A stretch of 46,631 nt of DNA from an uncultured Clostridia bacterium (GTDB lineage Bacteria > Bacillota > Clostridia > Christensenellales > Borkfalkiaceae), in NCBI GenBank assembly GCA_944337235.1, contig CALVLK010000011.1, forward strand, positions 1 to 46,631, in the 5' to 3' direction. Shown here one piece after another: positions 1 through 46,631 of this stretch. The notes beneath the pieces were generated by a model. The model searched no databases and was not told where the DNA came from. It saw only the letters and a list, made by a program, of their open reading frames with translations. The stretch's first letter is position 1; each line of letters opens with the position of its first letter. Both the position numbers and the translations under genes were made by a program.

Positions 1-134
1 AGATCAGAGCAGTTGTACACTTCGATCAGCTTGTAACAGCCATCGAATGCATTATTTCCAATGCTTGTCACGCTGTTTGGAATGGCAATGTTTGTAAGCA
101 TTCTGCAGCTATAGAACGCATAATCCCCAATGCT
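1..134. repeat. 134-bp direct repeat, left copy
   Basis: Positions 1-134 read identical to 1021-1154, an offset of 1020 bp or exactly 340 codons. The reading frame is therefore kept, and the LRR gene carries a higher-order repeat of one island plus one LRR block. Confidence 0.9.
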
Positions 135-2444
135 TGTCACGCTATTTCCAATGGTGACGCTTGTCAGCGATTCACAGTTATAGAACGCATAACTTCCAAT
201 GCTCGTCACGCCGCTTCCAATGGTGACGCTTGTCAGCGAGCTGCAGCCAGAGAACGCCAATCTCTCAATGCTTGTTACGCTGTTTGGAATGGTGACGCTT
301 GTCAGCGAGCTGCAGCCCCGGAACGCCTCCCGTCCAATACCCGTCACGCTGTTGGGAATGGTGACGCTTGTCAGCGAGGTGCAGCCCGAGAAGGCACCAT
401 GTTCAATGCTTGTCACGCTGTTCGGAATGGTGACGCTTGTCAGCGAGCTGCAGCCATAGAACGCATAATCTCCAATGCTCGTCACGCCGCTTCCAATGGT
501 GACGCTTGTCAGCGAGGTGCAGCCAGAGAACGTAGCATATCCAATGCTTGTCACGCTGTTCGGAATTGTGACGCTTGTCAGCGAGCTGCAGCCCGAGAAG
601 GCACCATGTTCAATGCTTGTCACGCTGTTGGGAATGGTGACGCTTGTCAGCGAGCTGCAGCCGGTGAACGCATAACTACCAATGCTTGTTACGCTATTTC
701 CAAAGGTGACGCTTGTCAGCGAGCTGCAGCCGCGGAACGCATCCTGTCCAATGCTTGTCACGCTGTTGGGAATGGTGACGCTTGTCAGATCATTTCTATT
801 ATAGAAAGCGTATCGATAAATGTCATAGGTTCGGTCATTGGGTAAAGTCAGCTGCGTGTGCGTGCCCACATAGCCCATCAGATAGGTGACGCTGCCGTCC
901 GAATAGAAGATATAACCGTCTGATGTTGTACTTAAGTTGCTGCTTCCGCTTGCAGGGGTATATACGTTTAATGCGTAATACCCTACACGGCCATATTCTG
1001 TACTGCCGTTGGTGATATTGAGATCAGAGCAGTTGTACACTTCGATCAGCTTGTAACAGCCATCGAATGCATTATTTCCAATGCTTGTCACGCTGTTTGG
1101 AATGGCAATGTTTGTAAGCATTCTGCAGCTATAGAACGCATAATCCCCAATGCTCGTCACGCCGCTTCCAATGGTGACGCTTGTCAGCGAGGTGCAGTCA
1201 CGGAACGCATAACTTCCAATGCGTGTCACGCTGTTGGGAATGATAATGCTTGTCAGTGAGGTACAGTCCTGGAACGCATAACTTCCAATGCGTGTCACGC
1301 TGTTGGGAATGATAATGCTTGTCAGTGAGGTACAGTCCTGGAACGCATAACTTCCAATGCTTCTCACGCTGTTTGGAATGGTGACATTTGTCAGCGAGGT
1401 GCAGTTATAGAACGTTTGCTGTTCAATGCTTGTCACGCTGTTCGGAATTGTGACGCTTGTAAGAGAGGTGCAGTAAGAGAACGCCTGACTTCCAATGCTT
1501 GTCACGCTGTTCGGAATTGTGACGCTTGTCAGCGAGCTGCAGCCATCGAATGCATTATTTCCAATGCTTGTCACGCTGTTTGGAATGGCAATGTTTGTAA
1601 GCATTCTGCAGCTATAGAACGCATGATCTCCAATGCTTGTCACGCCGCTTCCAATGGTGATGCTGATAAGCGAGTAGCAGCCAGAGAACGCATTTCTTCC
1701 AATGCTTGTCACGCCGCTTCCAATGGTGACGCTCATCAGCGATGTGCAGTCACGGAACGTACCATATCCAATGCTTGTCACGCTGTCTGGAATAGTGACG
1801 CTTGTCAGCGAGCTGCAGTAAGAGAACGCACCCTCTCCAATGCTTGTCACACTGTCAGGGATGGTGACGCTTGTCAGCGAGATGCAGTAAGAGAACGCAT
1901 CCTGTCCAATGCTTGTCACGGGCAGTCCATTGTAAGAAGAGGGGATACACACCTCTGTCGCCGTGCCGATGTAGCCGGTCACGGAGTAGGATGTTTCATC
2001 GGAAGAGAGGGTAAACACAAATCCCTCGGTCGGTTCCGATTCCTGTTCCTGTTCGCCGCAGTTTTCGCATAATCCGTCGACATAGTTATGCCCCAATGCT
2101 GCAACCGCCTCGGTATAGCTGTCCTCGCAGATAGAGCAAGTGTAGGTGCGCACGCCGTCCTCTGTGCAGGTGGGCTGTGTGGTGACTTCGCTCTCGTATG
2201 TATGTCCCGTGGCGGGAAGGGTAACATCTGTCACCTCGTTGTTTCCTGCTGCGTCGGAAAAGTTTTTGCCGCATTCTGTGCAGGACCAATAGGCGATGTT
2301 TCCGTCCTGCGTGCAGGTGGCGGCGACTGCCTCGTGCGCGGTCAGCGTGTGCGTGTGTTCGTCATCTGTGTCGCACGCCGCAAGCGCCAGCGTGCCCAGC
2401 AATGCGCAAAGCAGAACGCCAAACAGCCGAAAGTGTTTCTTCAT
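1..2444 (-). CDS. BspA-type leucine-rich-repeat lipoprotein, copy 1 (C-terminus off window)
   Basis: Predicted surface lipoprotein, at least 814 codons, open to the left edge. The start at 2444 has an AAAGGAG ribosome binding site. Residues 1-24 are a lipoprotein signal ending LALAAC. Two cysteine-rich modules follow (C-x-x-C pairs spaced by TC..DG and ATGH-like turns, about residues 30-130). Then come 23-residue TpLRR/BspA units of the form TSIGxxAFxxCxSLTSVTIPxSV, more than 20 of them. A non-LRR island of about 95 residues (YNCSDLNITNGSTEYG ... TLPNDRTYDIY) interrupts the repeats near 790-1070, and another begins at the window edge. TpLRR proteins usually mediate adhesion or protein binding; the ligand here is unknown. 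A close paralogue lies at 43729-45792. Long plus-strand frames over the gene are shadows of the repeats. Confidence 0.9.
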   Translation of the reverse strand, partial: MKKHFRLFGVLLCALLGTLALAACDTDDEHTHTLTAHEAVAATCTQDGNIAYWSCTECGKNFSDAAGNNEVTDVTLPATGHTYESEVTTQPTCTEDGVRTYTCSICEDSYTEAVAALGHNYVDGLCENCGEQEQESEPTEGFVFTLSSDETSYSVTGYIGTATEVCIPSSYNGLPVTSIGQDAFSYCISLTSVTIPDSVTSIGEGAFSYCSSLTSVTIPDSVTSIGYGTFRDCTSLMSVTIGSGVTSIGRNAFSGCYSLISITIGSGVTSIGDHAFYSCRMLTNIAIPNSVTSIGNNAFDGCSSLTSVTIPNSVTSIGSQAFSYCTSLTSVTIPNSVTSIEQQTFYNCTSLTNVTIPNSVRSIGSYAFQDCTSLTSIIIPNSVTRIGSYAFQDCTSLTSIIIPNSVTRIGSYAFRDCTSLTSVTIGSGVTSIGDYAFYSCRMLTNIAIPNSVTSIGNNAFDGCYKLIEVYNCSDLNITNGSTEYGRVGYYALNVYTPASGSSNLSTTSDGYIFYSDGSVTYLMGYVGTHTQLTLPNDRTYDIYRYAFYNRNDLTSVTIPNSVTSIGQDAFRGCSSLTSVTFGNSVTSIGSYAFTGCSSLTSVTIPNSVTSIEHGAFSGCSSLTSVTIPNSVTSIGYATFSGCTSLTSVTIGSGVTSIGDYAFYGCSSLTSVTIPNSVTSIEHGAFSGCTSLTSVTIPNSVTGIGREAFRGCSSLTSVTIPNSVTSIERLAFSGCSSLTSVTIGSGVTSIGSYAFYNCESLTSVTIGNSVTSIGDYAFYSCRMLTNIAIPNSVTSIGNNAFDGCYKLIEVYNCSD
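787..1097. repeat. 311-bp cassette shared with the second LRR gene
   Basis: By eye, positions 787-1097 are identical to 44096-44406, inside the paralogous LRR gene. They encode the non-LRR island and the flanking half-repeats in the same frame. Identity stops abruptly on both sides while the repeats continue, which is the pattern expected of recent gene conversion. Confidence 0.9.
1202..1339. repeat. perfect 2 x 69-bp tandem repeat
   Basis: Positions 1202-1270 and 1271-1339 are identical 69-bp units, each one 23-residue LRR. Neighbouring units differ at many bases, so this doubling looks recent. It would change protein length without breaking the frame. Confidence 0.9.
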
Positions 2445-2486
2445 ATGTCTTCTCCTTTGGGGAGGTTCCCCTTCATTTCTGTAAGT

Positions 2487-2514
2487 ATTATACAATATGA
2501 TGGGGGGGGGTCAA
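2487..2514 (-). promoter_or_regulatory. promoter of LRR copy 1 with poly-C spacer
   Basis: Minus-strand -35 TTGACC (2514-2509) and -10 TATAAT (2492-2487) are separated by 16 bp. A run of nine C (2510-2502) starts in the -35 hexamer and fills half of the spacer. Slippage in this run would alter -35/-10 spacing. Confidence 0.8.
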
Positions 2515-2568
2515 CTATTTGGAGAAGTTTTCTAAAAAACCGCAAAAAAATTTTATGCGGCGGTCAAG

Positions 2569-2946
2569 TTACAGCACGTTCTCGGGCGTGGGCAGATAGG
2601 TCCCCGGGAGGCGTTCCAACATGCACAAAAGCACCTCGAGCTTGGCAAGCGCGAAGGCGTACTCGCCCGCACCGATGAGCCCCGCGCCCTCGGCGAGGTA
2701 CTCGTCGATTCGGTTGATGTCGTTGTGCGGGATCCAGATGTGCAGGTAGCGCTTGCGGCTCTCCCACGAGCGCACGACGGCCGTGGCGTCGCTGTCGGTC
2801 GCCTGCTCTGCCTGCGTCTTGTCGTAGAGGAGCTGTACCTGCTCTTCAAATGCCGAGACCTCCTTTTCAACGCTGAAAAACTCGCCGAACACCGCGCCCA
2901 GGAGCAGCAGCGCGGCGACGAGGATGCTGACGATACATTTTACCAT
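2569..2946 (-). CDS. DUF4363 family protein
   Basis: A 125-residue protein with an N-terminal membrane segment or uncleaved signal (about residues 3-22, VKCIVSILVAALLLLGAVF). A helical, charged extracytoplasmic region follows. Length, helical pattern and position downstream of a DUF421 gene fit DUF4363. The start at 2946 overlaps the upstream stop codon by 7 bp and has a GGAGGG ribosome binding site. Translational coupling with the DUF421 protein is therefore likely. DUF4363 proteins have no established biochemical function. A weak CCGCA/TGCGG hairpin followed by T-residues lies just downstream on the minus strand (about 2534-2560). Confidence 0.75.
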   Translation of the reverse strand: MVKCIVSILVAALLLLGAVFGEFFSVEKEVSAFEEQVQLLYDKTQAEQATDSDATAVVRSWESRKRYLHIWIPHNDINRIDEYLAEGAGLIGAGEYAFALAKLEVLLCMLERLPGTYLPTPENVL

Positions 2947-3644
2947 GTTATGCCCTCCGGGTACTGCGCCTGAATGGTGCGGTAGCGCTCCCCCTTTGCC
3001 TGTAAGTATATCTTGCCCGTGCCGTCCGCCGTCAGAACGAGCACCTTTTTTTCGCTTGCGATGCGCTGTTCCTTCAGGATCCCTTCAAAGAAGCTGCGCG
3101 TCAGACCTGTAAGGCTGAGATTTTTGCCGTTGAATTTTCCGTTATCGATGATGAGGAAGGGTAGGGAGTTCTGCCGCGCCTCGTAGTCCTGTTTGGGCAG
3201 GGCAGAGAAGGTCCCGTTCGCCTCGTACAGGGCGTAGTCGATGCTGTCCAGCGAGAAGTACCCCGCAGACCGCAGCGATTCGATGAGGTCGGATACATCC
3301 AGGCTGTTCTTTTTGAGCTGATAGTCGTCGATGCCGTCTTTGTTGACGACCACGCTCGGCTTGCCGCTGATGAAGGATTTCAGCCCCTTGACCTTCAGAT
3401 CGATGAGGGTGACGATCTCGTGCAGCACATAGATGCTGAGCACGGACACGACGCCGTACAAAAGCGGAATGGAGGCGTCTGCCATGGGGATGCAGGCGAG
3501 CTCCGCAATGAGAAGGGTGATGACAAGCTCGAAGGGCTGCATTTCGCCGATCTGCCGCTTGCCCATCAGGCGCATGACGATGAGCAGGGTCAAAAAGATG
3601 ACGGCGGTGCGGATGATGATGAGGGCCATACCGCAAGTATGCAC
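2940..3644 (-). CDS. DUF421 (YetF-like) membrane protein
   Basis: A 234-residue protein. Hydrophobic segments lie at about residues 6-25, 38-56 and 60-78, with the family motif RLMGKRQIGE after the first. A cytoplasmic DUF421 domain with KPSVVVNKDGIDDYQLKKN follows, and the C-terminal half is soluble. DUF421/YetF proteins are widespread in Gram-positive bacteria and have been linked to spores and stress; the molecular role is not settled. The start is uncertain. The GTG at 3644 lacks a clear ribosome binding site, and an ATG at 3629 (MALIIIRTAV) is an alternative. It is the first gene of a two-gene unit and divergent from folT. Confidence 0.85.
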   Translation of the reverse strand: MHTCGMALIIIRTAVIFLTLLIVMRLMGKRQIGEMQPFELVITLLIAELACIPMADASIPLLYGVVSVLSIYVLHEIVTLIDLKVKGLKSFISGKPSVVVNKDGIDDYQLKKNSLDVSDLIESLRSAGYFSLDSIDYALYEANGTFSALPKQDYEARQNSLPFLIIDNGKFNGKNLSLTGLTRSFFEGILKEQRIASEKKVLVLTADGTGKIYLQAKGERYRTIQAQYPEGITW

Positions 3645-3708
3645 CCGCCGCAGGAAAATATGTGCAGCGCGGCGCGGGGAAGCCGATCAGAAATTTGTGC
3701 GCAGATGA

Positions 3709-3737
3709 TTGCCTTTTACGCGGCATTGCGCTATAAT
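3709..3737 (+). promoter_or_regulatory. folT promoter
   Basis: TTGCCT at 3709-3714 and TATAAT at 3732-3737, 17-bp spacing. Transcription would begin at about 3743, exactly at the first base of the riboswitch P1 stem. Confidence 0.85.
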
Positions 3738-3741
3738 AGAT

Positions 3742-3825
3742 GGGAAGAGTAGCCAAGGCGCGTCAAGTGTTGCGAAACGGGACGTTGTTCGCAAACGAAA
3801 GGGAGGCAAAATTGCATGCGCTCCC
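3742..3825 (+). promoter_or_regulatory. THF (tetrahydrofolate) riboswitch aptamer
   Basis: The sequence follows the known THF-I aptamer from end to end. P1 is 5' GGGA with 3' TCCC. Also present are GAGTAG, CGCGTCAAGTG, GGGACGTTGTTCGC, AACGAAA, GGGAG and finally TTGCATGCGCTCCC. The order and spacing match the folT-associated class described for Firmicutes. A promoter lies immediately upstream and a terminator-like hairpin just before the folate transporter gene downstream, so ligand binding should repress folate uptake. Confidence 0.9.
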
Positions 3826-3856
3826 TGCGGTGCCGCGGCGCGTCCGCTCATCTCGG

Positions 3857-3923
3857 CTCTGCCGCCTTAGGGCAGCACAAGCTGCCGCAGAGTGGACCTC
3901 CTCGTCATTCGGGAGGTTTTTTT
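3857..3923 (+). terminator. riboswitch expression platform, terminator overlapping the folT RBS
   Basis: A nested hairpin occupies 3857-3892 (CTCTGC/GCAGAG enclosing GGCAGC-ACAA-GCTGCC). It is followed by ACCTCC...GGAGGT (3896-3917) and seven T directly before the ATG at 3924. The 3' arm GGGAGG is also the folT ribosome binding site. The last hairpin could therefore block transcription, translation, or both. Confidence 0.75.
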
Positions 3924-4580
3924 ATGTCGTCTTCAGCCGTACATGCCGCGCCCGTTTGGAAGCGCGCGTTGTTCTCGGAGCTCATGCTCTCCAAGTCGCC
4001 CGCCGCAAGGCTCGCCTATATCGGCGTGGTGACGGCGCTGTGTATCGCCGTCAACTTTGTCGAGATCAAGTTTGCGACCACGCAATTCTCCTTCACCATC
4101 ATGATGTCTGCCTTGGCGGGCATTCTGATCGGCCCGCTGTTTGGCTTCTGCGCCACCTGGCTGGGCGACGGGATCGGGTATCTTTGCAACAGCGCGGGCT
4201 ATCCGTACTATTGGTGGGTGGCGCTCTCCTGCGGGTGCATGGCGCTCATCGCCGGGCTCGTCATGCAGCTGCCCATGCGCGGAAAGCATGCGCTCGCCGC
4301 AAAACTTGCGCTCATCTGCGCGCTTACGTTTCTGGTCTGTTCGGTCGGGATCAACAGCGTTTGCAATTACTATATCGGGCTGCGGCTGTATATGCCCTCC
4401 GACGTGACCGCCGCAGCGGCGGAATATTTTGGCGGAAGGCTCACCTTCGGCACCTATCTCGTCATAAGATACATCTTTTTGCTTCAAATTTTGAACAGCC
4501 TCGTCAACGACGTCCTGCTCGTGATCGCCGTATATGCGCTTCGGGCAGCCAAACCGCTCAAGCTGGACTTCGATACATGA
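3924..4580 (+). CDS. folT: folate ECF transporter S component FolT
   Basis: A 218-residue polytopic membrane protein, the substrate-binding S component of an energy-coupling-factor transporter. About six membrane segments are visible, beginning at RLAYIGVVTALCIAVNF, with the S-component pattern ALAGILIGPLFGFCATWLGD. The protein alone would leave the vitamin open, but the THF riboswitch upstream makes folate by far the best assignment. The ATG at 3924 is chosen because it follows the GGGAGG in the expression platform; an in-frame upstream ATG at 3816 lies inside the aptamer. It would work with the shared EcfAA'T module, which is not in this window. Its stop is 28 bp before the lgt promoter. 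Confidence 0.88.
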   Translation: MSSSAVHAAPVWKRALFSELMLSKSPAARLAYIGVVTALCIAVNFVEIKFATTQFSFTIMMSALAGILIGPLFGFCATWLGDGIGYLCNSAGYPYYWWVALSCGCMALIAGLVMQLPMRGKHALAAKLALICALTFLVCSVGINSVCNYYIGLRLYMPSDVTAAAAEYFGGRLTFGTYLVIRYIFLLQILNSLVNDVLLVIAVYALRAAKPLKLDFDT

Positions 4581-4605
4581 TTTTTGATAAAGCTCCCCTG
4601 TTCGG

Positions 4606-4634
4606 TTGACTTTCACGGGGGCAGGATGTATAAT
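4606..4634 (+). promoter_or_regulatory. promoter of the lgt operon
   Basis: TTGACT at 4606-4611 and TATAAT at 4629-4634 with a 17-bp spacer. It rules out translation from the in-frame ATG at 4606 and supports the lgt start at 4663. Confidence 0.9.
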
Positions 4635-4662
4635 ATCGTTACCTTATTTTGGGAGATCGTAT

Positions 4663-5778
4663 ATGAATTGCTATCTCTTGGCAAGCAATCCGCTGTTCGG
4701 CCTTTCGCCGGACGGTCGCGGCTTTTATTTCTTCTCGCTTGAGATCTATTTTTACGGCGTCTTTATCATGACGGGCGTGCTCGTCGCCACCATTCTGAGC
4801 GCCCTGCTCATGAAGCGGCGCAATATCTCGCCCGACCTCATCTTTGTGCTCTTTCTGTGCTGTATCCCGACCGCGCTCATCTGCGCAAGGCTGTTTTACT
4901 GCATCACGGACGGCATGCCCATCGGCGATTGGTTCCGTTGGAGCAGCATCCGTAGGGGCGGGCTGTCCGTCATCGGCGGCGTCATCGGCGGCGTTGCCAT
5001 GGGGTATCTCGTCTGTCGGCTGAAAAAGATAGAGTTTCTGCGCGCCGCAGACTGCGTTGTCGTGACCATTCTGATCGCGCAGGCGATCGGCCGTTGGGGC
5101 AATTTTATCAACGAAGAGGTGTACGGGCCCGAAGTCACCAACGAGGCGCTGCAGTGGTTCCCCGTGGCGGTCCAGGTGGGAACGCGCTGGTATCTGGCAT
5201 TCTTCTTCTACGAGGGATGCATCAACACGATCGGATTCATCATCCTGTACACGTTGGCATGGAAGTATGCCTATAAGCCCAACGGGCTGTTCACGTTTGC
5301 ATACTTTTTGTGGTACGGTACCGTGCGCTCGATCATGGAGCCGCTGCGCAACGAAAGTTTCATCCTCTCGGGCGGGGGCGTGCCGTGGAGCCTCGTCTTT
5401 TCCATTGGCATGGCGGTGTTCGGTCTGTGCGGCATCATCGTGCTGCTCCTTCTCAACTATAAGAAGGAGGGCAAGCTGATCGGCAGCGAAAAGGGCGATC
5501 CCTGCGGCATCACCGCATATATCCCCGCCGCAAAGGACGATAAGCCCTATTACAGCAAGATCAATATGCTCGGCGCAAATTATCCGCCCATGCCCGAGGA
5601 GGAGCGCTCTGCGCTCTCCCGCCGGTGGGAGGCATTCTGGGCAGCGCGCAGAAAAAAGCGGACGGCTGAAGAGCCGGGCGAAGCCGCGCACGACGTGAGC
5701 AAGGCAAATGCAGAGAGCGCCGCGCACGACGACAGCACGGCGCCGCATGAGGGAAACGACGGGGGAGAACAAAAATGA
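4663..5778 (+). CDS. lgt: prolipoprotein diacylglyceryl transferase
   Basis: Transfers diacylglycerol from phosphatidylglycerol to the lipobox cysteine of prolipoproteins, the first step of lipoprotein maturation at the membrane. It has 371 residues, multiple membrane segments and the Lgt signature GRWGNFINEEVYG. The block RRGGLSVIGGVIGG aligns with the E. coli region around essential His103 (SFHGG), where this protein has Ile; other Firmicutes are also known to vary there. After the last membrane segment a hydrophilic tail of roughly 100 residues, rich in charged residues, makes it longer than usual. The start at 4663 has GGGAG 7 bp upstream and lies after the promoter. It is the first gene of a nine-gene operon that also holds lspA. 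Confidence 0.93.
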   Translation: MNCYLLASNPLFGLSPDGRGFYFFSLEIYFYGVFIMTGVLVATILSALLMKRRNISPDLIFVLFLCCIPTALICARLFYCITDGMPIGDWFRWSSIRRGGLSVIGGVIGGVAMGYLVCRLKKIEFLRAADCVVVTILIAQAIGRWGNFINEEVYGPEVTNEALQWFPVAVQVGTRWYLAFFFYEGCINTIGFIILYTLAWKYAYKPNGLFTFAYFLWYGTVRSIMEPLRNESFILSGGGVPWSLVFSIGMAVFGLCGIIVLLLLNYKKEGKLIGSEKGDPCGITAYIPAAKDDKPYYSKINMLGANYPPMPEEERSALSRRWEAFWAARRKKRTAEEPGEAAHDVSKANAESAAHDDSTAPHEGNDGGEQK

Positions 5779-7208
5779 GAAATTTATCGCTTCTGACAGA
5801 TCTCTATCAGCTGACGATGGGGCAGGGGTATTTCAACGAGAACCGGCACGAGGAGGAGGTAGTATTCGATCTCTTCTTCCGCCCCAATCGCCTGATCACC
5901 TATTCGGTGGCGGCGGGCATGGAGCAGGCGGTGGATTTTCTCGAAAATCTGCACTTTGACGAGGAGGATATTGCCTATCTTCGCTCGCTCGGGCTGTTCA
6001 CGGAGCCCTTTTTGCAGTACCTGAAGGAGCTGCGCTTCACGGGCGACGTCGTCGCCGTGCGCGAAGGGGAGATCGTATTCCCGTACGAGCCCATCCTCTC
6101 CGTGCGTGCGCCCGTCATCCAGGCGCAGCTGGTCGAAACGCCCCTTCTCACCTTTATCAATCATCAGACGCTCATCGCCAGCAAGGCGGCAAAGATCTGC
6201 TCTGCGGCGGGCGGCGGCGTCATGGAATTCGGCCTGCGCCGCGCACAGGGCGCCGACGCGGGGATCTACGGCGCGCGGGCTGCCATCATCGGCGGCTGCG
6301 TGGGGACCTCCAACGTGTATGCGGGCAAGGAGTTTTCCGTGCCCGTTTCGGGCACGATGGCGCACAGCTGGGTGATGAATTTCCCCACCGAGCTCGACGC
6401 CTTCCGCGCCTATGCAGAGTGCTTCCCCAATCAGTGCATGCTGCTTGTCGACACCTACGATACGCTCAAGAGCGGCGTGCCGAACGCCATCCGTGTGTTC
6501 CGGGAGCTGCGGCAGAAGGGGTACGAGCCGGTAGGGATCCGTCTGGATTCGGGCGACCTTGCCTACCTTTCCAAAGAGGCGCGCAAGATGCTCGACGAGG
6601 CGGGGTTTGAAAAGTGCATCATCTGCGCGTCGGGCGACCTCGATGAAAATTCCATCCGCTCCCTCAAGACGCAGGGGGCGCGCATCGATACCTGGGGCGT
6701 CGGAACCAAACTCATCACGAGTGCCGACATGCCCGCCCTCGGCGGCGTGTACAAACTTGCCGCGGTATTTGAGAACGGCGAGGAGATCCCCAAGATCAAG
6801 CTCTCCGACACGACGGAGAAGATCACCAATCCCGGGCAGAAGAGCGTCTACCGCCTGTACGACAATGCGAGCGGCAAGGCGATCGCCGACCTCATTACGC
6901 GCCTGGGCGAAGAGATCGACACAGAAAGGCCGCTCGAGATCTTCCACCCCGTAGAGACGTGGAAGCGCATGACGATCACCGATTTTTCCGTCCGCGACAT
7001 CCGCGTTACCTGGATGCAGGGCGGAAGGCGTACGCGGGAGGCGCTGCCGCTCACGGCGATCCGCGACTATTTCCGCGGCGAGTTCGATCGCTTTTGGGAG
7101 GAATATACGAGGCTGGACATGCCGCACATCTATAAGGTCGACCTCTCGCAGGCCTTGTACGATCTGAAGAATGAGATGCTCTGCAGATACGGAAAGGGGA
7201 AGATATAA
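5775..7208 (+). CDS. pncB: nicotinate phosphoribosyltransferase
   Basis: Makes nicotinate mononucleotide from nicotinate and PRPP in the NAD salvage (Preiss-Handler) pathway; cytosolic. It has 477 residues, typical for the long Gram-positive form. Family blocks are LTDLYQLTMGQGYF at the N-terminus, EFGLRRAQGADAG, GTSNVYAG, and SGTMAHSWV with the histidine that is phosphorylated in the studied enzymes. LDSGDL and GVGTKL follow near the phosphate-binding part. The start overlaps the lgt stop by 4 bp (ATGA), so the genes are translationally coupled. Confidence 0.95.
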   Translation: MRNLSLLTDLYQLTMGQGYFNENRHEEEVVFDLFFRPNRLITYSVAAGMEQAVDFLENLHFDEEDIAYLRSLGLFTEPFLQYLKELRFTGDVVAVREGEIVFPYEPILSVRAPVIQAQLVETPLLTFINHQTLIASKAAKICSAAGGGVMEFGLRRAQGADAGIYGARAAIIGGCVGTSNVYAGKEFSVPVSGTMAHSWVMNFPTELDAFRAYAECFPNQCMLLVDTYDTLKSGVPNAIRVFRELRQKGYEPVGIRLDSGDLAYLSKEARKMLDEAGFEKCIICASGDLDENSIRSLKTQGARIDTWGVGTKLITSADMPALGGVYKLAAVFENGEEIPKIKLSDTTEKITNPGQKSVYRLYDNASGKAIADLITRLGEEIDTERPLEIFHPVETWKRMTITDFSVRDIRVTWMQGGRRTREALPLTAIRDYFRGEFDRFWEEYTRLDMPHIYKVDLSQALYDLKNEMLCRYGKGKI

Positions 7209-7705
7209 TGTTCAAACGCTATTCGGAAAAGCAGGTCAAGGCGCTCGTACAGCGATTAAAAGAGGAATACAGCGCCGCCGTGGCGCGGCAGCAGGAGATT
7301 TGCCGCGAACTCAAGGAGGAGAACAGGATCCTGCGCTCCCGCCTCTCCGTGCTCGAAGGGCAGCGCGGCGAGGTCTCGGAGGCGCTGATGCGCGCCGTGG
7401 CAGAGGGGGAGCGCATCAAGAACGACAGCGTGAAGGAGGCGGCGGAGGAGAGCAAGGAGCTTGAACTGCTCGCCGAAAAGTGCCGCATCCTCTGTACGCG
7501 GCTGCTGGAAAAATATCCCGACGAAGAGGACTGCGCCGACTTTAAGGTGTTTACCGATTCCCTCTATGCCCGTCTCGGCATGGAAGGGGGCGAAGAGGAG
7601 GAAGATACGGGCTTCCGCATGGAGGACGTGCTCGATCCCAAACAGCCGCTCGATCTGGAGGAGCTCTGCCGCGGGCTCGATCTCATGGGGGACGACGAGG
7701 AATGA
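7208..7705 (+). CDS. coiled-coil protein of unknown function
   Basis: A 165-residue soluble, highly charged protein. Residues about 5-100 are heptad-rich (KQVKALVQRLKEEYSAA ... LELLAEKC) and predicted coiled coil. The C-terminal third is very acidic (GGEEEED, LMGDDEE). The overall look recalls DivIVA-tail or cell-division scaffold proteins, but no DivIVA lipid-binding N-terminus is evident, so no function is assigned. The start overlaps the pncB stop (TAATG) and the end overlaps lspA by 4 bp, so it is certainly translated as part of the operon. Confidence 0.75.
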   Translation: MFKRYSEKQVKALVQRLKEEYSAAVARQQEICRELKEENRILRSRLSVLEGQRGEVSEALMRAVAEGERIKNDSVKEAAEESKELELLAEKCRILCTRLLEKYPDEEDCADFKVFTDSLYARLGMEGGEEEEDTGFRMEDVLDPKQPLDLEELCRGLDLMGDDEE

Positions 7706-8376
7706 AGGAACTTTGGGAGAAATTGAAGCGCAAAGATGCGCTCTATCCCATCTTGTGCGGCATCGTATTCGTGCTGCTGCTTGTGATCGATCTTGTCAGC
7801 AAGGCATGGGCTGCAAACGCCGCAGGGGGCGTGGAGGGCACATTGCTCTTTACGCTCATTCCGCATCTCATCTATTTCCGCTATGCGGAGAATACGGGGA
7901 CGGCGTTCGGCATGTGGGACGATAATCCCACCATGATGGCGGTCGTGACGGTGATCACCGTGCTGATGATCGCGGCGGTCGTCGTGCTGTTCTTTACGTT
8001 TTTCAAAAACAACCGCCCCATCCGCATGGCGCTTGCCGTCATCGAGGCGGGCGCGATCGGCAATTTGATCGATCGGCTGTTTCTCGGCTATGTGCGCGAC
8101 TTCGTCGATGTCTCCGCGTTCGGCTTCGGCATCTGCAACATCGCCGACTTTTGCGTGACGTTCGGCGCCGCCGTGCTCATCTTCTGTCTGCTCTTTATCG
8201 GAAAGGACGCCCTGTTCCCGCTCAAAAAGAAGTGGCGGGAGGAGGCAAAGGCGCAGGAATTGCGCAAAGAGCAGGAAAAGGAAGGCGGGGGCAAAGAGCC
8301 GCCAGTCTCTTCCGACGGCGCGCAGGCGGAAGAGGAGCCCCGCAGCCGGGAAGACGGCAAAGGGGATCATGAATAG
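7702..8376 (+). CDS. lspA: lipoprotein signal peptidase (signal peptidase II)
   Basis: Membrane aspartyl protease that removes the signal peptide from diacylated prolipoproteins, acting after Lgt. Four membrane helices are visible. Conserved blocks are ENTGTAFG (residues 63-70), GNLIDR (120-125), RDFVD with catalytic Asp133, and NIADF with catalytic Asp149; the spacing matches E. coli Asp124 and Asp143. At 224 residues it is longer than usual, because of a hydrophilic Lys/Glu-rich C-terminal tail of about 50 residues. Start ATGA overlaps the previous stop and its end overlaps the next gene by 8 bp. Confidence 0.95.
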   Translation: MKELWEKLKRKDALYPILCGIVFVLLLVIDLVSKAWAANAAGGVEGTLLFTLIPHLIYFRYAENTGTAFGMWDDNPTMMAVVTVITVLMIAAVVVLFFTFFKNNRPIRMALAVIEAGAIGNLIDRLFLGYVRDFVDVSAFGFGICNIADFCVTFGAAVLIFCLLFIGKDALFPLKKKWREEAKAQELRKEQEKEGGGKEPPVSSDGAQAEEEPRSREDGKGDHE

Positions 8377-9277
8377 GCAGAGTTTCACGGCGCAGGCGGC
8401 GGGGCGCGTCGATCTTTATGTCAGCGAAATGACCGCGCTCACGCGTTCGGCGGTGAAGCGGCTTGCCGACGAAGGGCACGTTCTGGTGAACGGCGCCGCG
8501 GTGCGTGCGGGGCATATGCTGCGCGCAGGCGACACTGTTGCGGTGGAGATCCCCGATCCGAAGCCCATCGAGGCACGCGCGGAGGATATCTCCATCGACA
8601 TTGTCTACGAGGACGACGACATCGCCGTGATCAACAAACCGCAGGGCATGACCGTGCATGCGGGCAACGGCAACTATGAAGGAACGCTCGTCAACGCGCT
8701 GCTCTTTCACCTGAAGAGCTTAAGCGGCATCAACGGCGCATTGCGTCCCGGCATCGTGCATCGCATCGATAAGGATACCTCCGGTCTGCTCGTCGTGGCA
8801 AAGAACGACGCGGCGCACCTTTCCCTGTCCGCCCAGATCGCGGACAAGACCTGCCGCAGGGAGTATCTTGCCCTGCTCGAGGGCGTGCTCAAAGAGGATG
8901 ATGGCAGGATCGTGACGCAGATCGGGCGCAATTCGCACAACCGGCTGCAGATGGCAGTCCTGCCGCCCCCCAAGGGGAGGCGCGCAGAGACGTTTTTTCA
9001 TGTAGAGGAGCGCTATGCGCACAACACGCTCGTGCGTTTTGTGCTCGCCACGGGGCGCACCCATCAGATCCGCGTACACGCGCAGTATCTGCATCATCCC
9101 GTCGTGGGCGACCCCGTCTACGGCTATCAGAAGCAGCGGTTCGCGCTTGCGGGGCAGTTGCTGCACGCGTGTAAGTTGGAGCTGACCCATCCCGTCACGG
9201 GGGAGCGGATGTCTTTTTCCGCGCCCCTGCCCGCCTATTTTGAGGCGGTGCTCAGGATCGTCAGACAAGATCGTTAG
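8369..9277 (+). CDS. RluA/RluD-family pseudouridine synthase
   Basis: Converts uridine to pseudouridine in RNA, probably 23S rRNA. It has 302 residues. An N-terminal S4 RNA-binding domain (about residues 10-70, LTRSAVKRLADEGHVLVNG) is followed by the catalytic domain. That domain carries the motif HRIDKDTSGLLVVAKN, whose Asp is the family nucleophile, and a later GRTHQIRVH block. Domain order and operon position beside lspA match the Gram-positive RluD/YlyB group; which uridines it modifies cannot be told from sequence. It overlaps lspA by 8 bp, and pyrR follows after 12 bp. Confidence 0.93.
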   Translation: MNRQSFTAQAAGRVDLYVSEMTALTRSAVKRLADEGHVLVNGAAVRAGHMLRAGDTVAVEIPDPKPIEARAEDISIDIVYEDDDIAVINKPQGMTVHAGNGNYEGTLVNALLFHLKSLSGINGALRPGIVHRIDKDTSGLLVVAKNDAAHLSLSAQIADKTCRREYLALLEGVLKEDDGRIVTQIGRNSHNRLQMAVLPPPKGRRAETFFHVEERYAHNTLVRFVLATGRTHQIRVHAQYLHHPVVGDPVYGYQKQRFALAGQLLHACKLELTHPVTGERMSFSAPLPAYFEAVLRIVRQDR

Positions 9278-9289
9278 AAAGGAGAGGAT

Positions 9290-9859
9290 ATGAAGACCAT
9301 TCTCGACGAACAGGCGCTTTCCCGCGTCATACGCCGCCTTGCCATGCAGATCTCGGAGGGTGCGCACGGCAAGCCGTTTGCGCTTGTCGGCATCCGCACG
9401 CGCGGCGTCATTCTGGCGCGCAGGATCGGGCATGAACTTGCGCGCATCGAGGGCATGGACGTCCCGCTCGGGATCCTGGATATCGCGCTCTACCGCGACG
9501 ATCTGCTGCTTGGCAGCTGCGACGCCGTGTTCAAGGGCAGTGAAATGGATTTTGAGATCGACGGAAAGAACATTGTACTCTGCGACGACGTGCTCTATAC
9601 GGGCAGGACGGTGCGTGCGGCGCTCTCGGCGCTCGCCGCAATGGGCCGTGCAGACAGCATACGGCTTGCCTGCCTTGCAGACCGCGGTCACAGAGAGCTT
9701 CCGTTCTCCGCCGACTATATCGGGAAAAACATACCGACTGCGCGCGCGGAGCGCGTTCTGGTCCACTTCCGCGAGACGGACGGCGAAGACGGCGTGTTCC
9801 TTGTTAGGCCGGAGCAGGACGCAACCACGATATCAAAAGAAACGGAGCGCAGCATATGA
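9290..9859 (+). CDS. pyrR: PyrR, pyr attenuation regulator / uracil phosphoribosyltransferase
   Basis: The PyrR family couples UMP sensing to attenuation of pyrimidine genes and has uracil phosphoribosyltransferase activity. It has 189 residues. The PRPP-binding motif VLCDDVLYTGRTVRAAL lies at about residues 100-116. GIRTRGVILARRI near the N-terminus and LADRGHRELPF later are typical of PyrR. A GAAAGGAG-like ribosome binding site precedes the ATG. No pyr biosynthesis genes or obvious PyrR-binding loops are nearby, so it would act on genes elsewhere. It overlaps der by 4 bp. Confidence 0.92.
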   Translation: MKTILDEQALSRVIRRLAMQISEGAHGKPFALVGIRTRGVILARRIGHELARIEGMDVPLGILDIALYRDDLLLGSCDAVFKGSEMDFEIDGKNIVLCDDVLYTGRTVRAALSALAAMGRADSIRLACLADRGHRELPFSADYIGKNIPTARAERVLVHFRETDGEDGVFLVRPEQDATTISKETERSI

Positions 9860-11163
9860 GCAATACCATTGCGATCGTCGGCAGGCCAAACGTCGGCAAG
9901 AGCACATTTTTCAATAAGGTAGCAGGCAGGCGCATCTCCATCACGGAGAATCGCCCGGGCGTCACGCGCGACCGCATCTATGCCTCCGCTGAATGGCGGG
10001 GCAAGGCGTTCACGCTCATCGACACGGGCGGGATCGAACTCAAGAGCGAGGACACGATGTGGCGCGAGATCGCGCTGCAGGCGAAGCTTGCCGTCGAGAC
10101 GGCGGACGTCATCCTCTTTTTCGTGGACGGAAAGGAGGGGCTGACTTCCTCCGATTACGACGTTGCGGACTATCTTCGCCGCAGCAAAAAGCCCGTTGTG
10201 CTTGTGGTCAACAAGGTGGACGAATATTCGCCCGACAAGGTCTTTGAATATTATTCGCTCGGGCTGGGGGAGCCGTATGCCGTCTCCTCCGAGCATTCGC
10301 GGGGCATCGGCGACGTGCTCGATAAGGCGATCGAGAGCTTCTCCTATGGAGAGGAAGAGGAGAGCGACCGCCTGAAGATCGCCTTTGTGGGCAAGCCCAA
10401 CGCGGGCAAGAGCTCCATCGTCAACCGCATTTTAGGGCAGCAGCGCACCATCGTCACGGAGATCGCGGGCACCACGCGCGACGCGATCGACACCCCGTTC
10501 GAGCTGGACGGCAACAAATATACCATCATCGATACGGCGGGCATGCGCCGCAAGCGCTCGGTGGAGGACGACGTGGAATATTATTCCGTGCTGCGCGCCT
10601 TCGAGGCGATCCGCCGTGCCGACGTCGTCATGCTCGTCGTGGACAGCCACGAGGGGATGACCGAGCAGGACGTGCGCATCATCGGCACCGTGCACGAGGA
10701 GGGGAAGCCCTCCGTCGTCGTCATGAACAAATGGGATCTTATCGAAAAGGATACGCACACCGTCAACCGCTTCGAGGAGAAGCTCAAAGAGGATCTCAAG
10801 TTCATGGATTACTATAAGTCGGTCTATGTGTCCGCAAAGAGCGGGCAGCGCATCGACAGGCTGCTCTCGCTTGCGCGCGAGGTCTATCGGAACGCCTCGC
10901 AGCGCGTGCAGACGGGCGCGCTCAACGACCTTCTGACGGACGCCATGCGCGTCTCGGAGCCGCCCTCTTACCAGGGCAGGCGCCTGAAGCTGTACTACGC
11001 CTCGCAGGTGAGCGTATGCCCGCCCGTGTTCGTACTCATGGTCAACGACGAGACGCTCTTGCATTTCTCCTACGCGCGCTATCTTGAGAACGTCATCCGC
11101 GGCGCATACGATTTCTCGGGTACGCCCATCAGGATCCAGGTGCGCAGCAAGAAGGACGACTGA
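9856..11163 (+). CDS. der: ribosome-assembly GTPase Der (EngA)
   Basis: Essential double-GTPase needed for 50S subunit assembly. It has 435 residues, the normal length. The first G domain has GRPNVGKSTF (G1), DTGG (G3) and NKVD (G4). The second has GKPNAGKSS, DTAG and NKWD. A C-terminal KH-like domain ends near KKDD. Start ATGA overlaps the pyrR stop. Confidence 0.96.
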   Translation: MSNTIAIVGRPNVGKSTFFNKVAGRRISITENRPGVTRDRIYASAEWRGKAFTLIDTGGIELKSEDTMWREIALQAKLAVETADVILFFVDGKEGLTSSDYDVADYLRRSKKPVVLVVNKVDEYSPDKVFEYYSLGLGEPYAVSSEHSRGIGDVLDKAIESFSYGEEEESDRLKIAFVGKPNAGKSSIVNRILGQQRTIVTEIAGTTRDAIDTPFELDGNKYTIIDTAGMRRKRSVEDDVEYYSVLRAFEAIRRADVVMLVVDSHEGMTEQDVRIIGTVHEEGKPSVVVMNKWDLIEKDTHTVNRFEEKLKEDLKFMDYYKSVYVSAKSGQRIDRLLSLAREVYRNASQRVQTGALNDLLTDAMRVSEPPSYQGRRLKLYYASQVSVCPPVFVLMVNDETLLHFSYARYLENVIRGAYDFSGTPIRIQVRSKKDD

Positions 11164-11192
11164 GCGAAATATACAACGAAGAGGGATGCGGA

Positions 11193-11948
11193 ATGAGAGA
11201 ACTTGTCTTTTCGGAGCATTGGTACTGGTTCGTCGTTGCGGCGATCGTGTGCTATTTCATCGGCTGCTTCAACTTTGCCGTGCTCATTGCCAAATTCAAA
11301 CATAAGGACGTGCACAAGATCGGCAGCGGCAACCCCGGCACAATGAATATCAGCCGTGAATTCGGGCTCAAGGTCGGGTTGATCAACTTTCTGCTCGACG
11401 CCTGCAAGGGGGGCGTGCCCGCGCTGATCAGTTATTTTGTATTCCGCGGCTATGTCTTTGCGGGCACGGATGTCATCGTATCGGACTTTACGCGCTATTT
11501 CTGCGGCCTGTTCGTCATCATCGGGCACATCTATCCCGTCACCATGAAGTTTCAGGGCGGGAAGGGCATCGCCTCCACGCTCGGCCTGTTCTGGTTCTGC
11601 ATCTCGTGTGAAAATCCGTGGTATATCCTCGTCACATTCCTCTGTCTGGTCTGCGTTCTGGGGTATATCGCCTGGACGGAGTGGGGATCGATGGGCTCTC
11701 TGCTCGGCGTGACGGGGTTCAGCATCTGGCAGGGCGTCGAGTTCTATCTGCGCTATCTTGCAGACGGTTCCGTCGGCTCCGGCGCGCGTACGGCTTGGGT
11801 CGCCGCGCTGTTCTTTCTGCTGTTCGCCCTCAACTTTCTTACCTGGTTTGCCCATCGTAAAAACCTCGTGCGGCTGTATGCGGGCGAGGAGCACCGCACG
11901 TCCGTCAAGAAGCTGTCGCACGGAAGGCGGGGCACGCAGAACATGTAG
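11193..11948 (+). CDS. plsY: glycerol-3-phosphate acyltransferase PlsY
   Basis: Membrane acyltransferase that makes lysophosphatidate from acyl-phosphate and glycerol-3-phosphate, the first step of phospholipid synthesis. Family motifs are seen in order: GSGNPGTMN (usual form GSGNPGATN), LLDACKGG, and GHIYPVTMKFQGGKGIAST. There are five or more membrane segments. At 251 residues it is about 50 longer than typical PlsY, through a longer central loop and tail. It follows der by 29 bp, and der-plsY adjacency is common in Firmicutes. Confidence 0.92.
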   Translation: MRELVFSEHWYWFVVAAIVCYFIGCFNFAVLIAKFKHKDVHKIGSGNPGTMNISREFGLKVGLINFLLDACKGGVPALISYFVFRGYVFAGTDVIVSDFTRYFCGLFVIIGHIYPVTMKFQGGKGIASTLGLFWFCISCENPWYILVTFLCLVCVLGYIAWTEWGSMGSLLGVTGFSIWQGVEFYLRYLADGSVGSGARTAWVAALFFLLFALNFLTWFAHRKNLVRLYAGEEHRTSVKKLSHGRRGTQNM

Positions 11949-12027
11949 GGCGGCGCACTTCGGAACATCATTGTGCCGCATTTGATCGGAGAAGGACAGA
12001 ACGGGCCGACGCCCGAAGGAAGGAGAT

Positions 12028-13605
12028 ATGTTACAGGTCAACCACGTCAGTTTACAATTTGGCAGCAAAAAGCTGTTCGAGGACGTCAACCTCAAATTTA
12101 CAAACGGAAATTGCTACGGCATCATCGGTGCAAACGGCGCCGGAAAGAGCACGTTTTTAAAGGTGCTCTCGGGTGAGATCGAGCCAAACAAGGGCGACGT
12201 CTCGCTCGGCAAGAACGAGCGCATGTCCGTGCTTGCACAAAATCAGAACAAATTCGACTCCGAGACGGTGCGCCGCACCGTCATGCTCGGGCACAAGCGC
12301 CTTGTCGACATCTTGGACGAGAAGGACGCGCTGTATGCGCATACGGAATTTACCGAGGAGGACGGCGTGCGCGCCTCGGAGCTGGAGAGCGAGTTCGCCG
12401 AACTCGGCGGTTGGGAGGCAGAGAGCGAGGCAGAGACGCTTCTGAACGAGCTTGATATCCCGCCCAAACTGCACGACAAGCGCATGGGCGAGCTCGATCC
12501 CAAGGAGAAGGTGCGCGTGCTTTTGGCGCAGGCGCTCTTCGGCAACCCCGACGTGCTGCTCCTGGACGAGCCGACCAACAACCTCGACTTGAAAACGGTG
12601 CGCTGGCTGGAAAATTATCTGCTCGACTTTGAAAATACCATCATCATCGTATCGCACAACCGGCACTTCCTGAACAAGGTGTGCACCCACATCTGCGATG
12701 TCGATTTCGGCAAGATCAACCTCTATCTGGGCAACTACGATTTCTGGTACCAGACCTCGCAGCTGCTTGCCCGTCAGCAGCGCGACGCCAACAAAAAGGC
12801 AGAGCAGCGCGCGCAGGAGCTCAAGGAGTTCATCGCACGCTTTGCGGCAAACGCGAGTAAGTCCCGCCAGGCAACGTCGCGGAAGAAGGAACTCGAAAAG
12901 CTCACCATCTCCGACTTTCAGCCCTCGCTGCGCAAATACCCCTTCATCGACTTCAAGTACGAGCGGGAGATCGGCAACGATATCCTCTCCGTCGAGGGGC
13001 TGAGCAAGGAGGGCTACTTCCAGGACGTCAGCTTTACCGTGCAGAAGGGAGATAAGATCGGCATCGTCGGGAACAAGTCCACGGCGATCACCATGCTCTA
13101 CGAGATCCTCACGGGCAGGCAGCAGCCGGACGAGGGGACGATCAAGTGGGGCAAGACCATCTCCTATTCCTATTTCCCCACCAACAACAGCGAGTATTTC
13201 GACGGCTGCGATCTCACGCTGGTGCAGTGGCTTTCGCAGTTCTCCAAGGATCATTACGAAGAATACCTGCGCGGATGGCTGGGCAGGATGCTGTTCTCGG
13301 GCGAAGAGGCGCTTAAGAGCGCAAAGGTGCTCTCCGGCGGTGAAAAGGTACGCTGCATGCTCGCCAAAATGATGCTCGAGGGCGGGAACTTCCTCATCTT
13401 CGACGAGCCGACCAACCACCTCGATCTGGAATCGATCACCGCACTCAACAACGGGCTCACGGCATTCAAGGGCTGTATGCTGCTCACTTCGCACGATCAG
13501 GAACTCATGAATACGGCGTGCAACCGCATCATCGTCATCAACTACACGAAGGAGTACGACAAGCGCATCACCTTCGATGAGTATATCGACAGCGTCAACG
13601 GCTGA
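12028..13605 (+). CDS. ABC-F ATPase, YbiT/YkpA type, with one degenerate ATP site
   Basis: Soluble tandem-ATPase protein of the ABC-F class, which acts on ribosomes; 525 residues. NBD1 has an intact Walker A (GANGAGKST, about residues 35-43) and Walker B (LLLDEPTNNLD). Its signature reads LDPKEK where LSGGEK is expected. NBD2 has an intact signature (LSGGEKVRC) and Walker B (LIFDEPTNHLD), but its Walker A reads GIVGNKSTAITML. Aligned with remembered YkpA-type sequences (VGxNELAKTTL), the lysine position is Ile. Both defects fall in the same composite site. The start has a GGAAGGAG site. It is the last gene of the lgt operon, before a strong terminator. Confidence 0.9.
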   Translation: MLQVNHVSLQFGSKKLFEDVNLKFTNGNCYGIIGANGAGKSTFLKVLSGEIEPNKGDVSLGKNERMSVLAQNQNKFDSETVRRTVMLGHKRLVDILDEKDALYAHTEFTEEDGVRASELESEFAELGGWEAESEAETLLNELDIPPKLHDKRMGELDPKEKVRVLLAQALFGNPDVLLLDEPTNNLDLKTVRWLENYLLDFENTIIIVSHNRHFLNKVCTHICDVDFGKINLYLGNYDFWYQTSQLLARQQRDANKKAEQRAQELKEFIARFAANASKSRQATSRKKELEKLTISDFQPSLRKYPFIDFKYEREIGNDILSVEGLSKEGYFQDVSFTVQKGDKIGIVGNKSTAITMLYEILTGRQQPDEGTIKWGKTISYSYFPTNNSEYFDGCDLTLVQWLSQFSKDHYEEYLRGWLGRMLFSGEEALKSAKVLSGGEKVRCMLAKMMLEGGNFLIFDEPTNHLDLESITALNNGLTAFKGCMLLTSHDQELMNTACNRIIVINYTKEYDKRITFDEYIDSVNG

Positions 13606-13615
13606 AGGCATACGC

Positions 13616-13649
13616 GGCGCGGCCCAGAACAGGGCCGCGCCTCTTTTTT
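13616..13649 (+). terminator. terminator of the lgt-abcF operon
   Basis: Perfect 10-bp stem GGCGCGGCCC / GGGCCGCGCC (13616-13625 with 13632-13641), six-base loop, then CT and six T. Confidence 0.95.
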
Positions 13650-13677
13650 GACAAGCTTCCCGATTTATTTTCATAAT
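13648..13677 (+). promoter_or_regulatory. possible distal promoter of the spo0A-like gene
   Basis: TTGACA at 13648-13653 and CATAAT at 13672-13677 with 18-bp spacing. It overlaps the T-run of the preceding terminator. Confidence 0.45.
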
Positions 13678-13685
13678 TCGACGAA
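13677..13685. promoter_or_regulatory. possible 0A box
   Basis: TTCGACGAA matches the Spo0A box (TTYGACAAA in this orientation) at 8 of 9 positions. It lies between the two candidate promoters of the Spo0A homologue, suggesting autoregulation. Confidence 0.4.
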
Positions 13686-13723
13686 ATATGAAAAAAATTC
13701 GGATATTTATTTACAAAAATAGC

Positions 13724-13752
13724 TTTACATTTACAAAATTTTGATTTATAAT
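13724..13752 (+). promoter_or_regulatory. proximal promoter of the spo0A-like gene
   Basis: TTTACA at 13724-13729 and TATAAT at 13747-13752 with a 17-bp spacer. TTTACA occurs three times between 13709 and 13737. Confidence 0.75.
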
Positions 13753-13783
13753 GGGAGAAAATTCAGAAAAGGGAGTACCCATT

Positions 13784-14539
13784 ATGAAACAAGTTGAAAT
13801 TCTCATACTCGAGAGCAACGATGCCTTTGTACGGGAGCTGAAGGATCAGCTGGGATCACGGGAAGAGTTTCACATCTGCGGCGTGTCGGGGGATGGCAAA
13901 GAGGGGCTGGAATTATTGCGCAGCTGCAATCCCGGCGTCGTCATTTTAAGTCTGTTACTGAAGAATCTCGACGGGCTGACCGTACTCGAAACGGCACACC
14001 GCGAAGAGTGTAAGGCAGAGTTTATCGTGATGGGAAATTTCGCAGACGACAAGATCATCAACCGCGCCATCGAGCTTGGGGCACGGTATTATCTGATGAA
14101 GCCTGTCAGTGCGTCCGTCGTGGCGGACCGTGCGGCAGAGCTTGTCGAGCCTTCGCCCGTCCGCGAGGCGGTGGAGCGCCGCCGCGCCGGCTCTATGGAC
14201 GAGCGCATCAGCAATATCTTCATCTCCATCGGCATCCCGCCGCATATCAAGGGGTATGCCTATCTTCGCGAGGCGATCAAGATGGCGGTCAACGATCCGC
14301 ACGTCATCAACAACGTGACCAAGGGGCTCTATCCCGTCATCGGCGAGACCTTTCAGACGACGGCGAGCAAGGTGGAGCGCGCCATCCGCCACGCCATTGA
14401 GGTGGCGTGGAACCGCGGCAGGACGGACGCCGTCAACGCCATCTTCGGCGCGAGGGTATATATCGGCTCCGAAAAGCCCACCAACAGCGAATTTATCGCG
14501 CTCGTCGCCGATAAGCTCATCCTTGAAAACATGGGCTGA
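13784..14539 (+). CDS. spo0A: Spo0A homologue with a degenerate receiver domain
   Basis: Response-regulator-type transcription factor, 251 residues. The C-terminal part (about 145-251) is a clear Spo0A DNA-binding domain: IGIPPHIKGYAYLREAI, TTASKVERAIRHAIEVAW and KPTNSEFIALVADKL. The receiver aligns without gaps to B. subtilis Spo0A, but key residues are changed. Asp10-Asp11 become Glu10-Ser11, the phosphoacceptor Asp56 becomes Ser56 (VILSLLLKNLDG), and Thr84 becomes Gly84. Lys106 is kept. By sequence it cannot be phosphorylated at the usual site. The start at 13784 has GGGAG upstream; an in-frame ATG at 13751 overlaps the promoter. No spo0IVB-like gene precedes it. Confidence 0.9.
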   Translation: MKQVEILILESNDAFVRELKDQLGSREEFHICGVSGDGKEGLELLRSCNPGVVILSLLLKNLDGLTVLETAHREECKAEFIVMGNFADDKIINRAIELGARYYLMKPVSASVVADRAAELVEPSPVREAVERRRAGSMDERISNIFISIGIPPHIKGYAYLREAIKMAVNDPHVINNVTKGLYPVIGETFQTTASKVERAIRHAIEVAWNRGRTDAVNAIFGARVYIGSEKPTNSEFIALVADKLILENMG

Positions 14540-14583
14540 ACGGGCTCCGATTCCCGAAAAGAACAAACCGCGCGCCGAATCAC

Positions 14584-14612
14584 TTGACAATCTTTTGGCG
14601 GAATATTACAAT
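14584..14612 (+). promoter_or_regulatory. aspS promoter
   Basis: TTGACA at 14584-14589 and TACAAT at 14607-14612 with 17-bp spacing. No T-box leader fits in the short 5' region. Confidence 0.85.
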
Positions 14613-14637
14613 AAAAGAAAAAACGAAGGAACGGAAT

Positions 14638-16395
14638 ATGTATTTCAGAACACATACCTGCGGCGAGCTGCGCAGGGAGGATGAGGGGAAGGAGGTCAAG
14701 CTTTCAGGCTGGCTCGATTCCAAGCGCGACAAGGGCGGCCTGCTCTTTGCGGTGCTGCGCGATTTTTACGGCGTGACGCAGATCGTCTGCTCGGAGGAGC
14801 CGCTGCTCTCGCAATTTCGGGACATCCCCACAGAGTCGACGATCAGCGTGGAGGGGCGCGTCGTGCTGCGCTCCTCCCCCAACGAAAAGCTGCCTACGGG
14901 GCTCATCGAGATCGTTCCCACGCGGGTAGAGGTGCTCGGGCGCCGTACGGTCCCCGCGCTTCCCTTCGAGATCAGCCATTCGCTGGAGGCGGGCGAGGAC
15001 GCGCGCCTGAAATATCGCTTTCTCGATCTGAGGAATCCGCAGGTGCGCGACAAGATCATTCTGCGTTCGAACATCATTGCCGATCTGCGCAGGCTGATGA
15101 CGGAGCAGGGCTTCTACGAGATCTCCACTCCCATACTTACGAGTTCTTCGCCCGAGGGCGCGCGCGACTATATCGTGCCCAGCCGCCTCTATCCGGGCGA
15201 GTTCTACGCGCTGCCGCAGGCGCCGCAGCAGTACAAGCAGCTGCTCATGTGTTCGGGATTCGACCGCTATTTTCAGATCGCCCCCTGCTTCCGCGACGAG
15301 GACGCAAGGGCCGACCGTTCGCCCGGCGAGTTCTATCAGCTGGATATCGAGATGGCATATGCCACGCAGGAGGACGTATTCGACGTGCTTGAGCGCGTGC
15401 TGCCCCCCGTGTTTGCAAAATATTCGGGCTGGCAGGCCGATCAGCCTCCCTTCCGCCGCATCGCCTACCGCGACGCGTTGGAGACGTACGGCACGGACAA
15501 GCCGGATCTGAGAAATCCCCTTATCATCCGCGACGCGACGGCGCTCATGCAGGGCTGCGGCTTCGACAGAACGGAGGGCAAGATCGTCAAGGCGATCGCC
15601 GTGCAGGGCGTGAACGTGGCGCGCAAGTGGATCGACAAGACCGCCGAAGAGTTCAAGATCAAGACAGAGGGCGGCGCGATGTTTTGGTTCAAGCTGGACG
15701 AGAACGGCGCGCCCCAGGGCGGCATCGCAAAATTTGTTGCGGATCGTGCAGAGGAGTGGAAGGCGCTGCTCGGCATCGGGGCAGGGGCGTTCGTTGCGCT
15801 CGTCGCCGAGGATAAGCGCGGCCTTGTCCAGAAGCGTGCGGGCATTCTGCGTACCATGCTGGGCGTCGGGCTCGACCTGCTCGAAAAGAACGTCTATCGC
15901 TTCTGCTGGATCGTCGACTTCCCCATGTACGAGATCGGGGAGGAGAGCGGGGAGCTCGAATTCTGCCATAATCCCTTCTCCATGCCGCAGGGTGGCATGA
16001 AGGCGCTTGAAGAGCAGGATCCCCTCGAAATACTCGCCTATCAGTACGATATCGTGTGCAACGGCGTAGAGCTTTCGTCGGGCGCCGTGCGCAATCACGA
16101 TCCCGAGATCATGCTCAAGGCCTTCTCCCTCGTCGGGCTGGACAAGAGCGCGGTCGAGAGCAAATTCCCCGCACTCTATCATGCCTTTGAATACGGCGCA
16201 CCCCCGCATGCCGGGGTGGCGCCCGGCGTGGACCGCATGGTCATGCTCATCTGCGACACCGTGAATATCCGCGAGGTCATCGCATTCCCCATGAACGCCA
16301 AGGCGCGCGACCTCATGATGAACGCGCCCTCGCCCGTGGAACAGCGGCAGCTCGACGACGTGCACATTGCTGTCGTCCGCCAAGAGAAAAACTGA
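14638..16395 (+). CDS. aspS: aspartyl-tRNA synthetase
   Basis: Charges tRNA-Asp; 585 residues, bacterial size. An N-terminal OB anticodon-binding domain (about 1-110, SGWLDSKRDKGGLLFAVLRD) precedes the class II catalytic core with an inserted GAD domain. Motif 2 reads FRDEDARADRSPGEFYQLD and motif 3 is GVAPGVDRMVML. The SPGEFYQLD form carries extra residues compared with the usual RADRQPEFTQID and resembles alphaproteobacterial AspRS. Whether it also charges tRNA-Asn depends on asnS/gatCAB, not visible here. The start at 14638 has GAAGGAA upstream and lies downstream of its own promoter. Confidence 0.95.
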   Translation: MYFRTHTCGELRREDEGKEVKLSGWLDSKRDKGGLLFAVLRDFYGVTQIVCSEEPLLSQFRDIPTESTISVEGRVVLRSSPNEKLPTGLIEIVPTRVEVLGRRTVPALPFEISHSLEAGEDARLKYRFLDLRNPQVRDKIILRSNIIADLRRLMTEQGFYEISTPILTSSSPEGARDYIVPSRLYPGEFYALPQAPQQYKQLLMCSGFDRYFQIAPCFRDEDARADRSPGEFYQLDIEMAYATQEDVFDVLERVLPPVFAKYSGWQADQPPFRRIAYRDALETYGTDKPDLRNPLIIRDATALMQGCGFDRTEGKIVKAIAVQGVNVARKWIDKTAEEFKIKTEGGAMFWFKLDENGAPQGGIAKFVADRAEEWKALLGIGAGAFVALVAEDKRGLVQKRAGILRTMLGVGLDLLEKNVYRFCWIVDFPMYEIGEESGELEFCHNPFSMPQGGMKALEEQDPLEILAYQYDIVCNGVELSSGAVRNHDPEIMLKAFSLVGLDKSAVESKFPALYHAFEYGAPPHAGVAPGVDRMVMLICDTVNIREVIAFPMNAKARDLMMNAPSPVEQRQLDDVHIAVVRQEKN

Positions 16396-16415
16396 TCCCG
16401 GCCATGGTCGGCACA

Positions 16416-16447
16416 ATGCTCCGTTGCAGCAAGGCGGAGCATTTTTT
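16416..16447 (+). terminator. aspS terminator
   Basis: Eight-base-pair stem ATGCTCCG / CGGAGCAT followed by six T. Confidence 0.9.
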
Positions 16448-16468
16448 GTTATTTTGTTTCAGAAACCC

Positions 16469-16497
16469 TTGCAAAAATCTGTACGATGTGTTAAAAT
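16469..16497 (+). promoter_or_regulatory. promoter of the first GH51 gene
   Basis: TTGCAA at 16469-16474 and TAAAAT at 16492-16497 with a 17-bp spacer. The second GH51 gene uses the same -35 hexamer. Confidence 0.65.
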
Positions 16498-16547
16498 GGC
16501 ACTATCGGCAGGCTATGATCGTGCCGAATGAGAATCAGGGGGAAACT

Positions 16548-18770
16548 ATGATGAAACGATGGTTATCCGCAGGACTTGCAGGGATCATGCTCACGTCGGT
16601 CGCCGTGTGTGCGGGCGGATGCATGCCCTCCGACGTGGACATGCAGGGCAACACCTTCTCCGATGCCGACGTCACGCTGACGGCGGACGCCGCGCAGGTC
16701 GTCGATATCTCCGACACGCTGTTCGGCGTGTTCTTGGAGGACATCAATTATGCGTCCTACGCCATGGACGACAATCTGCTCTGCAACGGCTCGTTTGAAT
16801 TTTCCGACGCGACGCGCGCATGGAGCGCAACAGACGCCGCGATCACGGGGGAGAATGCCGAACCCGTCATCTCGACCAGTCTCAACTATCTGCGCGTCGA
16901 CGCCGAAGCGTCGGGCGCAACGCTCTCCAACAGCGGATTTGCGGCGGTACCCATCGCCGTGACCGAGGGGGCAAGCTATACCTTCTCCGCCTTTATCAAG
17001 GCGACCGCCTATAACGGGGAGATCGGGCTGCGCCTTTCTTACGCCAATGGGATCGTGGCGGAGGGGAGCATTACGGTGAGCGAAAGTACGGAATGGGTCA
17101 AATATCAGACCACGCTGACCGCGTCGGAGACGAGGTCGAACCTCTCCTTCGAGCTGGTGTTCAGCGGGGCGGGCGAATTGTACCTCGACGGCGTCTCGCT
17201 TGTCACCTCCGAGGCGACGGACGGCATCAAGAATTATATGTACGAGGTGATCGAGGAGCTCTCGCCCAAGTTTGTGCGCTTCCCGGGCGGCTGCGTCATC
17301 GAGGGAAGAACGATGGACGACGCATATGACTGGAAGAACTCCATCGGCGTCAACGAGGCGGACGAGGTGCCCGAATTTACCTATACGTGCAATGTGGACG
17401 GTGCGGTGACGACGGTGACCACGCGCGGCGAACCCATAACGCGCAAGCCGAATACGGACATCTGGCAGAACGGCAGCAACTACTATCTCATGGAATACGG
17501 CGTGGGCTTCTACGAATATTTCCTGCTCTGTGAAAATCTGGGCGCAAGCGCGATCCCCATCGTCAACTGCGGGCTCAGCTGCATGATTCAGACGGCGGGC
17601 GGCGGGCGTTTTAACCGCCTGGAGGGCCGCTACGGCAACGGGATCGAAGATTATATTCAGGACGCCCTTGATCTTGTCGCATTTGCGAAGGGAGATGTAA
17701 ACTCTACCGACGAAAACGAGGCGTACTGGGCGCAGGTGCGTGCGGATATGGGGCACGAGGAACCTTTCGACATGACCTATCTCGGCATCGGCAACGAACA
17801 GTGGGGCGATACCTATTACGACTACTACGAGCAGTTTATCGAGGCGTTCCGCGAGGCAGAGCAATCCAATCCCGATCTCTATGAGGGCATCGAGCTCATC
17901 GTAGGCAACGGAACCTCCTTCAACGATATCGAAAGGTCTGGCACGGGCGGTCTGGCGCGCACCGCGGCGAGAAGCTATATGGACGGCGGCAACATCTCCT
18001 CCCTCAAAGAGTACGGCGTGCAGGATCATCACTACTACATGAACTATGCCGACTTTTTCATGAACACCACGGTGTACGACGGCTATCGGCGGGAGGGGGA
18101 ACTTGCTTACGACGTGTTTGTGGGCGAATACTCCGCCAATCAGGCAAACTCCCTGAGCGGCTATACCTTTGCCTACGAGGATAACAACTGGATAACCGCG
18201 CTCTCCGAGGCGGCATATATGACGGGCATCGAGCGCAACGGCGACATTATCAAACTTGCGGCGTATGCGCCCATGTTCGGCGCGCTGAATGCGACCAACC
18301 AGTGGACGGCGGATATGATGTTCTTCACTTCCACGAGCGTGGTGCGTACGCCCAACTACTATGTGCAGCAGCTGTTCATGCGCAACCAGAGCTCCGGGGT
18401 GCTTGCCACGGAGGCCACGTACGCTGACGCCTTTGAGCGCACTTACGACCTTGTTCCTGTCGGCGGAATCGGCTCTGTTTCCATCAATAAGATGTATCAG
18501 GTCATCGGCGTCGACGGGGCGACGGGGGATGTCATCGTCAAGCTCGTCAACGCCTCTTCGGACTATATTAAAGCAAACGTCGAGCTCAGTTCCGTCAGTG
18601 TGACGGGGTATGCCGACGTCACGCTGCTCTCCTGCGAGAATACGGCGGCGAAGAACTCCGCAAGCGAGGAAAACATCGCGCCCGAGTATTTTACGCTGGG
18701 TGTCAAGAGCACATTCGGTTACGAGATCCCGCCCTACAGCGTTGCGGTCATCCGCGTGCATACAAAATAA
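16548..18770 (+). CDS. GH51-like alpha-L-arabinofuranosidase lipoprotein, paralogue 1
   Basis: Predicted cell-surface glycosidase releasing arabinose from arabinan or arabinoxylan; 740 residues. A lipoprotein signal ends AGGC at Cys25. The N-terminal GH51 pattern DTLFGVFLEDINYAS is followed by a CBM4-like beta-rich insert (about 75-220). KFVRFPGGCVIEG and DWKNSIG mark the start of the barrel. The predicted acid/base is Glu417 (GIGNEQWG) and the nucleophile Glu527 (FVGEYSAN); both fit the family. The start at 16548 is chosen for the GGGGGA ribosome binding site and the signal peptide; Met at 16551 is equivalent. A paralogue follows directly. Substrate is inferred from the family only. Confidence 0.88.
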   Translation: MMKRWLSAGLAGIMLTSVAVCAGGCMPSDVDMQGNTFSDADVTLTADAAQVVDISDTLFGVFLEDINYASYAMDDNLLCNGSFEFSDATRAWSATDAAITGENAEPVISTSLNYLRVDAEASGATLSNSGFAAVPIAVTEGASYTFSAFIKATAYNGEIGLRLSYANGIVAEGSITVSESTEWVKYQTTLTASETRSNLSFELVFSGAGELYLDGVSLVTSEATDGIKNYMYEVIEELSPKFVRFPGGCVIEGRTMDDAYDWKNSIGVNEADEVPEFTYTCNVDGAVTTVTTRGEPITRKPNTDIWQNGSNYYLMEYGVGFYEYFLLCENLGASAIPIVNCGLSCMIQTAGGGRFNRLEGRYGNGIEDYIQDALDLVAFAKGDVNSTDENEAYWAQVRADMGHEEPFDMTYLGIGNEQWGDTYYDYYEQFIEAFREAEQSNPDLYEGIELIVGNGTSFNDIERSGTGGLARTAARSYMDGGNISSLKEYGVQDHHYYMNYADFFMNTTVYDGYRREGELAYDVFVGEYSANQANSLSGYTFAYEDNNWITALSEAAYMTGIERNGDIIKLAAYAPMFGALNATNQWTADMMFFTSTSVVRTPNYYVQQLFMRNQSSGVLATEATYADAFERTYDLVPVGGIGSVSINKMYQVIGVDGATGDVIVKLVNASSDYIKANVELSSVSVTGYADVTLLSCENTAAKNSASEENIAPEYFTLGVKSTFGYEIPPYSVAVIRVHTK

Positions 18771-18785
18771 AATGCTATTGGTTTG

Positions 18786-18820
18786 AAAAGAGGGGGCTGC
18801 CTGCCGCAGCTTCCTCTTTT
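18786..18820 (+). terminator. terminator between the GH51 genes
   Basis: AAAAGAGG..GCTGC / GCAGC..CCTCTTTT form a 15-bp stem if two G-U pairs are allowed. The five-base loop is CTGCC and the 3' arm itself ends in T residues. Confidence 0.75.
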
Positions 18821-18842
18821 GGCATTATTTTTATCCGGGGAA

Positions 18843-18871
18843 TTGCAATTGTGTCAGATCTGTGATATAAT
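18843..18871 (+). promoter_or_regulatory. promoter of the second GH51 gene
   Basis: TTGCAA at 18843-18848 and TATAAT at 18866-18871 with 17-bp spacing. Confidence 0.8.
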
Positions 18872-18936
18872 CATGCCAAAGACGGGTCGGGCGCGGAGCT
18901 GCCCGCTCCAACTGAAATCCAAAAGGGGGAAAGAAA

Positions 18937-21231
18937 ATGAAAAAGGTCACACTTGTCGCGCTTTCGTCTGCGCTTGTCGCCGCATTTGTCTGCGGCGCGA
19001 GTTCATGCACGAGGATCGACTACGAGGCGACGGCGTTTTCCGATCCGACGGCGACGCTCTCTGTCGATCTCACGGGGGTAAAGGTGGGCATCTCCGATAC
19101 GCTGTTCGGCGTGTTTCTGGAGGACATCAACTATGCCTCATATGCGCTCGACGACAATATGCTCGTCAACAACTCCTTCGAGGCGACGCAGGGCGTCTCC
19201 AGAACGTACGGCTGGGAGACGACGAACGCCACGCTCGCCATCGAAAACACCGACGGCGTGCTCGCGGACGTGGAGGGCTATCGCGATTCCGGGGTCAACA
19301 CCTATTACGGGTGTCTCACGGTAAACGCCGCGGGCGGCACCCTCACCAACACGGGTTATGACGCTGTTCCCATGGCGGTCACGGACGGGACGGATTATGT
19401 GTTCAGCGCATTTATCAAGACGAATACCGCCATGGATATGACCGTGTCCGTCTCAAACCGCGACGGCGAGGTGCTCAGCGAGAGCATCCGCCTGGAGCAG
19501 GGCGACGAATGGGTGAAATATACGCGCACGATCGAGGCAAGCGGAACGGCATCGAATTCTCTGGCGTGCAACCTCAGCTTTTCTGCGCCCGGCACGGTGT
19601 ATCTCGACGCGATCACGCTCGAGACGACAAATTCCACGGGCGGAATCAAACAGTATATGTACGACGCGATCGCAGACCTCGCGCCCAAGTTTATCCGCTT
19701 CCCGGGCGGCTGCATCGTCGAGGGCAACGGCTATTTCAACCGCGACGGGGAATCTGGACTGGACGACACCGCTTACGACTGGAAAAACTCCATCGGCGCG
19801 GCGGTCACGGCGGACGGCGACGATATCGTGCCGGCGTTCAGCTATCGGTTGAATACGGAGAACGGAAAGACGGAGGAGAGCGGCGCGACCTATGGCGAGC
19901 CTTCCACGAGAAAGCCCAACCGCGATCTCTGGGGCGGCACCAACCTGAACACCTATTACGATATGGAGTACGGCGTGGGCTTCTATGAGTACTTTGTGCT
20001 CTGCGACAATTTGGGCGCAAGCGCCATCCCCGTGCTCAACTGCGGCTACAGCTGCCAGGGCGGCGGCGCAAGCAATCCCCGTCTGCTCGTAGGGCGGCAC
20101 GGAAAGGGCGTGGAGGACTTCATTCAGGACGCGCTCGATCTTGTCGCATTTGCGAAGGGTGACGTCAACTCCTCCGACGCAAACGAGGCATACTGGGCGG
20201 GCGTGCGCGCCAACATGGGGCACGAGGAGCCCTTTGAAATGGAATACCTCGGCATCGGCAACGAGCAGTGGGGCGCCACCTATTACGGCCTGTATCAGCA
20301 GTTCATCGAGGCGTTCAACGAGGCGAAACAGTCCAATCCCGACCTCTACGGCGACATTCAGCTCATCGTGGGCAACGGCACGCAGCTAAGCGACTGCGAG
20401 GGCTATGCTGGCGGCACGGGCGGCACGGCAAAGAATGCGGCGCTCGCCTATATGAACCAGGGCAAGATCTCTTCGCTGCAGGAATACGGCCTGCACGACC
20501 ACCACTATTACCGCAACTATACCGAGTTCTTCGAGCTCTCCACGCTGTACGACGGCTATACACGCGGAACGGAGCGCGAATATCACGTCTTTGTGGGCGA
20601 GTTTTCCGCCAACTCCGAAACGCGCCAGAACGGCATTCCCTGCGTGCAGACGAACAACAGCTGGCTGACGGCGCTCTCGGAAGCGGCCTATATGACGGGC
20701 CTGGAGCGCAACGGCGATATCGTGGAGCTCGCGGCGTACGCGCCCATGTTCGGGGCGTCTGCCTATGCCAATCAGTGGGCGGCGGATATGATGTACTATT
20801 CCAATACGGCGCTCTCCTTCACGCCCAACTACTATGTGCAGCAGCTGTTCATGCGCAATCAGGGGAACGATTGGCTGGAGCACGAGATCACGGTGCGCGA
20901 CGGGTTTGAAACGCAGTTCGAGTCGGCGGGATATATGCTGGACAAGCTGTACAGCAGCGTGTGCATCGAGGATGAGACGGGCGACGTCATCATCAAGATC
21001 GTCAATGCGTCGGAAGAGGCGGTAGATTTCAACGTGGCGCTCTCCACGGGCTCCATGTCGCTCACCGGCGTGGCGGACCTCACGGTATTGCAGTGCGACA
21101 ATCTGCGCGCGACCAGCACGATCGGCGCGCCCGCCGTCACGCCGCAGACCGCGCGCATCGGCGTCGAGAACACCTTCGGCTATACAGCGGAGGGCTACAG
21201 CGTGGCTGTCATCCGCGTGCACGTCAAGTGA
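18937..21231 (+). CDS. GH51-like alpha-L-arabinofuranosidase lipoprotein, paralogue 2
   Basis: Tandem paralogue of the preceding gene, 764 residues, with the same architecture. A lipoprotein signal ends at Cys24 (ASSC), followed by DTLFGVFLEDINYAS, a CBM4-like insert, KFIRFPGGCIVEG, and the catalytic pair Glu443 (GIGNEQWG) and Glu555 (FVGEFSAN). Differences concentrate in the beta-rich insert and near the active-site loops, for example an extra NGYFNRDGESG after the GGCIVEG motif. This suggests related but distinct substrates. It has its own promoter and an AAGGGGGAAAG ribosome binding site, so the two copies can be regulated separately. Confidence 0.88.
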   Translation: MKKVTLVALSSALVAAFVCGASSCTRIDYEATAFSDPTATLSVDLTGVKVGISDTLFGVFLEDINYASYALDDNMLVNNSFEATQGVSRTYGWETTNATLAIENTDGVLADVEGYRDSGVNTYYGCLTVNAAGGTLTNTGYDAVPMAVTDGTDYVFSAFIKTNTAMDMTVSVSNRDGEVLSESIRLEQGDEWVKYTRTIEASGTASNSLACNLSFSAPGTVYLDAITLETTNSTGGIKQYMYDAIADLAPKFIRFPGGCIVEGNGYFNRDGESGLDDTAYDWKNSIGAAVTADGDDIVPAFSYRLNTENGKTEESGATYGEPSTRKPNRDLWGGTNLNTYYDMEYGVGFYEYFVLCDNLGASAIPVLNCGYSCQGGGASNPRLLVGRHGKGVEDFIQDALDLVAFAKGDVNSSDANEAYWAGVRANMGHEEPFEMEYLGIGNEQWGATYYGLYQQFIEAFNEAKQSNPDLYGDIQLIVGNGTQLSDCEGYAGGTGGTAKNAALAYMNQGKISSLQEYGLHDHHYYRNYTEFFELSTLYDGYTRGTEREYHVFVGEFSANSETRQNGIPCVQTNNSWLTALSEAAYMTGLERNGDIVELAAYAPMFGASAYANQWAADMMYYSNTALSFTPNYYVQQLFMRNQGNDWLEHEITVRDGFETQFESAGYMLDKLYSSVCIEDETGDVIIKIVNASEEAVDFNVALSTGSMSLTGVADLTVLQCDNLRATSTIGAPAVTPQTARIGVENTFGYTAEGYSVAVIRVHVK

Positions 21232-21338
21232 GCAGATTTCTATCAGAGCTTTCGGGTTTCAGCATGCTTCAGAGCGCATATTCCGTTCGTGGCATGCCGC
21301 AGTTCTGAGATCTGAGCAAAAAAATCATACAGCATCAA

Positions 21339-21375
21339 ACACGGGAGGCGCTGCTTTTTGCCGCGCCTCCCGTGT
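21339..21375. terminator. long hairpin between convergent genes
   Basis: A 13-bp perfect stem (ACACGGGAGGCGC / GCGCCTCCCGTGT) with an 11-base loop sits between the convergent GH51 and HAD genes. No clean T-run follows on either strand, so termination is likely but not certain. The rest of 21232-21451 shows nothing. Confidence 0.55.
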
Positions 21376-21451
21376 TCTCACTTATAGTCGATTCAGGATT
21401 GATCTGTTTCGGCTGGGGCCTGCTTTGTGCGCGCCCTGCCGCCGCTCTCCT

Positions 21452-22108
21452 CTATTGCAACTGAGGCAGTTCGGACAACGAAGAGATGGTCAGATACGGG
21501 GATTCTTCCGCTCTGCCGCGAGACAGATGCGAGCGGTTGACCCATATTTTCTGCCAACCCATTTTATGTGCGGGTACGATGTCCCACCAGTATCCCCGTG
21601 CGATATGGCAGTGGTCTTTTCCGCGCAGGCCAAAGCAAGTCTCGGCGGATTCAAAAAATTTCAAATTTGGTTTATAGCATCTGGTGTCTTCCGCGGTCAG
21701 TGCGCAGTCGAAGAGGCCGCCCAGCCTGCTCAGATGCCCATCCATCAGCTGCCTCGTCGTATTTGACATGATGCAAAGCTCATATCCCCTGTCTTTTAAT
21801 TGTCTGATCGCCGGCAGCACGTCGGGGAAGGGTTCAAACTGCTCATGGACCTTCATCAGCCGGGCATGAAGCGGGGAGAATGCGGCCGTGTTCAGTTCCA
21901 TGTCGCAGTAGGACAGAATGTTGCGCAGCAGCAGGGGATAGGGAACGAAGTCTTCGCCGTACATTAGTCTGTCTTCATAGGCACAGTATACACCGACTGC
22001 CCGTTCCGGTTGCAAACCAAGCGAGTCTGCAGTATCTGCGATCAGCCGATACAGCGGGTCCGTATCAAGCAAAGTACCATAGCAATCGAAGGTAAGAATC
22101 TGATTCAT
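21452..22108 (-). CDS. HAD-superfamily hydrolase
   Basis: A 218-residue haloacid-dehalogenase-like hydrolase. Motif I is FDCYGTLLDTD at residues 6-16 (nucleophile Asp), motif II is IMSNTT, and the motif III lysine is in RCYKPNLKFF. A helical cap lies between motifs I and II. The DxYGT form is typical of the type II haloacid dehalogenase/phosphatase subgroup; the substrate is unknown. In place of the usual GDS/GDD motif IV it has HIARGYWWDIVPAHK, with one acidic residue. The start at 22108 is taken because motif I is normally near the N-terminus; the frame stays open well upstream. The ribosome binding site is weak. Confidence 0.8.
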   Translation of the reverse strand: MNQILTFDCYGTLLDTDPLYRLIADTADSLGLQPERAVGVYCAYEDRLMYGEDFVPYPLLLRNILSYCDMELNTAAFSPLHARLMKVHEQFEPFPDVLPAIRQLKDRGYELCIMSNTTRQLMDGHLSRLGGLFDCALTAEDTRCYKPNLKFFESAETCFGLRGKDHCHIARGYWWDIVPAHKMGWQKIWVNRSHLSRGRAEESPYLTISSLSELPQLQ

Positions 22109-22242
22109 GAGTGTTTCTCTGTTAAATTTCCAAAATGTGCGGCATGGAAATGCAGCTATTTTGATACGCCCGCATAATGGCATATCGTTTGCACCGGGCA
22201 ACGGAAATGATCGCTCCGGGATCGTGCCCTTTTTTTGCGCCT

Positions 22243-22920
22243 TCAGTGCTCCAAGGCCCATTTGATGCCGTCGGCCATGCGCGCTGCGGCGTTCTTGAAA
22301 TGGCCGCCCGGATTTAACACGAAGGCGACGGGCACAGATTGGCTGCGGATGTGTTCGCAGAGCGCCAGCGTATTGCGTTTGACTTCGCGCAGACAGAGAT
22401 TGGATGTCTTTGCCTCTCTGTCGCCGAGGGAAAGGTACAGGCAATCGGGGCGGCGCAGAAACGCGTGTCCGGCGGCGAACTGTAAAAAATGCGGATACCA
22501 GAAGGAACCCGATGCGGACGCGGCCTTTGAAAACTGATCCGTTTTATAGAGCGAATAGACGGCGAACAGTCCTGCAAGGGAGTAGCCTGCAATGATGTTG
22601 CATAAAGGTCTGCCGCCGATCGTTTTTTCAGAGGCGGGCATGATCTCGCCCGTCAAAGCCGAAAGGAAGGCGTCGGCGCCGCCCGTGCAGGGAGCATCGT
22701 CTTTTGAGATGGGCGGGATCGCCCACGGCGACATGCAATCGTTCCAGTTGAAATCGGAAAGCTCGATGAGCGTAAACGGCGGACAGCCTTTTTCTGCGCA
22801 GGCCTGCCATACCTGTTTGCCCTCGTGCATGACAGTGGGCAGATATACCGCCGGAACGCCATTTTGTTCTGCTCCGAAAATTGTGACCTTTGCCACACTT
22901 GCCGCGAACTGTTCCGTCAT
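22243..22920 (-). CDS. alpha/beta hydrolase, esterase family
   Basis: A 225-residue alpha/beta-hydrolase of the putative esterase (esterase D/Fes-like) group. The nucleophile elbow is GYSLAGLFAVYSL (about residue 116, GxSxAG). A likely catalytic His is in NPGGHFKNAAARM near the C-terminus. No signal peptide is seen, so it is cytosolic. The start overlaps the upstream YjbR-like stop by 4 bp (ATGA), so it is translationally coupled. The substrate is not predictable. The 134 bp between its stop and the HAD start hold no clear promoter. Confidence 0.8.
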   Translation of the reverse strand: MTEQFAASVAKVTIFGAEQNGVPAVYLPTVMHEGKQVWQACAEKGCPPFTLIELSDFNWNDCMSPWAIPPISKDDAPCTGGADAFLSALTGEIMPASEKTIGGRPLCNIIAGYSLAGLFAVYSLYKTDQFSKAASASGSFWYPHFLQFAAGHAFLRRPDCLYLSLGDREAKTSNLCLREVKRNTLALCEHIRSQSVPVAFVLNPGGHFKNAAARMADGIKWALEH

Positions 22921-23639
22921 ATTTTATGTGCTCCGCTTCCTGTCTCTCTTTTATTTCCGCGCTTCGATGGCCTTTGTGCTGCAATGCGGTAGCTGTCGTC
23001 TATATGCGAAAAGATCTCCTCTGTGGCAACGCTTCCGTCCAGCACCATGGTAAACCAATTTTCCTTGTTCATATGATAGCCGCGCAGATAGCGCTTCCCG
23101 TCGATCATTCGTGCAAGCTGTTCGGGCTGCATGCGCAGATCAATGATTTCCACGACCTCGTCGTTGTCAAAGCCGAGTTTGGCGCGCGATACCGTAAGGA
23201 TGGCGCCGTACCATGTCCTTGTGTCCCTTCTGCGGAATACGGCGTTTTCCGGAAACTTTTTCCAGAGATATTCAAGTTCGTCCCCGTAGGTCTGCCTGAC
23301 GTACTCGATGACGCGCCGCGCCTGCTCGCTCTTGAAGATGTCCGTTTCACAGCAGCTCTGTATAAATTGGTCCAATGCGGCCTGATATGCCGCCCTGACA
23401 GCGCCGACAAACCCGCCTGCGGCATCCGGCACGAGATGTAGCGTATACTCTTCATTGAGTTCCTTCTCCACAAGACGAGTGCGCAGTCCGCCCTCGCGCG
23501 TTACATACAGTTCCAGCGTAAACTGTCCGTTCAGGAGGTCTGCCGAATATCGGTAGCCGTCCCCGTATTGCTGAAACCCGAAGGGAATGAGCCGATCAGC
23601 TGCTATTTTTTTGTGGTTTAACGGAAATTCTCTCATCAT
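22917..23639 (-). CDS. MmcQ/YjbR family protein
   Basis: A 240-residue protein. The C-terminal half is a MmcQ/YjbR double-wing domain: KFPENAVFRRRDTRTWYGAI, IIDLRMQPEQLARMIDGKRY, GYHMNKENWFTMVLDGS and the terminal HIDDSY block. Family members have a DNA-binding-like fold, but their cellular role is not established. The N-terminal 115 residues are an added domain, probably the separate one found in longer YjbR proteins. The start ATGATG at 23639 has AGAGGG upstream. It is the first gene of the unit with the esterase. Confidence 0.82.
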   Translation of the reverse strand: MMREFPLNHKKIAADRLIPFGFQQYGDGYRYSADLLNGQFTLELYVTREGGLRTRLVEKELNEEYTLHLVPDAAGGFVGAVRAAYQAALDQFIQSCCETDIFKSEQARRVIEYVRQTYGDELEYLWKKFPENAVFRRRDTRTWYGAILTVSRAKLGFDNDEVVEIIDLRMQPEQLARMIDGKRYLRGYHMNKENWFTMVLDGSVATEEIFSHIDDSYRIAAQRPSKRGNKRETGSGAHKI

Positions 23640-23751
23640 TTGCCCTCTGTATCACTTCATAGGACGAAGGCCGCCTTGTCACGGCAGCGCGCAGGCCGTT
23701 ATTCATGGCATTGTCCGTATTCTGTCTTCACCGGTTCGCCTTTGTGCCTCT

Positions 23752-23760
23752 ATTATAACA
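23752..23760 (-). promoter_or_regulatory. extended -10 promoter for the YjbR-like gene
   Basis: On the minus strand TGTTATAAT (TGn plus TATAAT at 23757-23752) lies about 110 bp upstream of the start codon. No good -35 is seen. Confidence 0.5.
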
Positions 23761-23761
23761 C

Positions 23762-23787
23762 AAAAACACGACAACGGTATGCCGTGT
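23762..23787 (-). terminator. terminator of the YiiX-like gene
   Basis: Minus-strand ACACGGCA / TGTCGTGT stem (one G-U pair) followed by four T, right before the next promoter. Confidence 0.75.
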
Positions 23788-23858
23788 TTGAGAAATTTCT
23801 TGATGCATTTGAAGGCCCGCCGCGCAAGATCGCAGTTTTCATTGGGACAAGCGGCATA

Positions 23859-24713
23859 TCACCAAAGCTCGATCGGATCGAACCCATTGACCTGCACGAT
23901 CTCGAACAGATCGCAGTTGGCAATGTCGCGCGAGGTGACGACGGGGCCGCCGTCCGAATCGATGTCGTAGCCGAAGTGCTTATATGCCTGCCACACCAGG
24001 TGCGAACAATGCGTATGCACGGGATCGTCGCCCTGATCTTTGGCGGAAAAGATGCCGACGGTGAGCGAGTATGGGACATTATACAGCTTTTCATTTGCCC
24101 AGTCGGCGATCGCGCTGCGCTCCTCCGCCGAGGCGTCCTTTAAGCGCAGTATGATAAAGTTTGCCGCATTGGAGAACCACGAGACGGAACCGATGCTGCT
24201 GTTGTAACCGGGCGAGACCGATTCGAGCACGCGGGAGGAGGAGAGCACAAGCGCGGAATGCCCGTTGCGCCACCCGAAGGTGTGGCAGGAGGAGGTCACA
24301 ATGACGTCTCCGCGCTCCAGCGGCGCAAGCGGCGCATTGTAATTATCTGCCATTTCGTCATGTGAGCAGCCGAAGCTGACGCTGTCCTGCACGACCTCGC
24401 CCTCATAGAAGAGCGCCTCCTGAAAGGAGAGGATGCGTTCGGGGTCGTCCTTAAGACTGTCGAGCGAGGATCTGCCCAATCCCGTCTGAAGATAGAGCGT
24501 CTCATAGTCCTCGTCGCTCCATTCCTCCTGTTCCAGCAGCGCGCCGATGTCGATGCGCTCATAGGAGGGCAGCGTGCGTGCATACTGAATACATATGGCG
24601 TCTGCGGCCAGAAAGAAGCTGACCGCCACGATCAGAAAGCCGAAAAAACAGGCGAGGACGATGGCTGTGATGCGCAGACCTCTGTGTCCTTTCTTTTCTT
24701 TGCTTGCGTTCAT
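23859..24713 (-). CDS. membrane-anchored permuted NlpC/P60-like (YiiX/YycO-type) protein
   Basis: A 284-residue protein. One N-terminal membrane segment (about 14-37) is followed by an extracytoplasmic domain with the order of a permuted papain-like fold. GDVIVTSSCHTF opens it, His152 is in RNGHSALVLS, and Cys236 is in THCSHLVWQAY. The domain ends in SRDIANCDLFEIVQV. These match YiiX/YycO-type proteins, which are predicted amidases or peptidases of cell wall or acyl substrates; the substrate is unknown. The start at 24713 has an AAAGGAG ribosome binding site. It is monocistronic, with its own promoter and terminator. Confidence 0.82.
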   Translation of the reverse strand: MNASKEKKGHRGLRITAIVLACFFGFLIVAVSFFLAADAICIQYARTLPSYERIDIGALLEQEEWSDEDYETLYLQTGLGRSSLDSLKDDPERILSFQEALFYEGEVVQDSVSFGCSHDEMADNYNAPLAPLERGDVIVTSSCHTFGWRNGHSALVLSSSRVLESVSPGYNSSIGSVSWFSNAANFIILRLKDASAEERSAIADWANEKLYNVPYSLTVGIFSAKDQGDDPVHTHCSHLVWQAYKHFGYDIDSDGGPVVTSRDIANCDLFEIVQVNGFDPIELW

Positions 24714-24742
24714 GAATGCTCCTTTTCCTTTGCGTTTTCCTC

Positions 24743-24771
24743 ATTATAGTCCTCTTGGGGCGCTTTGTCAA
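24743..24771 (-). promoter_or_regulatory. promoter of the YiiX-like gene
   Basis: Minus-strand TTGACA (24771-24766) and TATAAT (24748-24743) with 17-bp spacing. Confidence 0.9.
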
Positions 24772-24820
24772 CTACTCGATGCCGCGATGCGCCTATTTTC
24801 ATCGCGGCGTCACACGCCGC

Positions 24821-25468
24821 TCAGCGCGGGGCACGGCGGGCAAGGACCTCCCCCGTTTCGGCGTCGAGAAGAAGGGCATACGTCTCCCCGCTGCGCGCCA
24901 CAAATCCCACATAGTAATAATTTTTGTCCCGCCTGAGCAGGCGCACTTGGATCTCGCCGAGGAAAGTCCCGTCGGCGGTGAAGTGCGATAGGCTGTCGCG
25001 TTCGGCTTCAAACGCGCGGCGTGCGGCGTCCTCTGCCGAGAGGGTGTTGTCTGTCTTCACGCTCGTCGCCACAATGTCGCGGTGCTCGTCGCCCCAGGAG
25101 ACGCGGAGTGATACGCTGCCTGCGGGATAGGCGTGCGTGCCCGAAAAGGTATAGTCGCCGCTTGCACTGCGATAGGACATCTCGCCGCCCCAGCCGTCGT
25201 CGAGCAGCGTGACCGTGTAGCGCTCGCCGAGCAGGGCAGGCGTCAGCGTGATCTCGATATAGTCGCTGCGCGGGGCGACGATTCCGTCGGAAAGAAAAGG
25301 CTGCTCACGCGAGATACAGGCGAGCGTAAGCGTAAATTCCTGCGTTTCGGCGAGAAACAGATCGCTCCGCACGTCAGAGATCGCCTCGGTGCAGTCCGCC
25401 TTTTTGCAGGCGGAGAGGGCAGGCAGGCAGAAAAATGCCGCCAGAATGATAAATCGTATTGCTTTCAT
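24821..25468 (-). CDS. predicted lipoprotein of unknown function
   Basis: A 215-residue protein with a lipoprotein signal ending LSAC at Cys21. The remainder is a beta-rich extracytoplasmic domain. The last 60 residues (FTADGTFLGEIQVRLLRRDKNYYYVGFVARSGETYALLLDAETGEVLAR) resemble a PepSY-like fold, where DAETGEVL is a frequent ending; that is only a suggestion. No catalytic motif is seen. Between its stop and the next promoter lie two alternative hairpins (24781-24808 and 24804-24820). Confidence 0.75.
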   Translation of the reverse strand: MKAIRFIILAAFFCLPALSACKKADCTEAISDVRSDLFLAETQEFTLTLACISREQPFLSDGIVAPRSDYIEITLTPALLGERYTVTLLDDGWGGEMSYRSASGDYTFSGTHAYPAGSVSLRVSWGDEHRDIVATSVKTDNTLSAEDAARRAFEAERDSLSHFTADGTFLGEIQVRLLRRDKNYYYVGFVARSGETYALLLDAETGEVLARRAPR

Positions 25469-25522
25469 ATGCCTATGACTATGATACAGGCGTCGAATTC
25501 ATGACTTTTTCTATGATTTCTG

Positions 25523-25551
25523 TTGCTTTTTCGCGCAGCGTATGATAGAAT
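25523..25551 (+). promoter_or_regulatory. promoter upstream of the membrane protein and guaB
   Basis: TTGCTT at 25523-25528 and TAGAAT at 25546-25551 with 17-bp spacing. Confidence 0.65.
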
Positions 25552-25587
25552 AGAAATGTGTTATCCTCAAAGGGATGTATAGACCGA

Positions 25588-27656
<2,069 letters not shown>

Positions 27657-27671
27657 TCGGGCACTCGGATA

Positions 27672-27694
27672 AAACGCCCGCACGGGCGTTTTTA
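27672..27694 (+). terminator. terminator-like hairpin between guaB and guaA
   Basis: AAACGCCCG-CA-CGGGCGTTT, a 9-bp stem whose 3' arm is continued by T residues. The loop is only two bases if fully paired, so the closing pair probably opens. No good promoter is seen before guaA, so it may be a partial terminator giving lower guaA expression. Confidence 0.75.
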
Positions 27695-27726
27695 TCGTTG
27701 ACAGCACAGACGAAGAAGGAGAATTT

Positions 27727-29262
27727 ATGCAGCATCAGAGAGTATTGGTTTTGGACTTCGGCGGGCAGTACAATCAGCTCATTGCCCGCCGTGTGAGGGA
27801 TCTGAAGGTATATTGCGATCTCAAGCCCTGCGACATGACGATGGACGAGATCCGCGCATACGACCCCATCGGCATCATCTTCACGGGCGGTCCGAGCAGC
27901 GTGTACGACGCACAGGCCCCGCACATCCCGCAGGAGGTCTTTTCGCTCGGGATCCCCGTGCTTGGCATCTGCTACGGTTGCCAACTCATTGCTTATGAAC
28001 TGGGCGGCAGGGTAGAGCACGCCGCAACCAGCGAATACGGCAAACGCACCTTTTCTTTCATCGCCGACAGTCCGCTTTCGGAAGGTGTTCCCAAGACGAG
28101 CATCTGCTGGATGAGCCATACCGACCATGTCACCGCAGTCCCGGAAGGTTTTTCTGTCCTTGCGGCGACCGAGACCTGCCCCGTCACCGTATTCGGCAGC
28201 GAAGAACGCAAGATCTACGGCATTCAGTTTCACCCCGAAGTCGTGCATTCCGAGTACGGCAACAAGATGCTCGAAAATTTCCTCTACCGCGTGTGCGGCG
28301 CCGCGGGCGACTGGACGATGCAGGGCTATGTGAAGGAGCAGGTGGCACGCATCCGCGAAAAGGTGGGCGACAAGAAGGTGCTCTGCGCCATGTCGGGCGG
28401 CGTCGATTCCGCCGTCGCGGCAACGCTCATCCACAGGGCGGTCGGCGATCAGCTCACCTGCGTGTTCGTCGATCATGGCCTGCACCGCAAGAACGAGCCG
28501 GAGGAGGTCATGTCCGTATTCCGTGACGGCCTCGGCATGAACCTCATCAAGGCGGACGCCGCCGATCTCTTTTTGGACAAGCTTGCAGGGGTCACCGATC
28601 CCGAGCGCAAGCGCAAGATCATCGGCGCGGAGTTTATCAATGTGTTTGAAAAAGAGGCGAAGAAGATCGGCGCTGTCGACTTTCTGGTACAGGGGACCAT
28701 CTATCCCGACGTCATCGAGAGCGGAAAGGGCAAGAGCGCCGTCATCAAGTCGCATCATAATGTGGGCGGACTGCCCGACGTGGTCGATTTTAAAGAGATC
28801 ATCGAGCCGCTGCGCGACCTGTTCAAAGACGAGGTGCGCCGCGTGGGCACGGAGCTCGGCCTGCCCGATTCCGTAGTGTGGCGTCAGCCCTGCCCGGGGC
28901 CTGCGCTCGCCATCCGCATCATGGGCGAGGTCACGCGTGAAAAACTTGCCACGCTGCGTGAGGCGGACTTCATCTTCCGCGACGAGATCGCCAAAGCGGG
29001 GCTGGACAGGCAGATCTGGCAGTACTTTGCCGTCATCACGAACAGCAAGACTGTGGGCGTTCAGGGCGATTTCAGAACGTATGAGAACGTCATTGCGCTG
29101 CGCGCCGTGACGAGCGTAGACGCCATGACCGCCGATTGGGCGCGCATCCCCTTTGAGGTCCTCGAAACGATCTCCAACCGCATCACCAACGAGGTGCCGC
29201 ACGCCAACCGCGTCGTCTATGACATCACGAGCAAACCGCCGGCAACCATCGAATGGGAGTAA
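27727..29262 (+). CDS. guaA: GMP synthase (glutamine-hydrolysing)
   Basis: Aminates XMP to GMP using glutamine and ATP. It has 511 residues, the usual length. The N-terminal class I amidotransferase domain has Cys in GICYGCQL and the HPE motif in FHPEVVHS. The PP-loop ATP domain has [14 protein letters not shown]. The C-terminal dimerisation domain ends [11 protein letters not shown]. An AGAAGGAG ribosome binding site precedes the ATG. It completes GMP synthesis with guaB. Confidence 0.97.
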
Positions 29263-29408
29263 AAGTTAAAGGTGATTAATCCAATTAAAGACTCGGTGCA
29301 GTTAAATCTGGCAACAGACTGTATCGAGGTTGATTAAAAATCAGATTTTATGGTATCAGGAACTGCACAGTTCCCAATCTTTATAAAAATTTAAAATAAG
29401 ATGGTGAA

Positions 29409-30167
29409 ATGAACGAAGCGGAATTAAAATTTATTTGGAAAAAAGAAGAGGAAATAGCATATATTCACGGATGGGATTTTTCACATATACACGGAAGATT
29501 TGAGGAAGAGAACGATTTGCCATGGGATTATGAGGAGATTGTAAGACAGTATTTGAGAAATGATTCTAATATGCTGGATTATGATACCGGCGGTGGTGAA
29601 TTTTTATTGTCGCTGAATCATCCGTTTGATAAAACATCGGCAACTGAAGGGTTTAAACCCAATGTACAGTTATGTCAGGAAAAGCTACTGCCCTTGGGAA
29701 TTGATTTTAAAGAGTGCAGTACTCCTTCAAAAATCCCGTACAACAATGAAACTTTTGATATAATTATTAACAGACACGGAAGTTTTCATGCGAAGGAGTT
29801 ATATCGCCTTTTGAAAAAAGAGGGGATCTTTGTTACAGAACAGGTCGGTGGAGATAATGAAAGAGATTTGGTTGAAATGGTTCTTCCCGGAACCGAAAAA
29901 CCATTTCCACATTTGAATCTGAAAGAACAGAAAAGAGTATTTGAAGATGCTGGGTTTCACATCATCCGTGCAGAGGAAGCATATCGACCAATCAAGTTTT
30001 ATGATGTTGGTTCTTTTGTCTGGTTTGCCCATATTATTGAATGGGAATTTCCTGACTTTTCAATTGACAAATGTTTTCAAGGATTATTGAAAATGCAACG
30101 AATGATTGATGACAAAGGGAATATTGAAGGGACCATCCATCGCTATCTGATCGTGGCCAAGAAATAA
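29409..30167 (+). CDS. class I SAM-dependent methyltransferase
   Basis: A 252-residue predicted methyltransferase. Motif I is NMLDYDTGGGEFLLSL, near residues 56-71, where LDLGTGGG is usual. A later motif IPYNNETFDIIINRHGSFH sits where the class I fold has its acidic strand 4, and RLLKKEGIFVTEQVGG is the strand 5 region. The target is unknown. The gene is markedly AT-richer, with A/T-ending codons, than guaA upstream, which suggests horizontal gain. The ribosome binding site is poor. The 146 bp after guaA hold inverted GAACTG/CAGTTC but no clear terminator. Confidence 0.82.
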   Translation: MNEAELKFIWKKEEEIAYIHGWDFSHIHGRFEEENDLPWDYEEIVRQYLRNDSNMLDYDTGGGEFLLSLNHPFDKTSATEGFKPNVQLCQEKLLPLGIDFKECSTPSKIPYNNETFDIIINRHGSFHAKELYRLLKKEGIFVTEQVGGDNERDLVEMVLPGTEKPFPHLNLKEQKRVFEDAGFHIIRAEEAYRPIKFYDVGSFVWFAHIIEWEFPDFSIDKCFQGLLKMQRMIDDKGNIEGTIHRYLIVAKK

Positions 30168-30284
30168 ATTTTGTTGTGTGGCAGAGTTTATTTGCAACTG
30201 AAATTCCAAACAAAAATACGAGAATTAAATTGCAGTGAGACGAGTGGAAGTGACGCTCGTTAATGAATAAGGAGCGGATTCCAT

Positions 30285-30722
30285 ATGATTCGTCCAATGA
30301 TGCGAGAAGAATACTCTGCGGTATATGACCTGTGGCTCTCCTGCAAAGGTATGGGGCTCAACGATGTGGATGATTCAGAAAATGGATTTGCCCGTTTTTT
30401 AGAACGCAATCCCACCACTTGTCTTGTTTCTGAAACAGATGGAAAATTGATCGGTGTAATTATGGCGGGCAACGATGGTCGGCGCGGGTACATTTACCAT
30501 ACGGCAGTACATCCCTCTTATCGAAAACAAGGCATCGGCTCATCGCTCGTGGAGGCCGTGTTGCAAGGCCTAAAGCAACTTGGTATCAGCAAGGTAGCAT
30601 TAGTCGTATTTACAAAAAACAAGGACGGAAACGCCTTTTGGGAAAAACAGGGATTTACAGCGAGGAATGATCTGATTCATCGCAATAAATCTCTTGTGGA
30701 AATGACACGGATCGATACTTAA
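30285..30722 (+). CDS. GNAT-family N-acetyltransferase
   Basis: A 145-residue acetyltransferase of the GNAT fold. The acetyl-CoA-binding motif A is VHPSYRKQGIGSSLVEAVL (about residues 75-93, Q/RxxGxG/A). The C-terminal FWEKQGFTARNDL block is typical. The start at 30285 has AAGGAG nearby. Base composition lies between that of the methyltransferase and the surrounding genome. The substrate is not predictable. Confidence 0.85.
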   Translation: MIRPMMREEYSAVYDLWLSCKGMGLNDVDDSENGFARFLERNPTTCLVSETDGKLIGVIMAGNDGRRGYIYHTAVHPSYRKQGIGSSLVEAVLQGLKQLGISKVALVVFTKNKDGNAFWEKQGFTARNDLIHRNKSLVEMTRIDT

Positions 30723-31133
30723 AAACAGACATTATCTTCTCTATCGGGAAAGATGAAAAATTGATGGGAGTGCCGATTGGTCTGAAACTTTATATTCATT
30801 GATTGTGGAAGTAGCAATACAGGGCGGGCAAGTCCCAAGGGTGCTTGCCTGCCTCCTTTGATTTTGGGTGGAGCCAGCTGTCGAGTTGCGTCCCACTATC
30901 GCCTGGGGCGTTTATGCTTCCAGGCGGTGGTCGAAATTAGTCTCAATTTGAGACTAATTTCGACCAAATAATGGGTAAAGCATTAACATATTTGCGAATG
31001 TTTTGTCTGTGGAATCACCTCAATTACACTCCTATATATCTGTATTTGCCGAATGGGAGTGACGCGCATTAAGCGCCCGGTTCGATCGGCCTTGCGACGG
31101 ATCCGTTTTGACCGTGCGCAAAACAGAGGGCAT
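30723..31133. other. non-coding stretch with three hairpins
   Basis: No credible gene is seen in these 411 bp. In order they hold GGCGGGCAAG / CTTGCCTGCC (about 30822-30855, one G-U pair), CGCCTGG / CCAGGCG (about 30900-30926), and a perfect 37-bp palindrome (30929-30965). The run of structures could be an RNA element or the end of a lost mobile element. Confidence 0.6.
30929..30965. repeat. perfect 37-bp palindrome
   Basis: The left half is GGTCGAAATTAGTCTCAA, then one T, then its exact reverse complement. Perfect 18-bp arms with a one-base centre are unusual for a terminator, and no T-run follows on either side. Confidence 0.9.
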
Positions 31134-31676
31134 ATGACAGAGATCAGGATCATTACCGAAACACATCAGGACGATATCAACATCCCGAATGAACCATTTC
31201 GCAGGATCGGGAGGATGATACCGTCCTGTTTTCATGGGGCGTGGAGTTACGAGGCGGTCTTCTATGACGAACCGGATGCAACGGAGTGCTTTCCGGACGA
31301 ACACTATGATTATACCGCAATGAAGGATCACAGCGTCTTTATCGGCGCCTATGACCGCGGGAATTGCGTAGGGCTCGCCATATTGCAGAAGACCATGTAC
31401 AGATACATGTATCTGTACGATCTGAAGGTATCCGAAGCCTATCGGCAGAAGGGCGTGGCGACGGCCCTGATCCGGAAGGCCAAGGAGGTCTGCAAGGAGC
31501 ATGGTTATTCCGGGATCTACACACAAGCTCAGGATAACAACCTTGCCGCCTGCCTTTTTTACATCAAAACGGGCTTCTATATCGGCGGTCTGGATACAAA
31601 TATCTATAGGGGGACGGCGCAGGAGGGGAAGGCAGATATCGTCTTTTACCTGGATTGTGAAGACCCGGGGCTTTGA
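31134..31676 (+). CDS. GNAT acetyltransferase, streptothricin acetyltransferase (SatA/Sat4)-like
   Basis: A 180-residue GNAT protein. Features shared with Sat-type enzymes are the N-terminal NIPNEPFRRIGRMIPS, VSEAYRQKGVATALIRKAKE (motif A), and QDNNLAACLFYIKTGFYIGG followed by LDTNIYRG. Sat enzymes acetylate the beta-lysine of streptothricin and confer resistance. The pattern is family-level evidence; resistance is not shown by sequence. The ATG at 31134 has GAGGG upstream and is preferred over an in-frame start at 31053, which would add 27 basic residues. It lies at the right edge of the AT-richer patch. Confidence 0.78.
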   Translation: MTEIRIITETHQDDINIPNEPFRRIGRMIPSCFHGAWSYEAVFYDEPDATECFPDEHYDYTAMKDHSVFIGAYDRGNCVGLAILQKTMYRYMYLYDLKVSEAYRQKGVATALIRKAKEVCKEHGYSGIYTQAQDNNLAACLFYIKTGFYIGGLDTNIYRGTAQEGKADIVFYLDCEDPGL

Positions 31677-32066
31677 CAGGCGAAGATTCTCGGACTACAA
31701 AGATGCTCTCTGTGGGATCGCCGGAACGGCGTTCGCTCTTCTGATCGCGTTTGCATATGCGGGAAGGACGTATCGCAAACGGCGCGACGTGGCAAAGCAG
31801 ATTATGCGCCATATCCAAACAGGCGCCGGGATATGTTCATGAGAATGCTTCCTGCCCCGTTCCATGCGAATTTTTTGAACATTGCGCAAAGACATAGTTC
31901 GGGTCCGAGGGCCGGGATCTTTTCACCTTGTTTCCCTTGAGCGTTTTTTTCGTGAAGATGTGAAAAAATTTGGAAAAGCCCCTTGACGAATGAAAGAATT
32001 GGTATTATAATATGCAATGGAGTCACAAAGAGGGCCCCAAAATTCGAGATTTAAGGAGTTACGACA
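31677..32066. other. intergenic stretch upstream of the alcohol dehydrogenase
   Basis: Apart from the promoter at 31983-32011 and an AAGGAG ribosome binding site before 32067, nothing is seen in these 390 bp. Short open frames lack ribosome binding sites. Confidence 0.5.
31983..32011 (+). promoter_or_regulatory. promoter of the Fe-alcohol dehydrogenase
   Basis: TTGACG at 31983-31988 and TATAAT at 32006-32011 with 17-bp spacing. Confidence 0.85.
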
Positions 32067-33284
32067 ATGGCAAGATTTACATTACCGCGTGACTTGTATC
32101 ATGGCAAGGGCGCGATGGAAGCACTGAAGTCCTTCCAGGGGAAAAAGGCAATGATCTGTGTTGGAGGCGGCTCGATGAAGAAGTTCGGCTTCCTCGACAA
32201 GGCGATCTCTTACCTGAAAGAAGCGGGTATGGAAGTGGAGCTGTTCGAGGGTATCGAGTCCGATCCCTCCGTCGAGACGGTCATGAAGGGCGCCGAGGCG
32301 ATGCTCAAATTTGAACCCGACTGGATCATTGCAATGGGCGGCGGATCGCCCATCGACGCGGCTAAGGCAATGTGGATCAAGTATGAATATCCCGACATCA
32401 CGTTTGAAGAGATGTGCAAGGTATTCGGGATCCCTCAGCTGCGCAGAAAGGCAAAGTTCTGCGCCATCTCCTCCACCTCCGGCACTGCAACGGAAGTGAC
32501 CGCGTTCTCCATCATTACCGACTATCATAAGGGTATCAAATACCCCATCGCCGACTTCGAGATCACGCCCGACGTCGCGATCGTGGATCCCGAACTTGCC
32601 GAGACCATGCCCAAGAAGCTGGTCGCGCATACGGGTATGGACGCCATGACGCACGCCATCGAGGCATACGTCTCCACCGCAAACTGCGACTATACCGATC
32701 CGCTTGCGATCTTCGCGATCAAGATGATCCAGAACGACCTTGTCGCCTCCTATAACGGCGATATGGAAAAGCGCGACGCAATGCACAACGCGCAGTGCCT
32801 TGCCGGCATGGCGTTCTCGAACGCGCTGCTCGGCATCGTCCACTCCATGGCACACAAGACGGGCGCTGCCTTTGCCGACTACGGCGCGCACATCATCCAC
32901 GGCGCGGCAAACGCAATGTACCTGCCCAAGGTCATCGCCTTTAACGCCAAGGATCCCACGGCGAAGAAGCGCTATGGCGTCATCGCAGACTATATGGGCC
33001 TGGGCGGCGCGAATGACGACGAGAAGGTCGCGCTCCTCATTGCATATCTGCGCAAGATGAACGACGACCTCAACATCCCTCACTGCATCGCGCACTACGG
33101 CGCAGACAGCTATCCCTGCGAGAAGGGTTTCGTGCCCGAGGAAGTCTTCCTGGAAAGACTGCCCGAAATCGCAAAGAACGCCATCGGCGACGCCTGCACG
33201 GGTTCCAACCCCCGTCAGCCTTCGCAGGAAGAGATGGAAAAGCTGCTCAAGTGCTGCTATTACGACACGGAAGTAGATTTCTGA
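32067..33284 (+). CDS. iron-containing (group III) alcohol dehydrogenase
   Basis: NAD(P)-linked, metal-dependent alcohol dehydrogenase; 405 residues. The N-terminal nucleotide-binding half has MGGGSPIDAAKAMWI and ISSTSGTATEVTAFSI. Metal ligands are expected in PDVAIVDPEL, GMDAMTHAIEAYVS, GIVHSMAHKTGA and the HGAANAMYLP region, all present. It resembles AdhE C-terminal domains and butanol dehydrogenases of fermentative clostridia, with aldehyde reduction the likely direction; the exact substrate is unknown. It has a strong promoter, an AAGGAG site and its own terminator, and its codon bias toward C-ending codons suggests high expression. Confidence 0.93.
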   Translation: MARFTLPRDLYHGKGAMEALKSFQGKKAMICVGGGSMKKFGFLDKAISYLKEAGMEVELFEGIESDPSVETVMKGAEAMLKFEPDWIIAMGGGSPIDAAKAMWIKYEYPDITFEEMCKVFGIPQLRRKAKFCAISSTSGTATEVTAFSIITDYHKGIKYPIADFEITPDVAIVDPELAETMPKKLVAHTGMDAMTHAIEAYVSTANCDYTDPLAIFAIKMIQNDLVASYNGDMEKRDAMHNAQCLAGMAFSNALLGIVHSMAHKTGAAFADYGAHIIHGAANAMYLPKVIAFNAKDPTAKKRYGVIADYMGLGGANDDEKVALLIAYLRKMNDDLNIPHCIAHYGADSYPCEKGFVPEEVFLERLPEIAKNAIGDACTGSNPRQPSQEEMEKLLKCCYYDTEVDF

Positions 33285-33295
33285 TCTGTCATGAG

Positions 33296-33327
33296 GCGGC
33301 GCGTCCCCTGCGGGATGCGCCGCTTTT
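33296..33327 (+). terminator. alcohol dehydrogenase terminator
   Basis: GCGGCGC-GT-CCC / GGG-AT-GCGCCGC hairpin (tip CTGC) followed by four T. Confidence 0.85.
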
Positions 33328-33354
33328 CATGTAAAATACGCAACGGAGAACGAT

Positions 33355-33825
33355 ATGAGAAGAAGCGACAGAGAGATCACGGACCGGCTCGAACAGATCG
33401 CCGTTTTAAGACGGTGCGATGTCTGCCGCCTTGCGTTTGCAGACGGCGACTATCCCTATATCCTGCCCCTGAACTTCGGCATGGAGGAGGGGGAGGAGCT
33501 CACGCTCTATTTTCACGGCGCCGCGGAGGGGTATAAGTACGAACTCATCGCGCGCGAGGGGAAGGCGTCGTTCGAGGCGGATTGCTCGCATCGCCTTGTG
33601 TTGGACGAGCAGAAGGGCGCCTGTACGATGGAGTATGAGAGCGTCATCGGCTACGGCGTAGTGGAGTTTGTCGAGGACGAGCGGGAAAAGCTGGCGGCGC
33701 TGAAGGCGATCATGCGCCATTACGGCAGGGAAGATTTTGCTTTCCGGCAGGAGGTCGCAGCCGTCACCTGTGTGTTTCGCCTGCGCGTTGCGCATATGAC
33801 GGCAAAGCACCGCTTTAAGCGGTAA
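33355..33825 (+). CDS. pyridoxamine 5'-phosphate oxidase-like (NimA-type) flavoprotein
   Basis: A 156-residue split-barrel FMN-binding protein. The N-terminal blocks CDVCRLAFADGDYPYILPLNF (given in part) and LYFHGAAEGYKYELI, then ADCSHRLV and YESVIGYGVVEFV, follow the NimA/Pyridox_ox_2 pattern. Nim proteins have been associated with 5-nitroimidazole reduction, but most members are of unknown role. A CGGAGAA ribosome binding site precedes the ATG. The gene sits just after the alcohol dehydrogenase terminator and may be expressed by readthrough. Confidence 0.85.
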   Translation: MRRSDREITDRLEQIAVLRRCDVCRLAFADGDYPYILPLNFGMEEGEELTLYFHGAAEGYKYELIAREGKASFEADCSHRLVLDEQKGACTMEYESVIGYGVVEFVEDEREKLAALKAIMRHYGREDFAFRQEVAAVTCVFRLRVAHMTAKHRFKR

Positions 33826-33878
33826 AAAATGCGGGCCGAGGAGGGTCTGCCTTGTACGCAATACGGAAAGAAATATAC

Positions 33879-33916
33879 AACGCCCCCGAAAGCCATTTCG
33901 CTTTCGGGGGCGTTTT
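33879..33916. terminator. bidirectional terminator between PPOX-like and XRE genes
   Basis: A 14-bp perfect stem AACGCCCCCGAAAG / CTTTCGGGGGCGTT with an eight-base loop and T residues on the plus side. It serves the convergent genes on both sides. Confidence 0.9.
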
Positions 33917-33933
33917 CATCGAAAAAAGGCCGA

Positions 33934-34140
33934 TCATAGCGTCGATCTTCTGCCCAGCAGATAGTCGGCAGATACCTCAAAAAAATCGCAGAGTTTTACA
34001 ATGTAGCTTGCCTTCGGCTCGTTGATGCCGCGTTCCCAATAGTCGATCGCCTTTTGACTCACGCCGATCGCATGTGCAAGCTGCGCCTGCGAAAGGTTTC
34101 TCTCCTTGCGCAGTTCCCTTATAATGATCCCTATCGTCAT
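33934..34140 (-). CDS. small XRE-family (Cro/CI-type) repressor
   Basis: A 68-residue stand-alone helix-turn-helix protein. LSQAQLAHAIGVSQKAIDYW is the HTH (about residues 16-35), and the C-terminal FFEVSADYLLGR is a common XRE ending. A GAGAGGAT ribosome binding site lies upstream. It is divergent from the patatin gene, and the shared 111-bp region holds two matching palindromes over the patatin promoter, which are probable binding sites. Likely a repressor of the patatin operon. Confidence 0.88.
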   Translation of the reverse strand: MTIGIIIRELRKERNLSQAQLAHAIGVSQKAIDYWERGINEPKASYIVKLCDFFEVSADYLLGRRSTL

Positions 34141-34177
34141 ATCCTCTCATATTGTAACTAAATATTATTGAAATATG

Positions 34178-34206
34178 TTGACAAAGAAGAAAACTTCTGA
34201 TAAAAT
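34178..34206 (+). promoter_or_regulatory. promoter of the patatin operon
   Basis: TTGACA at 34178-34183 and TAAAAT at 34201-34206 with 17-bp spacing. Confidence 0.85.
34185..34198. promoter_or_regulatory. operator O1
   Basis: Palindrome AGAAG-AAAA-CTTCT lies wholly inside the -35/-10 spacer of the patatin promoter, an ideal place for repression. Confidence 0.75.
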
Positions 34207-34212
34207 AAAAAA

Positions 34213-34226
34213 AGAAGAAATCTTCT
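34213..34226. promoter_or_regulatory. operator O2
   Basis: AGAAG-AAAT-CTTCT is the same dyad as O1, centred 28 bp downstream and covering the transcription start region. Confidence 0.75.
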
Positions 34227-34251
34227 TGTCACAAAAAAGAGAGTACATACG

Positions 34252-35208
34252 ATGAAACTTGGGTTGGTCCTTTCGGGCGGGATCGCAAAAGGAGCTTATC
34301 AGGCAGGGTTTTTACGCGCCATGGAAGAGGAGGGGATCACAAGCCGGATCGGCTGTATTTCCTGCGCCTCCATAGGACTGTTCAGCGGCTATGCGCTCTC
34401 AGCAGGTAAGCTCGGACTGCTCTGCGACATCTGGAAGGAGATCCATTTTGACTCAACCGTCGATCTGGCTTGTGAGGTCTGGTTCAAGCGCTATCTGAAA
34501 AAACTCATGGAGCGTTTTCTCAATACGGAAGATGTGCTTCATATCCCCATCTATGCACCCATCTGTTATATTTTGCCGCTCATCAGAATGGAGTACTGCA
34601 AATTATACGGGCAGTATATCCGTTCGTGGTCGAAGTTTATGCTGGGGGCGGTCTCCTATCCGTTTCTTTCGGGCGGGGTTCACCTTTTTCGCGGGCAGGT
34701 CACCTTCGACGGCGGGGCGATGGACAACATTCCCGTCTTTCCGCTGCTTGAATTTGAGCAGCCCGACGCCATTCTCATCCTGCACTTTGAATCGGGCTAT
34801 CGGCCGCGGCGCAAGTATCTTCTTTCGGGGATCCCGATCTTTGATTACGACATCTCCATCTCAGACCGATACAGAAAGCATTCCTTCGACTTTCATTCCG
34901 ATACGCTCCATGCTCGCATGGAGCGTGGATATGAATACGGCATCCGTATTACGAAAGAGCTCTTTCGCGGCGGGGAAAATGATCTGGAGGCGGTGTGCGC
35001 GGCGGCAAAACGGCAGCACGAGGAGGAGACGGACAAGCGGCTCGACAGTGTTACCTTCGAAACATGGGTACAGCGTCTGAACGAGCTGTTCTATCCATAT
35101 GTTTCGCAATTCAAGTTAAAAATGCGCGATCTTTCCCTGCACGGCAGGGTGACAAGGTTGCGCAGCAAGAAGGAGGGTAAAAAAATTGTCGATCAGGAAA
35201 TGCCCTAA
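34252..35208 (+). CDS. patatin-like phospholipase
   Basis: Predicted lipid acyl hydrolase with a Ser-Asp dyad; 318 residues. The oxyanion loop is LSGGIAKGAYQAG (8-20). The nucleophile Ser40 is in SCASIG, where the usual GxSxG has Cys in place of the first Gly. Asp153 is in FDGGAMDNIP, the DGG motif. The C-terminal 100 residues are highly charged and helical, without a signal peptide, so the protein is likely cytosolic or membrane-associated. It is the first gene of a unit with two zinc-ribbon membrane proteins, controlled by the XRE operators. Stand-alone patatins include metabolic enzymes and phage-defence effectors; the sequence does not decide. Confidence 0.87.
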   Translation: MKLGLVLSGGIAKGAYQAGFLRAMEEEGITSRIGCISCASIGLFSGYALSAGKLGLLCDIWKEIHFDSTVDLACEVWFKRYLKKLMERFLNTEDVLHIPIYAPICYILPLIRMEYCKLYGQYIRSWSKFMLGAVSYPFLSGGVHLFRGQVTFDGGAMDNIPVFPLLEFEQPDAILILHFESGYRPRRKYLLSGIPIFDYDISISDRYRKHSFDFHSDTLHARMERGYEYGIRITKELFRGGENDLEAVCAAAKRQHEEETDKRLDSVTFETWVQRLNELFYPYVSQFKLKMRDLSLHGRVTRLRSKKEGKKIVDQEMP

Positions 35209-35917
35209 ATGCGGATTGCCCGTTGGGAATTTTTATTCCGCATGTCCCAAATGCGGCGCGGCGATCGTAGAAAAAGGATCGGAGAGATCTGCAGAGGAGT
35301 CGATGCGGACGAGGAAGGAGCGCGCCAAAAAGCTGTTGCAGATCGGAAACATTCGCATTGGCGCATGGGAACTTGCGTTTATTCTTGTCTGCAATGTCGC
35401 CATTGTCCTCGTGCTCGTCAATGCGATCCTCGGCGGTGTCCCATGGTGTCATTATCCCGTATATGCGCTGTTTGTGGCGTATTTCCTTGCCTTTGCTTGC
35501 GTTTCGGGAAATATTAGGCGCTTTCTCACGCGCTATCGGAACGGTATCCTCGTCACAAATTTTATCGCGGGCGTCTTTCAGCTTGTCTATCGCGCGATCG
35601 GATGCGGCGGCATGGAATGGGCATTCGATTATTTCATCCCCATCAACCTGATCGCGGGATGTACCATCATACTGCTTTTGCTCCTTCACCCGGACATTAG
35701 AGTGCGTAGTGTGCTCTTTTCCATTGCCATATTGTTTGTGCAGAATTTTATCCAGCTGCTTCTGATGGCGTTCGGCATCACGGCAGACGGGCGCGTATCG
35801 GTCATATTGGTCACTGTGGCATTCGGCATCAATCTCATCTCGCTCATCGATCTGATCTTTATCTACCTTGTCAAATGCCGCAATCAAGTGGTGGAAACGT
35901 TCCGCTTTTGGGAATGA
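35186..35917 (+). CDS. zinc-ribbon membrane protein (possibly DUF6320-like)
   Basis: A 243-residue protein. The N-terminal zinc ribbon CPKCGLPV ... CPKCGAAI (residues about 6-26) is followed by a basic linker and six hydrophobic segments from about residue 60 to 235. No enzyme motif is seen. The start is a TTG at 35186. It is chosen because AGGAGGG lies 9 bp upstream and because starting later would cut the first CxxC pair. The gene therefore overlaps the patatin gene by 23 bp in another frame, which implies coupled translation. Confidence 0.8.
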   Translation: MSIRKCPKCGLPVGNFYSACPKCGAAIVEKGSERSAEESMRTRKERAKKLLQIGNIRIGAWELAFILVCNVAIVLVLVNAILGGVPWCHYPVYALFVAYFLAFACVSGNIRRFLTRYRNGILVTNFIAGVFQLVYRAIGCGGMEWAFDYFIPINLIAGCTIILLLLLHPDIRVRSVLFSIAILFVQNFIQLLLMAFGITADGRVSVILVTVAFGINLISLIDLIFIYLVKCRNQVVETFRFWE

Positions 35918-35958
35918 CCCTGTGCGGGATATGAATAATTTTTTGGAGGTTTTTACAA

Positions 35959-36327
35959 ATGGCAAAATTTTGCAGCAATTGTGGTAAGGAATTGCCGGAG
36001 AATGCGAATGCCTGCCCGTCGTGCGGAGCGGCGGTGCGGGCGGAGGCGGCACAAGGAGCCGCACAATCCGCGGCACAGCCGATCATTGTCAACGTCGAAA
36101 ACAGCAATGTCAACAATAATACCGCTCCGGCGATCGCGGCGCACGAAAAGAACAAGTGGATCGCTCTGCTGCTTTTGTGGTTTTTCGGCGTTCTCGGGGC
36201 ACACAAATTTTATGAAGGGAAGATCGGAATGGGCATTCTGTATCTCTTCACGCTGGGGTTGTGCGGCATCGGTTGCTTTATCGATTTCTGGGTTCTGCTG
36301 TTTAAGCCCACGCACTATTATGTCTGA
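35959..36327 (+). CDS. zinc-ribbon TM2-domain protein
   Basis: A 122-residue protein. The N-terminal zinc ribbon CSNCGKEL ... CPSCGAAV is followed by an Ala-rich linker (about 28-60). The TM2 domain is two membrane helices, ALLLLWFFGVLGAHKFYEGKIG and LYLFTLGLCGIGCFIDF (given in part), linked by the conserved short turn. TM2 proteins are common and their bacterial role is unclear. A TTGGAGG site lies 9 bp upstream. It is the last gene of the patatin unit, before a terminator. Confidence 0.88.
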   Translation: MAKFCSNCGKELPENANACPSCGAAVRAEAAQGAAQSAAQPIIVNVENSNVNNNTAPAIAAHEKNKWIALLLLWFFGVLGAHKFYEGKIGMGILYLFTLGLCGIGCFIDFWVLLFKPTHYYV

Positions 36328-36380
36328 TGATCATATCTCGATCAATGATACTTTGCTCATACACTCATAAAATCCTTAAT

Positions 36381-36415
36381 TGTCTCGGCTCCTCCTTGAG
36401 GACCGGGGCATTTTT
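36381..36415 (+). terminator. terminator of the patatin unit
   Basis: A 13-bp stem with three G-U pairs and one bulge (TGTCTCGG-C-TCCTC with GAGGA-CCGGGGCA), then ATTTTT. Its T-run overlaps the stop codon of the convergent glycosyltransferase gene. Confidence 0.8.
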
Positions 36416-37451
36416 ATGTGCCAAGTTTTTCGCGCAGGGCGCGGCATCGTTCGGGATCGGCATGGTGCTCTTCGGCAAGGCGCAGGCAATTTCGCGCGGC
36501 GGACATGTCGCCGCGCAGCAGATACAGCTCGCACAGCGCAAGCAGCGGAATGCCCGTGCGGTAGGCGGGGATCTCGAAATCTCCCTCCCGCCCGTGATCG
36601 CGGCAGGAGAGGGCGGAACGGTACCAGAAGATCGCCTCTTCCGTCTTTCCCTCCTCCTGCAGAAGGGCGGCAAGCTCGCAGACGGCGGCCGCCCGCGGTT
36701 CGCCGTAGAGGAAGCTGCGTAGCAGCGCCCCTTTGGCAAGTGTTCTGTCGCCCAGGGCGAGGCGGCAGCGTGAGATGATCCTGCAGGCGTCGATCTGGTT
36801 GACATACCATCCGTCTGGACCGAGCATCTGTTCAAGTTTTTTGATCGCCTCCCCAAACGCAGCGTGATAGTACAGCTCCCGCCCGTAATAATAGAGGTCG
36901 CGGGGCGAGAGCTTTTCCTCCCGCTCCCACAGGCGGTAGATGTCGAGGTTGCGCGTGCCGCGTTCCTTTGCGCTTCCGAGGTGGCGGAAACACACGTCGG
37001 AATGGCAGATCACACCGCTCGGCTGCACACACTCGTGTACCCGTCCCAAAAAGCGAAAGCGCGCCTCGCGTTTGAAGATGCGCTCGCGGCAGAATATAAG
37101 CTCGCCCGCGGCGTAGGGGCACATGACGACGTCGGGCGCCCGCTCCTGCAACAGTTTTTTTAGCTCGGCAAAGCCCGCGCGGCTCTCCTGCGGCAGGATA
37201 TCGTCCGCGTCCATCCACAGGATATAGTCGCCGTGCGCGCGGTCGATCGCGGCATTGCGCGCCGCGGCAAAATTCTGCCGCCAGGGCAGGTCAAAGACGT
37301 GTTCGGTATATCTCTCTGCGATCGCACGGGTGTCATCCTTCGAGCCTGTGTCTGCAATGACGATCTCATCGACGAGGTCGCAGACGCTGTCAAGGCAGCG
37401 CGCAAGCACTGCCGCTTCGTCGCGAACGATCATGGTCAGCGAAAGTTTCAT
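36414..37451 (-). CDS. family 2 glycosyltransferase with TPR-like tail
   Basis: A 345-residue protein. The N-terminal GT-A domain carries LTMIVRDEAAVLARCL, EIVIADTGSKDDT and the metal-binding WMDADD (DxD) motif. This is the SunS/WaaE-like branch of GT2, often followed by TPR repeats. The C-terminal 150 residues have the helical TPR pattern (WYVNQIDACRIISRCRLALG, EEAIFWYRSALSC). Donor and acceptor sugars are unknown. The start at 37451 has a GAGAGGA ribosome binding site and begins right at the GT2 fold; a longer frame upstream would add 62 residues without similarity. Confidence 0.88.
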   Translation of the reverse strand: MKLSLTMIVRDEAAVLARCLDSVCDLVDEIVIADTGSKDDTRAIAERYTEHVFDLPWRQNFAAARNAAIDRAHGDYILWMDADDILPQESRAGFAELKKLLQERAPDVVMCPYAAGELIFCRERIFKREARFRFLGRVHECVQPSGVICHSDVCFRHLGSAKERGTRNLDIYRLWEREEKLSPRDLYYYGRELYYHAAFGEAIKKLEQMLGPDGWYVNQIDACRIISRCRLALGDRTLAKGALLRSFLYGEPRAAAVCELAALLQEEGKTEEAIFWYRSALSCRDHGREGDFEIPAYRTGIPLLALCELYLLRGDMSAARNCLRLAEEHHADPERCRALREKLGT

Positions 37452-37515
37452 GGGTATTGTCCTCTCGCCATGATATGCGGCTGGCAGGCGGCGCGTGCAA
37501 ATTGCGCCGCTTCGG

Positions 37516-37545
37516 TTGACAGATAAGGGGGACATTTTGTATAAT
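37516..37545 (+). promoter_or_regulatory. promoter of the SdpI-NatAB unit
   Basis: TTGACA at 37516-37521 and TATAAT at 37540-37545 with 18-bp spacing. Confidence 0.8.
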
Positions 37546-37582
37546 AGAAGCGGCATAAAATCATGTTGCAAAAGGAGAGAAT

Positions 37583-38266
37583 ATGCTTTCTGCAATCTTC
37601 TATACCGCGCTGTCGCTCTGTAATCTGCTGCTCGCATTGCTGGGCGTGTTGCTTTTGCCCGAAACGGTCGCCACGCATTTTTCTCTGCAGGGCGTGGTGG
37701 ACGGCATGGGGTCGCCCGCCGTCTATCTGGCGCTTCCTGCGGCTGCCGCGCTCATCTCCGCCGCCGTGTGGGTGGCCGAGGCGCGCTTGCGCCGCCTCCG
37801 TACGCCGGTGAAAGGGATCTGCTTTGCCGTGGGCGCCGTACTTGTCTACGTCGGCTGGATCCTTTTTTCTCTCATTTCGGACGGCGTCGGGCCGGGCGAG
37901 ACGGTGCGCTTTCCAAGTGCCGTCGCCGTAGGGCTTCCCTTTTCGATGCTGTATATCGCCTGCGGAGTGAGTTTTTTCCGCCTGCGCCCCAACTCCCTCT
38001 TCGGGATCCGCACCTCTGCGACGGGCAAAGATGATATGATCTGGGCAAAGACGCACCGATTCGGCGGCATTCTCTTTGTCGCGGCAGGTGTGCTCTCTTT
38101 TTTGGTATGCATTGCCGCGTCCAACCTGCTCTCCGATGCGATCGAGCCCTATCTGCTGCTCGTTCCGCTTGCGCTCATGGCTGCGGCGGGGCTGATCCCC
38201 ATGTATTATGCGCATCTTCTCGCTCGGCAAAAGGTGCACAAGGAGAAAGAACAGTATGACAGATGA
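37583..38266 (+). CDS. SdpI/DUF1648 family membrane protein
   Basis: A 227-residue protein. The N-terminal DUF1648 region (LPETVATHFSLQGVVDGMG) is followed by several membrane segments. The SdpI motif FGIRTSATGKDDMIWAKTHRFGG (23 residues in all) precedes the last two helices. B. subtilis SdpI gives immunity to the SdpC toxin and can signal through a repressor; most homologues are uncharacterised. It is the first gene of a unit with an ABC exporter, overlapping natA by 11 bp, which suggests a shared role in envelope stress or toxin protection. Confidence 0.87.
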   Translation: MLSAIFYTALSLCNLLLALLGVLLLPETVATHFSLQGVVDGMGSPAVYLALPAAAALISAAVWVAEARLRRLRTPVKGICFAVGAVLVYVGWILFSLISDGVGPGETVRFPSAVAVGLPFSMLYIACGVSFFRLRPNSLFGIRTSATGKDDMIWAKTHRFGGILFVAAGVLSFLVCIAASNLLSDAIEPYLLLVPLALMAAAGLIPMYYAHLLARQKVHKEKEQYDR

Positions 38267-39035
38267 GATCGTACGCGCGGAGGCGCTGCGCAAGACCTTT
38301 ACGCTTTCACGAAAACAACAGAAGATCGAACGCACATCGGAGCGCAGGAAGGTCGCCGTCGACGGGCTCTCCTTTTCTGTGCACAGCGGCGAGATCTACG
38401 GGCTGCTCGGCCCCAACGGGGCGGGCAAGACGACGACTTTAAGGATGCTCTCCACGCTCATCTCGCCCGACGCGGGCGACGCGACCGTGGCGGGGCATTC
38501 CATCGTGCATGAGCCGCAGGCGGTGCGCGATCACATCGGATTCATGACGGGGGAATTGAAGCTTGAAGGCTTCTTTACGCCGGACTATCTCTTCGATTTC
38601 TTCGGCGCGCTGCACGGGGTGGAGCGGGAGACGCTCGCCCTGCGCAAGCGCGAGCTCTTTTCCCGCTTCGGCATCGACAAATTTGCAGAGGTCAGGGTAC
38701 AGGATCTCTCCACCGGCATGCGGCAGAAGGTCTCGCTCGTCATCGCCATCGTGCACGATCCCGAAGTCGTCATCTTCGACGAACCGACAAACGGCCTGGA
38801 TGTCCTCACCGCCAAGGTCGTTACAGATTTCCTGCTCGAACTGCGCCGCATGGGCAAGAGCGTTCTGCTCTCCACACATATCTTCTCGCTTGTAGAAAAA
38901 CTGTGCGACCGCGTCGGGATCATCGTCGACGGCAGAATGGTGCAGGACGGCACCCTTGCCGCGGTGTGCGGGCAGCAGACGCTTGAGGAGCGCTTCTTTG
39001 CGCTCTATGAGGAGCTCAAGGGGGAGGTCGTATGA
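38256..39035 (+). CDS. ABC transporter ATPase, NatA-like
   Basis: A 259-residue ATPase. Walker A is GPNGAGKTT, the signature is LSTGMRQKVSL, Walker B is VVIFDEPTNGLD, and the H-loop is LLSTHIF. Close to the NatA group (sodium efflux/DRI family), which pairs with a NatB-type permease as here. The start at 38256 has AAGGAG upstream, and it overlaps the end of the SdpI gene. The natural substrate is unknown. Confidence 0.92.
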   Translation: MTDEIVRAEALRKTFTLSRKQQKIERTSERRKVAVDGLSFSVHSGEIYGLLGPNGAGKTTTLRMLSTLISPDAGDATVAGHSIVHEPQAVRDHIGFMTGELKLEGFFTPDYLFDFFGALHGVERETLALRKRELFSRFGIDKFAEVRVQDLSTGMRQKVSLVIAIVHDPEVVIFDEPTNGLDVLTAKVVTDFLLELRRMGKSVLLSTHIFSLVEKLCDRVGIIVDGRMVQDGTLAAVCGQQTLEERFFALYEELKGEVV

Positions 39036-40165
39036 AGCTGCTTGCCATTGCAAAAAAGGAATTTGCGCGCTTTTTCCGCGATCGGCGCATGGTCATCTCC
39101 ATGCTCATCCCGGGGCTTCTGATCTTTATCCTCTATTCCGTCATGGGCTCTGCGCTCTGGGATGAGGAGGAGCACTATCAATTCCGCGTCTATCTTTCGG
39201 GGGAGTCGCTCGCCACGGAGCAGATTACCTCGCTTGCGGCCGCCTCCGATTGGTCGGTCGAATATCTTCCGGCAGAAGACATTGCCGCGGCGGAGGCCGC
39301 GGTGGAGGAGGGGGAAGCGACGGCGCTTGTCGTCTTTTCGCCGGGGTTTGACGAGGCGGTGCTCGCCTATGACGGCGGCACGGCGGGCGCCACGGTCGAG
39401 ATCGTGTACAACTCCTCCGCCGAGGACAGCTTTGCCTTCTATACGCTCGCCTCGAACGTGCTGAGCAATTACAGGCAGGCATTCTATGTGCTTCCCTCCG
39501 ACCGCGCCGATGAGACAAGCCTCTTTTCTTCGCTTTTGGGCGACGTGCTGCCCTTTCTCATCGTCACGCTGCTCTTTTCCTCCGCCATGAGCATCACTTT
39601 GGAATCGATCGCGGGGGAGAAGGAGCGCGGCACGCTGGCGACCATCCTGGTCACCCCCATCAAACGGTCGCATCTGGCATTCGGCAAGGTACTTCCCCTT
39701 GCGGGGATCTCGCTGATCGGCGCGATATCGAGCTTCCTCGGCGTCATGTTCTCCATGCCCAAACTTGTGGGGATGTCCCTCTCCGGTTTGGTCGGGGGAT
39801 ACGGCTTTGTGAGCTACCTTCTGCTGTTCTTGCTCATCCTCAGCATCGTGCCCGTCATCGTCTCCGCCATCGCCGCGGTGTCTACGTCGGCGCGGTCCGT
39901 CAAAGAGGCGTCGGGCTATACGAGCGTCCTCATGATCGTCGTCATGCTCCTCTCCATCGTGACGGGTTTTGTCGGGGAGATGGGCCCGTGGGTCTATTTT
40001 GTGCCCATCCTCAATGCCGTTGCGGGGATGCAGGCGGTGCTCTATATGAGCATATCCCTCTGGCAGGCATTGGCGGCGGTTGCGGTCAATCTCGTGTTTT
40101 CCGTGCTGCTCGTCTTTCTGATCGCACGCATGCTCTCCAGCGAGCGCATCATGTTCGGCAAATGA
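39032..40165 (+). CDS. ABC transporter permease, NatB-like
   Basis: A 377-residue ABC-2-type permease. One N-terminal membrane helix (about 20-37) is followed by a large extracytoplasmic domain of about 130 residues. Then come the five-helix core with GEKERGTLATILVTPIKR, the usual cytoplasmic motif of NatB/DrrB permeases. The start overlaps the natA stop by 4 bp (ATGA). Partner of the preceding ATPase; substrate not predictable. Confidence 0.92.
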   Translation: MKLLAIAKKEFARFFRDRRMVISMLIPGLLIFILYSVMGSALWDEEEHYQFRVYLSGESLATEQITSLAAASDWSVEYLPAEDIAAAEAAVEEGEATALVVFSPGFDEAVLAYDGGTAGATVEIVYNSSAEDSFAFYTLASNVLSNYRQAFYVLPSDRADETSLFSSLLGDVLPFLIVTLLFSSAMSITLESIAGEKERGTLATILVTPIKRSHLAFGKVLPLAGISLIGAISSFLGVMFSMPKLVGMSLSGLVGGYGFVSYLLLFLLILSIVPVIVSAIAAVSTSARSVKEASGYTSVLMIVVMLLSIVTGFVGEMGPWVYFVPILNAVAGMQAVLYMSISLWQALAAVAVNLVFSVLLVFLIARMLSSERIMFGK

Positions 40166-40183
40166 CGGCGTGCCTCAAATTGC

Positions 40184-40213
40184 TTGACAGAGAGGCCCTT
40201 TGTGTGCGATAAT
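40184..40213 (+). promoter_or_regulatory. promoter of the third LRR lipoprotein
   Basis: TTGACA at 40184-40189 and GATAAT at 40208-40213, 18-bp spacing. It has no homopolymer run, unlike the promoters of LRR copies 1 and 2. Confidence 0.7.
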
Positions 40214-40239
40214 AGATGAATAGCAAAAGGAGCATCATC

Positions 40240-42141
40240 ATGAAGAGATATCTTTGGGCGCTCGGTGCGTTCGTCTGTCTTGCCGTTGCGTTGACGGTCG
40301 GCTGCACCAGAGCGCAGGAACATACAGAACATACCTTTGGCGAATGGACGATCGTCACGCATGCCACCTGCCTGGAAGAGGGGCTGCGCGAGCGCGTCTG
40401 CACGGAGTGCGGCGAGCGGGAGACGGAGACGATCCCCGCGCTCGGGCACGACTATAACAGCAAAAATGTCTGTACCTGCTGCGGTACCGCATGGGAATAT
40501 ACAGAGGGGCTCTCCTACGTCTCGAACGGCGACGGCAGGACCTATTCCGTCAGCGGCATCGGAACGGCGGAGGAGCGCGATATCGCGTTCCCGTACTATT
40601 ACGACGACCGCCCCGTCATTGCGGTTGCCGCCTATGCCTTTGAGGACGTCACGACCATCAGAAGTGTGCGCTTTTCTCCCATGCAGACGAACGTCGGCAT
40701 CTCTGCCTTTTCGGGCTGCACTGCGCTTGCGCAGGTGACGCTTACCGACAGCATCACGGCGATCGAGGACGGCGCCTTTGCGGACTGTTCCGCCCTGACC
40801 GCGATCGAGATCCCGGACAGCGTTACAAGGGTCTCGCAGCGCGTCTTTCAGAACTGCACCTCTCTGCGCGACGTCACGCTGCCGCAGGGGATGAGCAGCA
40901 TACCAGCGTTTCTGTTCTACGGCTGCACCTCGCTTGCAGATGTGAGCATTCCGAGCGGGGTCATGGAGATCGGCATCTCGGCGTTCCACAACTGTTCATC
41001 GCTGTACGGTCTTACGCTGCCCGAAGGTCTGCGCACGATCGGCGACTACGCCTTCTGTGCCTGCACCTCGCTGGCAGAGATCACTTTTCCGGATAATACC
41101 ACGTCGATCGGTGAAAGTGCCTTCTATGACTGCTACGGGCTCATTCGCGTCACACTCGGCAGGGGGATCTCGTCCATCGGCGCGAATTCGTTTTCGGGGT
41201 GTTCCAAATTGGTCGAGATTTCCAACCTCTCTTCGCTCACGATAAGGGCGGGCTCCACGGCAAACGGCGGCATTGCGGCATCGGCGGGGAGCGTGATTCG
41301 TGAAGGGGAAGAGAGCGCGATCACCGATCTCGACGGATTTTTGTTCTATCGCGGTGCGCTGTACGGCTATATCGGCAGCGAGCGCGCGCCGCGTATGCCC
41401 GAAGATCTTGCGGGCGCAACCTACACGGTCGTTCCCAGGGCGTTCTACGGACGCAGCGACCTTACGGGGATGACGATCTCAGACGGCGTCACCGCGATCG
41501 GCGATCAGGCTTTTTATGCGTGTACGATGCTCCGGGACGTCACCTTCGGCACGTCGCTGACAAGCATCGGGGAGAGCGCCTTTGCGGGCTGTCTCAACCT
41601 TTCCTCCGTCGCGCTGGGCGACAGCCTTACGGAGATCGGCGATAATGCCTTTTCGGGCTGTGTGAGCCTTTCTTCGCTCGAGATCGGCAGCGGCGTCACT
41701 TCGATCGGCAACGGGGCCTTTTACGGATGTACGACGCTCAGAACGGCGGCGATCGACGGGGCGGCGACCGTGGGCGACAGGGCATTTTATGGCTGCATAC
41801 GGTTGGAGCGCGCAGATCTTTCTTCCGTGACTGCGTTGGGCGAGGCGGTATTCTTCCGCTGCAGCGCGCTGACGGAGGTCTCGCTGGGGGCGATCGATGC
41901 GATCGGATCCTCCATGTTCGGGCAGTGCTCCTCCCTGGTCGAGATTGAGATCCCTGCCTCGGTGACGAGCATTCACAGCAACGCCTTCGGGGGCTGCAGC
42001 GCGCTTGCAAGCGCACGATTTGCCGTGACGGAGGGCTGGCGTACTGCATTGGGCGAGGAGGTCTCCCAAGACATTCTCTCCGATCCCGCGGCTGCGGCAC
42101 AGCTGCTTGCGGCAGCGCAGACCTATCTGATGCGCGGTTAA
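40240..42141 (+). CDS. BspA-type LRR lipoprotein, divergent family member
   Basis: A 633-residue predicted surface lipoprotein. The signal ends LTVGC at Cys22. A cysteine-rich module follows (HTFGEWTIVTHATC ... CTECG ... NVCTCCG), then about 20 TpLRR units of AFxxCxxLxxVxLPxxVTxIGxx form, with one island near residues 345-400. The units are diverse at DNA level, unlike copies 1 and 2, so this gene is not undergoing the same recent expansion. The start at 40240 has AAAAGGAG upstream; an in-frame ATG at 40216 lies at the predicted transcription start. Role unknown, perhaps adhesion. Confidence 0.9.
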   Translation: MKRYLWALGAFVCLAVALTVGCTRAQEHTEHTFGEWTIVTHATCLEEGLRERVCTECGERETETIPALGHDYNSKNVCTCCGTAWEYTEGLSYVSNGDGRTYSVSGIGTAEERDIAFPYYYDDRPVIAVAAYAFEDVTTIRSVRFSPMQTNVGISAFSGCTALAQVTLTDSITAIEDGAFADCSALTAIEIPDSVTRVSQRVFQNCTSLRDVTLPQGMSSIPAFLFYGCTSLADVSIPSGVMEIGISAFHNCSSLYGLTLPEGLRTIGDYAFCACTSLAEITFPDNTTSIGESAFYDCYGLIRVTLGRGISSIGANSFSGCSKLVEISNLSSLTIRAGSTANGGIAASAGSVIREGEESAITDLDGFLFYRGALYGYIGSERAPRMPEDLAGATYTVVPRAFYGRSDLTGMTISDGVTAIGDQAFYACTMLRDVTFGTSLTSIGESAFAGCLNLSSVALGDSLTEIGDNAFSGCVSLSSLEIGSGVTSIGNGAFYGCTTLRTAAIDGAATVGDRAFYGCIRLERADLSSVTALGEAVFFRCSALTEVSLGAIDAIGSSMFGQCSSLVEIEIPASVTSIHSNAFGGCSALASARFAVTEGWRTALGEEVSQDILSDPAAAAQLLAAAQTYLMRG

Positions 42142-42155
42142 ACACAAATGATCAT

Positions 42156-42188
42156 GAGCGCCTTTCTGAAACAGGAGGGCGCTCTTTT
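42156..42188 (+). terminator. terminator of the third LRR gene
   Basis: A 13-bp stem (GAGCGCCTTTCTG with CAGGAGGGCGCTC, two G-U pairs), AAA loop, then four T. Confidence 0.9.
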
Positions 42189-42200
42189 ATATTTTTTTGC

Positions 42201-42237
42201 AGGCGTGCTTGACGGACGGGCACGCCTGTGCTATAAT
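42201..42237 (+). promoter_or_regulatory. mscS promoter with overlapping dyad
   Basis: TTGACG at 42209-42214 and TATAAT at 42232-42237, 17-bp spacing. An 8-bp inverted repeat AGGCGTGC (42201-42208) / GCACGCCT (42220-42227) surrounds the -35 element and could be an operator. Confidence 0.75.
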
Positions 42238-42279
42238 CTTATAAAAAATCGGAAATGACAAAAGAAGGAGGTATGTTTT

Positions 42280-43140
42280 ATGACGATCTGGGAAAGCATC
42301 CGAAACTTTTTTACAGAGTTCGGGCAGTCCTTTCTCGAAAACGCGGGATTGACCATCGCGCGGACGATCGCATTTTTGGTGCTCGGGCTTGTCATCATCA
42401 AGATCGTGCAGATCATCGCCCGCTCGGCAACGCTGCGCAGCCGCAGGCTCGACCGCGCCGCGTCGAGCTTTGTGCTGTCCATCCTCACCGTGGTGCTGTA
42501 CATTGCGCTCGTCATCGTGCTTGTCAGCTCGCTCGGCTTCTCCACGGCGGGCATCATTGCGGCATTCTCTGCCGTGGCGCTTGCCGTTGCGCTCGCGCTG
42601 AAAGACAGCCTCGGCAGCCTTGCAAACGGGATGATCATCATCTTCACCAAGCCGTTCAAGAAGGGCGACTACGTCGAGATCGGCGGGCTCACCGGGCTGG
42701 TGCAGGAGATCCGCCTGTTCAACACCAAGATCCTCACCTACGACAACGATATGATCATCGTGCCCAACAGCGAGGTGCTGGGCAGCAAGCTCATCAATTA
42801 CAGCGCCATGCCGCTGCGGCGCATCGTATTCGAGTTCTCCGCACCGCTGAATGCGGATGTCGATCTTGTCAAGCGCGTCGTCCTGGAAGGGGTGAAGGGG
42901 ATCGAAAGCGTCGTCGAAATGCCCGCGCCCTCGGTGGTGCTCTCCGATTATAAAGAGAGCACGCTGCGCTTTTCCGTGCGCGTGTGGACGCCCAACGAGT
43001 CATATTGGGATTGCTATTTTGCCGTGCGCGACACCGTGCTTTCGGCACTACGCGGGGCGGGGATCGAAGTGCCCTATCAGCGGCTTGAAGTTGCGCTGCG
43101 CGACAATGCAGACTTGCAGCGGGGAGGGAAAGCACAATGA
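42280..43140 (+). CDS. small-conductance mechanosensitive channel (MscS family)
   Basis: A 286-residue channel that releases solutes on hypo-osmotic shock. Three N-terminal membrane helices are visible. The pore helix region SAVALAVALALKDSLGSLANG is 21 residues overall with the expected Ala/Gly spacing. The beta domain follows with FKKGDYVEIGGLTGLVQEI and DNDMIIVPNSEVLGSKLINYS (given in part), both typical. The length matches E. coli MscS. An AAGGAGG site lies about 10 bp upstream of the ATG. It is coupled to the next gene by a 4-bp overlap. Confidence 0.94.
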   Translation: MTIWESIRNFFTEFGQSFLENAGLTIARTIAFLVLGLVIIKIVQIIARSATLRSRRLDRAASSFVLSILTVVLYIALVIVLVSSLGFSTAGIIAAFSAVALAVALALKDSLGSLANGMIIIFTKPFKKGDYVEIGGLTGLVQEIRLFNTKILTYDNDMIIVPNSEVLGSKLINYSAMPLRRIVFEFSAPLNADVDLVKRVVLEGVKGIESVVEMPAPSVVLSDYKESTLRFSVRVWTPNESYWDCYFAVRDTVLSALRGAGIEVPYQRLEVALRDNADLQRGGKAQ

Positions 43141-43598
43141 CGACTATGTTGCTTGTATCCGGATCGCTTTGGATCCGCTATGCCGTATATGCCGCGATCA
43201 TCCTCGTCGGCGTGATCGTCCTGCTGCTGTTGCGCCGCTTCTCCCGCCTGCCCTCGCATGCAGAGCTGAAGAACCGCATGAAGGAACTTTCTTCTCAGGT
43301 CGCAGAGGCTGAGAAGCACGCCGCAAACGGGTACGATAGGCTCAAGACGGCGTCGAAGCTGCTGTATCAGCTTGATAAGCTCGTGTATATCACCTCGGAA
43401 CTGGCGCAGAAGGAGCGCGACGGCGACCTCGATATGCTCTGCACCATGCTCGAACAGGCGCGCGCCGTGTTGTTTGCCTACCGCAGCGGCGCCGAAGGGC
43501 AGGATCTTGGCGAGGTTGCGCGCAAGCTGGACGAGGGGCTTGCCCTGCTCGAGCGCATTCTCGCGCGCGATGCCGAGCTCAAAAAGAAGGCTGCCTGA
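43137..43598 (+). CDS. single-pass membrane coiled-coil protein
   Basis: A 153-residue protein. One membrane helix (about 14-33, YAVYAAIILVGVIVLLLL) is followed by a long cytoplasmic coiled coil to the end. No recognised domain. The start overlaps the mscS stop (ATGA), so it is translated with the channel and may be an accessory subunit; that is inference from position only. Confidence 0.75.
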   Translation: MTTMLLVSGSLWIRYAVYAAIILVGVIVLLLLRRFSRLPSHAELKNRMKELSSQVAEAEKHAANGYDRLKTASKLLYQLDKLVYITSELAQKERDGDLDMLCTMLEQARAVLFAYRSGAEGQDLGEVARKLDEGLALLERILARDAELKKKAA

Positions 43599-43672
43599 AT
43601 GTGCGCTTCGCCCATGCCCCCATGGCGGCATGGGCGATATCAGTTGATCAAAGAGGGGATTTGGACCAATAA

Positions 43673-43708
43673 TACAGGGGCGCGCGGCTTTTGCCGCGCG
43701 CCCCTGTA
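43673..43708. terminator. 16-bp hairpin between convergent mscS and LRR copy 2 units
   Basis: A perfect 16-bp stem from TACAGGGGCGCGCGGC and its complement with a TTTT loop. It should stop transcription from both sides, although no strong T-run follows. Confidence 0.75.
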
Positions 43709-43728
43709 TGCTGTTTTTGTGAAATGCC

Positions 43729-45792
43729 TCAGCTGCGCTTCCAGTAATAGTTACCATAAGTATCTGTAAGATATCTTGCTGCCGTGGCGGGATCAGCAAG
43801 ATCGCTGCTTGTAATGCTCGTTCCGCTTGTCGCCGTCGACGAGGTTGAACACCACCATCCGTTGCGATTTTTAAAGGTGACGCTTGTCAGCGAGCTGCAG
43901 CCGGTGAACGCATAACTACCAATGCTTGTTACGCTATTTCCAAAGGTGATGCTTGTCAGCGAGCTGCAGCCGCGGAACGCATCCTCTCCAATGCTTGTCA
44001 CACTGTCCCCAAAGGTAACGCTTGTCAGCGAGGTGCAGTAAGAGAACGCATAATTTCCAATACTCGTCACGCCGTTTGGAATGGTGACGCTTGTAAGATC
44101 ATTTCTATTATAGAAAGCGTATCGATAAATGTCATAGGTTCGGTCATTGGGTAAAGTCAGCTGCGTGTGCGTGCCCACATAGCCCATCAGATAGGTGACG
44201 CTGCCGTCCGAATAGAAGATATAACCGTCTGATGTTGTACTTAAGTTGCTGCTTCCGCTTGCAGGGGTATATACGTTTAATGCGTAATACCCTACACGGC
44301 CATATTCTGTACTGCCGTTGGTGATATTGAGATCAGAGCAGTTGTACACTTCGATCAGCTTGTAACAGCCATCGAATGCATTATTTCCAATGCTTGTCAC
44401 GCTGTTCGGAATGGCGATGCTTGTAAGCATTCTGCAGCTATAGAACGCATAATCCCCAATGCTTGTCACGTTGTTTGGAATGGTGACGCTTGTAAGTTCA
44501 TTTCCATTATTGATATAGAAAGCGTATCGATAAATGCCATAGGTTCGGTCATTGGGTAACGTCAGCTGCGTCTGTGTGCCCACATAGCCCATCAGATAGG
44601 TGACGTTGTCGTCTGAATAGAAGATATAACCGTCGTTTGTTGTGTTTAAGTTGCTGTTTCCGTTTGCAGGGGTATATACGTTTAATGCGTAATACCCTAC
44701 ACGGCCATATTCTGTACTGCCGTTGGTGATATTGAGATTAGAGCAGTTGTACACTTCGATCAGCTTGTAACAGTTGCGGAACGCAAAACTTTCAATGCTT
44801 GTCACGCCGCTTCCAATGGTGATGCTGATAAGCGAGTAGCAGCCAGAGAACGCATTTCTTCCAATGCTTGTCACGCTGTTTGGAATGTTGATGCTGATAA
44901 GCGAGGTGCAGCCTTGAAACGCATTAGTTCCAATGCTTGTTACGCCGCTTCCAATGGTGACACTTGCAAGTAAGTCGCAGTAAGAGAACGCAGAATCTCC
45001 AATGCTTGTCACGCCGTCCGGAATGGTGACGCTTGTCAGCGATTCACAGTTATAGAACGCATTATTTCCAATGCTTGTCACACTGTCTGGAATGGTAATG
45101 CTTATAAGCGAGTTGCAGCCCCAAAACGCATCCTGTCCAATGCTTGTCACGGGCAGTCCATTGTAAGAAGATGGGATATACACCTCCGTTGCTGTGCCGG
45201 TGTAGCCGGTCACGGAGTAGGATGATTCATCGGAAGAGAGGGTAAACACGGGTCCTTCGGCCGGTTCTCTTTGTTCGCCGCAATTTTCGCATACTCCGTT
45301 TACATAGTTATGTCCCGTCGCCTCAACAACCTGCTGTTCAACCAAAACTACATTGCACACCGAGCAATGGCTTCCTTCGGTCAGGCCCGTCTCCGTACAG
45401 GTAGGTGCAACGGAAGCATCGATTACAGCCGAGTGCCCCGTGGCTGCAACCGGCTCGGTATAGCTGTCCTCGCATACAGAGCAAGTGTAAGTGCGCACGC
45501 CGCCCTCCGTACAGGTGGGCTGTGTGGTGACTTCGCCCACGTATGTATGCCCCGTGGCGGGGAGGGTGACATCTGTCACCTCGTTGTTTCCTGCTGCGTC
45601 GGAAAAGTTTTTGCCGCATTCTGTACAGGACCAGTAGGCGATGTTCCCGTCCTGCGTGCAGGTGGCAGCGATCGCATCGTGCGCGGTCAGCGTGTGCGTG
45701 TGTTCGTCGCTTCCCCCGTTGCACGCCGCAAGTGCCAGCGTGCCGAGCATGGCACAAAGCAGAACGCCAAACAGCCGAAAATGTTTCTTCAT
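43729..45792 (-). CDS. BspA-type LRR lipoprotein, copy 2
   Basis: A 687-residue complete paralogue of the gene at the left edge. A lipoprotein signal ends LAAC at Cys24 (same signal as copy 1). Three cysteine-rich modules follow, each with TCTExG and CxxC (about residues 35-190). TpLRR units of 23 residues come next, split by two islands (YNCSDLNITNGSTEYG type). A unique C-terminal end follows, about 35 residues finishing YYWKRS. The first island-plus-repeat segment includes 311 bp identical to copy 1. The start at 45792 is chosen by the signal peptide and the AAAGGAG site; the frame is open 69 bp further upstream, across the -10 box. Confidence 0.93.
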   Translation of the reverse strand: MKKHFRLFGVLLCAMLGTLALAACNGGSDEHTHTLTAHDAIAATCTQDGNIAYWSCTECGKNFSDAAGNNEVTDVTLPATGHTYVGEVTTQPTCTEGGVRTYTCSVCEDSYTEPVAATGHSAVIDASVAPTCTETGLTEGSHCSVCNVVLVEQQVVEATGHNYVNGVCENCGEQREPAEGPVFTLSSDESSYSVTGYTGTATEVYIPSSYNGLPVTSIGQDAFWGCNSLISITIPDSVTSIGNNAFYNCESLTSVTIPDGVTSIGDSAFSYCDLLASVTIGSGVTSIGTNAFQGCTSLISINIPNSVTSIGRNAFSGCYSLISITIGSGVTSIESFAFRNCYKLIEVYNCSNLNITNGSTEYGRVGYYALNVYTPANGNSNLNTTNDGYIFYSDDNVTYLMGYVGTQTQLTLPNDRTYGIYRYAFYINNGNELTSVTIPNNVTSIGDYAFYSCRMLTSIAIPNSVTSIGNNAFDGCYKLIEVYNCSDLNITNGSTEYGRVGYYALNVYTPASGSSNLSTTSDGYIFYSDGSVTYLMGYVGTHTQLTLPNDRTYDIYRYAFYNRNDLTSVTIPNGVTSIGNYAFSYCTSLTSVTFGDSVTSIGEDAFRGCSSLTSITFGNSVTSIGSYAFTGCSSLTSVTFKNRNGWWCSTSSTATSGTSITSSDLADPATAARYLTDTYGNYYWKRS
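44096..44406. repeat. 311-bp cassette shared with LRR copy 1
   Basis: Reads identical to 787-1097 (offset 43309), same strand and frame. Confidence 0.9.
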
Positions 45793-45834
45793 ATGTCTTC
45801 TCCTTTGGGGAGGTCCCCCTTTATTTCTGTAAGT

Positions 45835-45861
45835 ATTATACAATATAATGGGGGGGGGCAA
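45835..45861 (-). promoter_or_regulatory. promoter of LRR copy 2 with poly-C spacer
   Basis: Minus-strand TATAAT (45840-45835). A run of nine C (45858-45850) follows TTG, giving TTGCCC (45861-45856) and a 15-bp spacer. Compared with copy 1 the A of TTGACC is missing, so spacing and -35 quality are both worse. Confidence 0.75.
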
Positions 45862-45925
45862 CTATTTTGGAGAAGTTTTTGAAAAAAACGTAAAAAAATT
45901 TTATGCAGCAGACAAGATGGCGTAC

Positions 45926-45958
45926 AAAAAAAAGAGGACGGCGATGAAGCCGTCCTCT
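45926..45958 (-). terminator. PFOR gene terminator
   Basis: Minus-strand AGAGGACGGC / GCCGTCCTCT stem with a short loop, followed by eight T (45933-45926). Confidence 0.9.
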
Positions 45959-45977
45959 CTGTCGTTGCGGGAAGAGA

Positions 45978-46631
<654 letters not shown>

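Follow-up and report, generated by a model that had tools for sequence, protein, structure and literature searches.

We found that Spo0A, the master regulator of sporulation, lacks the phosphate-accepting aspartate of its receiver domain in an uncultured Clostridia bacterium and across most of its family, the Borkfalkiaceae. The gene lies in a stretch of 46,631 nucleotides that was analysed as a whole (hereafter the window), and its product is an orthologue of canonical Spo0A with an aspartate-less pseudo-receiver, as judged from profile matches and a predicted fold. Since the phosphate site is lost while the DNA-binding half and a number of spore genes are kept, sporulation in Borkfalkiaceae is probably controlled by means other than Spo0A phosphorylation. 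The accepted trigger of sporulation is the phosphorylation of Spo0A, and the debate in the accessible part of one account concerns which kinases and phosphatases act, not the existence of the acceptor (PMC11210211). Loss of the acceptor with the sporulation genes and sites kept would be a natural test of the need for phosphorylation, and the presence of spo0A in gut genomes does not imply the known trigger.

The window protein matches the Pfam families Response_reg (51 bits) and Spo0A_C (PF08769; 136 bits against a threshold of 25), and it scores 244 bits with the NCBIfam model TIGR02875 spore_0_A, which has a curated cut-off of 200. A longer alternative frame begins at an ATG at 13751, which overlaps the -10 box of the promoter, so that 13784 is the likely start (Table 1). 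Read directly from the window Spo0A, the five signature residues are E10, S11, S56, G84 and K106. The acceptor Asp56 is thus a Ser, the acidic pair at positions 10 and 11 has become Glu-Ser, the strand-4 Thr/Ser is a Gly, and the conserved Lys is present. These are the changes that the first-pass annotation had listed as D10E, D11S, D56S and T84G with K106 kept, and the list holds. Its description of the alignment as gap-free does not, since the window receiver has two residues fewer before strand 4 than the Spo0A receiver 9phz; G84 and K106 therefore correspond to T86 and K108 of 9phz, as counted by hand on the printed alignment. Likewise, the DNA-binding domain that it called fully conserved is strongly conserved, with 57–59% identity to the 1lq1 chains. 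In receivers, the Asp acceptor, a metal-binding acid and the Thr/Ser are needed to form and read the Asp-phosphate. The window Spo0A has lost all three: there is no Asp56, position 11 no longer has its metal-binding acid, and position 84 has lost its Thr/Ser. The usual Asp-phosphate would therefore be neither formed nor read, and phosphorylation of Asp56 itself is excluded because the residue is absent.

Table 1. Features at the spo0A locus, in window coordinates.
Feature	Position	Strand	Remarks
spo0A	13784..14539	+	251 aa; single Spo0A_C gene found in the genome (profile search)
Receiver domain, residues 1-122	13784..14149	+	Pfam Response_reg; residues E10 S11 S56 G84 K106
Spo0A DNA-binding domain, residues 137-249	14192..14530	+	Pfam Spo0A_C
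Sigma-A type promoter TTTACA-N17-TATAAT	13724..13752	+	consensus match
Operator-like repeat 1	13663..13678	+	genus consensus AATTTTGTACAAAAAT; window copy diverged
Operator-like repeat 2	13684..13699	+	genus consensus AATTTTGTACAAAAAT; window copy diverged
Operator-like repeat 3	13705..13720	+	adjoins the -35 hexamer
0A-box-like TTCGTCGAA	13677..13685	-	one mismatch to TGTCGAA

The Spo0A_C domain occurs in 54/61 genomes of the genus, 141/151 of the family, 181/198 of the order and 131/156 of the class. Receiver residues were read in the fetched loci, after removal of repeats and of rows whose first 120 columns held over 15 gaps. The genus set includes the loci L051-L127 with at least 64% identity, three others (L128-L130, 57–59%) being kept separate, and its alignment has 129 rows and 80 distinct receivers, the window included. 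E10, G84 and K106 are found in all 80, S11 in 74 and S56 in 78, the two exceptions at position 56 being one N and one D. Hence Ser56 is no isolated error, a possibility that the first-pass annotation had left to a comparison with relatives, and the recurrence of the E-S-S-G-K signature across the genus is more than chance. The one genus Spo0A with Asp56 (L092:2520-3278) has the same E10, S11 and G84 as the rest of the genus and may be a reversion or chance.

Elsewhere in the family, D56 is missing in 40 of 46 distinct receivers (G in 16, E in 9, S in 7, N in 7, A in 1 and D in 6). Each of the six with Asp56 lacks at least one of the acidic pair, the Ser/Thr and the Lys, and the complete D/E-D-D-S/T-K set is found in none of the 46. 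The rest of the order has D56 in 60 and E56 in 7 of 67 receivers (67 of 69 rows). Among 90 distinct class loci, a non-random sample of the 30 best-scoring and 60 hand-picked ones, position 56 is D in 83, E in 6 and S in 1, and D56 is kept in 82/85 when five order loci are removed. At the second residue after the Lys (K+2), V or I is found in all 79 dead receivers of the genus; Phe is found there in 58/82 class and 29/60 order receivers with D56, and in 24/41 dead receivers of other family genera. In the accessible part of a review of pseudo-receivers, V, I, L and A at K+2 are linked to active conformations (PMC12632262).

A 174-row tree of Spo0A alone was built by a quick method with the five signature columns omitted, its rows, including 21 genus and 35 class rows, being chosen partly at random. 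The genus forms one branch (support 99) and the family together with the genus another (support 98), in agreement with common descent of the window gene as a Spo0A orthologue. This branching fits an old receiver loss in the family followed by inheritance, and the window Spo0A is apparently vertically inherited. The D/not-D label at position 56 changes 11 times on the tree, where long branches are flagged. Elsewhere in the order, the rows with Glu56 look like additional losses, and some of these fall close to the family at weak support.

Purifying selection, conserved columns and an intact predicted fold show that the receiver is not just in decay. Genus pairs with a receiver dS of 0.1–1 (225, not independent of one another) have a median omega of 0.29 in the receiver and 0.074 in the DNA-binding domain. 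Columns conserved to at least 95% among 81 genus sequences number 41/125 in the receiver and 87/115 in the DNA-binding domain, and mean identity within the genus is 63% and 90%, respectively. A pseudogene or an assembly error is ruled out by the genus-wide signature together with this selection. The AlphaFold2 model, made from a 46-row alignment (mean pLDDT 86.5, pTM 0.51), shows a (beta-alpha)5 receiver with block means of 89–98 and a linker at residues 123-134 below 50 pLDDT. In Foldseek searches the predicted receiver matches the Spo0A receiver 5wq0 (TMt 0.86–0.89) and the DNA-binding domain matches Spo0A 1lq1/1fc3 (TMt 0.89–0.93), which make up its top three structural matches. The protein is thus predicted to fold as a receiver without the acceptor Asp joined to a Spo0A DNA-binding domain.

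The genome is a 1.405-Mb draft in 27 contigs, 89% complete with 0.5% contamination. Named genomes with close matches include those of Candidatus Gallimonas merdigallinarum, merdae, faecavium and caecicola; NCBI places Candidatus Gallimonas in Clostridia incertae sedis, and GTDB places this genus in Borkfalkiaceae, Christensenellales. A second spo0A was looked for, and one Spo0A_C domain was found in the genome, 11% of which may be missing; a single match is also the rule in the genus (53 of the 54 genomes that have Spo0A_C). With no second Spo0A_C found and with relatives lacking Asp56, the earlier statement that the phosphorelay could not act on this protein in the known way stands. Four receiver domains are found in the genome (E up to 0.01), Spo0A included. 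The other three are canonical, with the acidic pair, the Asp, the Ser/Thr and the Lys kept, and each adjoins a histidine kinase found by PF02518; none of the four is a stand-alone receiver of the Spo0F type. Six further HATPase matches were assigned by eye to GyrB, ParE, MutL, HtpG, SpoIIAB and a PP2C-RsbW fusion, the SpoIIAB assignment being confirmed by a curated model.

Additional Spo0A_C matches were seen in a few relatives. One genus member (L050, G019:C2) has a second, distant Spo0A_C-like regulator whose receiver looks intact. In the family genus g2, second matches in five genomes (G077, G092, G133, G152 and G157) are short frames of 120–139 aa, which could not hold both a receiver and a DNA-binding domain, and some full-length Spo0A proteins of g2 keep Asp56.

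Kinases were surveyed by HisKA in 24 hand-chosen genomes (12 of the family and 12 others), the place lists being read by eye. Of the 86 matches listed, 84 belong to a hybrid kinase or have a receiver no more than about 2 kb away, in the family genomes as well as in the others, and two are unclear (G064:C17, which is weak, and G282:C6, 3.5 kb away). The search for orphan kinases that the first-pass annotation had proposed thus yielded as good as none among the matches listed, and it turned out to be uninformative, since the same holds for the Asp56 relatives. The expectation that orphan kinases would be kept with Asp56 and lost with a dead receiver failed, and their lack is no evidence for our main reading.

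Another genome of the same order (G223, locus L239) measures 0.9 Mb at 100% completeness and has a Spo0A with Glu56, SpoIVA and three Spo0A_C matches. Among the matches listed for it, there is no HisKA and one receiver, presumably its own Spo0A. From these gene contents, G223 is apparently a separate and starker case than the window genus.

SpoIVA is present in 15/15 family genomes examined and in 168/198 order genomes. SpoIIAB reaches the threshold in 42/46 genus genomes and is strong in 41/46, the match in G007 being a weak one to a 721-aa frame. In the window genome, SpoIIAB and SigE score above their curated cut-offs, SigF and SigH are best matches that fall below the cut-off, and SpoIIGA, SpoVT and SpoVB are likewise below it. 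SigE, SpoIIGA, SpoVT, SpoVB and SigG come from about 0.8 Mb of sequence searched with few motifs, which is no census. SigG was found as an N-terminal frame of 134 residues (L425:5136-5540, in G000:C1) that ends where an opposite-strand gene, named glycosidase-like by eye, also ends; this may be a true loss or an assembly join. Two common adaptors were looked for near this fragment as a sign of contamination and were not found. The retention of SpoIVA, SpoIIAB-SigF, SigE-SpoIIGA and SpoVT in the window genome speaks against the earlier suggestion of a lineage that lost sporulation, although SigG is only a fragment. Published predictions point both ways. In the accessible part of PMC12536801, a predictor applied to one host set put its Borkfalkiaceae genomes in the non-sporulating class and counted only one of its 19 Christensenellales genomes, a Christensenellaceae, as spore-forming. 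PMC11536998, as far as its text is accessible, argues for sporulation potential and takes the presence of spo0A as its first criterion.

We also examined the region 5' of spo0A. Of the 80 distinct upstream regions of the genus, 78 have a promoter like that of the window, TTTAC[A/T]-N17/18-TATAAT-like and mostly 29–42 bp 5' of the start; the spacer is 17 bp in 77 of them and 18 bp in one. Three AATTTTGTACAAAAAT repeats at 21-bp steps recur in the genus 5' of this promoter, and the repeat resembles a 0A box with the central CG changed to AC. The window array scores z 7.3 (0/200 shuffles) with a model trained on the genus, window included. When held-out sequences were scored with the genus-trained model against 60 dinucleotide shuffles each, z exceeded 3 in 31/41 dead and 2/6 Asp56 receivers of the family, and in 7/59 Asp56 and 0/6 Glu56 receivers of the order. 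By these scores, the three-repeat array is a feature of the family. It is missing in 11/39 dead family receivers outside the genus and found in 2/6 with D56, and an ancestry-controlled test on independent pairs gave no coupling between the array and receiver loss (median p 1; five pairs, too few for 0.05). The array as a proven compensation for receiver loss was set aside on this flat test with its few pairs. Among seven genus genomes, the exact 15-mer repeat has six matches spread over five, and by coordinates all six lie at the spo0A promoter; the two genomes without a copy are the window's genome and G056. Eight sites have one mismatch, two of them at spo0A and six elsewhere without a common target by eye, which rules out the array as the mark of a wide regulon.

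In the genus, both the spo0A and the spoIIA promoters have more 0A boxes than shuffled sequences do. The 0A-box motif TGNCGAA is found 5' of spo0A in 62/80 genus members (mononucleotide-shuffle mean 5.9), 30/48 other family members (2.3) and 34/66 order members (4.1). Upstream of spoIIA it is found in 12/26 genus loci (shuffles 2.5), and GNCGAAAA, a pattern picked after viewing the sequences, in 23/26 (0.8); these counts cover 26 of 30 loci, and the shuffles ignore shared ancestry. In the window's own genome, the 0A boxes at the spo0A and spoIIA promoters are near-matches only, and strict TGNCGAA is absent from 13401-13900, the spo0A promoter region of the window.

We give an even chance to the explanation that this Spo0A, with its aspartate-less pseudo-receiver, needs no phosphate for its activity and is regulated through its amount. 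Most likely it would still bind 0A boxes, including those 5' of spoIIA and spo0A, and it would be active, probably as a dimer, without phosphate. The sporulation decision would then be shifted from phosphorylation to the amount of Spo0A made, which may be set by autoregulation at the 0A boxes and by the three-repeat array 5' of the sigma-A-like promoter. Control by amount is our first choice because of V or I at K+2 throughout the dead genus receivers, the gene-specific conserved array, and the review cases: in the accessible part of PMC12632262, a few constitutively active pseudo-receivers appear to be regulated by availability, on evidence that it calls sparse. The explanation is also supported by the signature shared across the genus, the purifying selection, the intact predicted fold, the 0A boxes at spo0A and spoIIA and the sporulation genes that are present. 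Against it, an Asp-to-Glu change alone is reported in the accessible part of PMC4395418 to be insufficient for constitutive activity of Spo0A, which bears on the Glu56 genera. Other points against it are the flat pairs test for the array, the want of an exact repeat in the window's genome and in G056, the one-mismatch 0A box of the window promoter, Phe at K+2 in many dead receivers of sister genera, the non-sporulating prediction of PMC12536801 and the genus member with Asp56. In a wider form, which we hold tentatively, the whole family would sporulate without Spo0A phosphorylation, the receiver would be a dimerisation and stability module, and spo0A transcription would decide through the operator array, read by Spo0A or by another regulator; the G223 lineage may have arrived at a comparable state on its own.

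The serious rival to control by amount is direct control of the pseudo-receiver, in which the signal would be a ligand, a change in redox state or pH, or a partner protein that favours or prevents dimerisation, with transcription in second place. The purifying selection on the receiver would suit this rival, as would S56-L57, G84-N85, Y102-Y103 and K106-P107-V108, all conserved in the genus, and such mechanisms are treated in the accessible part of the same review (PMC12632262). We nevertheless consider it rather unlikely. A conserved partner gene beside spo0A was not found in 44 genus loci of more than 12 kb (ABC-F upstream in 22/44, AspS downstream in 0/44), and position 56 differs by genus (S, G, E, N or A), which argues against one conserved ligand there. 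That the receiver and its pathway are relics in a lineage losing sporulation agrees with the predictor that put Borkfalkiaceae among the non-spore-formers of one host set (PMC12536801, in its accessible part), with the SigG fragment and with the several Spo proteins under their curated cut-offs. This is improbable in view of the universal SpoIVA of the family genomes examined, the strong SpoIIAB in most genus genomes, SigE and SpoIIAB above their curated cut-offs, SpoVT and SigF found, omega well under 1 in both domains and 0A-type boxes conserved at spoIIA.

Two further alternatives keep a covalent signal. The near-constant Ser56 of the genus would allow another mark to replace the Asp-phosphate, such as phosphorylation of Ser56 by a Ser/Thr kinase, but the sister genera mostly have Gly, Glu or Asn at this position (32/46), and we regard this as very improbable. 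Least credible of all is a transfer of phosphate from a histidine kinase to another receiver residue: the invariant Lys106 and the one genus member with Asp56 are in its favour, whereas positions 11 and 84 have also lost their acid and their Thr/Ser, and the three PF02518 histidine kinases each adjoin their own canonical regulator.

The window Spo0A can be compared with several known systems. Like canonical Spo0A (TIGR02875), it has two domains with matching folds, and the Spo0A tree places it within its own family; it differs in having no acceptor Asp, no acid at 11 and no Thr/Ser, so that switching through Asp56 is excluded. In Bacillus subtilis, sad67 and sof are phosphorelay-bypass alleles with which Spo0A is active without the normal phosphorelay, the sof alleles still using phosphate. 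Those are laboratory mutants, whereas the state described here is natural and fixed. Aspartate-less receivers such as ChxR and HP1043 likewise have a receiver fold without a phosphorylatable Asp on a DNA-binding output; in the present case, by contrast, the protein is the sporulation master regulator, and the state extends across most of a family. About 4% of receivers are aspartate-less, according to the accessible part of PMC4395418, where Spo0A figures only through Asp-to-Glu mutants and a reference, and the main text of PMC12632262 does not mention Spo0A. No description of a natural aspartate-less Spo0A was found in the open-licence literature searched. Aspartate-less receivers are a known class, and what the sequences add is a Spo0A that has naturally lost this Asp in most members of a family. 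The direct-phosphorylation Spo0 pathway of Clostridia, as described in the accessible parts of PMC11210211 and PMC6136694, likewise does without a Spo0F-type receiver, as the window genome does; that orphan-kinase pathway ends in phosphorylated Spo0A, whereas the window Spo0A has no acceptor.

Elsewhere in the window, 16551-18770 and 18937-21231 encode adjacent and similar secreted proteins, which by eye appear alpha-L-arabinofuranosidase-like.
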